Below, in pieces: positions 1 to 64,000 of a stretch of DNA of 64,000 bases. Source of the DNA: Thermotoga neapolitana DSM 4359 (GTDB lineage Bacteria > Thermotogota > Thermotogae > Thermotogales > Thermotogaceae); assembly GCF_000018945.1 (NCBI RefSeq), contig NC_011978.1, forward strand, positions 838,729 through 902,728, read 5' to 3'. Made by a program: the position numbers and the translations under genes. The notes beneath the pieces are model-generated. The model made no database searches and was not told the origin of the DNA. It saw only the letters and a program-made list of their open reading frames with translations. Within the stretch, counting starts at the first letter, position 1. Each line of letters begins with the position of its first letter.

Positions 1-1382
1 CAGCCCTTGAGATAAAGGATCTTCTCGGTGTGAAAGACGAAGAAATACTGCTCGTCAGTGCCAAGGAAGGTACGGGTGTTAGAGAACTTCTTGAGGCCAT
101 AGTTAAAAGAGTTCCTCCACCTAAAGGGGACATCAACGGAAAACTCAAAGCACTCATATTCGACGCCAAATACGACAACTACAAAGGTGTTATTGTGCAC
201 ATTCGTCTCTTCGATGGGCAGGTCAAGCCCGGCGATCGCATCATGACCTTTTCAAACAAAAAGGTCTACGAAGTGCAGGAAGTCGGAGTGTTCCTACCAG
301 AGATGACACCAGTGGACGCACTCAGTGCGGGAGAAGTTGGATATGTGATAGCAGGTATAAAAGAAGTGGGAGACGCTCGGGTGGGAGACACCATAACATC
401 CGCCGACGATCCGGTCGAAGAGCCGCTTCCAGGATACAGAGAGATAAAACCCATGGTATTCGCAGGGATGTTTCCAGGACTTCCAGAGTACTATGAGGAA
501 CTCAGAAAAGCCCTTGAAAAGTTGAAGCTCAACGATTCTGCCCTGTATTTTGAACCCACCATGTCTCCTGCTCTGGGATTCGGTTTCAGATGTGGTTTTC
601 TCGGACCTCTTCATATGGACGTTGTGAGAGAAAGAATAGAGAGAGAATTCGATCTGGCAGTCATTTTGACGGCTCCGAACGTCAGGTACAAAGTTGTTTT
701 GAGAAACGGAGAAGAACTGGAGATCACCGATCCTTCAAAATTTCCGGAAGAGGGAGAAATACTGGAAGTGTACGAGCCCTACGTTGATCTTTCGATAATA
801 ACGCCCACCGATTACATAGGACCACTCATCAACCTCGTTCAGAACGAAAAGAGAGGAGAACTCAGGGCAACAGAGAACGCCGGGAGAAATCGTGTGATAC
901 TGAGGTTTGATGCTCCACTTTCTGAGATAATCTACGACTTCTTTGATAAAATGAAGGCAGTGAGCAGAGGCTATGCATCGATGGACTACGAATTCAAAGA
1001 GTACAGAAAAAGCGACCTGGTGAAAGTGACGATTCTGGTCAACAAAGAACCTGTCGATGCACTCTCTTTCGTCGTTCATAGATCGAAGGCTTACCCGGTG
1101 GCAAAAAAGATGGTGGAAAAACTGAAAGAGTTGATCCCGAGACATCAATTTCAGATACCGATTCAGGCAAAAGCAGGAGGCAGGATAATAGCAAGAGCCG
1201 ATATAAAAGCGCTCAGAAAGGACGTCCTCGCCAAGTGTTACGGTGGAGATGTGACAAGAAAGATGAAACTCCTGGAAAAACAAAAGGAGGGAAAGAAAAG
1301 ACTCAGGGAAATAGGGCGTGTTACCATTCCCCAGGAGGCATTCCTGGCCCTTTTGAAGATAGGAGAAGGTGATGAAAAGTGA
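1..1382 (+). CDS. lepA: Elongation factor 4 (LepA), 5' end outside window
   Basis: This is the C-terminal three quarters of LepA/EF4, the ribosome-bound GTPase that back-translocates stalled ribosomes. The frame is open from base 3 (reading ALEIKDLLG) to the TGA at 1380, so the true start and most of the G domain lie before the window. The visible part opens with the end of the G domain (LLVSAKEGTGV). It then has the domain II beta-barrel, the elongation-factor G-like domains (GFGFRCGFLGPLHMD) and the LepA-specific C-terminal domain with a basic tail (TRKMKLLEKQKEGKKRL). The GTG that could be read as a start at base 30 is internal. The stop overlaps the next gene's GTG by four bases, so the two are probably co-transcribed. 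Identity is very secure. Confidence 0.97.
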   Translation, partial: ALEIKDLLGVKDEEILLVSAKEGTGVRELLEAIVKRVPPPKGDINGKLKALIFDAKYDNYKGVIVHIRLFDGQVKPGDRIMTFSNKKVYEVQEVGVFLPEMTPVDALSAGEVGYVIAGIKEVGDARVGDTITSADDPVEEPLPGYREIKPMVFAGMFPGLPEYYEELRKALEKLKLNDSALYFEPTMSPALGFGFRCGFLGPLHMDVVRERIEREFDLAVILTAPNVRYKVVLRNGEELEITDPSKFPEEGEILEVYEPYVDLSIITPTDYIGPLINLVQNEKRGELRATENAGRNRVILRFDAPLSEIIYDFFDKMKAVSRGYASMDYEFKEYRKSDLVKVTILVNKEPVDALSFVVHRSKAYPVAKKMVEKLKELIPRHQFQIPIQAKAGGRIIARADIKALRKDVLAKCYGGDVTRKMKLLEKQKEGKKRLREIGRVTIPQEAFLALLKIGEGDEK

Positions 1383-1843
1383 GATGGTTGCTTCTGATAG
1401 CGATCGTTTTTCTTCTCTCTGCCTGCTCGTTTTTTCAAATAGAGGTTCCACCTGATGCCTACTCTGTGGAGACCGCTCTTCAGATACTGGAGAATCAGGA
1501 GTACAGACTGGTAGACATCAAAGAGGTGGATCAATACAGGGATGTGGAAATGAAGGGAAAAGTGGCAATCTTCGAGTCGAAAACAGGAGATGTTTTGCTT
1601 CTTTATGCGTACAGGGGAGAAGATGCCAAGCAGGTGTGGAAGGCGGTAAAAAAGAAATCGGGGTTTCTCTCGGTGAGAAGCATCCTGGAACTGCCGAACA
1701 TGGGAAAGTTTTCCACGATACTGGACGGAAAAAGGATCGTCTCTTGGTGGAAAAAAAGATGGTTTTTCACCGTGGAAGGTCGAAATGGGGTTGACAAGTT
1801 TGTGAAGCACGTTTTCAGAGTGTACGGGGTGTTGAAAGAATGA
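1379..1843 (+). CDS. Small putative lipoprotein of unknown function
   Basis: The gene encodes a 154-residue protein with a short hydrophobic N-terminus ending in a lipobox (LLSAC, Cys at residue 16). It is therefore probably exported and lipidated by Lgt and signal peptidase II. The mature part is mixed alpha/beta, rich in Lys and Trp (SWWKKRWFF), and matches no domain I recognise. The GTG start at 1379 overlaps the lepA stop, and its stop overlaps the ATG of the glycerophosphodiesterase gene, so it sits inside a tightly coupled run. Placement between a translation factor and a lipid-degrading enzyme does not indicate a role. Coding status is well supported by the overlaps and the signal peptide; the function is unknown. 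Confidence 0.85.
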   Translation: MRWLLLIAIVFLLSACSFFQIEVPPDAYSVETALQILENQEYRLVDIKEVDQYRDVEMKGKVAIFESKTGDVLLLYAYRGEDAKQVWKAVKKKSGFLSVRSILELPNMGKFSTILDGKRIVSWWKKRWFFTVEGRNGVDKFVKHVFRVYGVLKE

Positions 1844-2508
1844 TCGTGCTTGGTCACAGGGGCTACTCAGCGAAATACCTGGAAAACACTCTGGAAGCGT
1901 TCATCAAGGCCATCGAATACGGTGCGGATGGTGTGGAACTCGATGTGAGGCTTTCAAAGGATGGAAAAGTGGTGGTGTCACACGATGAGGATCTGAAAAG
2001 GCTATTTGGAAAGAATCTGAAGGTGAAAGATGCCACGCTCGATGAGTTGAAAGAGCTTTCAGATGGAAAGATAACTACTCTGGAAGAGGTGTACGAACAC
2101 ATCTCTGACGACAAGATTGTGAACGTTGAAATAAAAGAACGAGAAGCGGCAAGACCTGCCCTTGAGCTTTCGAAAGGCAGAAAAAACGAGATCTTTTCTT
2201 CTTTCGACCTGGACCTTCTGGACGAAGAATTCAAAGGGACAAGATACGGATATCTTATAGACGAGGAAAACTACGGAGACATCCAGAGCTTTGTTGATCG
2301 TGTTGAAAGAGAACGCCCTTATTCTCTACACATTCCGTACCAGGCGTTCGAAAGCGAGTTCGTGGTAGAGCTCTGTGATAGATTCAGAGAAAAGGGCATC
2401 AGGATCTTCGTCTGGACTCTGAACGATCCCGAGATTTTCCAGAGAATAAAGGCTCATATCGATGGTATCATAACAGACGAAGTGGAACTTTTCTCGAAAA
2501 TGAGGTGA
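1840..2508 (+). CDS. Glycerophosphodiester phosphodiesterase
   Basis: The 222-residue cytoplasmic enzyme of the GDPD/UgpQ family hydrolyses glycerophosphodiesters to glycerol 3-phosphate and an alcohol. It has the N-terminal signature HRGYSAKYLENT (catalytic His and Arg), the metal ligands in the ELDVRLSKDG segment, and the second catalytic His in VVSHDEDLKR. The C-terminal VWTLNDPE and DGIITDE strands are also typical of the TIM barrel. Its length matches the short bacterial form without a signal peptide. The ATG at 1840 overlaps the preceding stop (ATGA). The T. maritima orthologue is, from memory, TM1621, which has a solved structure. Membrane lipid turnover is the likely role. Confidence 0.93.
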   Translation: MIVLGHRGYSAKYLENTLEAFIKAIEYGADGVELDVRLSKDGKVVVSHDEDLKRLFGKNLKVKDATLDELKELSDGKITTLEEVYEHISDDKIVNVEIKEREAARPALELSKGRKNEIFSSFDLDLLDEEFKGTRYGYLIDEENYGDIQSFVDRVERERPYSLHIPYQAFESEFVVELCDRFREKGIRIFVWTLNDPEIFQRIKAHIDGIITDEVELFSKMR

Positions 2509-2513
2509 AAAGC

Positions 2514-2879
2514 ATGGAATACAGAAAATTCGTCGAGACCAGGCGGAAACTGAACGAGAAGGTGCTTTCCAGGGGAACGTTGATCACCAAGCGATTCTTC
2601 AACCTGGATACGTCCGTGTACAGACCGGGAAAGCTCGATACGAAAACCAAAGAGTTGATGGGACTTGTTGCATCGATGGTCCTGAGGTGTGATGACTGTA
2701 TAAGGTACCATCTTGTGAGGTGTGTACAGGAAGGTCTGAGCGACGAAGAGATATTCGAGGCCTTCGATGTAGCCCTTGTAGTGGGAGGATCAATCGTGAT
2801 CCCACATCTGAGACGGGCGGTGGATTTTCTGGAGGAGCTCAGGGGGATGCAGGAAAATGGCGAGACTATTTCTCTTTGA
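2514..2879 (+). CDS. Carboxymuconolactone decarboxylase/AhpD-like protein
   Basis: The product is a small helical protein (121 residues from the ATG at 2514) of the CMD/AhpD family. It carries the redox pair CDDC in MVLRCDDCIRYHLVRC and the conserved downstream His, the arrangement AhpD-like peroxidase partners use to pass electrons. The GTG at 2505 is also in frame, but the Shine-Dalgarno GAGGTG at 2501-2506 lies seven bases before the ATG, so I prefer the ATG. The 3' end overlaps the polA start by 23 bases. No peroxiredoxin gene lies nearby, so the partner is unknown. A decarboxylase role is unlikely in this context. The family call is good; a function in redox defence is inferred. Confidence 0.85.
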   Translation: MEYRKFVETRRKLNEKVLSRGTLITKRFFNLDTSVYRPGKLDTKTKELMGLVASMVLRCDDCIRYHLVRCVQEGLSDEEIFEAFDVALVVGGSIVIPHLRRAVDFLEELRGMQENGETISL

Positions 2880-5538
2880 TGGCACAGCCCTGGCCTACAG
2901 GGCATATTACGCCCTCGACAGATCCCTTTCCACATCCACAGGAATTCCAACGAACGCCGTCTATGGCGTTGCCAGGATGCTCGTTAAATTCATAAAGGAA
3001 CACATTATACCCGAAAAGGACTACGCGGCTGTGGCCTTCGACAAGAAGGCAGCGACGTTCAGACACAAACTGCTCGAAGCGTACAAGGCGCAAAGGCCAA
3101 AGACGCCGGATCTTCTAGTTCAGCAGCTACCTTACATCAAGCGGCTGATAGAAGCTCTTGGTTTCAAAGTGCTGGAGCTGGAAGGATACGAAGCAGACGA
3201 TATCATCGCCACGCTTGCAGTCAAGGGCTGCACGTTTTTTGATGAGATTTTCATAATAACCGGTGACAAGGATATGCTTCAACTTGTAAACGAGAAGATA
3301 AAGGTCTGGAGAATCGTCAAGGGGATATCGGATCTTGAGCTTTACGATTCGAAAAAGGTGAAAGAAAGATACGGTGTGGAACCACATCAGATACCGGATC
3401 TTCTAGCACTGACGGGAGACGAGATAGACAACATTCCCGGTGTAACGGGAATAGGTGAAAAGACCGCTGTACAGCTTCTCGGCAAGTACAGAAATCTTGA
3501 AGACATTCTGGAGCATGCCCGTGAACTCCCCCAGAGAGTGAGAAAGGCTCTCTTGAGAGACAGGGAAGTTGCCATCCTCAGTAAAAAACTTGCAACTCTG
3601 GTGACGAACGCACCTGTTGAAGTGGACTGGGAAGAGATGAAATACAGAGGATACGACAAGAGAAAACTACTTCCGATATTGAAAGAACTGGAGTTTGCTT
3701 CCATCATGAAGGAACTTCAACTGTACGAAGAAGCAGAACCCACCGGATACGAAATCGTGAAGGATCATAAGACCTTCGAAGATCTCATCGAAAAGCTGAA
3801 GGAGGTTCCATCTTTTGCCCTGGACCTTGAAACGTCCTCCCTTGACCCGTTCAACTGTGAGATAGTCGGCATCTCCGTGTCGTTCAAACCGAAAACAGCT
3901 TATTACATTCCACTTCATCACAGAAACGCCCAGAATCTTGATGAAACACTGGTGCTGTCGAAGTTGAAAGAGATCCTCGAAGACCCGTCTTCGAAGATTG
4001 TGGGTCAGAACCTGAAGTACGACTACAAGGTTCTTATGGTAAAGGGTATATCGCCAGTTTATCCGCATTTTGACACGATGATAGCTGCATATTTGCTGGA
4101 GCCAAACGAGAAAAAATTCAATCTCGAAGATCTGTCTTTGAAATTTCTCGGATACAAAATGACGTCTTATCAGGAACTGATGTCGTTTTCCTCACCACTT
4201 TTTGGTTTCAGCTTTGCGGATGTTCCGGTAGACAAGGCTGCGAACTACTCCTGCGAGGATGCAGACATCACTTATAGGCTCTACAAGATACTCAGCATGA
4301 AGCTCCATGAAGCGGAACTTGAGAACGTCTTCTACAGGATAGAGATGCCGCTTGTGAACGTTCTTGCACGCATGGAATTGAACGGGGTGTATGTGGACAC
4401 AGAATTCCTGAAAAAGCTCTCGGAGGAGTACGGCAAAAAGCTCGAGGAACTGGCCGAAAAAATCTACCAGATAGCAGGTGAGCCCTTCAACATCAATTCT
4501 CCAAAACAGGTTTCAAAGATCCTTTTTGAGAAGCTGGGAATAAAACCCCGTGGAAAAACGACAAAAACAGGAGAGTACTCTACCAGGATAGAGGTGTTGG
4601 AAGAGATAGCGAATGAGCACGAGATAGTACCCCTCATTCTCGAGTACAGAAAGATCCAGAAACTGAAATCGACCTACATAGACACCCTTCCGAAACTTGT
4701 GAACCCGAAAACCGGAAGAATTCATGCATCTTTCCACCAGACGGGTACCGCCACTGGCAGGTTGAGTAGCAGTGATCCAAATCTTCAGAATCTTCCGACA
4801 AAGAGCGAAGAGGGAAAAGAAATTAGAAAAGCGATTGTGCCCCAGGATCCAGACTGGTGGATCGTCAGTGCGGATTATTCCCAAATAGAACTCAGAATCC
4901 TCGCTCATCTCAGTGGTGATGAGAACCTTGTGAAGGCCTTCGAGGAGGGCATCGATGTGCACACCTTGACTGCCTCCAGGATCTACAACGTAAAGCCAGA
5001 AGAAGTGAACGAAGAAATGCGACGGGTTGGAAAGATGGTGAACTTCTCTATAATATACGGTGTCACACCGTACGGTCTTTCTGTGAGACTTGGAATACCG
5101 GTTAAAGAAGCAGAAAAGATGATTATCAGCTATTTCACACTGTATCCAAAGGTGCGAAGCTACATCCAGCAGGTTGTTGCAGAGGCAAAAGAGAAGGGCT
5201 ACGTCAGGACTCTCTTTGGAAGAAAAAGAGATATTCCCCAGCTCATGGCAAGGGACAAGAACACCCAGTCCGAAGGCGAAAGAATCGCAATAAACACCCC
5301 CATTCAGGGAACGGCGGCAGATATAATAAAATTGGCTATGATAGATATAGACGAGGAGCTGAGAAAAAGAAACATGAAATCCAGAATGATCATTCAGGTT
5401 CATGACGAACTGGTCTTCGAGGTTCCCGATGAGGAAAAAGAAGAACTAGTTGATCTGGTGAAGAACAAAATGACAAATGTGGTGAAACTCTCTGTGCCTC
5501 TTGAGGTTGACATAAGCATCGGAAAAAGCTGGTCTTGA
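2857..5538 (+). CDS. polA: DNA polymerase I with active 3'-5' exonuclease
   Basis: Family A polymerase of 893 residues for Okazaki-fragment processing and repair. The 5' nuclease domain is at about 1-290 (FLFDGTALAYRAYYAL; TGDKDMLQLV; TGDEIDNIPGV). The proofreading domain has intact motifs: Exo I DLETSSLD (Asp323, Glu325), Exo II NLKYDYKVL and Exo III YSCEDAD. The polymerase has motif A DYSQIELRILAHLS, motif B RRVGKMVNFSIIYG (Phe730, the residue governing dideoxynucleotide discrimination) and motif C QVHDELVFEVP. Unlike Taq polymerase, proofreading should be active. From memory the sequence is closer to the T. neapolitana enzyme than to T. maritima, for example CTFFDEIFIITGDKD and YPKVRSYIQQ. 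It lies 13 bases before cheX. Confidence 0.99.
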   Translation: MARLFLFDGTALAYRAYYALDRSLSTSTGIPTNAVYGVARMLVKFIKEHIIPEKDYAAVAFDKKAATFRHKLLEAYKAQRPKTPDLLVQQLPYIKRLIEALGFKVLELEGYEADDIIATLAVKGCTFFDEIFIITGDKDMLQLVNEKIKVWRIVKGISDLELYDSKKVKERYGVEPHQIPDLLALTGDEIDNIPGVTGIGEKTAVQLLGKYRNLEDILEHARELPQRVRKALLRDREVAILSKKLATLVTNAPVEVDWEEMKYRGYDKRKLLPILKELEFASIMKELQLYEEAEPTGYEIVKDHKTFEDLIEKLKEVPSFALDLETSSLDPFNCEIVGISVSFKPKTAYYIPLHHRNAQNLDETLVLSKLKEILEDPSSKIVGQNLKYDYKVLMVKGISPVYPHFDTMIAAYLLEPNEKKFNLEDLSLKFLGYKMTSYQELMSFSSPLFGFSFADVPVDKAANYSCEDADITYRLYKILSMKLHEAELENVFYRIEMPLVNVLARMELNGVYVDTEFLKKLSEEYGKKLEELAEKIYQIAGEPFNINSPKQVSKILFEKLGIKPRGKTTKTGEYSTRIEVLEEIANEHEIVPLILEYRKIQKLKSTYIDTLPKLVNPKTGRIHASFHQTGTATGRLSSSDPNLQNLPTKSEEGKEIRKAIVPQDPDWWIVSADYSQIELRILAHLSGDENLVKAFEEGIDVHTLTASRIYNVKPEEVNEEMRRVGKMVNFSIIYGVTPYGLSVRLGIPVKEAEKMIISYFTLYPKVRSYIQQVVAEAKEKGYVRTLFGRKRDIPQLMARDKNTQSEGERIAINTPIQGTAADIIKLAMIDIDEELRKRNMKSRMIIQVHDELVFEVPDEEKEELVDLVKNKMTNVVKLSVPLEVDISIGKSWS

Positions 5539-5551
5539 AGGAGGAATTGGT

Positions 5552-6016
5552 ATGGATGCGAAGATAGTGAACGCCCTCATTGGATCTGTGTACGAGACCA
5601 TAAAAAGTGTGTTGAGGGTGGAACCAAAACTGGGAAAGCCGTCTGCGGTGTCGCACATAGAGATTCCCCACTCGGTGGTTACCGTTATCGGTGTGACGGG
5701 TAGTATAGAAGGAAGCCTGATTTATTCTTTTTCTTCAGAAACGGCTCTGAAGGTCGTTTCTGCAATGATGGGCATGGAGTACGGTCAGCTTGACGAGCTT
5801 GCCATGAGCGCCATAGGAGAGCTTGGAAACATGACGGCTGGAAAACTCGCGATGAAACTTGAAACCCTTGGAAAACACGTTGATATCACACCTCCCACGG
5901 TGGTGAGTGGAAAAGACCTCAAGATAAAAAGCTTCGGAACTGTTTTGAAACTACCGATCTCTGTTTTCTCAAACGAGGACTTCGACCTTCATCTGTCTGT
6001 AAAAAGTGGAGGGTGA
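5552..6016 (+). CDS. cheX: CheY-P phosphatase CheX
   Basis: A 154-residue cytoplasmic CheC/CheX/FliY-family phosphatase that removes phosphate from CheY, resetting the flagellar motor signal. The catalytic motif ExxN is present once (AIGELGNMTAGK, Glu90 and Asn93). This matches CheX, which has one site per subunit and works as a dimer, rather than CheC, which has two. The T. maritima orthologue has a known structure. The Shine-Dalgarno GGAGGAA lies nine bases before the ATG. It is not next to any other chemotaxis gene. It lies between polA and the ATP synthase operon, and its stop overlaps the next start (TGATG). Confidence 0.95.
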   Translation: MDAKIVNALIGSVYETIKSVLRVEPKLGKPSAVSHIEIPHSVVTVIGVTGSIEGSLIYSFSSETALKVVSAMMGMEYGQLDELAMSAIGELGNMTAGKLAMKLETLGKHVDITPPTVVSGKDLKIKSFGTVLKLPISVFSNEDFDLHLSVKSGG

Positions 6017-6303
6017 TGCATATTTCAAAGAATCTTTTTAGGGACTTTGGGAAATACAACATGGTTGTCATGTTTACTACAACGTTGATATCGAACATAG
6101 TGGTAGGGGCTTTGCTGGGGTACTATCTGGACAAATGGACGTTCAAAAACGGAATTTTACTCTTTGTTTTTACAATTTTAGGGATCTTTTCTGGTTTGTA
6201 TAACGGTTTCAAAATACTTTTGAAAGAATCCGAGAGGTATGATAAAAGTGAAAAGACTAACAAAAAAGATGACGGCAGTGATAACGATTCTGGGACTGGT
6301 TGA
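6016..6303 (+). CDS. AtpZ/AtpI-type small membrane protein
   Basis: A 95-residue protein with two predicted membrane segments (about residues 17-38 and 45-66) and a polar, charged C-terminal tail (KKDDGSDND). Size, topology and position at the head of the F1Fo operon fit the AtpZ (DUF1883-like, 'AtpZ/AtpI') family, small proteins thought to help c-ring assembly or Mg2+/ion supply. The ATG at 6016 overlaps the cheX stop as TGATG; a GTG at 6013 is the alternative. Its last 65 bases overlap the next gene in another frame. The fold assignment rests on topology and context rather than strong motifs. Confidence 0.7.
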   Translation: MHISKNLFRDFGKYNMVVMFTTTLISNIVVGALLGYYLDKWTFKNGILLFVFTILGIFSGLYNGFKILLKESERYDKSEKTNKKDDGSDNDSGTG

Positions 6304-6589
6304 AGCGTTCATCTTCAGTTTGATCTTTGGGTTTGAAAAGGGATGGGGACCGATCCTTGGAAGTACTGGAGCGATAGCAAATCTCTTTTCTCTGAAGAGA
6401 GATATAGAGAGAATGGTAGCCAGAAAGACAACGAAAGGCTGGGTTCTGGGGTATCTGGGTAGGTACACGTTCAACGCCGCTCTTTTTCTGATAGGTGGAC
6501 TGGTATCACTTGAAACACTCATCGGTGTCTTTGTTGGATTGATGAACCTGAAAATCGTTTCTTTCGTTGCCTGGAGGTGGCTGGATTGA
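6239..6589 (+). CDS. atpI: ATP synthase accessory protein AtpI family
   Basis: A 116-residue membrane protein with four predicted helices (ITILGLVEAFIFSLIFGF; GPILGSTGAIANLFSL; YTFNAALFLIGGLVSL; LIGVFVGLMNLKIV). It has the ATP synthase I layout, placed directly before subunit a as in most bacterial atp operons. AtpI is a chaperone for c-ring oligomerisation. The ATG at 6239 has a poor ribosome site; a GTG at 6248 lies nine bases after GAGAGG and may be the real start. It overlaps the preceding gene by 65 bases if the ATG is used. It ends within the ribosome-binding region of atpB, implying translational coupling. Confidence 0.75.
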   Translation: MIKVKRLTKKMTAVITILGLVEAFIFSLIFGFEKGWGPILGSTGAIANLFSLKRDIERMVARKTTKGWVLGYLGRYTFNAALFLIGGLVSLETLIGVFVGLMNLKIVSFVAWRWLD

Positions 6590-7428
6590 AGATCACGTTC
6601 AGCAAAAAGGAGAAGATATTTCTCTCGATCTTCATTGCGGCTTACATAGTGGTTGCTATTTTGAACATCCAGCAGCTGAAAAAGACTCCGATGGAAGAAA
6701 TCTTCGGAGGTCTTGGGAAAAGGTGGATAGTGGATATAAACGGTTTCAGGTTCAACCCGATGACGATAATGGTGGGAGCCGGTATAGCCGTTCTTCTCAT
6801 CCTCATTGCGTACAGATTGAGAAGGTTTGAACTGGTACCGAACAGAAAACAGGCCCTCATAGAGTCCATCCTTGAGACGTTCTATGAGATCGTCGATGAG
6901 TCGATACCGGACAAGAGGTTTGTAAAACCCACCTTTGTGATCGCGACCACACTGTTTCTTTTCATAGCCTTCTCCAACGTGATCGGCGGGGCGGTACCTG
7001 GAATAAACGTTGTTGCTGCCGAAGATGGATCCATCCAGAAAATCACCCTCTTTTCCGACATCTGGCCCGCTCCTACGGGGGATCTGAATACGAATCTCAC
7101 CTACGCCGTTCTTGTTTTGATCATCAGTCACGTGTTTGCGATAAGATCCAAGGGGTTCAAAGAGTGGCTGAAAACCTGGTTCTATCCGAATCCTGTGATG
7201 TTCCCGATAAACCTCATCGGTGAACTGGCAAAACCCATTTCTCATTCTTTGAGGTTGTTTGGTAACATAGGTGGTGGTGCCATACTCGTTTACATTCTCT
7301 CTTACATGACGAAGTACTTCTTTGCACCCATAGTCTTCTGGGGATTCTTTGGAATATTTGTGGGACTGGTGCAGGCTTTCGTGTTCAGTATGCTCGCTGT
7401 TGCATACATCAGTTCACAACTTTCGTGA
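6586..7428 (+). CDS. atpB: ATP synthase Fo subunit a
   Basis: Subunit a forms the stator half-channels through which ions reach the c-ring. The essential arginine is in the conserved helix ISHSLRLFGNIGGG, and the C-terminal FVFSMLAVAYISS helix is also typical. About 280 residues is slightly long for the family because of an extended N-terminus and periplasmic loop (ISDPTGDLNTNLTY-like region). I take the TTG at 6586, six bases after GGAGGTG, overlapping the atpI stop as TTGA. The GTG at 6577 lies inside that ribosome site. In Thermotoga the enzyme is known to be Na+-dependent, which fits the c-subunit seen next. Confidence 0.95.
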   Translation: MKITFSKKEKIFLSIFIAAYIVVAILNIQQLKKTPMEEIFGGLGKRWIVDINGFRFNPMTIMVGAGIAVLLILIAYRLRRFELVPNRKQALIESILETFYEIVDESIPDKRFVKPTFVIATTLFLFIAFSNVIGGAVPGINVVAAEDGSIQKITLFSDIWPAPTGDLNTNLTYAVLVLIISHVFAIRSKGFKEWLKTWFYPNPVMFPINLIGELAKPISHSLRLFGNIGGGAILVYILSYMTKYFFAPIVFWGFFGIFVGLVQAFVFSMLAVAYISSQLS

Positions 7429-7440
7429 GGAGGGATGAAG

Positions 7441-7698
7441 ATGGAAAACCTGAGCGATCTCGCACAGGGACTGGCACTTCTTGGGAAATATCTTGGAGCG
7501 GGACTCTGCATGGGAATAGGTGCCATAGGACCGGGTATAGGAGAAGGTAACATAGGTGCCCACGCCATGGATGCCATGGCAAGACAGCCTGAGATGGTCG
7601 GTACCATCACTACAAGAATGCTCCTTGCTGACGCTGTGGCAGAGACAACCGGTATATACTCACTTCTCATAGCCTTCATGATCCTCCTCGTGGTGTGA
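7441..7698 (+). CDS. atpE: ATP synthase Fo subunit c (Na+ type)
   Basis: The 85-residue two-helix proteolipid forms the rotor ring. The second helix has ETTGIY (Glu68 in this numbering), matching the ESTGIY Na+-binding signature of Ilyobacter. The first-helix ligand, usually Gln in Na+ rings, is Glu35 (GPGIGEGNIG), exactly 33 residues earlier. Two carboxylates thus face one site, as described for Fusobacterium nucleatum. The polar loop ARQPE contacts F1. Two in-frame ATGs exist (7435 and 7441). The second is seven bases after AGGAGGG, a normal spacing, so I use it. It lies 12 bases before atpF. Confidence 0.97.
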   Translation: MENLSDLAQGLALLGKYLGAGLCMGIGAIGPGIGEGNIGAHAMDAMARQPEMVGTITTRMLLADAVAETTGIYSLLIAFMILLVV

Positions 7699-7710
7699 GG
7701 AGGGATAACT

Positions 7711-8205
7711 TTGGGTTTTCTGGAGATAAACTGGACTTCAGCAGCAATGTTGATGCTCTTTGTACTGATGGTCTATTTTCTGAATAAGTTTCTCTACACT
7801 CCGTTCATAGAAATGGCTGAGAAGAGAAAAAAGAAGGTCGAAAGTGATCTAAAAAGTGCCGAAGAACTGAAAAAAGAAGCAGAAAAGATGAAAGAAGAAG
7901 CTGAAAAACAACTGCTGGAGGCTCGCCAGAGAGCCGATGAAATAGTTGAGAGTGCAAGAAGGGAAGCAGAAACAATAGTTGAAGATGCAAGAGAAAAGGC
8001 AAAAAAAGAGGCACAGAGCATCATAGACTCTGCAAAAGCCCAGATAGAGGTTGAGTACAAAAGAGCCCTGGAGCAGATCCAGGAACGTGCTGCGGAACTT
8101 TCCGTGGTTATGGCCACCAAATTGCTTCAGAGGGTTTTCCAGGATGAAAGGGCAAAGAGGGAATACCTCATCAAAATTCTCAAAGAGGAGATAGAAAAGT
8201 CATGA
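7711..8205 (+). CDS. atpF: ATP synthase Fo subunit b
   Basis: Subunit b is the peripheral stalk linking Fo to F1. The 164-residue product has one N-terminal membrane helix ([19 protein letters not shown]) followed by a long, highly charged right-handed-type coiled coil from about residue 32 to 135. Its C-terminus ([20 protein letters not shown]) binds delta. It starts with TTG at 7711, eight or so bases after GGAGGG. The ATG of atpH overlaps its stop (ATGA). There is a single b gene and no b', as in most non-photosynthetic bacteria. Confidence 0.95.
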
Positions 8206-8753
8206 AGCTTTCCGCGGTAGCCGGAAGATACGCCAGGGCTTTCCTGAACATCGCCATCGAAAATGAAAAAGAAGATGAATATCTGAGATTTCTGGATTTC
8301 GTTTGCAATGTTTATGAGTCGAACAAGGATCTGTTCGACAATCCGGTTGTAAAACCGGAAAAGAAGGTGACGTTGATAAAGAGTGTCCTGGAAGAGTTCG
8401 GAGAAGAGATGGATGAATTTCAGGAAAGGTTTTTGATGCTTCTTTTCGAGAGAAAAAGGCAGAAACTTCTCAGAAACATTCATGAGTTGTTCGAGTACGA
8501 AAAGATACTTTCAGAACAGAAGGTACCCGCAGATCTGAGAATAGCACACGTTCCGAAAGAAGAAGAGCTTACTCTTCTCAGGAAATTCATACGAAAATAT
8601 GCACTCAAAGATCCTGTGTTCAAAACGACCGTAGACGAATCCTTGATAGCGGGAGCCGTTGTGGAATTCGAAGGATTCAGACTGGATACGACCGTTCAGG
8701 GCAGACTGAAAAGGCTCTCCCAGGAAACCCTCAAAAGGGGTGAGATGAGTTGA
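8202..8753 (+). CDS. atpH: ATP synthase F1 subunit delta
   Basis: The 183-residue delta subunit caps the F1 head and joins it to the b stalk. The N-terminal helical bundle ([15 protein letters not shown]) and the C-terminal signature ([26 protein letters not shown], matching the delta family pattern of a G-G-x-x-x-x-x-x-x-x-x-D-x-S segment) are present. The length is normal. ATG at 8202 overlaps atpF by four bases, and its stop overlaps the TTG start of atpA, so translation through b, delta and alpha is coupled. Confidence 0.95.
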
Positions 8754-10261
8754 GGATAAATCCCGGTGAAATCACCAAAGTACTGGAAGAAAAGATAAAG
8801 AGTTTCGAAGAGAAGATAGACCTTGAGGACACCGGAAAGGTCATCCAGGTGGGAGACGGTATAGCCCGTGTGTATGGTTTGAACAAGGTGATGGTGAGTG
8901 AACTTGTGGAGTTTGTGGAGACAGGCGTCAAGGGTGTGGCCTTCAACCTGGAAGAAGACAACGTTGGTATCATCGTGCTCGGCGAATACAAGGACATAAA
9001 AGAAGGACACACCGTCAGAAGGCTCAAAAGGATCATAGAAGTGCCTGTTGGAGAAGAACTCCTTGGAAGAGTGGTGAATCCTCTCGGTGAACCCCTCGAC
9101 GGTAAAGGACCTATAAATGCAAAAAATTTCAGACCGATAGAGATAAAAGCTCCTGGTGTCATCTACAGAAAACCCGTTGACACACCCCTCCAGACGGGTA
9201 TAAAGGCCATAGACTCCATGATTCCTATTGGTAGAGGCCAGAGAGAGCTGATCATAGGCGACAGACAGACCGGAAAGACCGCCATAGCCATCGACACGAT
9301 CATCAACCAGAAGGGACAGGGTGTTTACTGTATATACGTGGCAATCGGTCAGAAAAAATCTGCAATAGCAAGGATTATAGACAAACTCAGGCAGTACGGA
9401 GCCTTGGAGTACACCACGGTGGTGGTGGCTTCCGCATCCGATCCCGCCACACTCCAGTACATAGCGCCCTACGCGGGATGTGCCATGGGAGAGTACTTTG
9501 CTTACTCTGGAAGAGATGCACTCGTGGTGTACGATGATCTCTCGAAACACGCCGTTGCCTACAGGCAACTCTCACTTCTCATGAGGAGGCCTCCTGGAAG
9601 AGAGGCATACCCCGGTGATATATTCTACCTGCACTCCAGGCTCCTTGAAAGAGCGGTTCGACTGAACGACAAACTCGGTGGTGGTTCTCTGACGGCACTC
9701 CCAATCGTTGAGACCCAGGCAAACGACATATCCGCTTACATACCAACGAACGTGATATCCATCACAGATGGACAGATCTACCTCGAACCCGGCCTGTTCT
9801 ACGCAGGACAGAGGCCTGCTATAAACGTCGGTCTGTCCGTGTCCAGGGTGGGAGGAGCCGCACAGATAAAGGCCATGAAGCAGGTGGCTGGAATGTTGAG
9901 AATAGAACTTGCCCAGTACAGAGAACTAGAAACCTTCGCCCAGTTTGCAACGGAGCTGGATCCGGCCACAAGGGCTCAGATCGTAAGGGGTCAAAGACTC
10001 ATGGAACTTCTGAAACAGGAACAATACAGTCCAATGCCCGTTGAAGAACAGGTTGTTGTTATATTTGCGGGAGTCAGGGGCTATCTGGACGATCTGCCTG
10101 TGGAGGCAGTCAGAAGGTTCGAAAAAGAGTTCCTCAGGTTCATGCATGAGAAGCACCAGGATATACTGGACGATATCAGAGAGAAGAAAGAACTTACCCC
10201 CGAGACAGAAGAAAAACTCAAGAAGGCTATCGAAGAGTTCAAAGCTGTGTTCAGGGTGTGA
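8750..10261 (+). CDS. atpA: ATP synthase F1 subunit alpha
   Basis: The alpha subunit carries the non-catalytic nucleotide sites of the alpha3-beta3 head. It has 503 residues, a normal length. The P-loop [13 protein letters not shown] is at about residue 170 and the alpha signature [17 protein letters not shown] is at about 363. The arginine finger falls in the same SVSRVG segment. The start is TTG at 8750, overlapping the atpH stop as TTGA. In this frame there is no ATG within the conserved N-terminus ([14 protein letters not shown]). It lies six bases before atpG. Confidence 0.98.
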
Positions 10262-10267
10262 TGGGAC

Positions 10268-11104
10268 ATGAGCAGAGGTCGAATGTTACAGATAAAACGG
10301 AAAATAAACGCCACACAATCTCTCATGAAGATCACACGTGCCATGGAAATGGTGGCACGTGCGAAATCGAGAAAGATGGAGGCAGAGTATCAGAAATTCA
10401 AACCCTTCTACGAAGAGGTAAAACGTCTTTGGTCACTGATACCGGATGAGAGTCTCGATCCAGTCTTCTTCGAAGAAGGAGACAGAGATCTGATCGTGGT
10501 GATAACGAGTGATATGGGACTCTGTGGTTCTTTCAACAGCGAAATCATAAGAGAAGCAGAGAAGGTGATCTCCGAGTCGAAAAATCCCCATCTTATACTC
10601 ATAGGTCTCAAGGCAATAAACCATTTCAGAACGGGGAACATTTTGAAGATGTACGATAGATTCTATGAAATACCAGATTTCAGGAACGGTTCAACGATCG
10701 TGGAGGATATCTACGAATTCATGGACGGCAGACCTGTGAACGTCAAAGTGGTGTTCAGTCGATTCAAGAACATACTCATTCAAAGACCAGAGGTGTACGA
10801 TCTCATTCCTCTCAAAAGAAAAGAGAAGAAGAGAGAAGATTTCGAATTCGAACCTCTTCCTGAGCAACTCGTTCCCGTCGTACTCCATTACTATCTGTCT
10901 ACCACTTTGATGGAACTCATGTTCCAGACGAAGATAGGGGAGTTCTATGCCAGACAGAACGCCATGAAGAACGCAACCGACAACGCCCAGGAAGTGATCA
11001 GAGAGCTGACACTGGCTTACAACAAAGCACGTCAGGCTTCGATCACCCAGGAACTCATAGAGATAGTGACGGGTGCTGAAGCACTGAAGGAAATCGAAAA
11101 ATGA
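10268..11104 (+). CDS. atpG: ATP synthase F1 subunit gamma
   Basis: Gamma is the central rotor shaft. It has 278 residues. The N-terminal helix IKRKINATQSLMKITRAMEMVARAK and the C-terminal helix ARQNAMKNATDNAQEVIRELTLAYNKARQASIT, which pair as the coiled-coil axle, are both fully conserved. The central Rossmann-like domain begins with VVITSDMGLCGSFN. ATG at 10268 follows the atpA stop after a very short gap. Nothing unusual was seen in it. Confidence 0.97.
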   Translation: MSRGRMLQIKRKINATQSLMKITRAMEMVARAKSRKMEAEYQKFKPFYEEVKRLWSLIPDESLDPVFFEEGDRDLIVVITSDMGLCGSFNSEIIREAEKVISESKNPHLILIGLKAINHFRTGNILKMYDRFYEIPDFRNGSTIVEDIYEFMDGRPVNVKVVFSRFKNILIQRPEVYDLIPLKRKEKKREDFEFEPLPEQLVPVVLHYYLSTTLMELMFQTKIGEFYARQNAMKNATDNAQEVIRELTLAYNKARQASITQELIEIVTGAEALKEIEK

Positions 11105-11109
11105 GGTGA

Positions 11110-12522
<1,413 letters not shown>

Positions 12523-12526
12523 AAGC

Positions 12527-12850
12527 GTGAAGGTGAAGATCGTAACACCCTATGGAACGGTGTTCGACAGAGAAAGCGATTTCGTTTCCTTCCGTACTGT
12601 CGAAGGTGCGATGGGTATTTTGCCGAGAAGAGCTCCTATCATCACACAGCTTTCCGTGTGTGATGTAAAAATCAAATCTGGTGAAGAGGAGTTTCGTCTC
12701 AAAGTTGCAGGTGGTTTTCTCGTGTGTGATGGAAAAGAGGTGACCATAATAACTGAGGAAGCGGGAAGAGAAGAGGACATCTCTCCGGACAGGTTCATGG
12801 AAGCCAGGGAAAGGGTAGAAAGGGTGAGAAAATTCTTCCAGTCTTCGTAA
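12527..12850 (+). CDS. atpC: ATP synthase F1 subunit epsilon, short form
   Basis: Epsilon couples the gamma shaft to the c-ring and in many bacteria inhibits ATP hydrolysis with its C-terminal helices. The beta-sandwich domain is complete ([55 protein letters not shown]). The protein stops at 107 residues, however, where typical members reach about 130-140. Only one short helix ([18 protein letters not shown]) follows the sandwich, so the usual two-helix inhibitory arm is reduced. It starts with GTG at 12527. Its last 19 bases overlap the proposed start of degV in another frame. Confidence 0.93.
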
Positions 12851-13671
12851 TCGACAGTGCCGTAACCGTTGGAGATTGGAAGCTCCCGTTTCCGTTGAAG
12901 ACCGTGGGAATAAAGGTTTACATCGACGATAGAGAGTTCACCGATGGAGTGGATCTTGATTCGGAGACGTTTTACAGCTTTTTTGGGAGAGCAAAAGACT
13001 TCAGAACAGCTGTTCCTTCTCCAGTTGAAATGGAGAAGGTTTTGCGTGATATAATTTCTGAAGGCTACACGAGGATATACTGTGTTCACCTGTCCGCGAA
13101 GCTGAGTGCTTTTTATAGCGTAATGAACGGTGTTGTGGAACGCTTGGAGGAGGAATTTCCAGATGTAGAATTCAAGGTGATAGATACCAGGCAGGTCTCG
13201 ATCGGAGCGGGATACGTGCTGCTGGAACTGATGAGAGCTGTCGAAAGAGGAGAGGAAGACCTGGAAACAGTCGTTGAAAACGTGAACAGGAGGATAAAAA
13301 TAAGATTCTCTGTTCTTGAGTTCAACTACCTCATAAAGAGTGGAAGGGTCAGAGCAACAGTCGGCATACTGGGAAATCTGGCGAAGATATTCCCTATCAT
13401 GAGTCTTGAAAACGGAGAACTGAAGGTCGTTGCAAAAAAACGTGGCTTGAAAAACGTCGTCGAAAAAATCGTGGAGGATCTGAAGACAGAAAAGCCTAGA
13501 ATGCTTGGGTTGGCTTATGCCGGCGAAGAGATGAAGGAGATCGTCCTTGAACTGAAGGCAAGACTTCAGGATGATAAAGTGGAAAGAGTGGACATCGTCA
13601 GATTACCCCCTACCCTTGCCGTTCACTCAGGGCCCAAGATGTTTGGCGCAGGGATTCTGACACTCGAATGA
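12832..13671 (+). CDS. DegV-family fatty-acid-binding protein, probable ATT start
   Basis: DegV proteins (FakB class) bind a fatty acid, in Gram-positive bacteria presenting it to FakA kinase. The recognisable body includes [51 protein letters not shown] and a C-terminal [12 protein letters not shown]. The first ATG/GTG/TTG in frame is TTG at 12895, which would delete the family's first strand. The frame upstream encodes that strand ([11 protein letters not shown]) and contains no usual start codon back to the in-frame stop. ATT at 12832 follows GGGTGA by four or five bases and gives a normal 279 residues. The start is therefore inferred, the gene itself secure. A fakA gene is not in the window. 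Confidence 0.8.
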
Positions 13672-13683
13672 GGAGGTGTTCTC

Positions 13684-14220
13684 ATGGATTACAGAATAAC
13701 GGGAAAAGGTGTAGAGATATCGGACGCCATAAAGAACTATCTCGAAAAGCGCCTCGATAAAGTTGACAGAGTGATCTACGATGACGAATTGGTTTCGTTC
13801 AACGTCAGAATAGAGAAAGACGGAAAGAACCAATATGTTGTGAAATTCAACATGAACCTGAAGGGGAACATCATAAACGTGGAAGAAAGGCATCCAGACA
13901 TCTACACGGCGATAGATTTCGCATCCGACGCTCTGGAAAAACAGGTGAAGAAGCTGAAAGAAAAGATAAAGAACCACGATCACAGAAGGTCGGTCCCGGT
14001 GGAAAGGCCTCTGGAAGAACCCGGGGAATTTTCTCCTTCTGATAAGATCTCTTCTGTGAAGAGAGTCTCTCTGCTCAACATGGATCTCGATGAGGCGGTC
14101 ATGCAGATGGAAGAATTGAACCACAAGTTCCTTGTTTTCAGGAACGTCAACACCGGAGAGATAAACATGCTCTACCGTGACGAAGACGGTGAAATTCACC
14201 TTCTCGAAATGGCAGAGTAA
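13684..14220 (+). CDS. hpf: Ribosome hibernation promoting factor, long form
   Basis: The product has 178 residues. The N-terminal domain (MDYRITGKGVEISDAIKNYLEKRLDKVDR, then a four-stranded sheet with basic helices) binds the 30S decoding site. After a linker (about 100-125), the C-terminal domain (VKRVSLLNMDLDEAVMQMEELNHKFLVFRNVNTGEINMLYRDEDGEIHLLE) is the dimerisation domain of long HPF, which pairs 70S ribosomes into 100S particles. The ATG at 13684 follows GGAGGTG. Linkage to ATP synthase and translation genes fits a role in tuning protein synthesis to energy state; that link is inference. Confidence 0.95.
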   Translation: MDYRITGKGVEISDAIKNYLEKRLDKVDRVIYDDELVSFNVRIEKDGKNQYVVKFNMNLKGNIINVEERHPDIYTAIDFASDALEKQVKKLKEKIKNHDHRRSVPVERPLEEPGEFSPSDKISSVKRVSLLNMDLDEAVMQMEELNHKFLVFRNVNTGEINMLYRDEDGEIHLLEMAE

Positions 14221-14238
14221 ACCGGAGGTGTCGAAGAT

Positions 14239-15654
14239 ATAAGAGAGTTCCTCCTGAACGTACAACCAGACAGTTTATCTTACGCGATCCTGAACGAAGG
14301 TGATCTGGAAGAAATCTTCCTCGATGAAATAGAGACGATCACGGGAAAGATCTATCTTGGAAAGGTAGAAAGGATCGTACCTGGCCTCGAAGCAGCCTTT
14401 GTGAAGATCGGAAAGGGCAGAAACGCTTTCTTGAAGCTCAACGAGATAAACGAGTCCTACAGAGAGATTGTTCTGAAAGGACAGGAAGTAACAGAGGGAG
14501 CAAAGGTGCTTGTCCAGGTGAAGAAGGACGCTTCTGGAAAAAAGGGGCCACAGGTGACAGCACAGATCGGAATCGCTGACAGATTCGTGGTAGTCTTTCC
14601 CTTCAAGAAAGTAGTGGGAGTCTCCAGAAAGATCGAAAACAGGCTGGAAAGGCGAAGGTTAAGAAGTCTTGCCATCGACTTGAGAAAGAGATACGGCATC
14701 GGAGTTATCATAAGAACGGCCGCTGAAGGAGTTGAAGAGGAAGAGATCGTCAAAAACTTTCAAGAAGCTATGAATAAGTGGAACGAAGTTCTTCAAAAGT
14801 TCAGAAGATCGAGAAAACCAAAACTCCTTTATGAAGAGGATCCCATCGAGCAGATAGTGAAAGAGAAAGTAAATTCAAAGATCGACAGGTTGATTTACAA
14901 CGAAAAATCGATCCTGAGCACTCTGGAAAAGTACGTTCAAACGCTTCCGAAAAGACCAGAACTCGTGTATACAGAAGGCGATCTGTTTGAAAAGTACTTC
15001 ATCTACGACAGACTGAAACAGCTTCTCTCTCGAACGGTGCCGTTGAAGAGTGGTGGAAACATAGTGATAGACAGGACAGAAGCCCTTACGGTGATAGACG
15101 TGAATTCAGAAAGCTACACAGACGCTGAAAATCAGGAAGAACTCGCTTTGAAAACCAACCTGGAGGCTATCGAGGAGATCATCAGACAGTTGATTCTCAG
15201 AAACATCGGTGGTATCGTTGTGGTGGATTTCATCAAACAGCGGGATCCAAAGAACTATGAAAAGATTCTGGAGCGCTTCAAGGAACTCGCAAAGAAGGAT
15301 GGAACGAAAATAGAAGTCTTTGGTTTCACAAACCTGGGTCTTCTGGAAATGACAAGAAAAAGAACAACCAGACCACTGGATGCTTTTCTTTTCACCAGAT
15401 GTCCCGTCTGTGGTGGTACCGGAAAGGTCATCTCGCAGAAGGTCCTTCTAAAGAGGATAAAGGAGGATTTGAAGAAGCTGAGAGAGTTCGACGAAGTCAC
15501 TTTGAAACTTCATCCGAACATGTCCGGCTATTTTAAGAAAGAGGATGTGAAAAGACTGGAGAGAGAATTCAAGGTGAAAATTTCTCTGGATTACACCTGG
15601 AACGACCCAAATTCTTATGAACTCAGTGCAAAGACCAAGAAAGGAGGAAAGTGA
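14239..15654 (+). CDS. rng: Ribonuclease G/E family endoribonuclease, probable ATA start
   Basis: Single-strand-specific endoribonuclease for rRNA processing and mRNA decay. It has the S1-containing N-terminal part ([23 protein letters not shown]), the catalytic aspartates in [12 protein letters not shown] and [13 protein letters not shown], and the Zn-link [10 protein letters not shown] used for dimer or tetramer formation. The first usual start codon is GTG at 14401, inside the S1 region, and would remove 54 conserved residues. The frame is open back to the hpf stop at 14220 and has no ATG, GTG or TTG there. ATA at 14239 lies eight bases after GGAGGTG and gives [18 protein letters not shown], aligning with the family N-terminus. 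The total is then a normal 471 residues. Confidence 0.88.
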
Positions 15655-15655
15655 A

Positions 15656-16249
15656 ATGGAAGTATCCATGGATCTCATCAAAAAACTCAGAGAGATGACG
15701 GGTGCAGGAGTGCTCGATTGCAAGAAAGCACTCGAAGAGTCCGAAGGAGACATAGAAAAAGCAGTGGAAATTCTGAGGAAAAAGGGAGCAGCGACCGCAG
15801 AGAAGAAGGCAGGAAGAGCCACGAAGGAAGGCATAATAGTTGCCTACGTCCATTTCAACGGAAGAATAGGAGTTTTGCTCGAGATGAACTGTGAAACGGA
15901 TTTTGTGGCAAGAACGGATGAATTCAAAGAGCTGGCTTACAACCTGGCAAAACAGGTTGCTGCAATGAAGCCGAGGTACGTCAGAAGAGAAGACGTTCCA
16001 GAGGAAGTCATAGAGAAAGAAAAGGAAATCTACAGAGCCCAGATAAAGGACAAACCAGAACATGTGATCGAGAAAATCGTCGAGGGAAAACTGGAAAAGT
16101 TCTTCGAACAGGCGTGTCTCTACGAACAGACTTACATATTCGATGACTCGAAGAAGGTGAAAGACCTCATCAACGAGCTCATAGCAAAAACTGGAGAAAA
16201 CATAAGAGTTTCCAGGTTCACAAGATACGAAGTCGGAGAAGAAGGGTGA
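15656..16249 (+). CDS. tsf: Elongation factor Ts
   Basis: EF-Ts is the nucleotide-exchange factor for EF-Tu. It has 197 residues. The N-terminal UBA-like domain is [25 protein letters not shown], followed by the [13 protein letters not shown] linker and the core with the EF-Tu contact [13 protein letters not shown]. It is the short form with one core subdomain reduced, as in other Thermotoga and Thermus. The ATG at 15656 is preferred over an upstream in-frame start because GGAGG lies eight bases before it. The stop codon falls inside the stem of the terminator that follows. rpsB is not adjacent, unusual for bacteria. Confidence 0.96.
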
Positions 16250-16271
16250 GCAGAAAGCTCACCCTTTTTTT
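16244..16271 (+). terminator. Intrinsic terminator after tsf
   Basis: An 8-bp perfect stem GGGTGAGC / GCTCACCC (16244-16251 and 16257-16264) with a five-base loop is followed by seven T. The tsf TGA stop lies in the 5' arm. The T-run directly abuts the pyrH Shine-Dalgarno TGGAGGT, so pyrH must be reached by partial read-through or a promoter that I cannot identify. Confidence 0.85.
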
Positions 16272-16283
16272 GGAGGTAGAGTT

Positions 16284-16979
16284 ATGAGAGTGCTGGTGAA
16301 ACTGAGCGGAGAGGCACTGTCCGGTGAAGGACGAAAAGGTTTTGATCCAGAAAGGGTGTCGTATCTCACCTCGGAAATAAAAAAGGTGGTCGAAGAAGGT
16401 TACAGAGTGGGAATAGTGGTGGGAGCGGGAAATCTGTTCAGGGGAATCGAATTGAGAGGTCTTTCCAGAGAAAGGGCAGACCAAATTGGCCTTCTTGGAA
16501 CCGTCATGAACGCGGTGTATCTGAAAGACCACTTTGAAAGGGAAGGTTTGAAAACAAAGATATTCTCTCAGATAGTGAACCTCCCCGATGTGGAAAGTGT
16601 GAGTTACGATTCGATCGAATCGGCCATTGAAAACGGTTTCGTTCTGATATTCGCGGGTGGAACGAGCAATCCATTTTTCACCACAGATACCGCCGCCGTT
16701 TTGCGTGCGAAAGAGATGAAAGCCCAGATCATCGTCAAGGCAACAAAGGTGGATGGAATCTACGACAAAGATCCCAAACGATTCTCAGATGCCAGAAAGA
16801 TCGAGCGGCTGACCTTTTCCGAAGCGATGAAAATGAGAATCGAAGTCATGGACGCCGAGGCCTTTGCACTCTGTAAAAAGTTAGGCATAACCGTCAGGGT
16901 TATAAACTTTTTCGAGCCGGGTTCACTTTTGAGAGCCCTGAAGGGAGAAAACATAGGAAGCATCGTTTTGCCTGATTAA
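16284..16979 (+). CDS. pyrH: UMP kinase
   Basis: UMP kinase phosphorylates UMP to UDP in pyrimidine nucleotide synthesis. It is a bacterial-type member of the amino-acid-kinase fold with 231 residues. Motifs include VLVKLSGEALSGE (ATP), VVGAGNLFRG (UMP phosphate), FAGGTSNPFFTTDTAAVLRA and VKATKVDGIYDKDP. The ATG at 16284 follows GGAGGT by six to seven bases. It sits right after the tsf terminator, in the common tsf-pyrH order, but frr is absent. Its last four bases overlap the end of the convergent niacin transporter gene, leaving no room for a dedicated terminator. Confidence 0.97.
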   Translation: MRVLVKLSGEALSGEGRKGFDPERVSYLTSEIKKVVEEGYRVGIVVGAGNLFRGIELRGLSRERADQIGLLGTVMNAVYLKDHFEREGLKTKIFSQIVNLPDVESVSYDSIESAIENGFVLIFAGGTSNPFFTTDTAAVLRAKEMKAQIIVKATKVDGIYDKDPKRFSDARKIERLTFSEAMKMRIEVMDAEAFALCKKLGITVRVINFFEPGSLLRALKGENIGSIVLPD

Positions 16980-18247
16980 TCGATATACCTTCCTTTTGTC
17001 TCTCTTCCGAAGATCAAAACAGCGATTCCTGCTGCCACGGCCATCGCAGAGATCCATGAAAGGGTTTCTGCGATGCTCTTTCCTCTTTCCATCATGAAAC
17101 CCGTGTAGTACGGTGCTATCATTCCAGCTACCCTTGCCCATACACCGGCTGCTCCATTCCCGGTGCCCCTGAGTGGTGTGGGGTAGAGTTCGGGAGTGTA
17201 GGCATAGACCAGCCCCCATACTCCCAGACAGAAGAACGAAAGAACCATGGCAGAGACAAGAAGTGAAACGTCCCCACGCACGTTGGCCCAGAGCAGAGCG
17301 GCAGCTCCCGTTCCTATGAAGTAAACCCCCAGTGAAGTCTTTCTTCCCCATTTTTCTATGAAGTAAGCCGCCGAAAGGTATCCAGGAAGCTGTGCCACCA
17401 TCATATAAAAGGTGAACCATGAGGATCTGAGCACACTTATACCCTGAGAGGAGAAGATTCGTGGAGCCCATGTGAATAGAGCGTAGTATACGAAGCTGAC
17501 CACAAACCATACAAACCAGATCAATAAGGTATCTTTCAGGTGTTCTTTCTTCAAAAGTGAAGCTATGGGTACCCTTTCTTTCTTCGGAGGAACGATCTCT
17601 TCTTCCACTTTTCTTCCAAGAACCTTTTCCAGAGAGTTTTTTCCACCTCTTAAGAGGGCGTATTTTGGAGTTTCTGGCATTCTGGAAAACACGGGAACGA
17701 AGATGTATCCAAGGCCGAAGATCCAGAAGATCCATCTCCAGTTTGGAAGAACGAGAACCGAAAAAAGCCCGATCAGAATACTTCCAACCGCCCAGCTGGA
17801 CTCCAGAAGAACAAGGTACCTTCCCCTGAGTCCAGTACTGGTGAACTCGGAAAGGTACGCGTTGAAAGACGGCATCAACCCGCCGTATCCAAAACCAGAC
17901 AACGCCCTTAAAACCACAAGGGCACTGAACGACTTCGAGAATCCTGACAGGAACGTGAAGGTGATTGTGACAACAAAAAAGAGAAGGTTCGAGGTCTTCC
18001 TTCCAAGAAGGTCTGCCACAAATCCGACGGAGAGAGCACCGAGGAGCATCCCCAGGAAAGTGGCACTCGCTATTGCGGCTCCCTGAGTGGAGGTGAGTTT
18101 CCATTCCTCGATCACGTAGGGAAGAACGAACGAGAGAAGCATGACACCCGCCGCATCGAACATCCAAGCGATCGAGGTAAGCATCAGAAATTTTCTCTGA
18201 GTTTTCCTGTCAACGTACTTTTCGACGATTTCGTCTATTCTTTTCAC
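16976..18247 (-). CDS. niaP: MFS transporter, probable niacin permease NiaP
   Basis: A 423-residue major facilitator protein with twelve predicted membrane helices of the sugar/organic-acid type. It has the loop 2-3 motif GFVADLLGRKTSN and the loop 8-9 repeat EKWGRKTSL. Substrate assignment comes from context: it lies four bases downstream of niaR on the same strand, and NiaP is the niacin transporter of NiaR regulons in comparative studies. The start is GTG at 18247, after GAGGT. The family also includes benzoate and other aromatic-acid permeases, so the substrate remains an inference. It ends overlapping pyrH by four bases. Confidence 0.8.
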   Translation of the reverse strand: MKRIDEIVEKYVDRKTQRKFLMLTSIAWMFDAAGVMLLSFVLPYVIEEWKLTSTQGAAIASATFLGMLLGALSVGFVADLLGRKTSNLLFFVVTITFTFLSGFSKSFSALVVLRALSGFGYGGLMPSFNAYLSEFTSTGLRGRYLVLLESSWAVGSILIGLFSVLVLPNWRWIFWIFGLGYIFVPVFSRMPETPKYALLRGGKNSLEKVLGRKVEEEIVPPKKERVPIASLLKKEHLKDTLLIWFVWFVVSFVYYALFTWAPRIFSSQGISVLRSSWFTFYMMVAQLPGYLSAAYFIEKWGRKTSLGVYFIGTGAAALLWANVRGDVSLLVSAMVLSFFCLGVWGLVYAYTPELYPTPLRGTGNGAAGVWARVAGMIAPYYTGFMMERGKSIAETLSWISAMAVAAGIAVLIFGRETKGRYID

Positions 18248-18251
18248 GGCT

Positions 18252-18773
18252 TCATACCTCCTCTATCAGAAAGCCTTTCTCATTCAGTTCTTTCAGTATT
18301 TTTCTCATAGTTTCCTCGTCTGGAGCTTCTATGGTGTGAAGATGCACTCCTCCTGACAGTTTCAAAAGTGGTTCCGTCTTGGTCATCTCCATGAGGCTGA
18401 TGAATTTTAGAACATCCTCTTCTGTGGAGACATCGATGATTCCCCTGATCTCACCGTAGACAGGATGTTCCACGATCACGTCCAAAACTCTTCCACCGTT
18501 TCTTACGATACAGAGCAGTTCCTCCTTTATATCTTCCGGTTCATGTTTTACGGCGACAAGCTTTGAGACCTTTGCTTTTCCTTCACTGAGAACGTAACCT
18601 CTGGGAGTTGCGATTATGCTGTATCCCTGACTTCTCAGATAGGCAATGTCCTGAACGATTATCTGTCTGCTCACACCGAGCTCTTCTGCCAGTTTAGAGC
18701 CACTGACAGGTTCTTTCGATCTTTCGAGAATCTTCAGAATAGACCTCAGACGCTCCTTCTTGAACTCTCTCAT
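18252..18773 (-). CDS. niaR: Niacin-responsive repressor NiaR
   Basis: A 173-residue repressor of NAD biosynthesis and niacin uptake. The N-terminal winged helix (RLRSILKILERSKEPVSGSKLAEELGVSRQIIVQDIAYLRSQGY) is of the BirA-like class. The C-terminal 3H domain binds niacin and a metal through its histidines (KHEPED, VEHPVYGEIRG, GVHLHTIEAPD). The T. maritima orthologue TM1602 has a solved structure. The ATG at 18773 follows GGGTGA by six bases; a GTG at 18782 is the alternative. It is co-transcribed with niaP. A palindrome 20 bases upstream is a likely autoregulatory operator. Confidence 0.93.
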   Translation of the reverse strand: MREFKKERLRSILKILERSKEPVSGSKLAEELGVSRQIIVQDIAYLRSQGYSIIATPRGYVLSEGKAKVSKLVAVKHEPEDIKEELLCIVRNGGRVLDVIVEHPVYGEIRGIIDVSTEEDVLKFISLMEMTKTEPLLKLSGGVHLHTIEAPDEETMRKILKELNEKGFLIEEV

Positions 18774-18792
18774 GTTCGTCACCCGTAAATAT

Positions 18793-18809
18793 TTTACACC
18801 TGCTGTAAA
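18793..18809. promoter_or_regulatory. Candidate NiaR operator
   Basis: A perfect inverted repeat TTTACA-N5-TGTAAA lies 20 bases before the niaR start. It overlaps the stop codon of the radical SAM gene (18794-18796). The AT-rich stretch TAAAATATTT next to it could hold a -10. Its position fits autoregulation of niaR-niaP; binding by NiaR is inferred from context. Confidence 0.6.
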
Positions 18810-20449
18810 GAAATGCCAATCTTCTTCAGCACTCTCATCGTTTCAGGGGGAACAATCTTTTCCAGTTCACTCCAGTTTCTGAACGGACGATTCAGGATGA
18901 TCTTTCTCGCCAGTGCCTGGCCGATTCCGGGTATCGCGGTGAGTTCCTCGAGTGACATGCTGTTCAGGAAAGGAGGATAGGGGATGGCAGTGACGGACCG
19001 CTCTCCGTGCGATACGACCACGACGTCCATCACATTGGAGTGAACACCGGGGATTCCCACGAGAATGGGGTAGCTTCCGAGTTGTCTTCCAAAGGTGAAT
19101 TTCCCTTCCACATACTCTGGTATCACTTTCCTCAGGATGGTTCCCACAGGAAAGACCCGTTTTAACATCTCGTGGTCGATCTCCTCACGGATCTTTCTTT
19201 TCCATTTTTCATGGAGGTGGCTTTTGATCTTGTGCTTTCTAGTTTTGAAATATTCGTAGACAGGAGTTCCCGGATAAACAAGAAGTTTTCTTATGTTGAT
19301 CCTTCTTAAGAGATATCCATCGTCCAGAATTTTTTTCAAATAAAAGTAGTCTTTCTCGAGGGTCTGTTCGGTCTCACCGGGAAGACCGAAAATCAGGTTT
19401 ACACCAGGAAGAAGTTTTGGGACTCCTTCCACACGTTTGCCACCTATTTCGTTCACTATGAAAACAGCCCTCAGGAATTCTTCGGGAGAGCCCTGTATGT
19501 TGTTTCTTTTCAGAACAGTTTCATCGAAAGATTCCACACCGAAGGAGAACACATCCCCGGGTGTGTTGTATCTAACGATGGTTTCCACGATCTTTCTACA
19601 CGCTTTTTCGTGTCTGACAAGATAAACAGGGTTGGCGTTGTCGGTGTGAAGAACCTCAAGTGAAGGAGCAACTGTTCTGGTGCCAGAGTACAGCTCTTCA
19701 ATTATCTCTGGAGAGGGTTTCCCAGCGTTCATGTCGGATCCGTAGGCCAGGATGTTCGCTGTTCTGCCAAAGCGAAACGCTTTGCATCCTGCCCTGTAGA
19801 GAGACTCTATCTCTTCAAGGACAGACCTGACCTTTCTTGAAGTTAATCTTCCATGGAGTATGGGTTCCGTACAGAAAGTACAGAAGGTCTCTCTTTCACA
19901 TCCCCTTGAAAGTTCTATTTCGCAGATAATGTGTGGAAAATTGGGATGTTTTTTGAGAATAACCGCACCGTGTGGTGCTACCATGTCGATTATTTCGTAG
20001 TCGCTTTTTGCTGTTGGATCGGGCTCTCCTCGAAAATAAGAGAGGGCAAAGGCCTCCAGATCACCTGTCACCAGGTAATCTGCTGGTATTTCCGAAAGTT
20101 TGGCAACGGTCCCTCCTCTGAGGGAATAGCCCCTGACGATGGGACCTCCCACGACTTTCAGAGGCCTTCTGGCAAGGTTCAGTATCCTCTGGAGCTCTCC
20201 AAGGGTCAGAGGTGTTCCTCCCTTGTACCGTCCCGGAACGGTGATACCCGCCACCACGAAGAGATAATCGTATTCGTTGACGATCTCCCACAACTGTTCC
20301 TTTCTCATCCTGTCTATGGTGATGTAATCAACTTCCAGTCCCGCAAGAACAAGAGCACCCGCGAGGTACCTTACGTAGGGGCTTATGTAAGGTGGGACAC
20401 CGAAAACGGCGGGCTCATCAACGTATCCATCGAGAATCAGAGTTTTCAT
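18794..20449 (-). CDS. Radical SAM protein with C-terminal helix-hairpin-helix
   Basis: A 551-residue protein. The N-terminal 150 residues look like a B12-binding-type Rossmann region (SPYVRYLAGALVLAGLEVDYITID). A radical SAM core follows, with the cluster motif ELSRGCERETFCTFCTEP, spacing CX5CX2C instead of the usual CX3CX2C. The glycine-rich and LIFGLPGETEQTLEKDYFYL segments match the radical SAM barrel. The C-terminus carries a helix-hairpin-helix (SLEELTAIPGIGQALARKII) that could bind nucleic acid. This order matches a family best known from archaea (COG1031, recalled). The reaction is unknown. Its start overlaps the stop of the RseB-like gene by four bases, so it belongs to the sigma-factor operon. 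Confidence 0.85.
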   Translation of the reverse strand: MKTLILDGYVDEPAVFGVPPYISPYVRYLAGALVLAGLEVDYITIDRMRKEQLWEIVNEYDYLFVVAGITVPGRYKGGTPLTLGELQRILNLARRPLKVVGGPIVRGYSLRGGTVAKLSEIPADYLVTGDLEAFALSYFRGEPDPTAKSDYEIIDMVAPHGAVILKKHPNFPHIICEIELSRGCERETFCTFCTEPILHGRLTSRKVRSVLEEIESLYRAGCKAFRFGRTANILAYGSDMNAGKPSPEIIEELYSGTRTVAPSLEVLHTDNANPVYLVRHEKACRKIVETIVRYNTPGDVFSFGVESFDETVLKRNNIQGSPEEFLRAVFIVNEIGGKRVEGVPKLLPGVNLIFGLPGETEQTLEKDYFYLKKILDDGYLLRRINIRKLLVYPGTPVYEYFKTRKHKIKSHLHEKWKRKIREEIDHEMLKRVFPVGTILRKVIPEYVEGKFTFGRQLGSYPILVGIPGVHSNVMDVVVVSHGERSVTAIPYPPFLNSMSLEELTAIPGIGQALARKIILNRPFRNWSELEKIVPPETMRVLKKIGISLQQV

Positions 20450-21213
20450 TTTTTCAGAATCACCTTTATCTCTTCAAGTGTTTCCTTGTCGGCAACTATT
20501 GCTATCTCCAGACCGTTCACGTTGATCTTCATTGCACCGTCTGGAAGGTCACTCCCGATGAATATCTCCACCTTCTGCCCGTTCTTGTAGATACCCTCTA
20601 TCTCAAGTCCGGAGGCACCTTCTCTGATGATGATGAACTTGAAGTTGTTCAAAACGTTCACGAGTTCTTTCGGAAACTCGATTTCTGTGTCCACAAGGGA
20701 GTAATTTTTCAGAACATCCTCTTTGGAAAGAGAAAGAGACCTGACTTCTTCATAAATCAATCGACTCTTCGTGTTCATGTAGTTTCTCTCTATTTCTTTT
20801 GGAAATCCTTCTTTTGTCAAAAGGATCCTGTAATTTCCGGTATCCTGCAGTGTGATCTCGTATCCATCGTCTGTTTCTCTGAGTGTAAGATTTCTTCCCT
20901 GCAAAATCTCCTTGAAAGCAAGATCTTCAAGATCCAGGATCAGCATCGGTGACCTTCTTAGTGTTGTATCGGACCCCATGTAACAACTCTGGCCCAGCCT
21001 GACCCAGTTCACCCTGATTGGTTCGTGAACGAGGACCATCTTGTCGGCTCCCCACTTGTAGACTTCCTCGTATCTGAAGCGCGTCTTGAGACCTATTTCG
21101 ATCATGACTCTTTTGGCGTAGTAGTTCGAGTACAACCACCTTTCCACGATATCAGGTAGTGCGAAGATGGTGGCCGCTATTAAGAAGAGGAACATGAACG
21201 CCTGTTTTTTCAC
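20446..21213 (-). CDS. Exported RseB/LolA-like protein
   Basis: A 255-residue protein with an N-terminal signal peptide (MKKQAFMFLFLIAATIFALP). The mature part looks like the LolA/RseB half-barrel: strands with RVMIEIGLKTRFRYEEVYKWG, then YEITLQDTGNYRILLTKEGFPKEIER and KFIIIREGASGLEIEG. RseB-type proteins sense envelope lipids or proteins and protect an anti-sigma factor from cleavage. The position directly downstream of an ECF sigma and a membrane anti-sigma supports that reading. Sequence similarity is weak, so the fold is a proposal from size, signal and context. ATG at 21213 is five bases from the anti-sigma stop. Confidence 0.6.
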   Translation of the reverse strand: MKKQAFMFLFLIAATIFALPDIVERWLYSNYYAKRVMIEIGLKTRFRYEEVYKWGADKMVLVHEPIRVNWVRLGQSCYMGSDTTLRRSPMLILDLEDLAFKEILQGRNLTLRETDDGYEITLQDTGNYRILLTKEGFPKEIERNYMNTKSRLIYEEVRSLSLSKEDVLKNYSLVDTEIEFPKELVNVLNNFKFIIIREGASGLEIEGIYKNGQKVEIFIGSDLPDGAMKINVNGLEIAIVADKETLEEIKVILKK

Positions 21214-21217
21214 GTTC

Positions 21218-21586
21218 TCACCATCCGTCGTTCACCATTTCCACCGTTTTTATGTAATTTATGACCTCGTTGACCACGGGTTTCTGATTTTGAACCACTT
21301 CTGTTCTGGAGGGAGAGATCGGTAGAATATCGAGAACAAGAGAAATCAGAAGCAGCGAAGCGATCGCTCCCGTAAGAACGAAAGAAAGAATGAGCTTTTT
21401 ACGCCTTCTTGTTTTCAAAATCTTTTCCATCAATCTGCCGCTGGGGATGTACTCACAGCGCATTCTGTATATCGACATCGCCTCTTTGTAAATCCGGTAA
21501 TCTTCGAGCAATTCCCTTGGCAGATTTTCGAGGGGTTCTTCTCCATCGAGAATCCTGTTCAGCCTGTCATCTTTCAACCCTTTCAC
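21218..21586 (-). CDS. Membrane anti-sigma factor
   Basis: A 122-residue protein with a cytoplasmic N-terminal part of about 62 residues (MKGLKDDRLNRILDGEEPLENLPRELLEDYRIYKEA...), one membrane helix (LILSFVLTGAIASLLLISLVLDIL) and a short external tail. This is the architecture of group IV anti-sigma factors. The zinc-binding HxxxCxxC motif is absent; only one cysteine is present. Its start overlaps the end of the sigma gene by 20 bases, so the two proteins are made together, as expected for a sigma/anti-sigma pair. The function is inferred from position and topology. Confidence 0.75.
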   Translation of the reverse strand: MKGLKDDRLNRILDGEEPLENLPRELLEDYRIYKEAMSIYRMRCEYIPSGRLMEKILKTRRRKKLILSFVLTGAIASLLLISLVLDILPISPSRTEVVQNQKPVVNEVINYIKTVEMVNDGW

Positions 21587-22136
21587 CCTCTTTCAAGAGT
21601 TTCCCCAGTCTTTTTCTGGCGTAATGAAGCCTGCTTTTGACAGTCCCAACAGGCTTTTGAAGAACGGACGCTATCTCTTCGTAACTCAATCCATCTATGT
21701 CTCGAAGTTTTATGAGCAATCGATCCTCCGGTGAAAGTTTCTCCAGGGCTTCCTGTACTTTTTCGGCCGTTATGGAACGCAGTACCTCTTCGAGTACATT
21801 CTCTCTGGCCTGTGGCTGGATGTAGATTTCGTCCTCGTTGTCGCTTTCCTGAAAATCCGTCAGAAATTCGTTTCTTTTTTTGTATTTCTGAAGGTAGTCC
21901 TTGCAAACGTTCACCGCTATTCTGTAGATCCACGTGGAAAGCTTCGAATCTCCCCTGAACTTTTTTATACCTTTGAAAATCCTCACAAAAACATCCTGCA
22001 CCACATCGTCCACATCGTCCGTGTTCAGATAGCTTTTTGCTATGCTTCCTATTTTGGGTGCAAACTCTCTATACAAAAGCTCGTAAGCCCAGTTTTCTTT
22101 CTTCTTCAAGGCTTCCACGAGTTTTTTCTCGTTCAA
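21567..22136 (-). CDS. ECF (group IV) RNA polymerase sigma factor
   Basis: A 189-residue sigma-E type factor. Region 2 for -10 recognition is about residues 20-85 (YELLYREFAPKIGSIAKSYLNTDDVDDVVQDVFVRIFKGIKKFRGDSKLSTWIYRIAVNVCKDY). After an acidic linker, region 4 (LSPEDRLLIKLRDIDGLSYEEIASVLQKPVGTVKSRLHYARKRL) contains the helix-turn-helix for the -35. There is no region 1 or 3. It is followed by its presumed anti-sigma and an RseB-like exported protein, suggesting response to envelope state. The racemase gene ends 32 bases upstream, so both may share a transcript. Confidence 0.95.
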   Translation of the reverse strand: MNEKKLVEALKKKENWAYELLYREFAPKIGSIAKSYLNTDDVDDVVQDVFVRIFKGIKKFRGDSKLSTWIYRIAVNVCKDYLQKYKKRNEFLTDFQESDNEDEIYIQPQARENVLEEVLRSITAEKVQEALEKLSPEDRLLIKLRDIDGLSYEEIASVLQKPVGTVKSRLHYARKRLGKLLKEGERVER

Positions 22137-22168
22137 AGCAGTTTCCTCCTCGTATTAAGACTCACCCC

Positions 22169-23230
22169 TCAAATCGACGGTTCATATCGCTTTTCCACGA
22201 AGGGAGAGGTCATCGCTTTCAGAAGGCACGAGTACGTCATTCTGAACCTGAACACATCCCCCACTTTCACATCACCGTATTCTGTTACGTCCAGAACTAT
22301 GTGGTCGCTGGAGGCGTGAAGTACCTCCACTCCCTTGTCCACCGGTATGAGTCCTCTGCTGTCTATGTCCTGCTCACCGAGAGCACAGATTGCCCTTCTT
22401 CTTATACCCCTATCAACGAACTCCACCTTTCTACCAAAAACATCCAGGCCTCTCCTCCCAACAGGGATCGAGGGTTTTTCTTTCACTTCGATCACTTCCG
22501 CTTCTACGATGAACGTATCCTGAGACAGCCAGTCTATCACACGGTTGTTCGTTATATCTCTTCCGAGCGCGATCGCCTCTCCTATTCTCAGCTGATTAAC
22601 GCCCTCTGGAATCTCACCGCTTTCCAGTGCAAGCAACGTGGGTGTGTTCCCACCAGACACTATCTCTATGTTGAAGCCGTGTTCTTTTTCCAGTTTTTCT
22701 TTTATGCTGAGAAGCATCTCGAACTTCTCCTTCGTGGGAATGATCCCTCCATAGCAGCCAAAGTTCGTACCTATTCCCGATATACTAGAAGGGTTGCACT
22801 GAGAGATCTCTTCCACTGCTTTTTCGTACCACACACCCTCTCTCAAATCTCCCACATCTATCATGTAGATGATCTTCACGTTCCTTCCTGTTTCCTTTGA
22901 CAACTCTTCCACCATCCGGGCAACTTTTGGATCGGAGACCATTATGTAATCGAAATGCTTCACGTCTTCGACCAGCTCGCTCATCATGGGAAGCCTCAAC
23001 AGCATAAAAGGTCCTTCTATCCCCGCTTTTTTCATCCTCAGAACGTTCTTCAGTCTTGATTCTCCCAAAATTTTTATTCCTGCTCTTTTCAAAGCCTCGG
23101 CGAACCTCGGATCTCCCAGTGTCACCTTGGTGACTCCCACTATCTCTATACCTCTTTTTTCTGCCATCTGGACAACTTTTCTGGCGTTCTCTTCGATCTC
23201 CTTCAGGTTTATCAGAACTCTTGGATACAT
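22169..23230 (-). CDS. PLP-dependent amino-acid racemase (alanine racemase N-terminal family)
   Basis: A 353-residue PLP enzyme of the YhfX/ornithine racemase branch: PRVLINLKEIEENARKVVQMAEKRGIEIVGVTKVTLGDPR supplies the PLP lysine (GVTKV). YGG and SSISGIGTNFGCYGG and the C-terminal barrel (LIPVDKGVEVLHASSDHIVLDV) also match. The T. maritima orthologue has, as I recall, been assigned as the lysine racemase making the D-Lys found in Thermotoga peptidoglycan. I take the ATG at 23230, six bases after GAGGTG, not the upstream in-frame start. It runs divergently from pnp. Identity as a racemase is good; lysine specificity comes from the T. maritima literature. Confidence 0.87.
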   Translation of the reverse strand: MYPRVLINLKEIEENARKVVQMAEKRGIEIVGVTKVTLGDPRFAEALKRAGIKILGESRLKNVLRMKKAGIEGPFMLLRLPMMSELVEDVKHFDYIMVSDPKVARMVEELSKETGRNVKIIYMIDVGDLREGVWYEKAVEEISQCNPSSISGIGTNFGCYGGIIPTKEKFEMLLSIKEKLEKEHGFNIEIVSGGNTPTLLALESGEIPEGVNQLRIGEAIALGRDITNNRVIDWLSQDTFIVEAEVIEVKEKPSIPVGRRGLDVFGRKVEFVDRGIRRRAICALGEQDIDSRGLIPVDKGVEVLHASSDHIVLDVTEYGDVKVGDVFRFRMTYSCLLKAMTSPFVEKRYEPSI

Positions 23231-23279
23231 GCTGAACACCTCTTTTTTGTAGTAGAATAGTATGGAGGTGGTAAGAATC

Positions 23280-24078
23280 ATGATCACAGAGATCAAAGAA
23301 GCAAGTGAATACATAAAAGAAAGAACGAGTGTTTCACCTGAGATCCTCATCGTTCTTGGATCTGGCTTCAGCTCTTTTGTGGAAGCCATGGACAACTGTA
23401 CTACTATAGATTATAAAGACATTCCACACTTTCCACAACCAACGGTGGAGGGTCACAGTGGAAAACTGGTCTTCGGGATTGTGAAAGATCGTCCTGTTAT
23501 GGTGATGGCAGGAAGGTTTCATCTCTACGAAGGACATGCTCCCCAAAGGGTTGCTTTTCCCATCTATGTTGCGAAGTTCCTTGGAGTAAAGGGCGTGATC
23601 GTCACAAACGCCGCTGGTGGCGATAAATCAGGAGTTCAAACCCGGAGAAGTGATTCTGGTGCGGGATGTTATAAACTTCATGTTCAGAAACCCTCTGAGG
23701 GGCCCGAACGATGAAAGGCTTGGTCCCAGATTTCCCGACATGTCGTCGGTGGTGGATCCAGAATGGGCCAAAAGAGTGAAAGAAAGAGTGGAATTGAAAG
23801 AAGGTGTTTACATAGGAGTGCTGGGACCAAGTTACGAAACACCAGCTGAAATAAGAGCTTTCGAAAAACTTGGGGCCGATCTTGTGGGAATGTCCACAGT
23901 TCCGGAACTGATAGCAGCCAGGCATTGTGGTTTGAAGACGATCGTGTTTTCCTGTGTGACCAATATGGCCTCGGGTGTCAGCCACGGAAGGCTTTCCCAC
24001 GAGGAAGTGATAAGAACAACGAAAATGGCACAGGGCAGAATAGAAAAGGTGCTGAAGACGGCCGTGGAGGTGTTTTGA
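23280..24078 (+). pseudogene. Purine nucleoside phosphorylase, one-base frameshift
   Basis: The protein cleaves purine nucleosides with phosphate (trimeric PNP/MTAP class). The first 112 or so codons are intact (ILIVLGSGFSSFVEAM phosphate loop, HSGKLVFG, GRFHLYEGH, GVIVTNAAGG). After 23616 the frame must change by one base to continue with AINQEFKPGEVILVRDVINF, the strand FEKLGADLVGMSTVPELIAARHCG and the C-terminus at 24078. Reading GCTGGTGCGATA in place of GCTGGTGGCGATA restores a normal 265-residue enzyme. Unrepaired, the first frame ends at 23714 after 33 unrelated residues. ATG at 23280 follows GGAGGTG. The lesion may be real or a sequence error. Downstream genes remain open. Confidence 0.85.
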
Positions 24079-25080
24079 GTGAAGGAAATAGTAGATGCCA
24101 TATCGCAATACAACAGAATACTCGTTGTGGGACACATTATGCCAGATGGTGACTGTGTAAGTTCCGTTTTGAGCCTGACACTGGGTCTGGAGAGGATAGG
24201 TAAAGAGGTGAGAGCCGCTATAGATTACAGGGTTCCCTACGTGTTCGAAAACTTCCCACACATCGAAAGAATTGAACAGAATGTTGACTTTGAACCCGAA
24301 CTTGTGATAGTGGTGGATGCTTCGTCTCCGGACAGAATAGGAAGATTTCAGGATCTTCTGAAAGAGGTTCCATCTGCTGTGATAGATCATCATTCGACGA
24401 ACGTTCTCTTTGGAAAGTGGAACTGGGTGGATCCTTCGTTCGCCGCCACAGCACAGATGGTCTTCAGATTGAACAGAAAACTCGGTGTCGAGTACGATCC
24501 TGTCCTTGCCACCCTGAACTATCTTGGAATAGCAACGGACACAGGGTTTTTCAGGCATTCCAACACGGACGCCAGAGTCTTTGAAGATGCTTACGAACTG
24601 GTGAAAATAGGGGCGGATGCTCACTTCGTTGCAAAGGAGATTCTGGAAAACAAAAGGTTCGAACAGTTCAAACTCTTCGCAGAAGTTCTGGAAAGACTCC
24701 AGCTTCTGGAAAATGGAAGGATCGCTTACTCTTACATCGACTACGATACTTATTTGAGGCACAACTGCACTGACGAAGACAGCGCCGGGTTCGTTGGTGA
24801 ACTTCGCTCCATAAGGGGTGTAGAAGTCGCCGTTTTGTTCATGGAGTTCCCGAAGGGAAAGATACACGTCAGCATGAGATCAAAGGACTGGTTCAACGTG
24901 AACGAGGTGGCCTTCGAACTTGGAGGAGGGGGACATCCCAGGGCAGCGGGTGTGACTTTCGAAGGGGAAAAACTGGAAAATGTGATTTCGAGAGTTATAG
25001 ATCATCTCCTTGGAAGATTCAAAGAAGGTGTAAGCCGTGAGGGTGAAAAGACTTCTCAGAGAAGCGTACTGGGGAGATGA
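24079..25080 (+). CDS. nrnA: DHH-family nanoRNase/pAp phosphatase NrnA
   Basis: A 333-residue DHH/DHHA1 phosphoesterase that degrades oligoribonucleotides of two to five bases and dephosphorylates pAp. Metal-binding motifs are all present: [27 protein letters not shown] (the DHH) and [11 protein letters not shown]. The C-terminal DHHA1 domain ends with the substrate loop [13 protein letters not shown]. The GTG start at 24079 immediately follows the pnp stop. NrnA activity would also clear pGpG, the product of c-di-GMP hydrolysis, which is notable because the next gene is a diguanylate cyclase; that connection is inference. It overlaps the next gene by 44 bases. Confidence 0.93.
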
Positions 25081-28000
25081 ATTTCTCGTAGAAGAAGACG
25101 GCGAAGACAGAGTTCTCAGGATCGTGAACGTTCCTCTGGACAGATATTTCTTCTTCAACGAGTACTCAAAGCTGAAAAGACTGAGGGTTCCAAACGTCCT
25201 CATACCTGAAAAGATCAAAATCTCAGACGGAAAGTATCTATTTTTCTATCCTTACTATCAATCTCTCAAGCCGCTTGAAGTCTTGAGTGAAGAAGTTTCA
25301 GGGCAGATTTTAAGGCTCTTCACGTTTCTTTCAAAAGCGGGAGTGATTGTTCCAGTTCTGGGACTGGACGATTTTTTGCTGGGCAGTGGTGTGGTATTCG
25401 TTCCCTCGTTCATCAGTGACTTTCCGGATAGGGCAAAAGAAGTGGTGTTTTCCGTCGAAAAGACCCCTCAGGCAACCCGAAAGGTATGCTATCAGTTTCT
25501 GAAAAAACATGGAATGGATCCGATTGAAATTGGAGACGATCTGCCAGCTACATTGACCACAGAGATCAGGTTTCCGTACATACACAGGGAAATCGAAGGA
25601 GAGATAAAAGAACGTATAGACCAGACCACCCGTTTTCCCCTTCTCATCTTGATAACTGGAGAACAGAGAGTTGGAAAGACGAAGATGGCATCTGTTCTGG
25701 CAGAGGATCTCAGAGAAAAAGGGTTTCTCGTGCACCAGGTTTTCTCCGTTCTGGATCTGAAAATGTGGTACGATGCTTCCGATGATCTGGATCTTCTGAC
25801 CAGACTGGACGACGGTCAGAAAAAGGTGATCCTGATCGATGATCTTTCAGACGGGTCGGATCTCATCCCTCTCATGGAAAAGTTATCGACGATCTCTACC
25901 GGCACAGAAATCGTGATCATAGCAACATCCACAAAGACTTACGACTTTTTCCACGAGATCTACAGGCTTTCCCCGTTCACCCTGAAAGAAACACAGATTT
26001 TTCTGGAAAGATCCCTCGGGAAAATCCAGGATAGCACTGTGAGATTGATCCATCATCTCAGCAGAGGCCTTCCTGGATACATGGTGGAAATCCTCAAAGT
26101 TTTGAACGGAGCAGATCCTGGAAACGATGTTTCAAATGTTTTTGAACCTCTTCTTCAAAAACTTGACTCACCCGAGATCAGAGATCTGAGTGTTCTGGGT
26201 CAGAAGTTCACGGGAGATGAACTGCGTGCCCTTCAAAAGATCACCGGTGAAGATCTTTCCAGAATCGTAGAAAAAGCGATGGACACTGGTGTCATGATGG
26301 TGGAAGAGGGACACTACAGGTTCACGTTGAAAGAGTTCTGGGACTACTACTACAGGAAGGTGCCAAATGAGAGAAAAAGTTTTCTGCACGAACGGCTCTT
26401 TAAAGAACTCCCGGAAGATCTTGCTGTAAAACATGTTATGTCCATAGAAGACGTGAAAACCCGGGCCGTTCAGATTTTGAGGTACGTGAGAAGCCACTTC
26501 TGGGAGTACGAAAAAACGAGGTCGATGATCGAGTATCTGGAAGGTCTGGAAAAATCTCTTGGAAGAACTCTCTATGCCATCGAAAGTCTCAAGACAAAGC
26601 TTCTTTTCAGAATAGACCCATCCATGATAGAAAAAGAGAACTTCAGATTTTCATGGTTTGTGAGGTTCAAAGAACTTGTCAGCAACCCAGAAAAGGTGTT
26701 CGAAAAAAGCGAGCATCTTTCCTATCGTGATCTCTACGGTCTTGCTATCGCTTCACGTTCTTACAGAAGGGCTGGCAAAAGAGTGCCCCAGAAATTGCTG
26801 GAACTCATCGAAGAGGAACTCGAAAAGAAGAACTTCTCAACAAAAGAACAGAAATATCTGAAAGCCGTTCTGCTTTACGAGAAATTTTCCGCAAGTGAAG
26901 ATCGTGATCTTTTAAAAGAAGCCATGTACATCGCTACGCAGGAAAGGTTTTTGGATGTGGAAATATCTGGCTACAGGTCTCTTGGTTCTCTGTCAAGAAC
27001 CAGGGCAATGAGTAACTATTATTTCAACCGCTCCCTTGAGATCTCAAAAAAGATTGATCCGTCCCTTGCCATCGTCGATGAAAGCAATCTGACGTGGAGC
27101 CTTCTCTACGAGGGAAAGATTTCAGCCTTTCTCACACAGCTTCACCGCCTCAGAAAACAGTCTCAACTTTTTGGAAGTGTGACCACTCTCTCCTACACCT
27201 ACTTTCTGGAGGGGCTTTACTATCTTCACAGAAAAGACTATCAGAACGCGGAGAAAATTTTCAGGATTGAACTCGATCTGGAAGAAAGAAACCATATCGA
27301 AAGACGGGCACTTCGGGGCCTTGTGATAAACCGTCTCTTCGCTGGAGATTTCGAAGGTGCAAGATCTCTTCTGAATAAAGAAGAACCGGAATTCGAAAGA
27401 TTCGGTTTTGAACTGCTGAGAAAGATGGTACTCGCAGAAAGCGATGCGGAGTTTCTAAATGCGTGGAAAGAAGCAGTCGAACAACCAAGGAAGTTCTTCA
27501 ACGAGGAGATCGCTTACATTTTTTCAGAAAGGCTTGCAAAGCTTGATCCAGAAGGTTTCGAAGAATTCGTTCTGGAACTGGAAAAAGAGAATGTGGAAAA
27601 CACTTCCAATCTCACACTGGCACTGGTCTATGAGAGTCTTCACAGGTTCTACGCCGCTTTGGGTCAGAGTTTTAAGGCAAAGAGATTCCTGAAGAAGGCC
27701 ATTTTAGTCTACAACACAATGGGATTGAAAGAGGTGTCGTCGAAGTTGGAAGCAAATCTGGGAACCTTTTCCTCGGAGAACAGAATACCTCATTACCTTT
27801 TCGTGAGTTTCATAGAACCAAACAAAGATTTCTTTGAAGTGATGGAACTCGTTGCTGCGAAACTTTCGGAGATATTACCGTATGAAGTTTTCTCTCTGAA
27901 GATAGTGGAAAGGCGAACTGGGAAGACAATAGAAGAATTCAGTACCTCTTTTTCGGGTGTTTCCGATGGAGAGGATTTTCTCGAGACATCTCCTTTCAGA

Positions 28001-28660
28001 ACACGCATGTCCTTCAATCTGGATATGAGGCACGACATGTTGATTTACATAAGTACCAATCTGGAGTGCGATGAAGAATCGGCCTGGGATTTCGTGGAAA
28101 CGCTCGAATGGTTCGGTCATACCCTCACAGCGGTGCTTAGAGAGCGTCTTTACAGGGATAGGAGTATAAAGGACTCGCTCACGGGGGTTCTTTCCAGGTG
28201 GTACTTCATGGAAAGACTCGAAGAAGAAGCGTACAAATCAACCAGGTACAGAATGCCTCTTTCTCTGATAATGTGTGATATTGATGATTTCAAGAAGATC
28301 AACGACCAGTTCGGCCATATGAGCGGGGATAGTGCTCTCAGATGGATTGGAAAGAAGTTGTTTTCAAGTCTGAGAAAGAGCGATCTTGTGGGAAGGTACG
28401 GGGGAGAAGAATTCGTGGTGGCCCTTCCCGGAACCTCCTTGAAAGAAGCCAGGCTGGTGGCTGAAAAACTGAGAAACTCCATAAAAACCGATCCTGAAAA
28501 CCTCCATCATATCACCGTGAGCTTTGGAGTTGCAGAGTACATTCCGGGTGAATCCATATTTGAAACCATAAGAAGGGCCGATGAGGCCCTTTACATGGCA
28601 AAATCCCTTGGAAAAGACAGGGTGGTCACAGAGCAAGAACTTTCTCAACGATCTTTCTGA
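25037..28660 (+). CDS. Giant STAND-type ATPase with GGDEF diguanylate cyclase domain
   Basis: A 1207-residue cytoplasmic protein. Residues 1-150 resemble a degenerate kinase N-lobe and hinge (VLRIVNVPL...[17 protein letters not shown]) but lack HRD and DFG motifs; this is tentative. An ATPase module follows, with Walker A GEQRVGKT (208-215) and Walker B VILIDDL (about 264), then winged-helix and long alpha-helical repeat regions (about 390-900) like MalT/PknK signalling ATPases. A GAF-like stretch precedes the C-terminal GGDEF domain (about 1045-1205), whose catalytic GGEEF is at 1122-1126 and inhibitory RxxD (RKSD) at 1113-1116, the correct five residues upstream. It should make c-di-GMP. 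The GTG start lies inside nrnA. It converges on mrp with a 35-base overlap. Confidence 0.88.
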
Positions 28661-29369
28661 ATTCTTCTTCTATCACAGTTTCTCTCTTGTAAACCACAGC
28701 AGGTTTTCCATCATCTGAAAGTGCGGCCACCTCTGGATCCATGGGAATTCTTGCAAGGAGTGGAACGTTGAACTCCTCTGCTATCTTCTCTGTTTCACCC
28801 TTTCCAAAGAGGAATATCTTTTCTCCGCACTTTGGACAAACAAGATAAGACATGTTTTCCACAACTCCAAGGATCTTTCCGTTCAATCTCTTCACAAAAT
28901 TCATGGTCCTTCTCACATCGTCTCCTGCCACTTTTTGAGGTGTAGAAACTATTATTACGGCATCGGGTTTTATTATCTGAAAAGTTGAAAGTGCTTCATC
29001 ACCCGTTCCCGGCGGAAGGTCACAGATCAGATAATCGATTTCTCCCCAATCCACATCCTTCGTGAGCTGCTCTATTGCCTTGTGCTTCAACGGTCCCCTC
29101 CAGATCACGGGAGCACCTTCCTGGAGGATCATGGCAAGGGAGAACACTTTGAGAGACTCTCCGTATTTTGCCGGAACGATCTTTTCTCCTTCAGAGGGGG
29201 GAAGGGACACACCGAGCATTCTCTGAACGTTGGGGCCATGAAGGTCAAGATCCAGAAGACCCACCTGATACCCTTCCGATGCCAGAGCAACGGCAAGGTT
29301 GACCGCAATGGTTGTTTTTCCAACTCCTCCTTTTCCACTCATGACAGCCAGCTTCTTTGTTTTCTCCAA
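28626..29369 (-). CDS. mrp: Mrp/NBP35-family iron-sulfur cluster carrier ATPase
   Basis: A 247-residue P-loop ATPase of the Mrp/ApbC family that delivers Fe-S clusters to apoproteins. It has the deviant Walker A MSGKGGVGKTT, switch LDLDLHGPNVQRMLG, the Walker B-like CDLPPGTGDEAL and the cluster-binding CxxC in LVCPKCGEKIFLFG. It lacks the N-terminal DUF59 domain found in some members. Several GTG/TTG codons are possible; TTG at 29369 is six bases after GAGGTG and gives MEKTKKLAVMSGKGG. It is last in the tRNA-infC-rpmI-rplT transcript, 10 bases after rplT. Confidence 0.95.
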   Translation of the reverse strand: MEKTKKLAVMSGKGGVGKTTIAVNLAVALASEGYQVGLLDLDLHGPNVQRMLGVSLPPSEGEKIVPAKYGESLKVFSLAMILQEGAPVIWRGPLKHKAIEQLTKDVDWGEIDYLICDLPPGTGDEALSTFQIIKPDAVIIVSTPQKVAGDDVRRTMNFVKRLNGKILGVVENMSYLVCPKCGEKIFLFGKGETEKIAEEFNVPLLARIPMDPEVAALSDDGKPAVVYKRETVIEEEFRKIVEKVLAL

Positions 29370-29379
29370 CGTCAACACC

Positions 29380-29736
29380 TCACGATGCGAGGGCTTCCTT
29401 GGCGATCCTCACGTACTCTTTGAACGCCTCTGGGTCGTTCACAGCGAGTTCGGAAAGCATTTTTCTGTTGATGGAAACACCTGCCAGTTTCAAACCGTGA
29501 ATGAACTCACTGTATTTCAAACCTTCATTTCTTGCGGCTATGTTGATCCTGGTGATCCAGAGTTTCCTCATGTCTCTCTTCTTTATCTTTCTTCCAACGT
29601 AGGAGTACCACTTGGACCTTATGTACATCTGTTTTGCGAGTTTGTACCTTCTGCTGAGGGCTCCTCTGTATCCTTTTGCCTCTTTCAGGAACTTCTTTCT
29701 TTTTTTCTTTGCGTGCACAGCTCTTTTTACGCGCAT
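29380..29736 (-). CDS. rplT: Ribosomal protein L20
   Basis: L20, 118 residues, an early 50S assembly protein. It has the basic extended N-terminus (RVKRAVHAKKKRKKFLKEAKGYRGALSRRYKLAKQ) and the globular C-terminal half (LWITRINIAARNEGLKYSEFIHGLKLAGVSINRKMLSELAV). In many bacteria L20 represses its own infC-rpmI-rplT operon by binding an mRNA structure. That matters here because the infC leader holds a terminator/antiterminator pair. ATG at 29736 lies 13 bases after the rpmI stop. Confidence 0.99.
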   Translation of the reverse strand: MRVKRAVHAKKKRKKFLKEAKGYRGALSRRYKLAKQMYIRSKWYSYVGRKIKKRDMRKLWITRINIAARNEGLKYSEFIHGLKLAGVSINRKMLSELAVNDPEAFKEYVRIAKEALAS

Positions 29737-29749
29737 AGTTCATCCCTCC

Positions 29750-29947
29750 TCACTTTTTCCCAAGAAGCCTGAGAACTCTGTTTTTGTCTGCACTTGACAC
29801 GACGTCCTTCTTCCTCAACGCTCTCAGAACGTTCCTTCTCTTTTTCCTCGTCTTGTGGCTCTTGTAGGCATGATTTCTGATGATCTTTCCCTTTCTGGTG
29901 ACCCTGAATCTTTTTGCTGCGCTCCTGTTCGTTTTCATCTTGGGCAT
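29750..29947 (-). CDS. rpmI: Ribosomal protein L35
   Basis: L35, 65 residues, strongly basic: MPKMKTNRSAAKRFRVTRKG at the start and KNRVLRLLGKK at the end match the family. The open frame reaches further upstream, but the ATG at 29947 gives the conserved N-terminus and follows a GGGAGG-type site, so the upstream extension is not used. It sits between infC and rplT in the standard order. Confidence 0.98.
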   Translation of the reverse strand: MPKMKTNRSAAKRFRVTRKGKIIRNHAYKSHKTRKKRRNVLRALRKKDVVSSADKNRVLRLLGKK

Positions 29948-29961
29948 TCTCGGGACCTCCC

Positions 29962-30480
29962 TTAAGAATTTTTGGGCTTCAGAACCATCCACATGTCTCT
30001 TCCTTCCACCTTCGGTGGACTTTCAACAACTGCAAGATCCTCTGTGTCTTTGATCACCCTTTCGAGAATTTCCTTGCCCTTGTCTGTGAACATCATTTCC
30101 CTACCGATAAACATAACAACCACCCGAACCTTGTGGCCTTCTTCGAGAAACCTTCTGATATGCCTTACCTTCGTTTGATAGTCGTGTTCGTCGATCTTCA
30201 ACCGGAACTTCATCTGTTTCAGCTGAACAGCCTTCTTTTTGTTTTCTTTTTGTTTCTTAGTGAGCTGGTACTTGTACTTTCCATAGTCCATAATCCTAGC
30301 AACGGGGGGATCTGCGTTCGGGGCAACGAGTACAAGATCAAGCCCCTTCTCTCTTGCAAGATCCAGCGCCTTCCTGGTGGGCATGATGCCTATCTGTTTT
30401 CCGTTCTCGTCCACTACTCTGACCTTCGGAACCTTTATTTGTTCGTTCCTGGGAAGATCCACGTTTGCACCGATACCGAT
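29962..30480 (-). CDS. infC: Translation initiation factor IF-3, probable ATC start
   Basis: IF3 keeps the 30S subunit free and rejects wrong start codons and tRNAs. The N domain (LPRNEQIKVPKVRVVDENGKQIG), linker helix (MDYGKYKYQLTKKQKENKKK) and C domain (KMKFRLK-like, FLEEGHKVRVVVMFIGREM, EGRDMWMVLKPK) are complete. No ATG or TTG exists at the N-terminus. A longer in-frame extension runs back through the leader into the tRNA and is not credible. AAGGAGGAGGCG directly precedes two ATC codons, at 30480 and 30474; I use the first (172 residues). An AUU or similar start is the classic autoregulation device for infC, so ATC fits. A GTG at residue 8 is the alternative. Confidence 0.9.
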   Translation of the reverse strand: MGIGANVDLPRNEQIKVPKVRVVDENGKQIGIMPTRKALDLAREKGLDLVLVAPNADPPVARIMDYGKYKYQLTKKQKENKKKAVQLKQMKFRLKIDEHDYQTKVRHIRRFLEEGHKVRVVVMFIGREMMFTDKGKEILERVIKDTEDLAVVESPPKVEGRDMWMVLKPKNS

Positions 30481-30492
30481 CGCCTCCTCCTT

Positions 30493-30592
30493 CACAAAAA
30501 ATAGCGGGCAAAAAGCCCGCTTCCCTTTGAAGCTGATGTTCTCAGGGATATTTACCCTGGTAGCCTTCTGCTCCAGGGTGGGAAGCCGGGCT
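30493..30592 (-). promoter_or_regulatory. infC leader with terminator/antiterminator pairing
   Basis: On the minus strand, AGCGGGC-TTTTT-GCCCGCT (30521-30503) followed by ATTTTTT forms an intrinsic terminator ending about 12 bases before the infC start. Upstream, AGCCCGGCTTCCC (30592-30580) is complementary to GGGAAGCGGGCT (30525-30514), with one bulged C, so it can pair with the terminator's 5' arm instead. A 7-bp hairpin ACCCTGG/CCAGGGT lies between the two arms (30579-30554). This is the design of a transcription attenuator, as with L20-controlled infC leaders in Firmicutes. The regulator is not visible from sequence. Confidence 0.7.
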
Positions 30593-30618
30593 GGCCTCCA
30601 CTTGCTTTTAAAAAATTC

Positions 30619-30694
30619 TGGTGGGCCGTGCAGGACTCGAACCTGCAACCCCCTGATTAAGAATCAGGTGCTCTACCTGTTGAGCTAACGGCCC
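30619..30694 (-). tRNA. tRNA-Lys (anticodon CTT)
   Basis: The RNA has a 76-base cloverleaf with a GGGCCGT/ACGGCCC acceptor stem, encoded CCA, T loop GGTTCGAGTCC and anticodon loop TTCTTAA reading AAG. It is third of three tRNAs on this strand, immediately before the infC leader and probably in the same transcript. Confidence 0.97.
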
Positions 30695-30713
30695 ACCTCA
30701 CTGGTTTTCTCCG

Positions 30714-30788
30714 TGGTGCCCCCGGGAGGAATCGAACCTCCATCTGCGGATTAGGAATCCGCCGTTCTATCCGTTGAACTACGGGGGC
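30714..30788 (-). tRNA. tRNA-Arg (anticodon CCT)
   Basis: Acceptor stem GCCCCCG/CGGGGGC, discriminator A, encoded CCA. The anticodon loop TTCCTAA in stem GCGGA/TCCGC gives anticodon CCT, reading AGG. T-loop GGTTCGATTCC is normal. The gene is 75 bases long, 19 bases from tRNA-Lys and six from tRNA-Ala. Confidence 0.97.
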
Positions 30789-30794
30789 CCCCGC

Positions 30795-30870
30795 TGGTGG
30801 AGCCGATGGGACTTGAACCCACGACCTCTACCGTGCCATGGTAGCGCTCTCCCAGCTGAGCTACGGCCCC
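30795..30870 (-). tRNA. tRNA-Ala (anticodon GGC)
   Basis: Acceptor stem GGGGCCG/CGGCTCC contains the G3-U70 pair that defines alanine identity, with encoded CCA. The anticodon loop ATGGCAC in stem CTACC/GGTAG gives GGC, reading GCC. It is first in the tRNA cluster and lies 15 bases after the nearer -10 box. Confidence 0.97.
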
Positions 30871-30885
30871 ACCTTCTGCTTTTAT

Positions 30886-30968
30886 ATTATAACATGACTT
30901 GTTTTCCTTGAAAAGACCTTTTTTGACACACCGGAGAGAATTATAACATGAAGATCTGGAATGTTCAA
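30886..30968 (-). promoter_or_regulatory. Tandem promoters for the tRNA-infC transcript
   Basis: Two perfect TATAAT boxes occur on the minus strand, at 30891-30886 and 30945-30940, each inside an identical TCATGTTATAA context 54 bases apart. The upstream one has TTGAAC (30968-30963) at 17-base spacing. The downstream one has only a weak TTTTCA at the same spacing. The downstream box is 15 bases from tRNA-Ala. Confidence 0.65.
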
Positions 30969-30986
30969 TCCCTTCTTCCAAATTAC

Positions 30987-31016
30987 TTGACACGACAGGT
31001 GGGAAAGTGTTATGAT
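30987..31016 (+). promoter_or_regulatory. Promoter of csp
   Basis: TTGACA (30987-30992), an 18-base spacer and TATGAT (31011-31016), 37 bases before the csp start. It is divergent from the tRNA promoters, and the two control regions are about 20 bases apart. Confidence 0.75.
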
Positions 31017-31052
31017 TAGTCAGTACCATCTTTTGTTAAGGAGGCATGTGGT

Positions 31053-31253
31053 ATGAGAGGAAAGGTCAAGTGGTTTGATGCCAAGAAGGGCTATGGATTC
31101 ATCACAAAGGACGAAGGAGGAGACGTGTTCGTACACTGGTCAGCCATCGAAATGGAAGGTTTCAAGACGTTGAAGGAAGGCCAGGTGGTTGAATTCGAAG
31201 TTCAAGAAGGTAAGAAAGGTCCTCAAGCAGCGCACGTAAGAGTAGTTGAGTGA
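31053..31253 (+). CDS. Cold-shock domain protein
   Basis: A 66-residue single cold-shock domain, an RNA chaperone. RNP1 (KGYGFIT) and RNP2 (VFVHWSAI) are intact, with the opening [16 protein letters not shown] typical of CspA. ATG at 31053 follows AAGGAGG by nine bases. It has its own promoter and a terminator, so it forms a single-gene unit. Thermotoga Csp can, from the literature on T. maritima, function in E. coli; which paralogue that was I cannot say from the sequence. Confidence 0.97.
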
Positions 31254-31264
31254 AGAGACCAATC

Positions 31265-31290
31265 AGCCCCCATCCGGGGGCTTAAATTTT
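31265..31290 (+). terminator. Intrinsic terminator of csp
   Basis: A perfect 6-7 bp stem (A)GCCCCC/GGGGGC(T) at 31265-31271 and 31276-31282 with four-base loop ATCC, followed by TTAAATTTT. It lies 12 bases after the csp stop. Confidence 0.85.
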
Positions 31291-31299
31291 GCCTTCCTC

Positions 31300-31328
31300 T
31301 TGATTTTTGATCTCATGTGTGGTAGTAT
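31300..31328 (+). promoter_or_regulatory. Probable rpmE promoter
   Basis: TTGATT (31300-31305), 17-base spacer, TAGTAT (31323-31328), directly after the csp terminator and 42 bases before the rpmE GTG. The -10 is imperfect; TACAAT at 31345 is an alternative without a clear -35. Confidence 0.5.
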
Positions 31329-31370
31329 TTGGCATGTGAGAACATACAATGCTGGAGAGGTGAGGACCCG

Positions 31371-31586
31371 GTGAAAAAGGGAATACATCCAGAAATGAAA
31401 CTTGTAACGGTCAAATGTGCGTGCGGTGCAGAGCATACTTTCTACACAACAGCCGATAATGTGAGAATCGATGTGTGTTCAAAGTGTCACCCCTTCTACA
31501 CCTCCGGTGGAAAAGGTGGTGTCCTCATCGTCGACACGGAAGGTAGAGTGGAGAAGTTCAGGAGGAAGTACGGAGACAATTACTGA
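31371..31586 (+). CDS. rpmE: Ribosomal protein L31, zinc-binding form
   Basis: L31 bridges the 50S central protuberance and 30S head. From the GTG at 31371 it has 71 residues beginning [19 protein letters not shown]. The four cysteines (CAC and CSKC) are the zinc ribbon of the C+ form. An earlier in-frame ATG at 31329 would add 14 non-conserved residues; the GTG follows GGAGAGGTGAGG at normal spacing and gives the standard N-terminus. The S1 protein gene follows after 32 bases. Confidence 0.96.
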
Positions 31587-31618
31587 TGGTAATACCACTT
31601 TTGTGAGGAGGGTTTTTT

Positions 31619-31981
31619 GTGAAAGTTGGTGAATTTGTGAAAGGGAAAGTTTCTAAGATCGTTAGGTACGGAGCTTTCGTGGATATCGAAGGGGGGGAAA
31701 GAGGTTTCATACACATCTCGAAGATCTCCAAAGACTACGTCAAAAGAATAGAGGACTACTTGAAAGAGGGACAGGAGATATCCGCGAAAGTGATCGGAAA
31801 AGCCAGAAATGGTGGCTGGGAACTTTCTTTGAAAGACGTGTCCGAAAACACGGAAGCGAAAACTGAGAAAAAAGATATGGATTTTGAGAGAAAACTCTCT
31901 AGATTTTTAAAGGAAAGCAGTCAAAAGTTCTCCGAGTACAAAAAGAGACTTGAGAAAAAAGGCAGAAGAAGCACGTGGTGA
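31619..31981 (+). CDS. S1-domain RNA-binding protein
   Basis: A 120-residue protein: one S1 OB-fold (residues 1-75, VGEFVKGKVSKIVRYGAFVDIEGGERGFIHISKIS) followed by a basic helical tail (SQKFSEYKKRLEKKGRRSTW). The architecture resembles the small general-stress S1 proteins (YugI/GSP13, CvfD) that associate with ribosomes. GTG start after GGAGGG. It is likely in one transcript with rpmE and ends at a bidirectional terminator. Its precise RNA target is unknown. Confidence 0.9.
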   Translation: MKVGEFVKGKVSKIVRYGAFVDIEGGERGFIHISKISKDYVKRIEDYLKEGQEISAKVIGKARNGGWELSLKDVSENTEAKTEKKDMDFERKLSRFLKESSQKFSEYKKRLEKKGRRSTW

Positions 31982-32015
31982 AAAAAGCGGGGGATTTCCC
32001 CCGCTTTATTTTTTT
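31981..32015. terminator. Bidirectional terminator between S1 gene and L,D-transpeptidase
   Basis: A 10-bp perfect stem AAAGCGGGGG/CCCCCGCTTT with loop ATTT. T-rich on the plus strand (ATTTTTTT) and six A before the stem, giving a U-tract for the minus strand too. It sits between two convergent stops and can serve both. Confidence 0.9.
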
Positions 32016-33201
32016 AGTAGAGCCTTTCTGGGAAATCTCCCTCTTCTTTTACAACGATCACTTCTGTTCCAACGCCGGCGAAGGCGTCCAGTTCTTCCAC
32101 ATCCCTGTTGAACATCCTTATACAGCCGTGTGATATTCTCTTTCCTATTTCCCAGGGTTTTGAAGTACCGTGAATCGCATAGGTGGGATTCGAAAGTTGA
32201 AGGTACCTGGTCCCAAGACCGTTCAACGGTGTCCTGGGTGAGATGTACTCTCCGAACCAGTAAAGAGCGGGATCGATCTCTTTCCTCAGGATCCAGTATC
32301 TTCCTGGAGGTGTAGCGTCACTCCTTCCCAGCGCCACCGGATACACCTTCAACAGGACACCATCGTAGTAGAGCCCCAGTTTGGAAGAAAACAGGTTGAC
32401 GACGATTGTAACCGGATTCTCGCGAAAAATAACACGACCTATCTTCAGAACCTGCCCTGTTATGATCCTGTTCGGATCCTCCAGGCGGTTTATCAAAACC
32501 AGATCTCCCACCCTCACACCGTACCGATTCGCTATGCTCCAGAGGGTCTCGCCTTTTTGAACAACGTGCTGAGAAAACACGGTGTAATCAAAGGCTCCGT
32601 CTTCTCCTCGCATGGGAACTGCAACCCGCTTTATAACGTAAATTTCTTTCTCAACGAAGAAGGTGTAGTCCAGTGGTCCTTCGAACTGAACTTTCACAAC
32701 GTGGGAGCCGTCTTCAAGGAAAGACCTAAAAACGCTGATCCACTTTCCTTCGAGTTTGAAGAATCTGAAGGTCCTGCCCGCCAGTTCCAGAGAAACCGGT
32801 GTGAAATCATCTGTTTCGACAACCACGTAGATGTAAACATCGTCCTTTTTGATATCCGAGACGATTTTTATCTTCGGCTTTTCACGGGTTAGCCGCAAAA
32901 AGGTAGGTGATACGTGATGCATTCTTTTGCCGAAAACATTGAGACCTTCGACCACTGGAATGACAAGACCATCACCCTTCAATTCAAAGGTGTATTCATC
33001 ACCCTCTATCTTTTCTGGAAAAACGAATCCAGCAGGAGTGTAGAGGTAGAAACTTTTGATTTCACCGGTGTAGAGTTTTTTTACAGAAAGGGTTATCTCA
33101 GATTCATCCATGTGTTTCAACTCAACGAGATGATCCGCCAACGATATCTGAAACAATATCAAGAATACCGCCAGCCACCCGAGTCTTGTCATCCTCATCA
33201 A
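32014..33201 (-). CDS. Exported LysM L,D-transpeptidase (YkuD family)
   Basis: A 395-residue exported enzyme with an N-terminal signal (LGWLAVFLILFQISLA). An unassigned beta-rich region covers about 25-215. A LysM peptidoglycan-binding motif (HVVQKGETLWSIANRYGVRVGDLVLINRL) is at about 217-262, and the YkuD catalytic domain follows with THE motif HGTSKPWEIGKRISHGCIRM (catalytic Cys). It would form 3-3 crosslinks or attach substituents in the cell wall, notable given the D-Lys-containing Thermotoga peptidoglycan. Its start lies inside the 3' end of coaBC (80-base overlap), suggesting translation coupling. Confidence 0.93.
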   Translation of the reverse strand: MMRMTRLGWLAVFLILFQISLADHLVELKHMDESEITLSVKKLYTGEIKSFYLYTPAGFVFPEKIEGDEYTFELKGDGLVIPVVEGLNVFGKRMHHVSPTFLRLTREKPKIKIVSDIKKDDVYIYVVVETDDFTPVSLELAGRTFRFFKLEGKWISVFRSFLEDGSHVVKVQFEGPLDYTFFVEKEIYVIKRVAVPMRGEDGAFDYTVFSQHVVQKGETLWSIANRYGVRVGDLVLINRLEDPNRIITGQVLKIGRVIFRENPVTIVVNLFSSKLGLYYDGVLLKVYPVALGRSDATPPGRYWILRKEIDPALYWFGEYISPRTPLNGLGTRYLQLSNPTYAIHGTSKPWEIGKRISHGCIRMFNRDVEELDAFAGVGTEVIVVKEEGDFPERLY

Positions 33202-34306
33202 TCCTTTTGATGAGACCTTCTCTGTTATAAATGAAGACCTCCACTCTCTCAGAGGAGAAGGCTTTCCTTGCGTCGTTTAAAACGATGAGGTCCAGGTTCT
33301 TTCTTTTCAGCTTTTCCAGGGCGTTCTTTTCAAAGTCTTCGACCTCGGCAGCAAAGCCAACGAGAAACTGATGTTTTTTCCTTTTGCCGAGTTCTTCCAG
33401 AATGTCTCTGGTTCTTTCAAGGTGAAGTGTTAGTTCTTTTTCTGTCTTCTTCAGTTTTCCACTGAACGTTTCTTTCGGTTTGTAATCACCGACAGCGGCG
33501 TTCATGATGACGATGTCCACGTCGTCGTATCTTTTCATCACTTCGTTGAACATCTCTTCCGAACTTTCCACCGAAACGAATTCGTCCACAAAATAGGGTG
33601 GTTTCAAATGTGTGGGGCCGGACACCAGATACACGGTTGCTCCCATTCTCTTTGCAACCGTTGCCAGAGCGTATCCCATCTTACCCGAACTCGCGTTGGT
33701 GATGAACCTCACAGCGTCTATTCTCTCGCGCGTCGGCCCTGCTGTTATCAGTACACGTTTTCCGAAGAGCTTTTTTTGGGTCGTGAGAAGGTAGATCGCT
33801 TCAACTATCTTCTCGTTCTCTGGGTACCTTCCCCTGCCGGTTTCTCCACAGGCGAGATGACCCTCTTCCGGTTCCACCACAAACCAGCCAATTTTTTTCA
33901 GCTTTTCGAGGTTTTCTTGAAAGACGGGATTCATGTACATTCTGTGGTTCATCGTCGGCACGAGAATCTTTGCTTTTTTGTTGAAACCCATCGCAACAAG
34001 GGTGAGTAGGTTGTCGGCGATCCCGTTTGCGATCTTCGAGATCGTGTTGGCCGTCGCAGGAGCTACGACGAACACGTCTGTTTCTCTTGAAAGCTCTGTG
34101 TGAGGAATCCAGCCGTTTTTCACTTCCATATGATCGATATACACCGGGCAATTTCCTACCGAGGAAAACACCGCCGGCGAAACCATTCTGGCTGCATCCG
34201 GCGTCATCACCACACAAAGATCGTGGTTTTCCTTTCGAAGTTTACTGACAAGATCAACTGCTTTATAGATCGCTATGCCACTGCTGACACCGACCAGGAT
34301 CTTCAT
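33122..34306 (-). CDS. coaBC: Bifunctional phosphopantothenoylcysteine decarboxylase/synthetase
   Basis: Two consecutive steps of coenzyme A synthesis in one 394-residue protein. The FMN-dependent CoaC part covers about 1-185 (VGVSSGIAIYKAVDLVSKL, APATANTISKIANGIADNLL, PTMNHRMYMNPV). The CTP-dependent CoaB part follows (ITAGPTRERIDAVRFITNASSGKMGYALA; HQFLVGFAAE). The order rpoZ-coaBC downstream of gmk is widespread. The last 80 bases overlap the L,D-transpeptidase gene in a different frame, an unusually long overlap. ATG at 34306, four bases after rpoZ. Confidence 0.97.
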   Translation of the reverse strand: MKILVGVSSGIAIYKAVDLVSKLRKENHDLCVVMTPDAARMVSPAVFSSVGNCPVYIDHMEVKNGWIPHTELSRETDVFVVAPATANTISKIANGIADNLLTLVAMGFNKKAKILVPTMNHRMYMNPVFQENLEKLKKIGWFVVEPEEGHLACGETGRGRYPENEKIVEAIYLLTTQKKLFGKRVLITAGPTRERIDAVRFITNASSGKMGYALATVAKRMGATVYLVSGPTHLKPPYFVDEFVSVESSEEMFNEVMKRYDDVDIVIMNAAVGDYKPKETFSGKLKKTEKELTLHLERTRDILEELGKRKKHQFLVGFAAEVEDFEKNALEKLKRKNLDLIVLNDARKAFSSERVEVFIYNREGLIKRIDEDDKTRVAGGILDIVSDIVGGSSR

Positions 34307-34309
34307 GTA

Positions 34310-34549
34310 TCATTTCACCTTCGGAATGAGGGCTTTGAGAATATCTTCGTTCTTTATTCTGATGTAGTTCATACTCAGCTCCATGAAGGCGATGCTGACA
34401 GGATTTTCGTCTTCTGTGATCACAAAGGGCCTGGCGTACTCTCTTATGGCTTCCGCCCGCTTGGCCACAACGACCGGGATGGCGTACTTGTAAGGTATCT
34501 TTTCCAGAAGCTCGTCGTATTTCAGTTCGAACTTCACCATCTTTTCCAT
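34310..34549 (-). CDS. rpoZ: RNA polymerase omega subunit
   Basis: Omega, 79 residues, helps fold and anchor the beta-prime subunit. The segment [23 protein letters not shown] is the conserved core; the position between gmk and coaBC is the usual one. The start overlaps the end of gmk by 16 bases, or ATG at 34540 may be used. There is no (p)ppGpp-binding MAR motif; the N-terminus instead reads [11 protein letters not shown]. Confidence 0.93.
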
Positions 34550-35157
34550 CCTTTCACCTCCATCTTGAACTGTTCTATCCTATCCAAGTTTCTGGAAACC
34601 TTCGATCTTTCCGCCGTCAGAATCGCAAGCACCGTTTCTATTGCCCTCTGGAGATCATCGTTGATCACGATGTAGTCGAACTCATCCATGAACATGAGTT
34701 CCCATTTTGCGTTCTCCAGTCTCACGAGGATGTCCGCTTCCCTTTCTGTTCCCCTCGCAAGGATCCTCTCTTTAAGATCAGAATAAGACGGAGGAGCGAT
34801 GTATACAAACACCGCGTTCGGATAGTTCTTTTTGACAGACAGCGCGCCCTGCACGTCGATATCCAGTATCACATCTTTGCCTTCGGCGATGTGCGTTTCA
34901 ACGAAAGAGCGAGGTGTACCGTAAAGGTGTCCGTGCACACGTGCCCACTCCAGAAACTCACCTTTTTCAACACGCCTCAGGAATTCTTCCTCTGTGATGA
35001 AAAAGTAATCCTCTCCATCCACCTCGTGAGGGCGTTTTGGCCTGGTGGTGCAGGAGACGGAAAATACCACGTTGTCTATTCTTTTGAGAACTTCTTTGAT
35101 GATACTGGTCTTTCCCGCTCCCGACGGTCCACAGATGACGAAGAGTTGACCTTTCAT
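34534..35157 (-). CDS. gmk: Guanylate kinase
   Basis: Guanylate kinase converts GMP to GDP. It has 207 residues: P-loop [16 protein letters not shown]-binding region [38 protein letters not shown] and the lid with [16 protein letters not shown] at 35157 follows a GTGTGAAC context. It sits 12 bases after remA in the conserved yicC-remA-gmk-rpoZ-coaBC cluster. Confidence 0.97.
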
Positions 35158-35168
35158 TGTTCACACTC

Positions 35169-35447
35169 CTACTTTTTTCCTTCCCGAAGAGTTTTTTCTA
35201 TCTCGTAGAAGTTTTCCATGAACCTCTGTGCGATCGTTTCAGGCTGTATGGCACTCAGAATGATGTGATTGCTGTCGGTGATTATTATGGACCGTGTCTT
35301 TCTTCCGTAAGTGGCGTCGATCAGTTTTCCTTCTATTTTTGCCTCGTCTTTCATCCTTTTCAGAGGCGAGGACTCCGGATTCACGATGGCTATCACGCGG
35401 TCTCCCGCTATGACGTTCCCAAAACCGATGTTGATCAACCCGTACAC
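35169..35447 (-). CDS. remA: RemA/DUF370 regulator
   Basis: A 92-residue DUF370 protein, homologous to B. subtilis RemA (a ring-forming DNA-binding activator of matrix genes). It has [28 protein letters not shown] and [32 protein letters not shown] start at 35447. It lies 12 bases after yicC and before gmk, as in Firmicutes. A role in Thermotoga is not known. Confidence 0.92.
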
Positions 35448-35459
35448 ACTCTCTCCCCC

Positions 35460-36338
35460 TCATTCAACATTTTGAACCTGTTCCCTGAACTGAGAAACAA
35501 GCACTTTTCCTTCAAGGGCAAGGTTAGATATATCAACAGAAATCGATTTCGATAGAATCGTATTCAGTTCCCGTAACATCTCCTGACCAAGAAAATCCAG
35601 ATTCAATCCAACGGAAGAGTCACTTTCAATCAGTTCGAGAGCCCTTTTTATGTGACTTTTGAGGCGCGTTATCTCCTCTCTTATATCAGCCTTGGTCGAT
35701 ATGAAGGCTATGTGGTTCTCCAGCACATCCTCTCTCACCGATATGTCTTGAGGAAGGATCTTTTCAACCTCTTCTTTCAATTTTTCCCGGTAAAGGATGG
35801 GAATTTGATCTGAGTGCTTTTCAATCTTTTCGACTCCTGCCAACAGATCCTTCAGTATCTTTTTCAGATCGGCAGCGATTCTTTCCCCTTCTTTTCGTCT
35901 CTCTTCAACCAGTTTTTCCAGCGCCTCCCTGAAGATCGGCACGAAATGATTCCAGACATTTTCGATCTCTTCGTCTGAAAGCTCCATTCGGAAAACATCC
36001 CTGAACATGAGGAGGTCCGAGAGCTTCACCGGTTCGGGCAGAGAAAGTGTGTTGACAACGTCTTCGAGCATGGAATAATAGGCCTGCACGATGTTTTTGT
36101 CGATTTCGAGCACTTTCGGTGGTTCGAGGAACTTTATCTGAACCCTGAGGTGGACTTTCCCTCTCTTTACGTACTCTTGAAGGATGCTGTTCATCTCCAG
36201 TTCCTTCATAGAGAGATACCCGGGTATCTGGTTTGTGATGTTCAGCCCCTTCGAGTTGAGAGACTTCACCTCTACCCTGAAATGGTAGGGGCCAGACACT
36301 CTTTCAACCCTGCTGAAACCTGTCATGCTTTTTATCAC
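35460..36338 (-). CDS. YicC-family endoribonuclease
   Basis: A 292-residue YicC-type protein. The N-terminal signature MTGFSRVE...VRVEVKSLNSKGLNI and the C-terminal DUF1732 helix pair (EEITRLKSHIKRALELIESDSSVGLNLDFLGQEMLRELNTILSKS) are both strong. E. coli YicC is an endoribonuclease clipping small RNAs. GTG at 36338 follows GGAGG by eight bases. It heads the remA-gmk-rpoZ-coaBC run, with a -10 box just upstream. Confidence 0.93.
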   Translation of the reverse strand: MIKSMTGFSRVERVSGPYHFRVEVKSLNSKGLNITNQIPGYLSMKELEMNSILQEYVKRGKVHLRVQIKFLEPPKVLEIDKNIVQAYYSMLEDVVNTLSLPEPVKLSDLLMFRDVFRMELSDEEIENVWNHFVPIFREALEKLVEERRKEGERIAADLKKILKDLLAGVEKIEKHSDQIPILYREKLKEEVEKILPQDISVREDVLENHIAFISTKADIREEITRLKSHIKRALELIESDSSVGLNLDFLGQEMLRELNTILSKSISVDISNLALEGKVLVSQFREQVQNVE

Positions 36339-36362
36339 CGAATATTCCTCCTTCTGATTGAA

Positions 36363-36368
36363 ATTATA
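36363..36368 (-). promoter_or_regulatory. Possible -10 box for the yicC operon
   Basis: TATAAT on the minus strand, 25 bases before the yicC GTG, in the 33-base gap after the cysteine desulfurase gene. I see no good -35 at 16-18 bases, so activity is uncertain. Confidence 0.4.
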
Positions 36369-36371
36369 CCA

Positions 36372-37526
36372 TTATCGGCGATTATTTTCGTTTATGCCCA
36401 GAAAACTCAAGATTTCTCCTGTTTTCTCCAGGAAATAATTCACTTCCTCCTCGGTGTTGTATCTGCAAAGGCTGATTCTTATCGCACCCTGAGCAATTCT
36501 GCGATCGATTCCCATGGCTGTCAGAACGTGACTGAGGTTTTCATCTTTGCTCGTGCAGGCAGAAGAGGTGGAAACGAATATTCCATGGCTGGAAAGAAGG
36601 TTCTGAAGGGTTGATCCTCTCAGATTCGAGAAAGAAACGGAGAGAGTGTTGGGGAGTGATACGTCGAGCGGTGTTATGATGTGAGCCCCTAGTTTTCTCA
36701 GACCTTCAGCGAGTTTTCTTCTCAGCCTTTCCATGTGTTTCATGGTACTTTCAAGGTTTTCAACGGCAAGTTCCATCGCCTTCGCTGCACCGACTATACC
36801 CGGAACGTTTTGAGTGCCGGATCTGAGACCTCTTTCCTGTCCGCCTCCGTGTACAAAGGGGCGTATGGGGGCACCCTTTTTTATGAACGCTATACCGACA
36901 CCCTTTGGACCGTGGAACTTGTGTGCGCTGAAACTCGCATAGTCCACGTTCAACCTTTCGAGAGAAAAGGGAATCTTCCCTATCACCTGAACGGCGTCCA
37001 CATGTACCAGGATCTCTTTGTTTTTCTTTTTGACGATTTTTACGACTTCCTCTATGGGTTGAATGGTACCCACTTCGTTGTTCGCAGCCATTACGCTGAC
37101 AAGGAACGTGTCTTCGTCTATCATCCGTTCCAGTTCCTCCAGTTTCACGACACCTCTGGAGTCGACGGGGATGTACTTCACCCTGAAACCCCTGAGGGAG
37201 AGATACTTCAGTGTTTCAAGAACTGCCTTGTGTTCTATGGGAGTTGTGATTATGGTTCTTTTCCTCTTCTCAAAGACTTCCGCAACCGCTTTGTGTATCC
37301 AGTTTATCGCCTCTGTTGCACACGAAGTGAAGAATATCTCTGAAGGCGATACACCGAGGATCTTCGCAATCTTTTCTCTTGCCTTTTCAAGATGAAGGTT
37401 TGCTTCTATTCCCATTCCGTGGGCGGAATTGGGATTGCCGAATTTTTCCCTGTAGAACGTGATCATCTCTTCCAGTGCGCGATCGTCCAGTCTCGTCGTC
37501 GCGTTGTTGTCGAAATAAACTCTCAT
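36372..37526 (-). CDS. Cysteine desulfurase (NifS/IscS type)
   Basis: A 384-residue PLP enzyme that takes sulfur from cysteine onto an active-site persulfide. It has YFDNNATTRLDDRALEEM at the start, the PLP lysine in SFSAHKFHGPKGVG, SGTQNVPG and the loop SSACTSKDENLSHVL with the catalytic cysteine. It has the loop insertion pattern of class I NifS/IscS enzymes. The ATG at 37526 lies six bases after GAGGTG; a GTG nine bases upstream is in the ribosome site. It is in one operon with thiI, for which it is the likely sulfur donor. Confidence 0.93.
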   Translation of the reverse strand: MRVYFDNNATTRLDDRALEEMITFYREKFGNPNSAHGMGIEANLHLEKAREKIAKILGVSPSEIFFTSCATEAINWIHKAVAEVFEKRKRTIITTPIEHKAVLETLKYLSLRGFRVKYIPVDSRGVVKLEELERMIDEDTFLVSVMAANNEVGTIQPIEEVVKIVKKKNKEILVHVDAVQVIGKIPFSLERLNVDYASFSAHKFHGPKGVGIAFIKKGAPIRPFVHGGGQERGLRSGTQNVPGIVGAAKAMELAVENLESTMKHMERLRRKLAEGLRKLGAHIITPLDVSLPNTLSVSFSNLRGSTLQNLLSSHGIFVSTSSACTSKDENLSHVLTAMGIDRRIAQGAIRISLCRYNTEEEVNYFLEKTGEILSFLGINENNRR

Positions 37527-37531
37527 AATGT

Positions 37532-38266
37532 TCACCTCTCTTTCAGTTCCTCTACACCTTTTCTGATGATGTTTTCTACGTACTCTCTCAATTCCTTTTC
37601 ACTGGAAAATCTCTGAGGATCGACGGGACTGTGTATCTTGAGAAACACTCTGCCGGGTGTGAAGATCCAGTGGTTCTTCGGGATCAGGTGGTAAGTTCCC
37701 CAGATGGACACGGGAAGAACAGGTACACCTGTCTTCATGGCAATCATGAGACTGTCCTTTTTAAACGGAAGCATTTCGCCATCTGGAGACCTTGTGCCCT
37801 CCGGGAAAACGACGAAGGTGACTCCGTTTTTCAACTTCTCGATCGCTTCTCTCAGTGCCTTCACAGCCTTTCTTGGATTCTTTCTGTCGAGGAAGACACC
37901 GTTCAGATACTTTATGTACCAGTTCACGCCCGGTATCTTCTTCAGTTCTTTCTTGGCAATGAAAGCACCCGTTGCAACAAACCCGAGTATCAAGGGAATG
38001 TCCATGATGCTCTGGTGGTTTGCCACTACGATGAAATTCCTGTCCTTCGGTATGTTCTCTTTCCCCTCGACAACCACTTCAGAGAAGAGCCACTTGAACG
38101 CTCTCCTTCCGAACTTTTCTATCTCCCCTAGAACGTACTCTCTTGCCCTTTCTCTGTCCTTCATCAAAAAGGACCTGAGGAGCACGAACCCTCCGTAGAA
38201 GACGATGTAGACAACCGCTATGAAATAAAAGTACAGGGTCACCAGTAGGTTTTTGAACTTTTTCAC
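37532..38266 (-). CDS. plsC: 1-acyl-sn-glycerol-3-phosphate acyltransferase
   Basis: A 244-residue membrane-associated enzyme making phosphatidic acid in phospholipid synthesis. N-terminal membrane segment (LLVTLYFYFIAVVYIVFYGGFVLL), then the acyltransferase motifs HQSIMDIP (HX4D), FLDRKNPRKA, FPEGTRSPDG and VPVLPVSIWG. It overlaps the thiI stop by four bases and precedes the desulfurase by five. Its presence between two sulfur-transfer genes has no obvious functional meaning. Confidence 0.94.
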   Translation of the reverse strand: MKKFKNLLVTLYFYFIAVVYIVFYGGFVLLRSFLMKDRERAREYVLGEIEKFGRRAFKWLFSEVVVEGKENIPKDRNFIVVANHQSIMDIPLILGFVATGAFIAKKELKKIPGVNWYIKYLNGVFLDRKNPRKAVKALREAIEKLKNGVTFVVFPEGTRSPDGEMLPFKKDSLMIAMKTGVPVLPVSIWGTYHLIPKNHWIFTPGRVFLKIHSPVDPQRFSSEKELREYVENIIRKGVEELKER

Positions 38267-39420
38267 TCTATCACCTCGATCTTTCTTGTTCTGAACGCCT
38301 CCTCTTCAAGTGCTGAAAGATCGGGTATGCTCCGTTCCAGCTCCTCCAGAGCAGAAGGGTGGGATCTTGTGGCGGGGTTTTTCGGTGCGAAGAAAACACA
38401 ACTGTCCTGGTAAGGTTTGATGGATATTTCGTACGTTCCTATTTCCCTGGCTTTTTCCACGATCTCCGTCTTGTCGAACCCCGCAAGAGGCCTGATCACC
38501 GGCCTTGTTGTGACGCTTTCAATCGACCACAGGTTTTCCAGAGTCTGGCTTGCAACCTGTCCAACGTTCTCACCGGTGTAGAAGGCGATCGCGTTGACTT
38601 CCTCTGCTATTTTCTCTGCGATTCTGAACATGGACCTTCTGTACATGAGCAGGGAATATTTATCTGGAACGCTCTTTTTTATCCTGAGCTGAACCTGCGT
38701 GAGATTCACCACATGCAATCTCAGCGGATGTCCTCCACTGAATTCTCTGAGCACCCTGAGGATGTCTTTTACCTTCTCAACAGCGCCTTCCGATGTGAAC
38801 GGAGGTGACACGAAGGTGACGGACTCTATCAAAACACCCCTCTTCAGGGCGTACCATCCGGCAACCGGGCTATCTATTCCACCGGAGAGAAGTAGTATCG
38901 CCCTTCCGCCTGTGCCAACAGGAAGTCCACCGTAGCACTCCACCTTGTCTGTGAACACAAGGATTCCCTCCGGTCTCACCTCAACTCCCAGAACAAAGTC
39001 CGGATTGTGCACGTCCACGCTGAGTTCTTTGAAGTTTTTGAGAACGAGAGCACCGAGTTCGCTGTTCATTTCGTAGACGCCCTTTTTGTACTCCTTGTAT
39101 GCCTTCTTCGCCTGAACTTTGAAGGTCTTGAACTCTCCCTGCTCCAGTTTCTCCTTCACCGCAACAAGGACTGTTTTTTTCACTTCCTCGAAGTCGTGGC
39201 TCACAAGAAATCCTTTGCTGAAATTCTGGATTCCAAAAATCTTCTTCAATTTGTCATCGAGATCGATACCTTCATCAACCGGTATGAGGAACCTTCCCCA
39301 TTGTTTTTTTACCTTCATGCCCGTTACCCTTTCGATGTTCCTCTTCAGAGCGTCCTCGAAGTTTTTTCTGTTTTTTCCCTTGAGACCTATCTCGGCGTAC
39401 CTTATTATGTAAACTCTCAA
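38263..39420 (-). CDS. thiI: tRNA 4-thiouridine synthase ThiI without rhodanese domain
   Basis: A 385-residue enzyme that thiolates U8 of tRNA and, in some bacteria, the thiazole precursor of thiamine. It comprises an NFLD-ferredoxin-like N-terminus (YIIRYAEIGLKGKNRKNFEDAL), a THUMP domain and a PP-loop ATPase (LLLSGGIDSPVAGWYALKRG) with the CVFF segment. It ends before the rhodanese domain present in E. coli ThiI. The open frame extends upstream, but TTG at 39420, six bases after GGAGGTG, matches the family N-terminus. It is first gene of the thiI-plsC-desulfurase operon. Confidence 0.94.
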   Translation of the reverse strand: MRVYIIRYAEIGLKGKNRKNFEDALKRNIERVTGMKVKKQWGRFLIPVDEGIDLDDKLKKIFGIQNFSKGFLVSHDFEEVKKTVLVAVKEKLEQGEFKTFKVQAKKAYKEYKKGVYEMNSELGALVLKNFKELSVDVHNPDFVLGVEVRPEGILVFTDKVECYGGLPVGTGGRAILLLSGGIDSPVAGWYALKRGVLIESVTFVSPPFTSEGAVEKVKDILRVLREFSGGHPLRLHVVNLTQVQLRIKKSVPDKYSLLMYRRSMFRIAEKIAEEVNAIAFYTGENVGQVASQTLENLWSIESVTTRPVIRPLAGFDKTEIVEKAREIGTYEISIKPYQDSCVFFAPKNPATRSHPSALEELERSIPDLSALEEEAFRTRKIEVIE

Positions 39421-39527
39421 TCCGTTCACCTCCGGATAGAATTTTAGCAGATGAAGGAAAAAGGTTGCCTGTCTCAGGTGTATAATGTAAAATAAAGATG
39501 AACCGAAAGTTTCAGGAGGGATGCTAC

Positions 39528-40601
39528 ATGGCAGAGTATATAATAACACTCGTTTTATCCGACGGCAAGGTGGATATCACCACCTCCACTCCGTTCGTTG
39601 TGGCTCTCAGAGATCTCCTCTACGAGGGCGACTGGGAAACATTGAAAGAGGATATGAAGACGAAGGAAAACATAATGAAAGAGGTTCAAACGTGTGAAAA
39701 ACTCGAAAAGGTCGTTCATCTGGACGAGACCATCTACGAACCTCTCATCTTCCCGGAGTTTCAGGAGTGGCTCGAGGAAGAAGATATCAGTGTGAAGGAC
39801 TTCAAAAACGTTTCGCTGAAAGGTCTCTACGATCTTGCCCTCGAATACGCCGATCGAAACCTTTACGATGTGGCACACGACATAATCAAGTTCATGCTCG
39901 ATATCGACAGCAACTACGCTCCTGCGTACGAACTGAAAGGATCTCTCCTTGTTGAGCAGGGAAAGATAGAGGAAGGCATCAAATATCTTGACAAAGCGGT
40001 GGAGATAGATCCGTGGCTTGTACAGGCCTACGCTTCTCTGGGAGAGGCTTACTACAACCTCGGTGACTACGAAAAAGCGGTTCATTACTGGGAAAGAGAG
40101 CTGGAATATGCTCCCGATGATAAACTCACCTATTTTGTTCTGGCTGAAGCGTATCAGGAGATGAACAGAAAAGATCTTGCCGCAAGAACACTGGAAAGGT
40201 TACTGGAAAGAGATCCAAGCAACATTCCTGCTCTGTATCAGCTCTCAGAACTTTACAGGGCACTCGGCAAAGAAGAGAAAGCAAAAGAGATGGAAGAGCG
40301 CATCATGAAGATCAGGCCGGCGTATCCCACCGAGATAGAACCGTGGGCGAAAGTGATGCTCAAACATGGAAAGTACAGGGAAGTGGCGGAGGAACTGGAA
40401 AGGATAGTTGAAACGTCTCCTCTGAACACGCTTGCAAAACTCCTTCTTGTGGTTCCTTACGTGAAGATGGGAAAGATCGACAAAGCGAAAGAATTGCTTG
40501 AGGATCTCGAACAGACGAACATCTGGTATTATTATGGAAAGAAAGAGATTTTCGACGAACTTCTCACAGAGGAGGAAAAGGCAGCTTGTGGCATATCCTG
40601 A
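39528..40601 (+). CDS. TPR-repeat protein of unknown partner
   Basis: A 357-residue protein. The first 110 residues form an uncharacterised alpha/beta domain (AEYIITLVLSDGKVDITTSTPFVVALRDLLYEGDWE). The rest is tetratricopeptide repeats, clearest at ALEYADRNLYDVAHDIIKFML, GIKYLDKAVEIDPWLVQAYASLGEAYYNLGDYEKAVHYW and KDLAARTLERLLERDPSNIPALYQLSELYR. No signal peptide. ATG at 39528 is seven bases after GGAGGG. It overlaps the prepilin peptidase gene, so a link to pilus or secretion assembly is possible but unproven. A TATAAT lies at 39481 without a clear -35. Confidence 0.9.
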   Translation: MAEYIITLVLSDGKVDITTSTPFVVALRDLLYEGDWETLKEDMKTKENIMKEVQTCEKLEKVVHLDETIYEPLIFPEFQEWLEEEDISVKDFKNVSLKGLYDLALEYADRNLYDVAHDIIKFMLDIDSNYAPAYELKGSLLVEQGKIEEGIKYLDKAVEIDPWLVQAYASLGEAYYNLGDYEKAVHYWERELEYAPDDKLTYFVLAEAYQEMNRKDLAARTLERLLERDPSNIPALYQLSELYRALGKEEKAKEMEERIMKIRPAYPTEIEPWAKVMLKHGKYREVAEELERIVETSPLNTLAKLLLVVPYVKMGKIDKAKELLEDLEQTNIWYYYGKKEIFDELLTEEEKAACGIS

Positions 40602-41308
40602 TGTTCGGTCTTGGGCTGATAATCGGAAGTTTCCTCAATGTGGTGATCTACAGATCAACGAAGGAGGGTCTCAAACTGTGGGATCCTCCTTATTCATTTT
40701 GCCCTAATTGCAAAAAAAGGATACGATGGTACGACAACGTACCCCTTTTGAGTTATGTTCTGTTGAAGGGAAGATGCAGATACTGTGGCTGGAAAATTCC
40801 TCTGAGATATCCGATCGTGGAATTTCTGACAGGGCTAGTGTTTCTTTTGAATTCTCTTTTCATGAAAAACGGGCTGGACCTTCTTTTGGCGAGCGTGATA
40901 TCTTCGTCCTTGATCGCCATTTCTTTCATAGATCTTGAGACCTTTTTGATACCGGATTATCTGAACTTTACGGTCGTTTCCGTCTCTTTCATAATGGCGC
41001 TGAGAGGACACTTCCTGGATCACCTGCTGGCCTTTTTCCTCGTGACGGCCATGTTTCTGATGCTGAAGTTTCTCTACAGGGAAGGTCTGGGGACAGGAGA
41101 TGTGATCCTTGCAATGGGAATAGGCATTCTTCTTACTCCCTTTTCAGCCATAATCGCTGTTCTTGCCGCTTCGGTTGCTGGCATTCTGTTTGCACTGATA
41201 AAGGGAAAGGGTAAAATGGATACAAAAATGCGTATTCCGTTCGGGCCCTTTCTCGCTCTGGGAGGATACACACTGTTTCTCATATCGTACACGATGGGGT
41301 GGTTGTAG
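40586..41308 (+). CDS. Prepilin peptidase/N-methyltransferase (A24 family)
   Basis: A 240-residue integral membrane aspartyl protease that cleaves and methylates type IV prepilins. N-terminal GLGLIIGSFLNVVIYR, the methyltransferase zinc pair CPNCKKRI...CRYCGWKI, and the two catalytic aspartates in FIDLETFLIPD and LGTGDVILAMG. Six to seven membrane helices are visible. TTG at 40586 is nine bases after GGAGGA and overlaps the TPR gene; ATG at 40601 is an alternative. Type IV pili also serve DNA uptake, which Thermotoga relatives of this clade can do. Confidence 0.94.
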   Translation: MWHILMFGLGLIIGSFLNVVIYRSTKEGLKLWDPPYSFCPNCKKRIRWYDNVPLLSYVLLKGRCRYCGWKIPLRYPIVEFLTGLVFLLNSLFMKNGLDLLLASVISSSLIAISFIDLETFLIPDYLNFTVVSVSFIMALRGHFLDHLLAFFLVTAMFLMLKFLYREGLGTGDVILAMGIGILLTPFSAIIAVLAASVAGILFALIKGKGKMDTKMRIPFGPFLALGGYTLFLISYTMGWL

Positions 41309-42478
41309 TTGGCCAGAGTATTCCTTGGAAAACTCAGCAGAAGACTATTGGGTGGTCATCTCTGGGTTTACGAAAACGAGATTTCGAGGGTAGAGGGCGA
41401 CTACGAAAACGGAGAAGTTGTGGATCTTTTCCGCCCCGACGGCTCTTTCTTTGGAAAGGGGTACATAAACGACAACTCGAAAATCAGGGTGAGAATTCTC
41501 TCTCGAAAAAACGAAAGAATAGACGGTGAATTCATAAAGAGAAGAATAGAAGATGCCCTCAGAAAGAGAAAAACTCTCAAAGACACGAATGCCTTCAGAG
41601 TGGTGCACGGTGAGGGAGATTTTCTGCCTGGGCTCATCGTGGACCTTTTCGGTGATTATGCTGTCGTTCAGATCACAACGCTGGGAATGGAAAGGATGAA
41701 GAGCTGGGTTCTTGATGCTTTGATAGAACTTTTACAACCGAAGGGAATATACGAAAAGTCGTCCGGAACATTCCGCGAGAAAGAGGGACTAGAAGATCGG
41801 GAAGGGTGGATCTACGGCGCGGGCCCTGAGTTAATCGAGTTTGAGATGAACGGGCTGAGGTTTCTCGCTGACACGAAAGGACAGAAGACCGGATTCTTCC
41901 TTGATCAGAGGGAAAACGCGAAGATGGTGCTCGATTTTGCGAAAGACAAAGTTTGCCTTGATGTCTTCTCCTATACGGGAAACTTTGCGGCACATCTCCT
42001 GAAAGGCAGTGCCAGACATGTCACCCTTGTTGATTATTCCGAAAGGTCTCTGGAGATCGCAAGGGAAATACTGAAGATGAACGGTTTTGAAAACTTCGAC
42101 ACGATCACCGGTAACGCCTTCGACATTCTGAAGGACTTCGACAAAAGCGGAAAAAAGTACGATCTTGTGGTGCTGGATCCTCCATCCTTTGCGAAAAGTT
42201 CCAGAAGTCTTGAGAGTGCAAAAAGAGGGTACAAGGAAATAAACCTGAGAGCGATGAGGATTTTGAGAAAACCGGGAATCCTTGTGACGTCTTCCTGCAC
42301 CCAGATTGTTTCTGAAGAGACGTTCAGAGAGATCCTCATGGACGCTTCCTTCGACACCGGGACGTACTTGACTGTGTTGAAAAGGGGCGGCCAGCCCTCC
42401 GATCATCCTGTCCTTCTGAACGTTCCGGAAACGCAGTACCTGAAGTTCTACATTTTCCAGGTCGAGAAGAGGTGGTAA
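41309..42478 (+). CDS. 23S rRNA m5C methyltransferase, RlmI family
   Basis: A 389-residue enzyme with an N-terminal PUA domain ([43 protein letters not shown]), a central RlmI-type linker domain and a class I SAM methyltransferase domain ([33 protein letters not shown]; motif [14 protein letters not shown]; catalytic cysteine in [13 protein letters not shown]). The target in E. coli is C1962. TTG at 41309 follows the peptidase stop without a gap. The aminotransferase follows one base later. Confidence 0.93.
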
Positions 42479-42479
42479 C

Positions 42480-43682
42480 GTGTTTTCAAAACGGGTGTTG
42501 AACTTCGAAGAAAGCCCTATAAGAAAACTCGTCCCGTACGCCGAGGCAGCGAAAAAGCGCGGCATAAAGATCTACCATCTCAACATCGGACAGCCCGATC
42601 TGAAAACCCCTGAGGTGTTCTTTGAAAGTATACGAAAAAGAACACCGGATGTTGTCTACTACTCCCACTCTGCTGGTATACCAGAGCTTCGAGAAGCGTT
42701 TGCTTCTTACTATCAGAGAAGGCAAAACGCCCATGTGAAACCTGAGAACGTTCTGATCACAAACGGAGGAAGCGAAGCGATCCTTTTCTCCTTCACTGTC
42801 GTGGCAGATCCCGGTGATGAGATACTCGTTCTGGAGCCTTTTTATGCAAATTACAAGGCTTTTGCGAAAATAGCCGGTGTGAAGCTCGTGCCTGTGGTCA
42901 GGCAGATGGAGGATGATTTTTCGATTCCTGACAACCTGGACAGATTTGTGAACGATAGAACGAGAGCGATCGTGCTGTCCAACCCCTGCAATCCAACGGG
43001 GGTGGTTTACGGCGAAAGGGATCTACGTTATCTTTTGGATTTCGTTGAAAGAAACGACCTTTTCATGATAGTCGATGAGGTCTACAGTGAGATAGTCTTT
43101 CGTGGAAACTTCGTGAGCGCAATGACATTTGAAAGCGACAGGGTGATAGTGGTCGACAGTGTTTCCAAGAAGTTCAGTGCGTGCGGTGCGAGGGTAGGAT
43201 GTCTCATCACGAAAAACGAGCAAGTGCTGAACCATGCCATGAAACTGGCTCAGGGAAGGCTAGCACCACCTCTTCTTGAGCAGATAGGCTCTGTTGCCCT
43301 TTTGAACCTCGATGAAGATTTCTTCAGAACTGTCAGAGAAACTTACAGAGAACGCGTTGAGATCGTCATAAAAAAACTCGAAGAGTACGGGCTGAAGAGA
43401 TTCACCAGACCTTCGGGAGCCTTTTATGTCACCGTGGAACTTCCTGTGAACGACTCGGAAGAGTTCGCCAGATGGATGCTCACAGATTTCGATCTCGACG
43501 GTGAAACGACGATGGTCGCACCACTGAAGGGGTTCTACATCACACCAGAACGTGGGAAGAGGGAGATCAGAATTGCGTGTGTACTTGACAAAGAGGTTCT
43601 CTCAAGGGCCATGGATGTTCTCATGGAGGGATTGAGAACGTGGTTGAAAAAGTTCTCTTCGGTTCAGCAATATCTTTCCTAG
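42480..43682 (+). CDS. PLP-dependent aminotransferase class I/II
   Basis: A 400-residue fold-type I aminotransferase. Key residues are [11 protein letters not shown] at the N-terminus, [38 protein letters not shown] (Asn for PLP), [10 protein letters not shown], the PLP lysine in [19 protein letters not shown] and the substrate arginine in REIRIACV. The T. maritima orthologue (TM1698, recalled) was solved as a putative aspartate aminotransferase. Substrate is not certain. GTG start, one base after the methyltransferase stop; the 3' end overlaps the HD-GYP gene by 43 bases. Confidence 0.93.
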
Positions 43683-45562
43683 CCGCTCTCTATTTTTCTA
43701 TCCCGAAGGTTTTCAGTTTGAAGAAGCTCCTGAAAGCTGCTCTTTTCTCCCTGCCGTTCGGTTTTGTAGGCTGGAAAATCCTTCTTGTGGCTTTTCCAGT
43801 CGCTTATGCTCTGGAGGTTCTTGGGTCGAGCAGTCTTCTGGTCCTTCTAACGCTTCCTGTTTCTTTGTTCAACGTTTTGCTCTTTCACGTATCCATCATG
43901 GTGCTTGGCTTTGTTGTGTTCTTGAGGAAAAACCCTCTTGAGAAAAACCTTTCTTTTCTGGAAGTTCTCTTTATCTTCCTTCTTGCCTTCTTTTCCATAC
44001 TGGGTATCATCAGAAAAGAGTATACCTTCCTGTTTTTCACAGGTTTTGCTTTTCTAATTTTCCTACTTGAGAAGAGGTGGCGGGCAAAGAGTGAAAGAAG
44101 TCTTCAGGAGAAAACAGAGGAACTTTCCGCTGTTAACCAGGAACTCACCGCACTGAACCAGCAACTTACTGCTGTTAACCAGGAACTGGAAGCATCCTAC
44201 GAGAGCCTTCAGGTGTTGTCCAATCAGCTGAATAGAACTATGGAGATCCTTGGAGAAATAGACCTTGAAACCGATCCGTTTCCTGTTCTGGAGAAGATTT
44301 ATTTCGACTCAAAAAACCTGCTGGAGCCTTTCTTGGGGCTTGAAGTGAAAAATTCAAAACAAAAGTTCATGGTTGGAGAAAAAACTGAGGAGTTCCTTTA
44401 CAAACAATCGAAAGATTCGAGTGTGAAACTGTTCGTGTCGAGAGATCTGGAGAAAGACGAGGAAGCGTTTTTAAAATCCATAATGAACTTTTCACTTTTC
44501 CTTTTGAGAGCACACGACTCCTATTGTGAAGTGGTTGAAAATCGGAACGCACTGTCTCACATGCTCGCTTCCCTGGAAGGGGTTCTGACGGTTTCGAGCA
44601 GAACAGAGCTTCTGGAAAAGATGCTTCACTACCTGAGGAGCATGTTTCCGGGAGTGGTTGTTTCTTCTGTCACCATGTCAGAAGATGGTGAACTGTCCAC
44701 CTTCTTCTTGAGAGACGGGAAAATGGAAAAGGTGAAACTGAATCGAGGAATCGTTGTGAAAGCCTTCAGAGAAAGAAAGGACATTCTTGTTGAAGATGTC
44801 AGAGACTTTCCGGAGTTCTTCGACGTGACAGGTGGAAAGGTAAGATCTGCCGCCGCTGTTTTCTTTGAGTACGAAGGTGTGCCTTTTGTGATAGAGATAG
44901 AGAAAGAATCGGCGTTTTCTGAATTTGAGTTTTCCACATTGAAGATAATGGCCCGTGTTCTGGGTATTTTCCTTTCAAGACTGGTTCTCTACAGAAAGTT
45001 GAGGAGAACGTTCTTTCAGACCATCGAGGCGTTTTCCTACGCGGTCGAGTTGAAAGATCCCTACACCAGTGGTCACAGTGTGAGGGTTTCAGAGTATGCC
45101 CAGGAGATCGCCAAAAGGATGGGACTATCAAAGCACAGAATTGAGAGGATAAGAATAGCAGCCCTTCTGCACGACATAGGAAAAATAGGGGTGAGAGGGG
45201 CTATCCTCAACAAGGCTTCAAAACTCACAAAAGAGGAATACGAAGAGGTGAAGAAACATCCAGAACTGGGAGAAAGACTGATCAGCAAGGTAGAAACCTT
45301 CTCCGACATCGCAAAGATCGTGAGACATCACCACGAGTGGTACGGTGGTGGAGGATATCCGGATGATCTTCGGGGAGAGGAGATCCCCCTGGAGTCCAGA
45401 ATAATCGCAGTGGCGGATGCCTTCGATGCCATGACCAGTGACAGACCGTACAGAAAAGCCATGAACAAAAGCACAGCCCTCGAGATTCTTCGAAAGAATG
45501 AAGGACTTCAGTGGGATCCCTCTGTTTTGAGAGTTGCCCTGGAATATTTCAGCGAACTTTGA
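43640..45562 (+). CDS. Membrane HD-GYP c-di-GMP phosphodiesterase
   Basis: A 640-residue protein. Residues 1-145 contain about five membrane helices. A coiled coil with near-perfect repeats of AVNQEL/ALNQQL follows (about 155-200), then a GAF-like sensor region (about 290-450) and a C-terminal HD-GYP domain. The HD pair is His511-Asp512 (LLHDIGKIG). [12 protein letters not shown] gives GYP at 572-574, and [17 protein letters not shown] is intact. It should hydrolyse c-di-GMP to pGpG or GMP, opposing the cyclase at 25.0-28.7 kb. GTG start within the aminotransferase gene. Confidence 0.93.
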
Positions 45563-46151
45563 TGAACTTCATACCCGTTTTTTCACACGCTCCGTCGTTC
45601 ACTTCATCGTCACCGTACATGACACAATCCTCTGGCAGAACTCCGATTTTTTCGCATATTTCAAGGTAATACCTCGGATCGGGTTTGCAGAAGTGAAAAC
45701 TCTCCATGTCCGTTATCAGATGGAAATCCTTTTCTGAGAGACCTATCCAGTTCAACCTTTTCGTTATGGCTATCCTTGGAAAAACAGGATTTGTTGCAAG
45801 AACGATCTTTCCTTCTTTCTTTTTCTCACTGAGAAGATCCAGCGTTTCTCTGAAAGGCCTAACTGTGTTCCTGAGAGTGTCAAAAAGATCACTTCTGTAG
45901 AAATCCATGAAAAGGTCTTTCCATTCTTCGGCCTTTCGCTTTGTTTTGCTTTCAAGGCATTTCATGTATCTTTCGAGATTTGTGGTGCCATCCGGTTTTT
46001 TTGTTATTTCCTCCACACAATCGAGAATCAGGTTTGGCGAGATCAAAACGTCCTTTTCTTTGAAAAACGAAGTCAGATGTTTGAAATATTCCTCCGCAAA
46101 CCCATTATCTTTTGCCAGCGTTCCATCATAATCGAAAAGAAAGACCTTCAT
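45549..46151 (-). CDS. HAD-superfamily hydrolase
   Basis: A 200-residue HAD phosphatase with a helical cap. Motif I is FLFDYDGTLAKD (nucleophile Asp and acid/base Asp), motif II VLATNPVF, motif III KPDPRYYLE and motif IV MYGDDEVNDGAC. The substrate cannot be read from sequence; relatives act on phosphoglycolate, nucleotides or sugar phosphates. ATG at 46151 follows AAGGAGGGTC. Convergent with the HD-GYP gene, overlapping its last 14 bases. Confidence 0.92.
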   Translation of the reverse strand: MKVFLFDYDGTLAKDNGFAEEYFKHLTSFFKEKDVLISPNLILDCVEEITKKPDGTTNLERYMKCLESKTKRKAEEWKDLFMDFYRSDLFDTLRNTVRPFRETLDLLSEKKKEGKIVLATNPVFPRIAITKRLNWIGLSEKDFHLITDMESFHFCKPDPRYYLEICEKIGVLPEDCVMYGDDEVNDGACEKTGMKFIKVR

Positions 46152-46223
46152 TTTCTTGACCCTCCTTTTTAACTATTCTAACACTAGTTCGGTGATAGAA
46201 TTTTTAACGGGAGGTGGTGCGCT

Positions 46224-47588
46224 CTGGAAAGAGAAACAAGAGGAATCAGACTTCTGAGGGGAGATCCCAAAAAGGCGATTGTCAAACTCTCCGTTCCCAT
46301 GATGCTTGCAATGCTCGTTCAGACGATCTACAATCTGGCGGATGGAATCTGGGTGGCAGGACTTGGACCTCAGGCTCTTGCGGCAATAGGATTGTTCTTT
46401 CCAATCTTCATGATCATCATCTCGCTTGCAGCAGGTATTGGTGTTGGTGCGAGTTCTGTTGTGTCTCAGAAGATAGGTGAAAGGGACAAAACGGGTGCTG
46501 ATGTTGCCGCTTCTGTTTCAATGCTACTTTCGGTGATCATCGGTTTGATGGGGATCGCTGTTTTTCTGCCCGCTGTTCCATCCATTCTCGGTTTTGCCGG
46601 TGCGCGTGGAGAAACTCTAAATCTGACTTTGGAGTATTCTGTTGTTCTCATATATTCCATGCCTCTTCTCATGTTCAACAACGTGGCCAACGGTGTTCTC
46701 AGGGGAGAAGGAGATGCAAAAAGGGCGATGATCGCAATAGCTGCAGGTTCTCTTCTCAACATAGCCCTGGATCCTCTGTTCATATACGTTTTTGGATTTG
46801 GGATCAAAGGAGCCGCTTATGCCACGGTACTTTCGATCGCTGTTTCCTCTTTTCTGATCTCCTTTTGGCTTTTCTTCAAAAAGGATACGTACGTATCCTT
46901 CCATCTCGGATGGAATTGGGAGATATTGAAGAGAATTCTAAAGATAGGAATTCCAGCGTCTCTGGCGCAGGCCATGATGTCCATAGCGATCTACATCCTC
47001 AACGTTTTTGCAGTGAAGGCTGGGGGAGATTATGGAGTTGCTGTCTTCACGAGTGCGTGGCGTGTGGTGAACTTTGGAACGGTTCCGCTCATCGGAATGG
47101 CCATGGCGGTGACTTCTGTCACGGGGGCAGCGTTTGGCGAAAGAAACGCTGAAAAACTCGAAACGGCGCATCTTTATGCCGTGAAACTTGGTTTTTTCAT
47201 CGGACTGGTGGTGATGCTGGCAATACTTGTCTTTGCACCCTTCATAGCAAAGGCGTTTACCTATTCTCAGGAAGGAGAGAGGATTTACAGCGAACTCGTG
47301 AGGGCTCTTAGAGTGTTGAGCCTTTTCCTTCCCGGTGTTCCCTTTGGAATGTTCACCTCTTCCATGTTTCAGGGTGTGGGTCAGGGTTTGAAAAGTCTTG
47401 CTGTGACCATAATGAGAACTGTGATCATGCAGGTGCTCTTTTCGTGGTTGTTCGTGTTCGTTCTGAAGGCAGGGCTGATGGGTGTCTGGTGGGGAATAGT
47501 CCTTGGAAATGCCACATCCGCATTCATCACCTTCACCTGGGGAAGGTTCACGGTGAATCGGTTGAAGAAGGAGTTTCAGGCATTATAA
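46224..47588 (+). CDS. MATE-family multidrug/Na+ antiporter, probable CTG start
   Basis: Twelve-helix MATE exporter, about 454 residues. LSVPMMLAMLVQTIYNLADGIWVAGLGPQALAAIGL and a second copy of the fold (IGIPASLAQAMMSIAIYILNVFAV) are typical. The first ATG in frame (46299) would begin inside helix 1. The frame upstream encodes the family's usual N-terminus (ERETRGIRLLRGDPKKAIVKLSVP) with no ATG, GTG or TTG. CTG at 46224 follows GGGAGGTGG by about seven bases and is the best start. In Na+-cycling Thermotoga, Na+ coupling would be expected; the substrate is unknown. Confidence 0.87.
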   Translation: MERETRGIRLLRGDPKKAIVKLSVPMMLAMLVQTIYNLADGIWVAGLGPQALAAIGLFFPIFMIIISLAAGIGVGASSVVSQKIGERDKTGADVAASVSMLLSVIIGLMGIAVFLPAVPSILGFAGARGETLNLTLEYSVVLIYSMPLLMFNNVANGVLRGEGDAKRAMIAIAAGSLLNIALDPLFIYVFGFGIKGAAYATVLSIAVSSFLISFWLFFKKDTYVSFHLGWNWEILKRILKIGIPASLAQAMMSIAIYILNVFAVKAGGDYGVAVFTSAWRVVNFGTVPLIGMAMAVTSVTGAAFGERNAEKLETAHLYAVKLGFFIGLVVMLAILVFAPFIAKAFTYSQEGERIYSELVRALRVLSLFLPGVPFGMFTSSMFQGVGQGLKSLAVTIMRTVIMQVLFSWLFVFVLKAGLMGVWWGIVLGNATSAFITFTWGRFTVNRLKKEFQAL

Positions 47589-47609
47589 TGTCATCGAGGA
47601 GGGAGATGC

Positions 47610-47993
47610 ATGGTCAAGATAGAGGCCTCTTATTCCACCATTGAAAAGGTCGTTTTAAAAACTGCGGAGGGTATATCTCACTTTTCGATCTCGAAAGACG
47701 AGGAAAACCTTCTGGTGAAGATGAAGCACGGGTCTTTTCCCTTTGCCATATCGGTGAAGATTAAAGTACTGTCAACCCAGCGAACACCGGACGATCCCAT
47801 CGTGCTGAAGGTGGGTGTTCCTTCCTTTCTGATGGAAATGCTAAAGAGCAGAATAGAACGGGAAGGGGTGGAACTTCACGGAAACGAAATACACCTTTAC
47901 CCAAGAAAGATCTCCAGGGTGTTCGAGGATCTCATAATCTCAAATGTAGAACTCAATGAAGACAGAATCATACTCCATGTGGAGGAGGCATGA
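47610..47993 (+). CDS. Conserved-looking hypothetical protein
   Basis: A 127-residue soluble protein, mixed alpha/beta, no signal peptide or membrane segment. Alternating strands (EKVVLKTAEGISHFSISKDEENLLVKMKHGSFPFAISVKIKVL) and a helix (PSFLMEMLKSRIEREGVEL) suggest a small compact domain. I recognise no family. ATG at 47610 follows GGAGGGAG. It is 21 bases after the MATE gene and likely in the same transcript; its stop is two bases from that of the convergent LtaS-like gene. Confidence 0.8.
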   Translation: MVKIEASYSTIEKVVLKTAEGISHFSISKDEENLLVKMKHGSFPFAISVKIKVLSTQRTPDDPIVLKVGVPSFLMEMLKSRIEREGVELHGNEIHLYPRKISRVFEDLIISNVELNEDRIILHVEEA

Positions 47994-47995
47994 AT

Positions 47996-49754
47996 TCACT
48001 TTTTTGCGAAGTCTGAAATGGCCTTGCAATTTCTGAGGATGAAATATCTGGAAGCCTCTATCTGCTGTATGGCTTTCACGTATCCGTCCAGAAATTCCAC
48101 GTAGTTTCTGTCCTCACCATTTTCAATGGCAAGACTCTTGTCCAGCCTACCGTCCCAGGAAACTATGAAGGTTCGGTCGTCGTCTATGAACGAGCCGTCC
48201 GGAACGTGATATCTCAGTGCAACAAAACCGTGGGATGTGTTCAAAAGATCGCGTCCCATGAAAAAGCCCTCCCTGTACTCTATACCCATAACGTTGAGGA
48301 TCGTCGGCAGAAAATCGATCTGTCCACCTGTTGTCTTCACGATGCGGTGCACGCCGCTTCCTGGTATATGAATTGCGAAGGGAACGTTGAGAGCCTTCTC
48401 GAAGGTGTACTCTTCTCCCAGGATCTTTGGCATGTTGACTCTGACTTCTCTGTTGAACGGATACAGACCCGCATGATCACCGTAGAGAACGATCACCGAG
48501 TTGTCGTAGAGTCCTGTGCGTTTGAGTTCCTCAAGGAAAACTCCAAAGGCCTCATCCGCATAATGTATGGCCTGAAGATAGTGCCCAAACTATGGTATCA
48601 CTTATCTCTTCCGGAAGGTTCAGTTTCCTGTGCTCTTCAGGAATGACGAAGGGAGTGTGGCTCGATATGGTGATCAGAAAAGCGTAGAATGGTTTTGGTG
48701 AACTCTTTAGTTTTTGAACGGCCTGTTTGAAGAAAGAAACGTCTGCAAGCCCCATTCCAAAGATTTCGTCCTGTTTGAAATCTTCAAGGCTCACAAACTC
48801 ATCAAATCCTATGTGCTTGTAAACCTCTTCTCTGTTCCAGAACCAGGCAACGTTTCCATGGAACACGATCGTGTGGTAGCCGTTCGACTTCATTATTTTT
48901 GGAAGTGTTGGAAGACCGATCACAGGGTACTCTTCGTAGACCACGGCATCGCCCAGGGTGTGAAGAGAGGTGTTCACGACAAACTCGGCGTCCGCCGTGT
49001 TTCCACTTCCCACCTGTTGATAACACCTTGAAAAGTAGATCGTGTCTCTATCTTTCAGAAAGGCGTTTATGTTCGGCGTGATCTCCTGTCCGTTCACCGT
49101 GAGTCCAACAACGAAGTTCTGGAGTGACTCCATCTGAACAACTATCACGTTCTTTCCTTTTCCAATCCCGAAGAATTTCTTCTGCAAGTTGTTTTCTCTT
49201 TCCTCCACTACGGGAACTTTTTCGGCTTTGTTTTCTCTCTTTTCTTGAGGAGAAAAGAGGTCAATTATATCCTGAAGGTGATAGGAAAACATACCGTATC
49301 TGTTGAAAACAAACTTCGGTTCCAGACGCTGAGATGTATGAATGGCTGCTATGAAAGTGAAGGAAATCAGTATCAGGCTCAGCGTGAGGAAACTGCCAGA
49401 TTTTTCTCTCTCCTTAAAGAGAAACCACACAAAAGGAAGATCCGCCACAAAGAAAAGGGAATAAACGTCGATGAAGTATTTTATGTCCCCTCCAAGATCG
49501 CCCACCTGGGGAATCAGGGTTATTTCCCTTATGGAAGGAAGGTTTCCAAAATTCTGGAAATACAGATAATCAACGAAAAGCAAAAGGGAGAGCACAATGT
49601 AGAGGAATCTGTGCCCTCCCCTGAAGATCAGAAACAGTATCAAAAGCCAGCCAGCCGTACTGAAAACAATCGAAACGCTGAAAGAGTTCAAAGTGACCGC
49701 ATAGAACAGAACCAGTTTAACGGCAAAAAGAACCATCAAAAAGTAACTGTTCAT
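47996..49754 (-). pseudogene. LtaS/MdoB-like membrane phosphoglycerol transferase, one-base frameshift
   Basis: The family moves glycerophosphate from lipids onto a polymer outside the membrane. Five N-terminal helices precede an alkaline-phosphatase-fold domain with metal Glu (IVVQMESLQNF), nucleophile Thr (VGSGNTADAEF), FHGNVAWFWNR and, after the break, YGDHAGLYP. The first frame ends at 48552 with WALSSGHTLCG. Removing one T from GTTTGGGCAC (plus-strand AAA at 48587-48589) restores VGHYLQAIHYADEAFGVF and joins the rest, total 585 residues. The break removes the last metal ligands. It is the last gene of the murB-to-lysS run. The lesion is real or a sequence error. Confidence 0.85.
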
Positions 49755-49757
49755 CGT

Positions 49758-51500
49758 TTATTCACCCGTTGCTGTAGAGGGTGTTGATTCTTCCGTTTCC
49801 AGTTCCTTCAAAAGCGATTCCACCTGGTTGTAGGCAGACTCATAATCCATGAAGCTTGGATCCAGGTTCTTCATCTCATCGAGGTAGAACTTTGCGGATG
49901 TTGGGTCCTTCAGTGCAAGACTCATATCGTAGAGCATGTAGTAAGAGTCGAGTCTCATATCCGTAGAAGCGTCCGTAGCGTTGGCCACGGTATAGAGTCC
50001 GAGCATGGTTCTGAGAACCTGATTTGGATCGTAGCTTCCCATCGACAAATAGGGCTTGATTTGATTGTACAGGTTGGAATAGTAGTTATATCTTATGTTG
50101 ATGTCGTCTGGATTCATCTGGTACGCGTACTCAAGAACGTACGTGGAGGACGGGTAGTTGGAATAGAGGTAGTTTACAACGGTTCTTTTTCGGCTCTCCA
50201 CTGTATTTTTCTCGTTTTCTAGTTCCTGCTTCTTTTTGGCGACTTCCTCGAGCGAAAGTTCCCCGTACTTTTTCACAAGGTCCTCATCGGGCTCTTGAGC
50301 GTTCTTGAGGGCTTCTTCGTACTGCGTCATTTCGGCTATCTGTTGAGTGAGATCCTGTATCTTCGTGTCGGAGAGAAGAACAAAGAGTGATTTCAACTCA
50401 TCGGATACTTCCTCAACCAGCCTGTCTTCCTGGAAGAGAAGATTCGATAGTTTTTCGTAAAGTCCCTCTTCGTTTTTCAGGTATCTCCACCAGTACTCGA
50501 GCACCTGGTCGTTGAACACGTAGGACAGATTCTCTTCTCTCATGAATTCTTCCAGCCACTTCTGGAATTTTTCCTGCTCCAGTTTCGTTTTCACTTCACT
50601 GTACGCATCGCTGTTTTCAAAGGCGTTGAAATCTGTGAGGACCGAAGAGGTTTGCACCCTGAATACGTACCACTGGTCGAGGAAATAAAACGGTCCTACG
50701 ATCGAACCTGGCGTGGCACTGAACAGAGCCGTGTCTATTTCTTCCGGGAAGATTCCCCTTGTGGCGTTTGAGAATGGCTGCACCGTGAGTCCCATACTGG
50801 AGGCAGCCTCATCGAAACCCATCTCGCTGGCTTTTGCCAGGAACTCCTGAACTGTTGAGCTGCTGTCGAACGATATGGCCTCCAGATCCACCCTGTCGTA
50901 CTGGTTTTGAAGTTCTTCTTTGTTTTCCTCAAAGTACTGTTTTATCTCATCCTCACTGACAGCACCCACTGCTTCCTGGACCTTCTTCACTGTGAGTTGG
51001 ACACGTATCTGCGGTTCAAGATAATCCTTCTCGTAGACTGAAAGGCTTCCATATCTTCTCTTTATTTGATCAAGCTGATTCTGATCGTTCTTTATCGTGT
51101 TAATGATACTCTTCACTTCCTGTTCTACTTCTTTTTTGGAGGGTTTTATGTTGTTTTTCTCCGCATAATAGAGGATCACCTTTTGCTGGAGGAACACATC
51201 CGCTATCAATGCCTTAAGCCTGGGTTCTTCAAACAGGGGATCTAAAGAGTTGATCCTGTAGGAACTGAGCAGATTTGAATAATAATCGTTCACTTCCCAT
51301 GGCATGAGCCAGTAAGTAGGATCGGTGAGGGCCGTTCCATCTTTTGTGATGTAAGCAAGACTCTGGTCCAGGGTATAGTTCACGTTCCTTGAGGTGCCTC
51401 TCAGGTTTATCGACACAGACCACCAGATCATACCCGCAACGAAAGCGATGGCAATCGCCCAGATGATGACTCCCTGCCATTTTTTCATCCATTTTCTCAT
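49758..51500 (-). CDS. Membrane-anchored SurA/PpiD-like protein with TPR-like tail
   Basis: A 580-residue protein with an N-terminal anchor ([22 protein letters not shown]). A SurA-N-type helical region follows ([38 protein letters not shown]), then a parvulin-like domain around 195-300 ([54 protein letters not shown]). The C-terminal half is helical with acidic, TPR-like stretches. It is probably a chaperone for exported or outer-envelope proteins; isomerase activity is doubtful because the domain is degenerate. ATG at 51500 overlaps the lysS stop by four bases. Confidence 0.8.
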
Positions 51501-53005
51501 TCCATGACCCCTCCTTCGAATTCCGCCTCTTCTTCCTCAAATTTCTTCGGTTTCACAAGCGGGAAGGGAATGATATCCCTTATTGTGGGAGAATCTGTGA
51601 TGAACATGAAGAGCCTGTCAAGACCGATACCAAGGCCACCGGTGGGAGGCATGCCGTACTCGAGGGCCCTTACAAAATCCAGGTCCATCATGTGGGCTTC
51701 CTCGTCGCCTTCTTCTCTCATCTTCATCTGCTCTAAAAATCTCTGATACTGATCGATGGGATCGTTCAATTCGCTGAAAGCGTTCGCAATCTCCCTTCCA
51801 AATATGATGAGTTCGAACCTTTCAGTGAGACGAGGATCCTCCCGATGTCTTTTCGCAAGCGGAGAGATGTCAACGGGATGATCGATGATGAACGTGGGGT
51901 TCACTAGTTCTTCCTCGACGATGTCTCTGAGTTTGTCTATGAGGTGTGCTCTGTTCTTTATTTCCACCTCAACACCGTGTTCTTCCAGTTTTTTCAGAAG
52001 AACTTCATCGCTGTCTTCGAGGATGTCAACTCCGAGTTTTTCTTTGAGAAAGTCCCTCATTCTCACCCTTCTCCAGGGAGGAGTGAAGTCTATTTCCTTA
52101 CCCTGGTATGTGATCTTCAGAGTTCCACAAGTTCTTTTCACCACTTCCACTATCAGTTCTTCGGTGAGATTCATCATATCGTTGTAGTCTGCATACGCCT
52201 GGTATATTTCGATGCTTGTGAACTCAGGACTGTGCTTGTACGAAATTCCTTCGTTCCTGAAGTTTTTGCCTATTTCGTATATTTTTTCAAAACCACCGAC
52301 GATCAGCCTCTTCAGATAGAGCTCCGGGGCTATTCTCAGGTACATGTCGACGTCGAAGACGTTCAGGTGCGTGACGAACGGTCTTGCCTCTGCACCACCG
52401 GTGACATAATGCAATATCGGTGTTTCAACCTCCACGAATCCTCTGCTGTTCAGGAACTCCCTGATTACTCTCATTGCTTCGAACCTTTTCTTGAACCTCT
52501 CAATTGCTTCATCGCTCATGATCAGTTCCAGATACCTCTGTCTGTAGATGATCTCTTTGTCTTTGATACCGTGCCACTTCTCTGGAAGAGGTCTCAAGGC
52601 TTTGCTCAGGAGTGTGAAATCTTCCACGTAGATCGTGAGTTCTCCCGTTTTACTCTTGAACGGAAAACCTCTTACTCCGACGAAGTCTCCTATCTTCACG
52701 TGTTTTTTGAAAAGCCCCATCCTGTCCTTCCCAACGGCATCTGCTCTTATGTAGGCCTGTATCCTTCCCGTGTCGTCCTTCAGATGGAAGAAGGCCGTTT
52801 TTCCATGATGACGTATGGACATCACCCTGCCGGCAAAACTCAGTTTTTCGCTCTCCTGCACCTCTCCAGCTTGAAGGTGGTCGTATTTTTCTTTTATCTC
52901 TGAAGCCGACATTTCTTTCTCAAAACGATAGGGATAGGGTTCTATGTTCATGGAACGAAGTTCTTGAATTTCTCTGATGCGTTGTTCTTTGAACTCTTTG
53001 AGCAC
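51497..53005 (-). CDS. lysS: Lysyl-tRNA synthetase, class II
   Basis: A 502-residue class II enzyme. OB-fold anticodon-binding domain at about 55-150 ([32 protein letters not shown]). Catalytic motifs: motif 1 around [23 protein letters not shown], motif 2 [26 protein letters not shown] and motif 3 [15 protein letters not shown] at 53005 follows GGAGGTG. Adjacent to greA, the arrangement common in bacteria. A long open frame opposite it is a shadow. Confidence 0.98.
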
Positions 53006-53018
53006 AAAACCACCTCCA

Positions 53019-53489
53019 TTACCTGTTCGTTACCTCTACCACCTGATACCTCTGAACTCCACCCGGAGCCTTTACCTTAACGATGTCTCCCACTTTTCTT
53101 CCAAGAAGACTCTTTCCAAGCGGAGAATCTGCGCTCAGCTTCTGGGCAAAGAAATCAGCCTCCTGTGGGGTGACGATCCTGAACTTGTGCTCTTCTCCCG
53201 TATCGAGGTTTCTTATGGTAACCCACTTTCCGAGGGTCACCTCATCTCCTTCCTCCGAGTCTTCTATGATCTCAGCGTTGCTCAGGATTTGTTCGATTTC
53301 CATAATTCTGCTTCCCACGCGGCCCTGCTCGTTTTTCGCCGCTTCGTACTCGGAGTTTTCAGAAAGGTCTCCCAGTTCTCTGGCTTCCTTTATTCTTTCG
53401 GAGATCTCGTACATGAATTTTCTTTTCAATTCCTCCAGTTCCTGTTTCAGTTTTTCGTACCCCTCACGTGTGAGACGCACCTTTTTCAT
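53019..53489 (-). CDS. greA: Transcription elongation factor GreA
   Basis: A 156-residue factor that rescues backtracked RNA polymerase by stimulating transcript cleavage. N-terminal coiled coil ([45 protein letters not shown]) with the two acidic residues at the tip ([11 protein letters not shown]), and the C-terminal FKBP-like domain ([39 protein letters not shown]). Starts with ATG, overlapping the nrdR stop by four bases. Confidence 0.98.
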
Positions 53490-53956
53490 TTCCCTTCGCC
53501 CTCCTTTTCCCTTTTGAGTTCCTTCACGATCTCCAGAAATTGATCAACTTCCCGGAAATCACGGTAAACGGATGCAAACCTCACGTACGCAACCTGGTCG
53601 AGTTTTTTCAACTCTTCCATGACGAGTTCTCCTATTTTTTTCGTCTCCACTTCGAAGAGGCCTTCTTCCCGAAGTTTCAGACAGATTCTGTTCACTGCTT
53701 CCTCTATCTGGTCGTAGGTGACAGGTCTTTTCTCACAGGCTTTTATCATACCATTTTTTATCTTGTTCCTATCGAATTTTTCTCTTCTGCCGTCCTTTTT
53801 TATGACGAGAACGGGGGCTTCCTCGTACCTTTCGTAGGTGGTGAATCTTCTGCCACATGAGATGCACTCTCTTCTTCTCCTGATGGCGGCACCATCTAGA
53901 GTCGGCCGTGAGTCCAGAACCCTCGTATCCATGGAACCACAAAACGGGCACCTCAT
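53486..53956 (-). CDS. nrdR: Ribonucleotide reductase repressor NrdR
   Basis: A 156-residue repressor with an N-terminal zinc ribbon ([15 protein letters not shown]...[17 protein letters not shown]) and an ATP-cone ([31 protein letters not shown]) that senses ATP/dATP. It controls ribonucleotide reductase operons. No nrd gene or obvious NrdR box is nearby. It overlaps whiA by four bases and greA by four, giving a tightly coupled order whiA-nrdR-greA-lysS. Confidence 0.97.
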
Positions 53957-54840
53957 TTTACATCACCGAACCTTTCGGCTATTTTAATGATCCTTTTCAA
54001 CTTGGAGTACAGTTGAGACTTTGTAAGGTTCAACCTCTTTCCAAGTTCTCTCAAAGACAATTCTTTGTTCATCAAACGGGCAAAGGCCACTTTTCTCAGA
54101 TCTTCCGGCAATTTATCCAGTCCCATCCTCCTCTGTATGAGTTCTATCGCCTTCACCTGTCTTGCCGTGCTCTCAGCGGTTCTGACAGCGTTTGCCTCTA
54201 TGAAATTCACCGTTCTGTTCACATCGCTTATCACCCTTCTTTCCGTCACTATCCGTTCTATCTCTCTCAGTTTCTCCTGAATACCGATGGCCTCGAGAAA
54301 GGTCATTATGTCTCTTATAGATTTTATATAAAGCTTTCTCGTGTTTGGAAGCTCCACCACACCGGAGTTTACGTTAAAAAAGAATTTCAAGGCTTTTTTT
54401 GTGGATAAAAGAACGTCTTCTTCGAACAGATTGATTTCCAGATGATAATGATGTTTTGGATCCGTCATGGAACCTCCTCCAAGGAACAGGCCCCTCAGAA
54501 ATGACACAAATAGAGCAACATCAGAAAAAGGATCGATCTGCATGAAACTTTCCGAATATTCAGTCATGATTTTTATGAATCTCTTCCTTATGTTGTGGGA
54601 TTTCTCCACGACTATCTCCACAACGGGAACGGATATGTACTTCATTAAGTTCAAAAGCCGCCTCGAGGCGGCAAAGGAATGAAGTGAAAAGACGAGTTGC
54701 CTCTTTTTGACGTCGAAATCTCCCCTCGCCTTTATAAAGCCAAGAAGTTCTGATCTGGCCTCATCGCGACTTCCAAAAGGTATTTTAACGAGTTCTTCCT
54801 TTATCTCTTCTGAAAAAGTGCGCCTCAGAAGGATCACCAC
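53953..54840 (-). CDS. whiA: WhiA family DNA-binding protein
   Basis: A protein of about 292-295 residues combining a degenerate LAGLIDADG homing-endonuclease fold ([36 protein letters not shown]) with a C-terminal helix-turn-helix ([23 protein letters not shown]). WhiA controls sporulation in Streptomyces and division/chromosome segregation in Bacillus. The catalytic acidic residues of nucleases are replaced. Starts: GTG at 54840 or 54837, both within GAGGTGGTGATC; a CTG at 54828 (LRRTFSEEI) has the best spacing. It overlaps yvcK by seven bases. The rapZ-yvcK-whiA order is that of Firmicutes and Actinobacteria. Confidence 0.93.
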
Positions 54841-55784
54841 CTCGAGATCCTCTCTATAACACCGGCAAGTCTCAGGAAATCATGACGTACCTTTTTCTTT
54901 CCGTCCAGTGGATCTACGATCTCTGTCAGAAGGGGTTCTGCGATGATCGTGTTCTGCGTGTTTTCCACATCTATCTCTACAAAATCACTCCCTTCCTTTC
55001 TGTACCTTTCGAGAACTTCTGGAGATGGTCTTTTTGTGTTCACCACCACAAAATCCACTTTCTCTTCGAGATATCTTTCGAGTTCTCTTACGTGATCGGA
55101 AACCCTGTAACCTGTTGTCTCACCGGGTTGTGTCATGAGATTGCATATATAAACCTTCCTGGCTTTTGATCTCTTTATCGCTTCTTTCACACCCTTTACC
55201 AGTACGTTGGTTATGATGCTCGTGTAGAGGCTTCCTGGTCCGAACACGATCATCTCCGCCTCAGATATCGCTTCCGTCACTCCAGGCAGAGCCTCTATAG
55301 ATCTGTCGAGCCATACTTTCACTATCTTTCCATTCTTTTTGACTATGTTTGTTTCGCCCACCACTTCTTCTCCGTCTTCGAACCTTGCCACAAGTCTTGC
55401 GTGATCTTCACTCACGGGAAGCACCCTTCCTTTTATGGCCAGCACCTTCTCCAGGGTTCTTATGGCTTCAGAGAAGCTTCCTTCGATCTTGGTGAGTGCT
55501 GCTATGATGAGGTTTCCAAGACTGTGCCCTTTCAAAGATCCTTCCATGAAACGGTAGTTCATGAGTTTTGCCAGAAGGTCCTCATCTTCAGCGAGTGCAA
55601 CGATGTTGTTTCTGACGTCACCCGGTGGAGGCACGTTCAGTTCTTTCCTGAGTTTTCCCGAGCTTCCCCCCTCATCCGTTACGGAAACGACAGCGGTTAT
55701 CTCGAAGGATGAAAGGTGTTTTAAGCCCTTCAGCAGGGTGGAAAGTCCCGTACCTCCCCCTATCGTGACCACCTTCATCTTCAC
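54834..55784 (-). CDS. YvcK/GlmR-type regulator
   Basis: A 316-residue CofD-like Rossmann protein. GGGTGLSTLLKGLKHLSSFEITAVVSVTDEGGSSGKLR binds UDP-GlcNAc in GlmR; VPPPGDVRNNIVALAEDEDLL and FGPGSLYTSIITNVLVKGVKEAI also match. In B. subtilis it adjusts peptidoglycan precursor synthesis and gluconeogenic growth. It does not have the CofD substrate residues and should not be named a transferase. ATG at 55784 overlaps the rapZ stop. Confidence 0.95.
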   Translation of the reverse strand: MKMKVVTIGGGTGLSTLLKGLKHLSSFEITAVVSVTDEGGSSGKLRKELNVPPPGDVRNNIVALAEDEDLLAKLMNYRFMEGSLKGHSLGNLIIAALTKIEGSFSEAIRTLEKVLAIKGRVLPVSEDHARLVARFEDGEEVVGETNIVKKNGKIVKVWLDRSIEALPGVTEAISEAEMIVFGPGSLYTSIITNVLVKGVKEAIKRSKARKVYICNLMTQPGETTGYRVSDHVRELERYLEEKVDFVVVNTKRPSPEVLERYRKEGSDFVEIDVENTQNTIIAEPLLTEIVDPLDGKKKVRHDFLRLAGVIERISRW

Positions 55785-56626
55785 ACCTTCTCCAGATCTC
55801 TGTGTTTTTCAACAACCGAAAACCCTTCTTTTTTCAGCATTTCAGCGATTTTGTGGGCGATGTAGACGGATCTATGCCTCCCACCGGTACATCCGATACC
55901 CACCGTCACGATTCTTCTACCGGATCTTTGATATTCCTTCACCGCTACGTTTACCACCTCGAAAATCTTATACACGAATTCGTCTACAAGAGAGTATTTT
56001 TTGAAATACTCCTCCACTTCCCTGTCAAGGCCTGTCTTATGGGAAAGCTCAGGCACATAGTGAGGATTGGGAAGAAATCGCGCATCGAATATGAAATCCG
56101 CGTCCATTGGTATTCCATGTTTGAATCCAAAACTCAATATTCTGACGGAGATCCCACCGGACTGGTTCATGAGTGATTGTCCCAGGATTTCCCTCAACTG
56201 GTGAGAAGTCATCTTTGTTGTGTCTATTACAAAGTCGGCCATTTCTTTAATTGGCAGCAGAATCTGTCTCTCTTTTTCAATGGCCTCTTCGAGTCCAACA
56301 TCGTTTCTCTGAAGAGGGTGTCTTCTTCGGGTCAGTGCGTATCTTCTCAAAAGCTCTTCTTTTGAAGCCTCAAGGAAAACGATCAAAGCGTTTGTTTTTT
56401 TCTTTATCTTCTCTATCGCTTCAACGGGATCACTGAAATGTTCGCTTCGCACGTCCACTGCTATCGCCATCTTTTCAAGGTCTGAACTCATGAAGAGTTT
56501 CAGGAGTTCCTCCAGTATGCTTCCAGGCACGTTGTCCACACAGAAATATCCGAGATCTTCAAGAAAACCCATAGCGGTCGTTTTTCCTGCACCGGATAGA
56601 CCCGTTACCACAACTACCCGCTTCAA
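55781..56626 (-). CDS. rapZ: RapZ-family nucleotide-binding protein
   Basis: A 281-residue protein with N-terminal P-loop (VVTGLSGAGKTTAMGFLEDLGYFCVDNVP) and a C-terminal domain with TVGIGCTGGRHRSVYIAHKIAEMLKKEG. E. coli RapZ senses glucosamine 6-phosphate and controls glmS through sRNA; in other bacteria the role is less clear. The link to the downstream UDP-GlcNAc-sensing YvcK is consistent with cell-wall amino-sugar control. TTG start at 56626, overlapping the ZapA-like stop by four bases. Confidence 0.95.
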   Translation of the reverse strand: MKRVVVVTGLSGAGKTTAMGFLEDLGYFCVDNVPGSILEELLKLFMSSDLEKMAIAVDVRSEHFSDPVEAIEKIKKKTNALIVFLEASKEELLRRYALTRRRHPLQRNDVGLEEAIEKERQILLPIKEMADFVIDTTKMTSHQLREILGQSLMNQSGGISVRILSFGFKHGIPMDADFIFDARFLPNPHYVPELSHKTGLDREVEEYFKKYSLVDEFVYKIFEVVNVAVKEYQRSGRRIVTVGIGCTGGRHRSVYIAHKIAEMLKKEGFSVVEKHRDLEKV

Positions 56627-56889
56627 GGTACATCTTCACCGTCCTTTAAGACGTAAGAGATCTTCTTTTTGAGTTCCCTGATCTTTTCTGCCATCTTCAT
56701 GTTCTCCAGAACGGCGTTTGCCAGCATGACAAAGAGGATGTGATCTATCCCCACCTCGTCCACATATTCTTCGTATCGTTTGAAATCCTTCTCTATCCTT
56801 TCTATGGTTCTTCTCACTATCTCCGTGTCTTCGTCTGTGATCAGGTTGTACACTCGCTTTCCAAGTCTAACGCTCACTTTCTTCTTCAT
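56623..56889 (-). CDS. ZapA-like small protein
   Basis: An 88-residue protein: a short strand-rich start (KKKVSVRLGKRVYNLITDEDTEIVRRTIERIEKDFKRYE) then a helix (ILFVMLANAVLENMKMAEKIRELKKKI). This is the ZapA pattern, a coiled-coil partner of FtsZ: N-terminal globular strand pair, then a long helix with the LANAVLEN-type region. Similarity is moderate. It overlaps the coiled-coil gene before it and rapZ after it. A cell-division role would fit the whiA/yvcK neighbourhood. Confidence 0.65.
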   Translation of the reverse strand: MKKKVSVRLGKRVYNLITDEDTEIVRRTIERIEKDFKRYEEYVDEVGIDHILFVMLANAVLENMKMAEKIRELKKKISYVLKDGEDVP

Positions 56890-57133
56890 CCTGTATCATC
56901 TCCTGATTGGCCGTGAAGGAGAGGAATCTTTGAATCTTTTCCACCAGAGTGTTCAGAGAACGCTTGTGGTTTTCCAGTGTCTTTTCCAGTTGTTCCTTTT
57001 CTTTTTCAAGAACGAGAATTTTCTCGTTGAGTTGTTTTACTTTGCTCCACAGTTCTCTGTTCTCTTCCTTGAGTTTTCTGTAGTTTTCTATCATTGTGTC
57101 GAGCATCTTTTCCAGATCCTCGATCTCTTTCAT
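56867..57133 (-). CDS. Small coiled-coil protein, ZapB-like in shape
   Basis: An 88-residue protein that is almost one continuous coiled coil (LEKMLDTMIENYRKLKEENRELWSKVKQLNEKILVLEKEKEQLEKTLENHKRSLNTLVEKIQRFL). No transmembrane segment. Size and placement beside a ZapA-like gene suggest a division-site partner such as ZapB, but a coiled coil alone does not establish it. ATG at 57133; the 23-base overlap with the next gene shows coupling. Confidence 0.7.
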   Translation of the reverse strand: MKEIEDLEKMLDTMIENYRKLKEENRELWSKVKQLNEKILVLEKEKEQLEKTLENHKRSLNTLVEKIQRFLSFTANQEMIQDEEESER

Positions 57134-57152
57134 CACATTCCCCCCTTCGTGA

Positions 57153-57728
57153 CTATATTAACACATCCCGAACCGTTTTTGGGTTCAGTTCTTCAGGCAC
57201 TTCGACGCCTCGGAGCAGAAACCTTGCACCCGTTTCCGTGTAGTTCATCTCCACAAGATCCAGTTTTTTCGTCTCGATGATCCTGAATACACCGTTCAGT
57301 TCGGAGAAAGTGGCTTCAACCTCAAACTCTTTCATGAGGCTGAGTGGCCGCAATTTTGCCCCATTCACCGCAAGTTCTGCTGCTGTTGAATATGCCTCTA
57401 TGAGCCCTCTGACACCCAGTTTCACTCCTCCAAAGTACCTTGTGACCACGATGGCAGTGTTCATCAGATTGTGCTTTTTCAGAACACCAAGGATCGGCCT
57501 TCCAGCCGTCCCACCGGGCTCTCCATCGTCTGAGTAGTGCTCGAGTATTCCCTCTGTTGAAAAAATCCTGTACGCCCAGCAGTTGTGTGTGGCATCTCTT
57601 TTCGAAATTTCCTTCAGTTTTTTGCGGAAATCCTTCTCATCTTTCACAGGAAACACTGTTGCGTAGAACTCCGATCTTTTCACGTTGATCCTTTCGCTGT
57701 GTGGACTCACAACCGTTTTCCACTCCAC
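57153..57728 (-). CDS. YigZ/IMPACT family protein
   Basis: A 191-residue protein of the UPF0029/IMPACT family, whose eukaryotic relative regulates GCN1-GCN2. It has KRSEFYATVFPVKDEKDF, ATHNCWAYRIF, SDDGEPGGTAGRPIL and VVTRYFGGVKLGVRGL, the full family signature, plus the C-terminal DUF1949 domain. Molecular role in bacteria is unsettled. GTG at 57728 overlaps the 3' end of murB by 22 bases. Confidence 0.93.
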   Translation of the reverse strand: MEWKTVVSPHSERINVKRSEFYATVFPVKDEKDFRKKLKEISKRDATHNCWAYRIFSTEGILEHYSDDGEPGGTAGRPILGVLKKHNLMNTAIVVTRYFGGVKLGVRGLIEAYSTAAELAVNGAKLRPLSLMKEFEVEATFSELNGVFRIIETKKLDLVEMNYTETGARFLLRGVEVPEELNPKTVRDVLI

Positions 57729-58612
57729 CAGATCTCTACCTCCGTTTCCAGATCAACTCCATATCTTTCCTTCACCTTTTTCTTCACAAAATCTATGAGA
57801 TGGATCACATCCCTGAAGGTTGCGTTTCCGATGTTCACAATGAAACCTGCGTGTTTCTTCGATATCTGTGCTCCTCCGATCGTGTACCCTTTCAATCCCA
57901 GGGACTCTATTGCTTTTCCCACGTAAAAATCGTTTCTGGGACGTTTGAAGACACTGCCAGCACTCGGCAAATCGATTGGCTGCTTTTCCAGACGTTTCTC
58001 CAGAAAGTCATCCATTCTCCTTTTTATGAGGTCTTTTTTTCCCCTTCTAAAGCGCATTTCAACGCGTGTTATGATCATCTTTTCTCTCCTGAAAACACTG
58101 TCTCTGTACCCAAAGAACAGATCGCTTTTCGAAAGCCAGTATCTTTTCCCTTCCCTCAAAACTTCGACTGCCTCAACGAACTCTCCGATCTCTTTCCCAT
58201 ACGCCCCTGCATTCATGTACACGGCTCCACCAACACTTCCGGGAATTCCGTACGCAAACTCGAGCCCTTCGAGTTCTGTCTCCATCAGTACCAGACAGAG
58301 TCTCTTCAACGGCGTTCCACTTTCAACGACAACTTTCTCTCCTTTGATCTCCACATGATTGAGCCGTTCCGTCTTCAAAACAGCAATTTCAAGGTCTTCA
58401 TCCTGAACCAGAAGATTCGTTCCAAGTCCCATAATCTGAAACGGAATGTTTCTACCCAAAAGTTCAACCGCTTTTTCCAGGGATACAACATCGTTTGGAA
58501 GAACTAAATACCTGACCTTTCCACCTATTTTCATACTGGTATGACAGGATAGTCTTTCGAACATCCTGACATCGCACCCTACTTTGTAGAGATCAGAGAA
58601 CAATTTGTCCAA
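57707..58612 (-). CDS. murB: UDP-N-acetylenolpyruvoylglucosamine reductase
   Basis: MurB reduces enolpyruvyl-UDP-GlcNAc to UDP-MurNAc in peptidoglycan synthesis. It has 301 residues. FAD-binding residues in MGLGTNLLVQDED and AYGIPGSVGGAVYMNAGAYG; active-site serine region PSAGSVFKRP; IGGAQISKKHAGFIVN at the C-terminus. It is the type II enzyme, lacking one loop. TTG start, eight to nine bases after AAGGAGGG. First gene of the minus-strand run. Confidence 0.97.
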   Translation of the reverse strand: MDKLFSDLYKVGCDVRMFERLSCHTSMKIGGKVRYLVLPNDVVSLEKAVELLGRNIPFQIMGLGTNLLVQDEDLEIAVLKTERLNHVEIKGEKVVVESGTPLKRLCLVLMETELEGLEFAYGIPGSVGGAVYMNAGAYGKEIGEFVEAVEVLREGKRYWLSKSDLFFGYRDSVFRREKMIITRVEMRFRRGKKDLIKRRMDDFLEKRLEKQPIDLPSAGSVFKRPRNDFYVGKAIESLGLKGYTIGGAQISKKHAGFIVNIGNATFRDVIHLIDFVKKKVKERYGVDLETEVEIWWSGKRL

Positions 58613-58632
58613 TTTACATTCCCTCCTTATAG

Positions 58633-58638
58633 TATAAT
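58633..58638 (+). promoter_or_regulatory. -10 box for rlmN
   Basis: TATAAT, 22 bases before the rlmN TTG. The nearest -35-like sequence, TTTACA at 58613, leaves only 14 bases, so the -35 is unclear. It lies in the 47-base divergent gap with murB. Confidence 0.45.
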
Positions 58639-58659
58639 TTCAAACTGGGAGGTGTTGAC

Positions 58660-59691
58660 TTGAAAAACTTACTCGATCTTTCCTACGATGAACTGGTCAG
58701 CGAGATCACCAGTCTTGGTCTGGAGCGCTACAGAGCGGATCAAATTCTGGACTGGGTGTTCGACAAAAAAGTGAATAACTTCGACGAAATGACGAACCTT
58801 TCAAAACAGCATCGTGCTCTGTTGAAAGAGCACTTCACCATTCCTTTCCTGAAACTTCTGGAAAAGAGGGTTTCCAAGATAGATGGTACCACCAAATTCC
58901 TGTGGGAACTCGAAGATGGTAACACGATAGAGTCTGTGATGATCTTCCATCCAGGCAGAATAACAGCGTGTATCTCCACACAGGTTGGTTGCCCTGTCGG
59001 GTGCACGTTCTGTGCCACAGGAATGAGCGGATTTGTGCGAAATCTCACCACAGGAGAGATCGTTTCACAGATCCTGTCCATGGAGAAAGAAGAGGGAAAG
59101 AAGATAGGAAACGTTGTTTACATGGGAATGGGAGAGCCACTGCTCAACTACGAGAACACGATAAAGAGCATAAGAATCCTCAACCACAAAAAGATGGGAA
59201 ACATAGGAATCAGAAGGATCACGATCTCGACTGTGGGAATACCAGAGAAGATCATCCAGCTGGCCGACGAAGGACTCGATGTGAAACTTGCGCTTTCTCT
59301 TCACGCTCCGACAAACTTCAAGAGAGATCAGCTTGTCCCGCTGAACAGGAAGTATTCTGTGGAGGAGATTTTGAACGCCATCAAGGTGTACCAGATGAAG
59401 ACGGGAAAGCGAGTGACAATAGAGTACGTTCTGATAAGAGGTGTGAACGACGAGATAAGTGATGCAAAAAAACTCGCTGAAATCCTCAAAGGACTGAAGG
59501 TGTTCGTCAACCTGATCCCTGTGAACCCGACTGTGGCTGGCCTTTCGAAACCTTCCAGACAGCGTATACTGGCTTTCAAAAGAATACTGCTCGAAAACGG
59601 TATAGAAGCAGAAATCAGACAGGAAAAGGGTAGTGACATCGAGGCTGCATGCGGCCAGCTGAGATTGAAGAGAAAAGTCTCATCGCCATGA
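58660..59691 (+). CDS. rlmN: Dual-specificity RNA methyltransferase RlmN
   Basis: A 343-residue radical SAM enzyme that makes 2-methyladenosine at 23S A2503 and in some tRNAs. The cluster motif is the usual CPVGCTFCATG (CX3CX2C). MGMGEPLLNY, TISTVGIPEKI, LALSLHAPTNFKRDQLVP and the catalytic C-terminal cysteine in DIEAACGQLRLK are present. TTG at 58660 is five bases after GGGAGGTG. It overlaps the PASTA gene by four bases. Confidence 0.97.
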   Translation: MKNLLDLSYDELVSEITSLGLERYRADQILDWVFDKKVNNFDEMTNLSKQHRALLKEHFTIPFLKLLEKRVSKIDGTTKFLWELEDGNTIESVMIFHPGRITACISTQVGCPVGCTFCATGMSGFVRNLTTGEIVSQILSMEKEEGKKIGNVVYMGMGEPLLNYENTIKSIRILNHKKMGNIGIRRITISTVGIPEKIIQLADEGLDVKLALSLHAPTNFKRDQLVPLNRKYSVEEILNAIKVYQMKTGKRVTIEYVLIRGVNDEISDAKKLAEILKGLKVFVNLIPVNPTVAGLSKPSRQRILAFKRILLENGIEAEIRQEKGSDIEAACGQLRLKRKVSSP

Positions 59692-60302
59692 AAGTTTTCC
59701 TTGGAATATTGACGGGTGTTGTCACAGGAGGGTTGCTTTTTCTCCTCACGATCAAGTTGTACCAGAACCAGTTTGTGATAGTTCCTGATGTTACGGGACT
59801 TTCAGGAACGAAAGCTTGCGAGAAATTGAAAGAATCCGGACTGCTATGTGATAGAGCATCCACGGAGACGGTGGTCGATACGTATCCTCAAAGTGTTTCG
59901 AAGGTCAAGAAGGGAAGAATCATAAACCTGTACTACGAAAATCCTTTGAAGGACGTTATACCTCGTTTTGTGGGTGTGAAGCTTTCGGTGGTAGAGGAGA
60001 TTTTGAACAAACTGGGGTGGAACTACGAAGTCGTTCGATTTCCCTTCGGTGAAGAAAAAGATAAAGTGCTTGCCACCTATCCTGAAGCAGGAAAACTCTA
60101 CAACGGAAAATTGACTCTTCTTGTGGACACAGGAGAAAAGGAAGAGTATTTCGTTGTGGAAAATTATGTAGGGAAGAGTCCATCCGATGTAGAAAAAGAA
60201 GACAACGTAATTTTCGTTGGAAGCGGTAGCAGGGTGGTGTCTCAGTATCCACCGGCCGGATCCATCGCAACGGAAGTCATATTGATCCTCGGGGAGGAAT
60301 GA
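59688..60302 (+). CDS. Membrane-anchored PASTA-domain protein
   Basis: A 204-residue protein with an N-terminal membrane helix (VFLGILTGVVTGGLLFLLTIKLY) and two to three PASTA repeats outside (VPDVTGLSGTKACEKLKESGLLCDRA; IPRFVGVKLSVVEEILNKLGWNYEV; YPPAGS). PASTA domains bind muropeptide or crosslinked peptidoglycan. Unlike Firmicutes PASTA proteins, it has no kinase or transpeptidase domain, though the gene order rlmN-PASTA protein-rsgA-rpe mirrors the Firmicutes rlmN-prpC-prkC-rsgA-rpe cluster, suggesting a stripped PrkC relative. ATG at 59688 overlaps the rlmN stop. Confidence 0.9.
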   Translation: MKVFLGILTGVVTGGLLFLLTIKLYQNQFVIVPDVTGLSGTKACEKLKESGLLCDRASTETVVDTYPQSVSKVKKGRIINLYYENPLKDVIPRFVGVKLSVVEEILNKLGWNYEVVRFPFGEEKDKVLATYPEAGKLYNGKLTLLVDTGEKEEYFVVENYVGKSPSDVEKEDNVIFVGSGSRVVSQYPPAGSIATEVILILGEE

Positions 60303-61186
60303 TCTTGAGAAGAAGAGGTATCGTGCTGAGTTTTCACTCGAACATGGTTACGGTCGAGGACGAAGAAACTGGGGAAAGGCTTCTCTGTAAGTTGAGAGGG
60401 AAGTTTCGTTTGCAGAATCTGAAGATATACGTTGGAGACAGAGTGGAGTACACACCGGACGGCACGGGATCCGGTGTGATAGAGAACGTTCTTCACAGGA
60501 AGAACTTGCTCGTAAAGCCACATGTTGCGAACGTGGATCAGGCCATTCTTGTTGTCACCGTTAAGATGCCAGAAACCTCGACCTACATCATCGACAAGTT
60601 CTTGGTCCTCACCGAGAAAAACGAACTGGAAACCGTTCTTGTCATAAACAAGATGGATATATACGACGAAGAAGATCTCGAAAAGGTAAAGGAACTGGAA
60701 CGTATCTACTCAAAGCTTTACCCGATCGTGAAAACGAGTGCGAAAACGGGAATGGGCATCGAAGAACTCAAGAAATATCTGAAGGGAAAAATCAGTACCA
60801 TGGCAGGGTTGTCTGGTGTCGGAAAGAGCAGTCTTCTCAACGCGATAAATCCCGGCTTGAAACTCCGGGTAAGTGAAGTCTCTCAAAAACTCCAGCGAGG
60901 AAGGCACACCACCACCTCCGCCCAGCTTCTGAGATTTGATTTTGGAGGCTATGTGGTTGACACTCCGGGCTTTGCAAACCTTGAGATAGGTGACATAGAA
61001 CCAGAAGAGTTGAAATATTACTTTAAAGAATTCAATGAAAAGCAGTGTTTCTTCTCCGACTGTAATCACATAGACGAGCCAGAATGTGGTGTGAAGGAAG
61101 CTGTGGAAAATGGTGAAATCGCTGAAAGCCGCTACGAAAACTATGTGAAGATGTTTCACGAACTTCTGGGAAGGGGGAAAAGTTGA
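60299..61186 (+). CDS. rsgA: Ribosome small-subunit GTPase RsgA
   Basis: A 295-residue circularly permuted GTPase acting late in 30S maturation. N-terminal OB fold (RRRGIVLSFHSNMVTVEDEETGERLLCKLRGKFR), then G4 (VINKMD), G1 (MAGLSGVGKSSLLNAIN), G2 region GRHTTTSAQLL and G3 (VDTPGF), and the C-terminal zinc site CFFSDCNHIDEPECGV. The order G4-G5-G1-G3 is diagnostic. ATG overlaps the PASTA stop. T. maritima's orthologue structure is known (YjeQ). Confidence 0.97.
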   Translation: MILRRRGIVLSFHSNMVTVEDEETGERLLCKLRGKFRLQNLKIYVGDRVEYTPDGTGSGVIENVLHRKNLLVKPHVANVDQAILVVTVKMPETSTYIIDKFLVLTEKNELETVLVINKMDIYDEEDLEKVKELERIYSKLYPIVKTSAKTGMGIEELKKYLKGKISTMAGLSGVGKSSLLNAINPGLKLRVSEVSQKLQRGRHTTTSAQLLRFDFGGYVVDTPGFANLEIGDIEPEELKYYFKEFNEKQCFFSDCNHIDEPECGVKEAVENGEIAESRYENYVKMFHELLGRGKS

Positions 61187-61848
61187 TGGTAAAGATCGCC
61201 GCTTCAATCCTTGCGTGTGATCTTGCAAGACTCGCCGATGAGGTAAAAAGGGTGGAAGAACACATAGACATGGTTCACTTCGATGTCATGGATGGACACT
61301 TCGTTCCGAACATCTCGTTCGGATTGCCCGTTCTCAAAGCCCTGAGAAAAGAAACCAGCCTTCCTATAAGTGTTCATCTGATGATCACAAATCCAGAGGA
61401 CTATGTGGACCGTTTCGTGGAAGAGGGAGCGGACATGGTGGCGGTCCACTACGAGACAACGCCGCACCTTCACAGGATAGTGCACAGGATAAAGGATCTC
61501 GGGGCGAAGGCGTTCGTCGCCCTCAACCCACACACACCGGTTTTTCTCCTGTCTGAGATCATAACGGATGTGGATGGCGTACTCGTGATGAGTGTGAACC
61601 CGGGCTTTTCTGGTCAGAGATTCATTGCAAGGAGTCTGGAAAAAATAAGGAGTCTGAAGAAGATGATAAGGGATCTGGGACTCGAAACGGAGATCATGGT
61701 CGATGGTGGTGTCAACGAAGAAAACGCTTCTATCTTAATAAAGAACGGTGCGACGATCCTTGTAATGGGGTACGGTATCTTCAAAAACGAAAACTATGTG
61801 GAACTGGTGAGATCCATCAAGCAGGAAAGAGGGGAATCTGCTGGCTGA
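61186..61848 (+). CDS. rpe: Ribulose-phosphate 3-epimerase
   Basis: A 220-residue TIM-barrel enzyme of the pentose phosphate pathway interconverting ribulose and xylulose 5-phosphate. Metal and catalytic residues in IAASILACDLARLADEV, DMVHFDVMDGHFVPNISFG, SVHLMITNPEDYV, MSVNPGFSGQRF and MVDGGVNEENA. ATG at 61186 overlaps the rsgA stop; a TTG lies three bases earlier. It converges with mutS, overlapping it by 32 bases. Confidence 0.97.
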   Translation: MVKIAASILACDLARLADEVKRVEEHIDMVHFDVMDGHFVPNISFGLPVLKALRKETSLPISVHLMITNPEDYVDRFVEEGADMVAVHYETTPHLHRIVHRIKDLGAKAFVALNPHTPVFLLSEIITDVDGVLVMSVNPGFSGQRFIARSLEKIRSLKKMIRDLGLETEIMVDGGVNEENASILIKNGATILVMGYGIFKNENYVELVRSIKQERGESAG

Positions 61849-64000
61849 ATTTCTTTACTTTTCCATTCTTTCTCTGGCTTTTTGTTTTAAAGCCCTTTTC
61901 CATTATTTCAAAGGCCCTCCTTATGACGTTTTCTGGGATACCTGCGATCCTTGCCACCTCTATACCGTAACTCCTGTCCGCACCGTAACTCCTGTCCGCC
62001 ACTCCATCCACGACCCTGTGGGTGAACACCACGTTGCTTCCCTCTTCCTTTACAAGGATCGTTTTGTTCTGAACCTGAGGGAAGGAGTTTTCCAGATTCG
62101 TCAGCTCGATGAAGTGTGTGGCAAAGAGAACCTTGCATCCTCTGGAGATGAGTTCTTCGGAAATCGCCCATGCGATGCTGATGCCATCCTGTGTGCCAGT
62201 TCCCCTTCCCACTTCGTCCAGTAGAACCAGACTCTTTTTTGTGGCCTTTAAAAGAATGAGCGCCATTTCGTTCATTTCAACAAGGAACGTGCTCCGGCCA
62301 CCAGCAAGATCGTCCCTTGCTCCCATCCTCGTGAATATCCTGTCGAACACGGGAAGAACTGCCTTTTTCGCCGGAACAAAGGAGCCGATCTGTGCCATGA
62401 GAGAGATGAGTCCCACCTGTCTTATGAAAGTGGATTTCCCGCTCATGTTTGGGCCGGTTATCACCGTGAACCTCTTTTCATCGTCCATGTAGAGATCGTT
62501 TTCCACAAAATCACGTGTGAATCTTTCAACGACCGGATGTCTTCCGCCGATTATCTCCATCCTATCCTCGGAAAAGGTGGGCCTCGTGTAGTTGTAGAGA
62601 ATCGCATCGTAGGCCAGGGTGGCGAGCACGTCTATCCTGGCGAGTTCTTCTGAAATCTCAAGGAGAGTCTCCTTGTGTTTTTTCACTTCTTCGCACACAT
62701 TCCTGAAGAGTTCCTTTTCGAGTTCTTCTATCCTTTCCTTTGCGGCCATTATCTTTGTTTCGAATTCTTTCAATTCCGGTGTGGTGAATCTCTCGGAGTT
62801 CACAAGGGTCTGTTTCCTTTCGTAATCTTCGGGTACCTTGTCCAGGTTTGCCTTCGTCACCTCAATGTAGTAACCAAAGACCTGGTTGTATCCAACTTTG
62901 AGTTTCTGTATTCCCGTTTTTTCTCTTTCCCTTTCCTCGAACTCTTTCAATTTCTCTTCGGAGTGCTCGAGAAGATCCCTGTACTCGTCCAGTTCCGGGG
63001 AAAACCCTCTTTTTATCACCTTTCCTTCTCCCGGACTGCCCGCAGGGTCGTCTTCGATGGCTTTACAGAGAAGATCGAAGAGAGAGTCTGGAAAGTTGAG
63101 TTTTTCGAAGAAGTCGAAATTTGATAGCTCCTCGTTCAGTTCCGGCACGACACTCAAGGTCTCCCTCAGTGCCACAAGATCTCTCGGAATAGCCCGGTTG
63201 TACTCCACCCTTGAGACGATCCTTTCAACGTCTCGCACCCTGGAAAGAAGATTTCTGATCTGTTCCAGTTTCAGCCTGTCCTCCTTCAATTTCTCAACGG
63301 CGTTGAGTCTGTCCTCTATCTGCTGTCTATCGGTCAGTGGATGAAGGATCCACTTCTTCAGAAGCCTTGCACCCATGGGTGTTTCTGTGTGGTTCAGAAC
63401 ATCGAAGAGGTTCTTTCCCTTCTCACCAGGAATGAGGGAGAGATTCTCCACCGTGGCAGAGTCGAGTATCATGAAGTTCTTTCTGGAAATGGTGACTGGT
63501 GGTTTCAGGTTCAATTTTTCAGAGATCATCGTGTATTTGATGTACTTTATCAAAGCCGAAAGTGATTTCATGGCAAGCGAAGAGAGTTCGAAGTGGTGTA
63601 TGTCCTCTATTCCATAGATCCTTTTCACTTCCTCTTCGGGCTCGGAGAAGTACCATTCATCGATAACTTCGATGTATACGCCGGGAAGCTTTTCTCTCAC
63701 CTCCGATTCGAGACCTTCCGGACAGACGATTTCAGATACAGAGTAGGCCTTCATCAGGTCCAGGACTTCCTGTTCATCGATGCTTTCATGAATCAACACC
63801 TCTCCGGTAGAAACATCGCAGAACACGGCACAGTATTTCTCTTTTTCCCTGACAAGGACAACCATGTAGTTGTTCGTTTCACTGAGGAACTCGTCTTCCA
63901 CTATAGCTCCAGGAGTTACAACACGTGTGACCTCCCTCCTGATGAGTTTTTTCGATTTTGAAGGCTCTTCCATCTGATCACAGATGGCGACCTTGTAGCC
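61817..64000 (-). CDS. mutS: DNA mismatch repair protein MutS with internal duplication, 5' end outside window
   Basis: MutS recognises mismatches and loops. The part in view runs from within the mismatch-binding domain (GYKVAICDQMEEPSKSKKLIRREVTRVVTPG) to the C-terminal beta-contact QQIPLFPA. Walker A (ITGPNMSGKSTFIRQ), the ABC signature region STFLVEMNEMA, Walker B with LLDEVGRGTGTQDG, and ATHF are present. Two oddities stand out. GRGTS is GRGTG, and the DGVADRSYGIEVA segment has a second ADRSYG, from an exact 18-bp tandem repeat. Start and the rest of domain I lie beyond the window. There is no mutL nearby. It ends overlapping rpe by 32 bases. Confidence 0.95.
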   Translation of the reverse strand, partial: GYKVAICDQMEEPSKSKKLIRREVTRVVTPGAIVEDEFLSETNNYMVVLVREKEKYCAVFCDVSTGEVLIHESIDEQEVLDLMKAYSVSEIVCPEGLESEVREKLPGVYIEVIDEWYFSEPEEEVKRIYGIEDIHHFELSSLAMKSLSALIKYIKYTMISEKLNLKPPVTISRKNFMILDSATVENLSLIPGEKGKNLFDVLNHTETPMGARLLKKWILHPLTDRQQIEDRLNAVEKLKEDRLKLEQIRNLLSRVRDVERIVSRVEYNRAIPRDLVALRETLSVVPELNEELSNFDFFEKLNFPDSLFDLLCKAIEDDPAGSPGEGKVIKRGFSPELDEYRDLLEHSEEKLKEFEEREREKTGIQKLKVGYNQVFGYYIEVTKANLDKVPEDYERKQTLVNSERFTTPELKEFETKIMAAKERIEELEKELFRNVCEEVKKHKETLLEISEELARIDVLATLAYDAILYNYTRPTFSEDRMEIIGGRHPVVERFTRDFVENDLYMDDEKRFTVITGPNMSGKSTFIRQVGLISLMAQIGSFVPAKKAVLPVFDRIFTRMGARDDLAGGRSTFLVEMNEMALILLKATKKSLVLLDEVGRGTGTQDGISIAWAISEELISRGCKVLFATHFIELTNLENSFPQVQNKTILVKEEGSNVVFTHRVVDGVADRSYGADRSYGIEVARIAGIPENVIRRAFEIMEKGFKTKSQRKNGKVKKFSQQIPLFPA
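61964..61999 (+). repeat. 18-bp exact tandem duplication inside mutS
   Basis: ACCGTAACTCCTGTCCGC occurs twice in direct tandem at 61964-61981 and 61982-61999. On the coding (minus) strand it doubles six residues (ADRSYG) without changing the frame. Confidence 0.97.

Follow-up and report, generated by a model that had tools for sequence, protein, structure and literature searches.

An AUU codon inside atpC as the proposed start of degV in Thermotoga neapolitana and its genus

The window analysed here is a stretch of 64,000 nt contained in the genome of Thermotoga neapolitana DSM 4359 (genome G000; 1,884,562 bases, single contig); positions are those of the window unless a genome prefix is given. 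Its forward strand carries the gene order atpA-atpG-atpD-atpC-degV-hpf-rng-tsf-pyrH. The names atpC, degV, hpf, and rng were checked against protein families; the remaining names come only from reading the translations. The proposed start codon of degV and a ribosome-binding stretch both lie in the 3' end of atpC (Table 1). The degV frame is −1 relative to atpC, is open throughout the overlap, and extends from 12757 to the stop at 13671 with no ATG, GTG, or TTG until TTG 12895. The original prediction placed the start at an ATT four or five bases past GGGTGA, with an overlap of 19 bases and a protein of the normal family length of about 280. The spacing was measured at 4 bases (12822-12827 versus 12832), the overlap was confirmed with the end of atpC at 12850, and the resulting 279 aa compare well with the 280 positions of the Pfam DegV profile and the 276 of TIGR00762.

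Table 1. Coordinates of features at the atpC-degV junction in the window.
Feature	Position	Strand	Basis
atpC, F1 ATP synthase epsilon subunit, 107 aa, stop TAA	12527..12850	+	family profiles, ORF
GAAAGGGTGAGA, 12 bases, invariant in 7/7 genus genomes; contains GGTGA	12818..12829	+	genus comparison
GGGTGA, Shine-Dalgarno-like, 4 bases 5' of ATT	12822..12827	+	sequence
ATT, proposed initiation codon, invariant 7/7	12832..12834	+	genus comparison
degV-like (FakB-type) gene, 279 aa counted from ATT	12832..13671	+	family profiles
Codons outside atpC, 5' of TTG 12895; protein-level selection	12856..12894	+	pS 0.777, pN 0.047
TTG, earliest usual start in frame; 2/7 genomes; rejected as start	12895..12897	+	genus comparison

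The predicted protein matched PF02645 at 168.3 bits (cut-off 27) and TIGR00762 at 171.5 bits (cut-off 99.7). The N-terminal strand with its DS motif and the length near 280 are both present when translation is counted from the ATT and are lost if it starts at 12895; the original claim that this strand and motif are encoded upstream of that TTG was borne out on the window sequence. Because the local Pfam match begins at residue 19, the first 18 residues are tied to the family by TIGR00762 (match from residue 8), by the structures of two Thermotoga paralogues (1vpv and 1mgp, both matching from residue 7), and by alignment. When only the N-terminal 47 residues were searched against solved structures, no DegV chain was retrieved. 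A folded model of the window DegV alone was poor (mean pLDDT 46.5) and was not used. By family, the predicted product is of the DegV/FakB-like lipid-binding type, and not a FakB1 equivalog, since it scored 64.2 bits against NF038249 where 350 are required. A single Dak2-domain match was found in the genome, within an open frame of 537 aa, and this protein could be the kinase partner of DegV.

A DegV protein was present in all seven genomes of the genus, and in all seven the codon homologous to 12832 was ATT. A conserved upstream ATG or GTG in other strains, which the original prediction had named as telling against it, was looked for in each of them and was absent: no in-frame ATG, GTG, or TTG occurred between the upstream stop and the ATT in any of the seven. 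With the ATT numbered codon 1, G000 and G006 have their next usual start at codon 22 and G005 at codon 11, a GTG that the others do not share; in G001, G002, G003, and G004 none comes before codon 67, which would cost 66 residues. The sequence features expected of an AUU-initiated gene were found in all seven genomes: a conserved AUU, GGTGA 4 bases 5' of it at a workable Shine-Dalgarno (SD) distance, and no usual start able to give the conserved protein.

From 15 codons before the ATT to 21 after, the ATT is itself the sole ATH or CTG codon kept in all seven genomes. This bears on whether initiation might occur at another non-usual codon close by, either CTT 12835 or codon 7, an ATH codon at 12850. 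The CTT is also invariant, and the SD run of five bases scores for it too, but it is two bases away from ATG; codon 7 varies among ATC, ACC, ATT, and ATA; and the only near-cognate kept in all seven is the ATT. We therefore consider a start at either codon highly improbable. In genome G002 the degV frame is broken past about codon 180 while the ATT and the N-terminus are intact, reflecting either decay or a sequence error. That break is the one observation in favour of reading the unusual start as a sequencing or assembly error, or as a mark of a decaying gene; set against it are the identical ATT in seven separate genomes, six intact frames, and a low pN at the N-terminus, and we give this reading practically no credence.

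Substitution patterns argue that the codons just before TTG 12895 are translated. Over degV codons 9-21, pS was 0.777 and pN 0.047 among five distinct genus genomes (G004 and G002, near copies of G000 and G001, were omitted, and one extra codon in G005 was removed so that register holds). With pS so far above pN outside atpC, these codons are evidently translated in the degV frame, and the protein-level selection on them is left unexplained by a start at 12895. A start at that TTG, giving a protein that lacks the first strand, would have the merit of a usual codon, with the Pfam match beginning close by. Against it, in addition to the selection on the codons upstream, the TTG occurs in just two of the seven genomes, four of them have no usual start until codon 67, and the SD run preceding it is 3 bases; translation from 12895 is very unlikely.

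The overlapping end of atpC has also been conserved. Its pS was 0.51-0.66 over codons 1-93 and fell to 0.17 over codons 97-107, a drop due in part to dual coding, which contributes to the constraint on codons 102-107. Codons 98-101, which lie 5' of the ATT, were invariant in all seven genomes, and none of the 94 other four-codon windows (starting at codons 1-94) was. The longest invariant nucleotide run in atpC is the 12-base run of Table 1, which ends two bases short of the ATT; as the second longest, at −104 and with no such role, has 11 bases, a run of 12 does not stand far apart from the rest. GGTGA is complementary to the 3' end of the 16S rRNA identified in G000, and the SD pairing of T. 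maritima is described as strongest where centred 4-6 bases 5' of starts (PMC3636130). The match involves only five bases, and 70 of the 1429 ATT triplets in the window (4.9%) have one as good at a suitable distance, so by itself the SD match is weak evidence.

The two reading frames constrain one another at the start codon itself. Codon 102 of atpC encodes lysine or arginine as AAA, AGA, or CGA, and its constant final A is the A of the ATT; at only 4 of the 17 aligned Lys/Arg codons of atpC is the final A constant in all seven genomes. Since codon 102 always ends in A, ATT has been kept rather than GTT. The Phe codon that follows is TTC in all seven, and its first two bases are the second and third of the start codon, which can therefore only be NTT and never ATG, GTG, or TTG without altering atpC. 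Among NTT codons, ATT is the nearest to ATG, and we infer from the sequence that this is the plain reason for so rare a start. The overlap of ATT-started degV with atpC was 19 bases in five genus genomes and 22 in two. A degV frame that lies −1 to atpC and stays open across the overlap would also suit ribosomes slipping by −1 towards the end of atpC and so producing an AtpC-DegV fusion that needs no separate start. However, an in-frame XXXYYYZ heptamer was absent from the shared stretch in all seven genomes, the one heptamer in G005 (at −69) lies 5' of the stop bounding that genome's degV frame, and 26 relatives carry degV as a separate gene that has a start codon to itself; such a fusion is extremely unlikely. 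On the sequences compared, frameshift fusion, truncation, and sequencing error all appear poorly supported.

Those 26 relatives lie outside the genus. Within the order, degV followed atpC in 33 of 45 genomes: the seven of the genus, six of the same family, and 20 of another family. In G041, of the same family but another genus, hpf comes immediately after a long atpC, and degV is absent from the junction. In a third family, six genomes had an atpC match and no adjoining degV match, and five further genomes had no reported atpC match. A scan of genome contigs returned one distant relative only. Picked by eye from the listed codons, the best start by position in the 26 relatives was ATG in 12, TTG in 11, and CTG in three; degV after atpC is therefore often weakly started, and the start in this genus is weaker still. 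A CTG-type degV start seems to be used in G022, G020, and G019, of the other family, whose congeners have TTG. When eight of the 26 were aligned, the ATT fell on the relatives' start codon or one codon off (MKRAVVIDS versus (ATT)LPVFVIDS). Of the six same-family relatives, degV starts 4 to 193 bases past atpC in five and overlaps it by one base in the other. In this genus the atpC product has 107-110 aa, against 84-86 aa in six genomes from three related genera, and it is the longer tail that overlaps degV. The proposal that ATT 12832 is the initiator is thus upheld by its presence in all seven genomes, the restriction of TTG 12895 to two, the selection upstream of that TTG, and the alignment with the starts of relatives.

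How often such a pattern arises was gauged in 260 gene pairs, covering about 382 kb of G000 and 395 kb of G001. Genes were flagged when at least six aligned codons, free of other genes, lay 5' of the first usual start in both genomes. Eighteen pairs were flagged; by eye, 15 of these were conserved leaders or ended in a usual start, leaving three genes for which a non-usual start seems necessary: degV, rng, and a gene at G000:970481 (CTG). The degV case is accordingly unusual in these genomes yet not alone. For the last of the three (L105 8481-9761; G000:970481-971761), which is presumably a TmcAL/YlbM-type nucleotidyltransferase, the start seems to be CTG in G000, and the counterpart in G001 is also without a usual start there. 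The rng gene (RNase E/G family, TIGR00757; 14221-15654, + strand) lacks any usual start until GTG 14401, and an ATA at 14239, following GGAGGTG, was conserved in all seven genus genomes. The rng of G041 also has the ATA, but with a TTG nearby. The scan missed infC (about 29968-30474, − strand) because in-frame GTG codons exist in G000. Here an ATC eight bases past the SD was found in all seven genomes, as was GGAGG; G001, G002, and G003 have no usual start 5' of the conserved part, and the other four have an in-frame GTG or ATG there. From their sequences, infC and rng seem to start with ATC and ATA and so to share the habit of degV.

Taken together, these comparisons make it very probable that degV begins at ATT 12832, with the ribosome placed by GGTGA inside the last codons of atpC. 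The initiator tRNA would read AUU with a third-base mismatch. As the start site sits inside atpC, degV would probably be initiated mostly by ribosomes that are completing atpC, or on mRNA left open in their wake. Initiation factor IF3 discriminates against AUU, a weak start codon, and for this reason DegV may be made at a low level, rising if IF3 activity falls. By analogy with other AUU starts, the weak codon probably lowers DegV output relative to the ATP synthase subunits and probably makes the start sensitive to IF3. IF3 is described as holding down AUU-class starts in E. coli and Streptomyces (PMC5472188); in vitro, more IF3 gave a smaller full-length share from AUU read by a CAU anticodon (PMC10158994); and in S. 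aureus reporters both AUU and AUA gave lower yields (PMC13009471). Proteomics of T. maritima are covered in PMC3636130, whose main text does not mention AUU, and ribosome profiling data for the same species are used in PMC4787049, which cites a protocol paper for them.

The infC, degV, and rng genes all lie inside the 64-kb window, with degV and rng in an operon-like row with the atp genes and hpf. A set of Thermotoga genes started by AUH codons (infC by AUC, degV by AUU, rng by AUA) under IF3-sensitive translational control is an unlikely but conceivable arrangement. If it existed, a decrease in free IF3 would raise IF3 itself, an RNA-decay enzyme, and a lipid-linked protein all together, and a response of these starts to IF3 would amount to a testable translational regulon in a hyperthermophile.

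Gene finders restricted to ATG, GTG, and TTG would set the start of degV 10 to 66 codons late, and in most of the genomes such a call would remove the first strand. To our knowledge, AUU starts with good support are few outside infC. Literature on Thermotoga with ATT, AUU, or non-canonical starts, DegV, and atpC, searched by titles and abstract openings in a collection that leaves out most subscription journals, gave no account of the degV case, which would therefore add to the known AUU starts of infC, pcnB, cvfC1, and Borrelia pncA. In E. coli, the AUU start of pcnB reportedly limits expression, a finding attributed to Binns and Masters in 2002; pcnB is a different gene, and the degV start differs in lying inside an ATP synthase gene. 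Switches of start codon to AUU were very rare in a large comparison, with one reported among 61,358 ancestral AUG starts and one among 5,080 GUG starts (PMC5622118).

Among the closest parallels are cvfC1 (AUU) and ccpN (AUA) of S. aureus, which, as proposed for degV, have a non-usual start kept across the genus together with a conserved SD (PMC13009471). In that work, the starts were demonstrated with initiation-stalled profiling and with reporters, which gave lower yields than AUG. Both S. aureus genes have an extended SD, as compared with the five-base run of degV, and cvfC1 is first in its own operon and overlaps no gene, whereas degV overlaps atpC (PMC13009471). The infC gene of E. coli (ATT; ATC in Streptomyces) shares with degV an AUU-class start, of the kind that IF3 disfavours, but it is autoregulated by its own product (PMC5472188), while DegV has no known link to initiation. 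In Borrelia burgdorferi pncA (bbe22), an AUU likewise restores an N-terminus cut by annotation; that gene is carried on a plasmid and its start is backed by genetics and a crystal structure (PMC13398362), whereas the degV start is proposed from sequence. Finally, Streptomyces sigR (GTC) is a further genus-conserved rare start within an operon, and there the start is repressed by IF3; its codon differs from that of degV, and its role in setting the sigma/antisigma ratio has been shown experimentally (PMC5472188).
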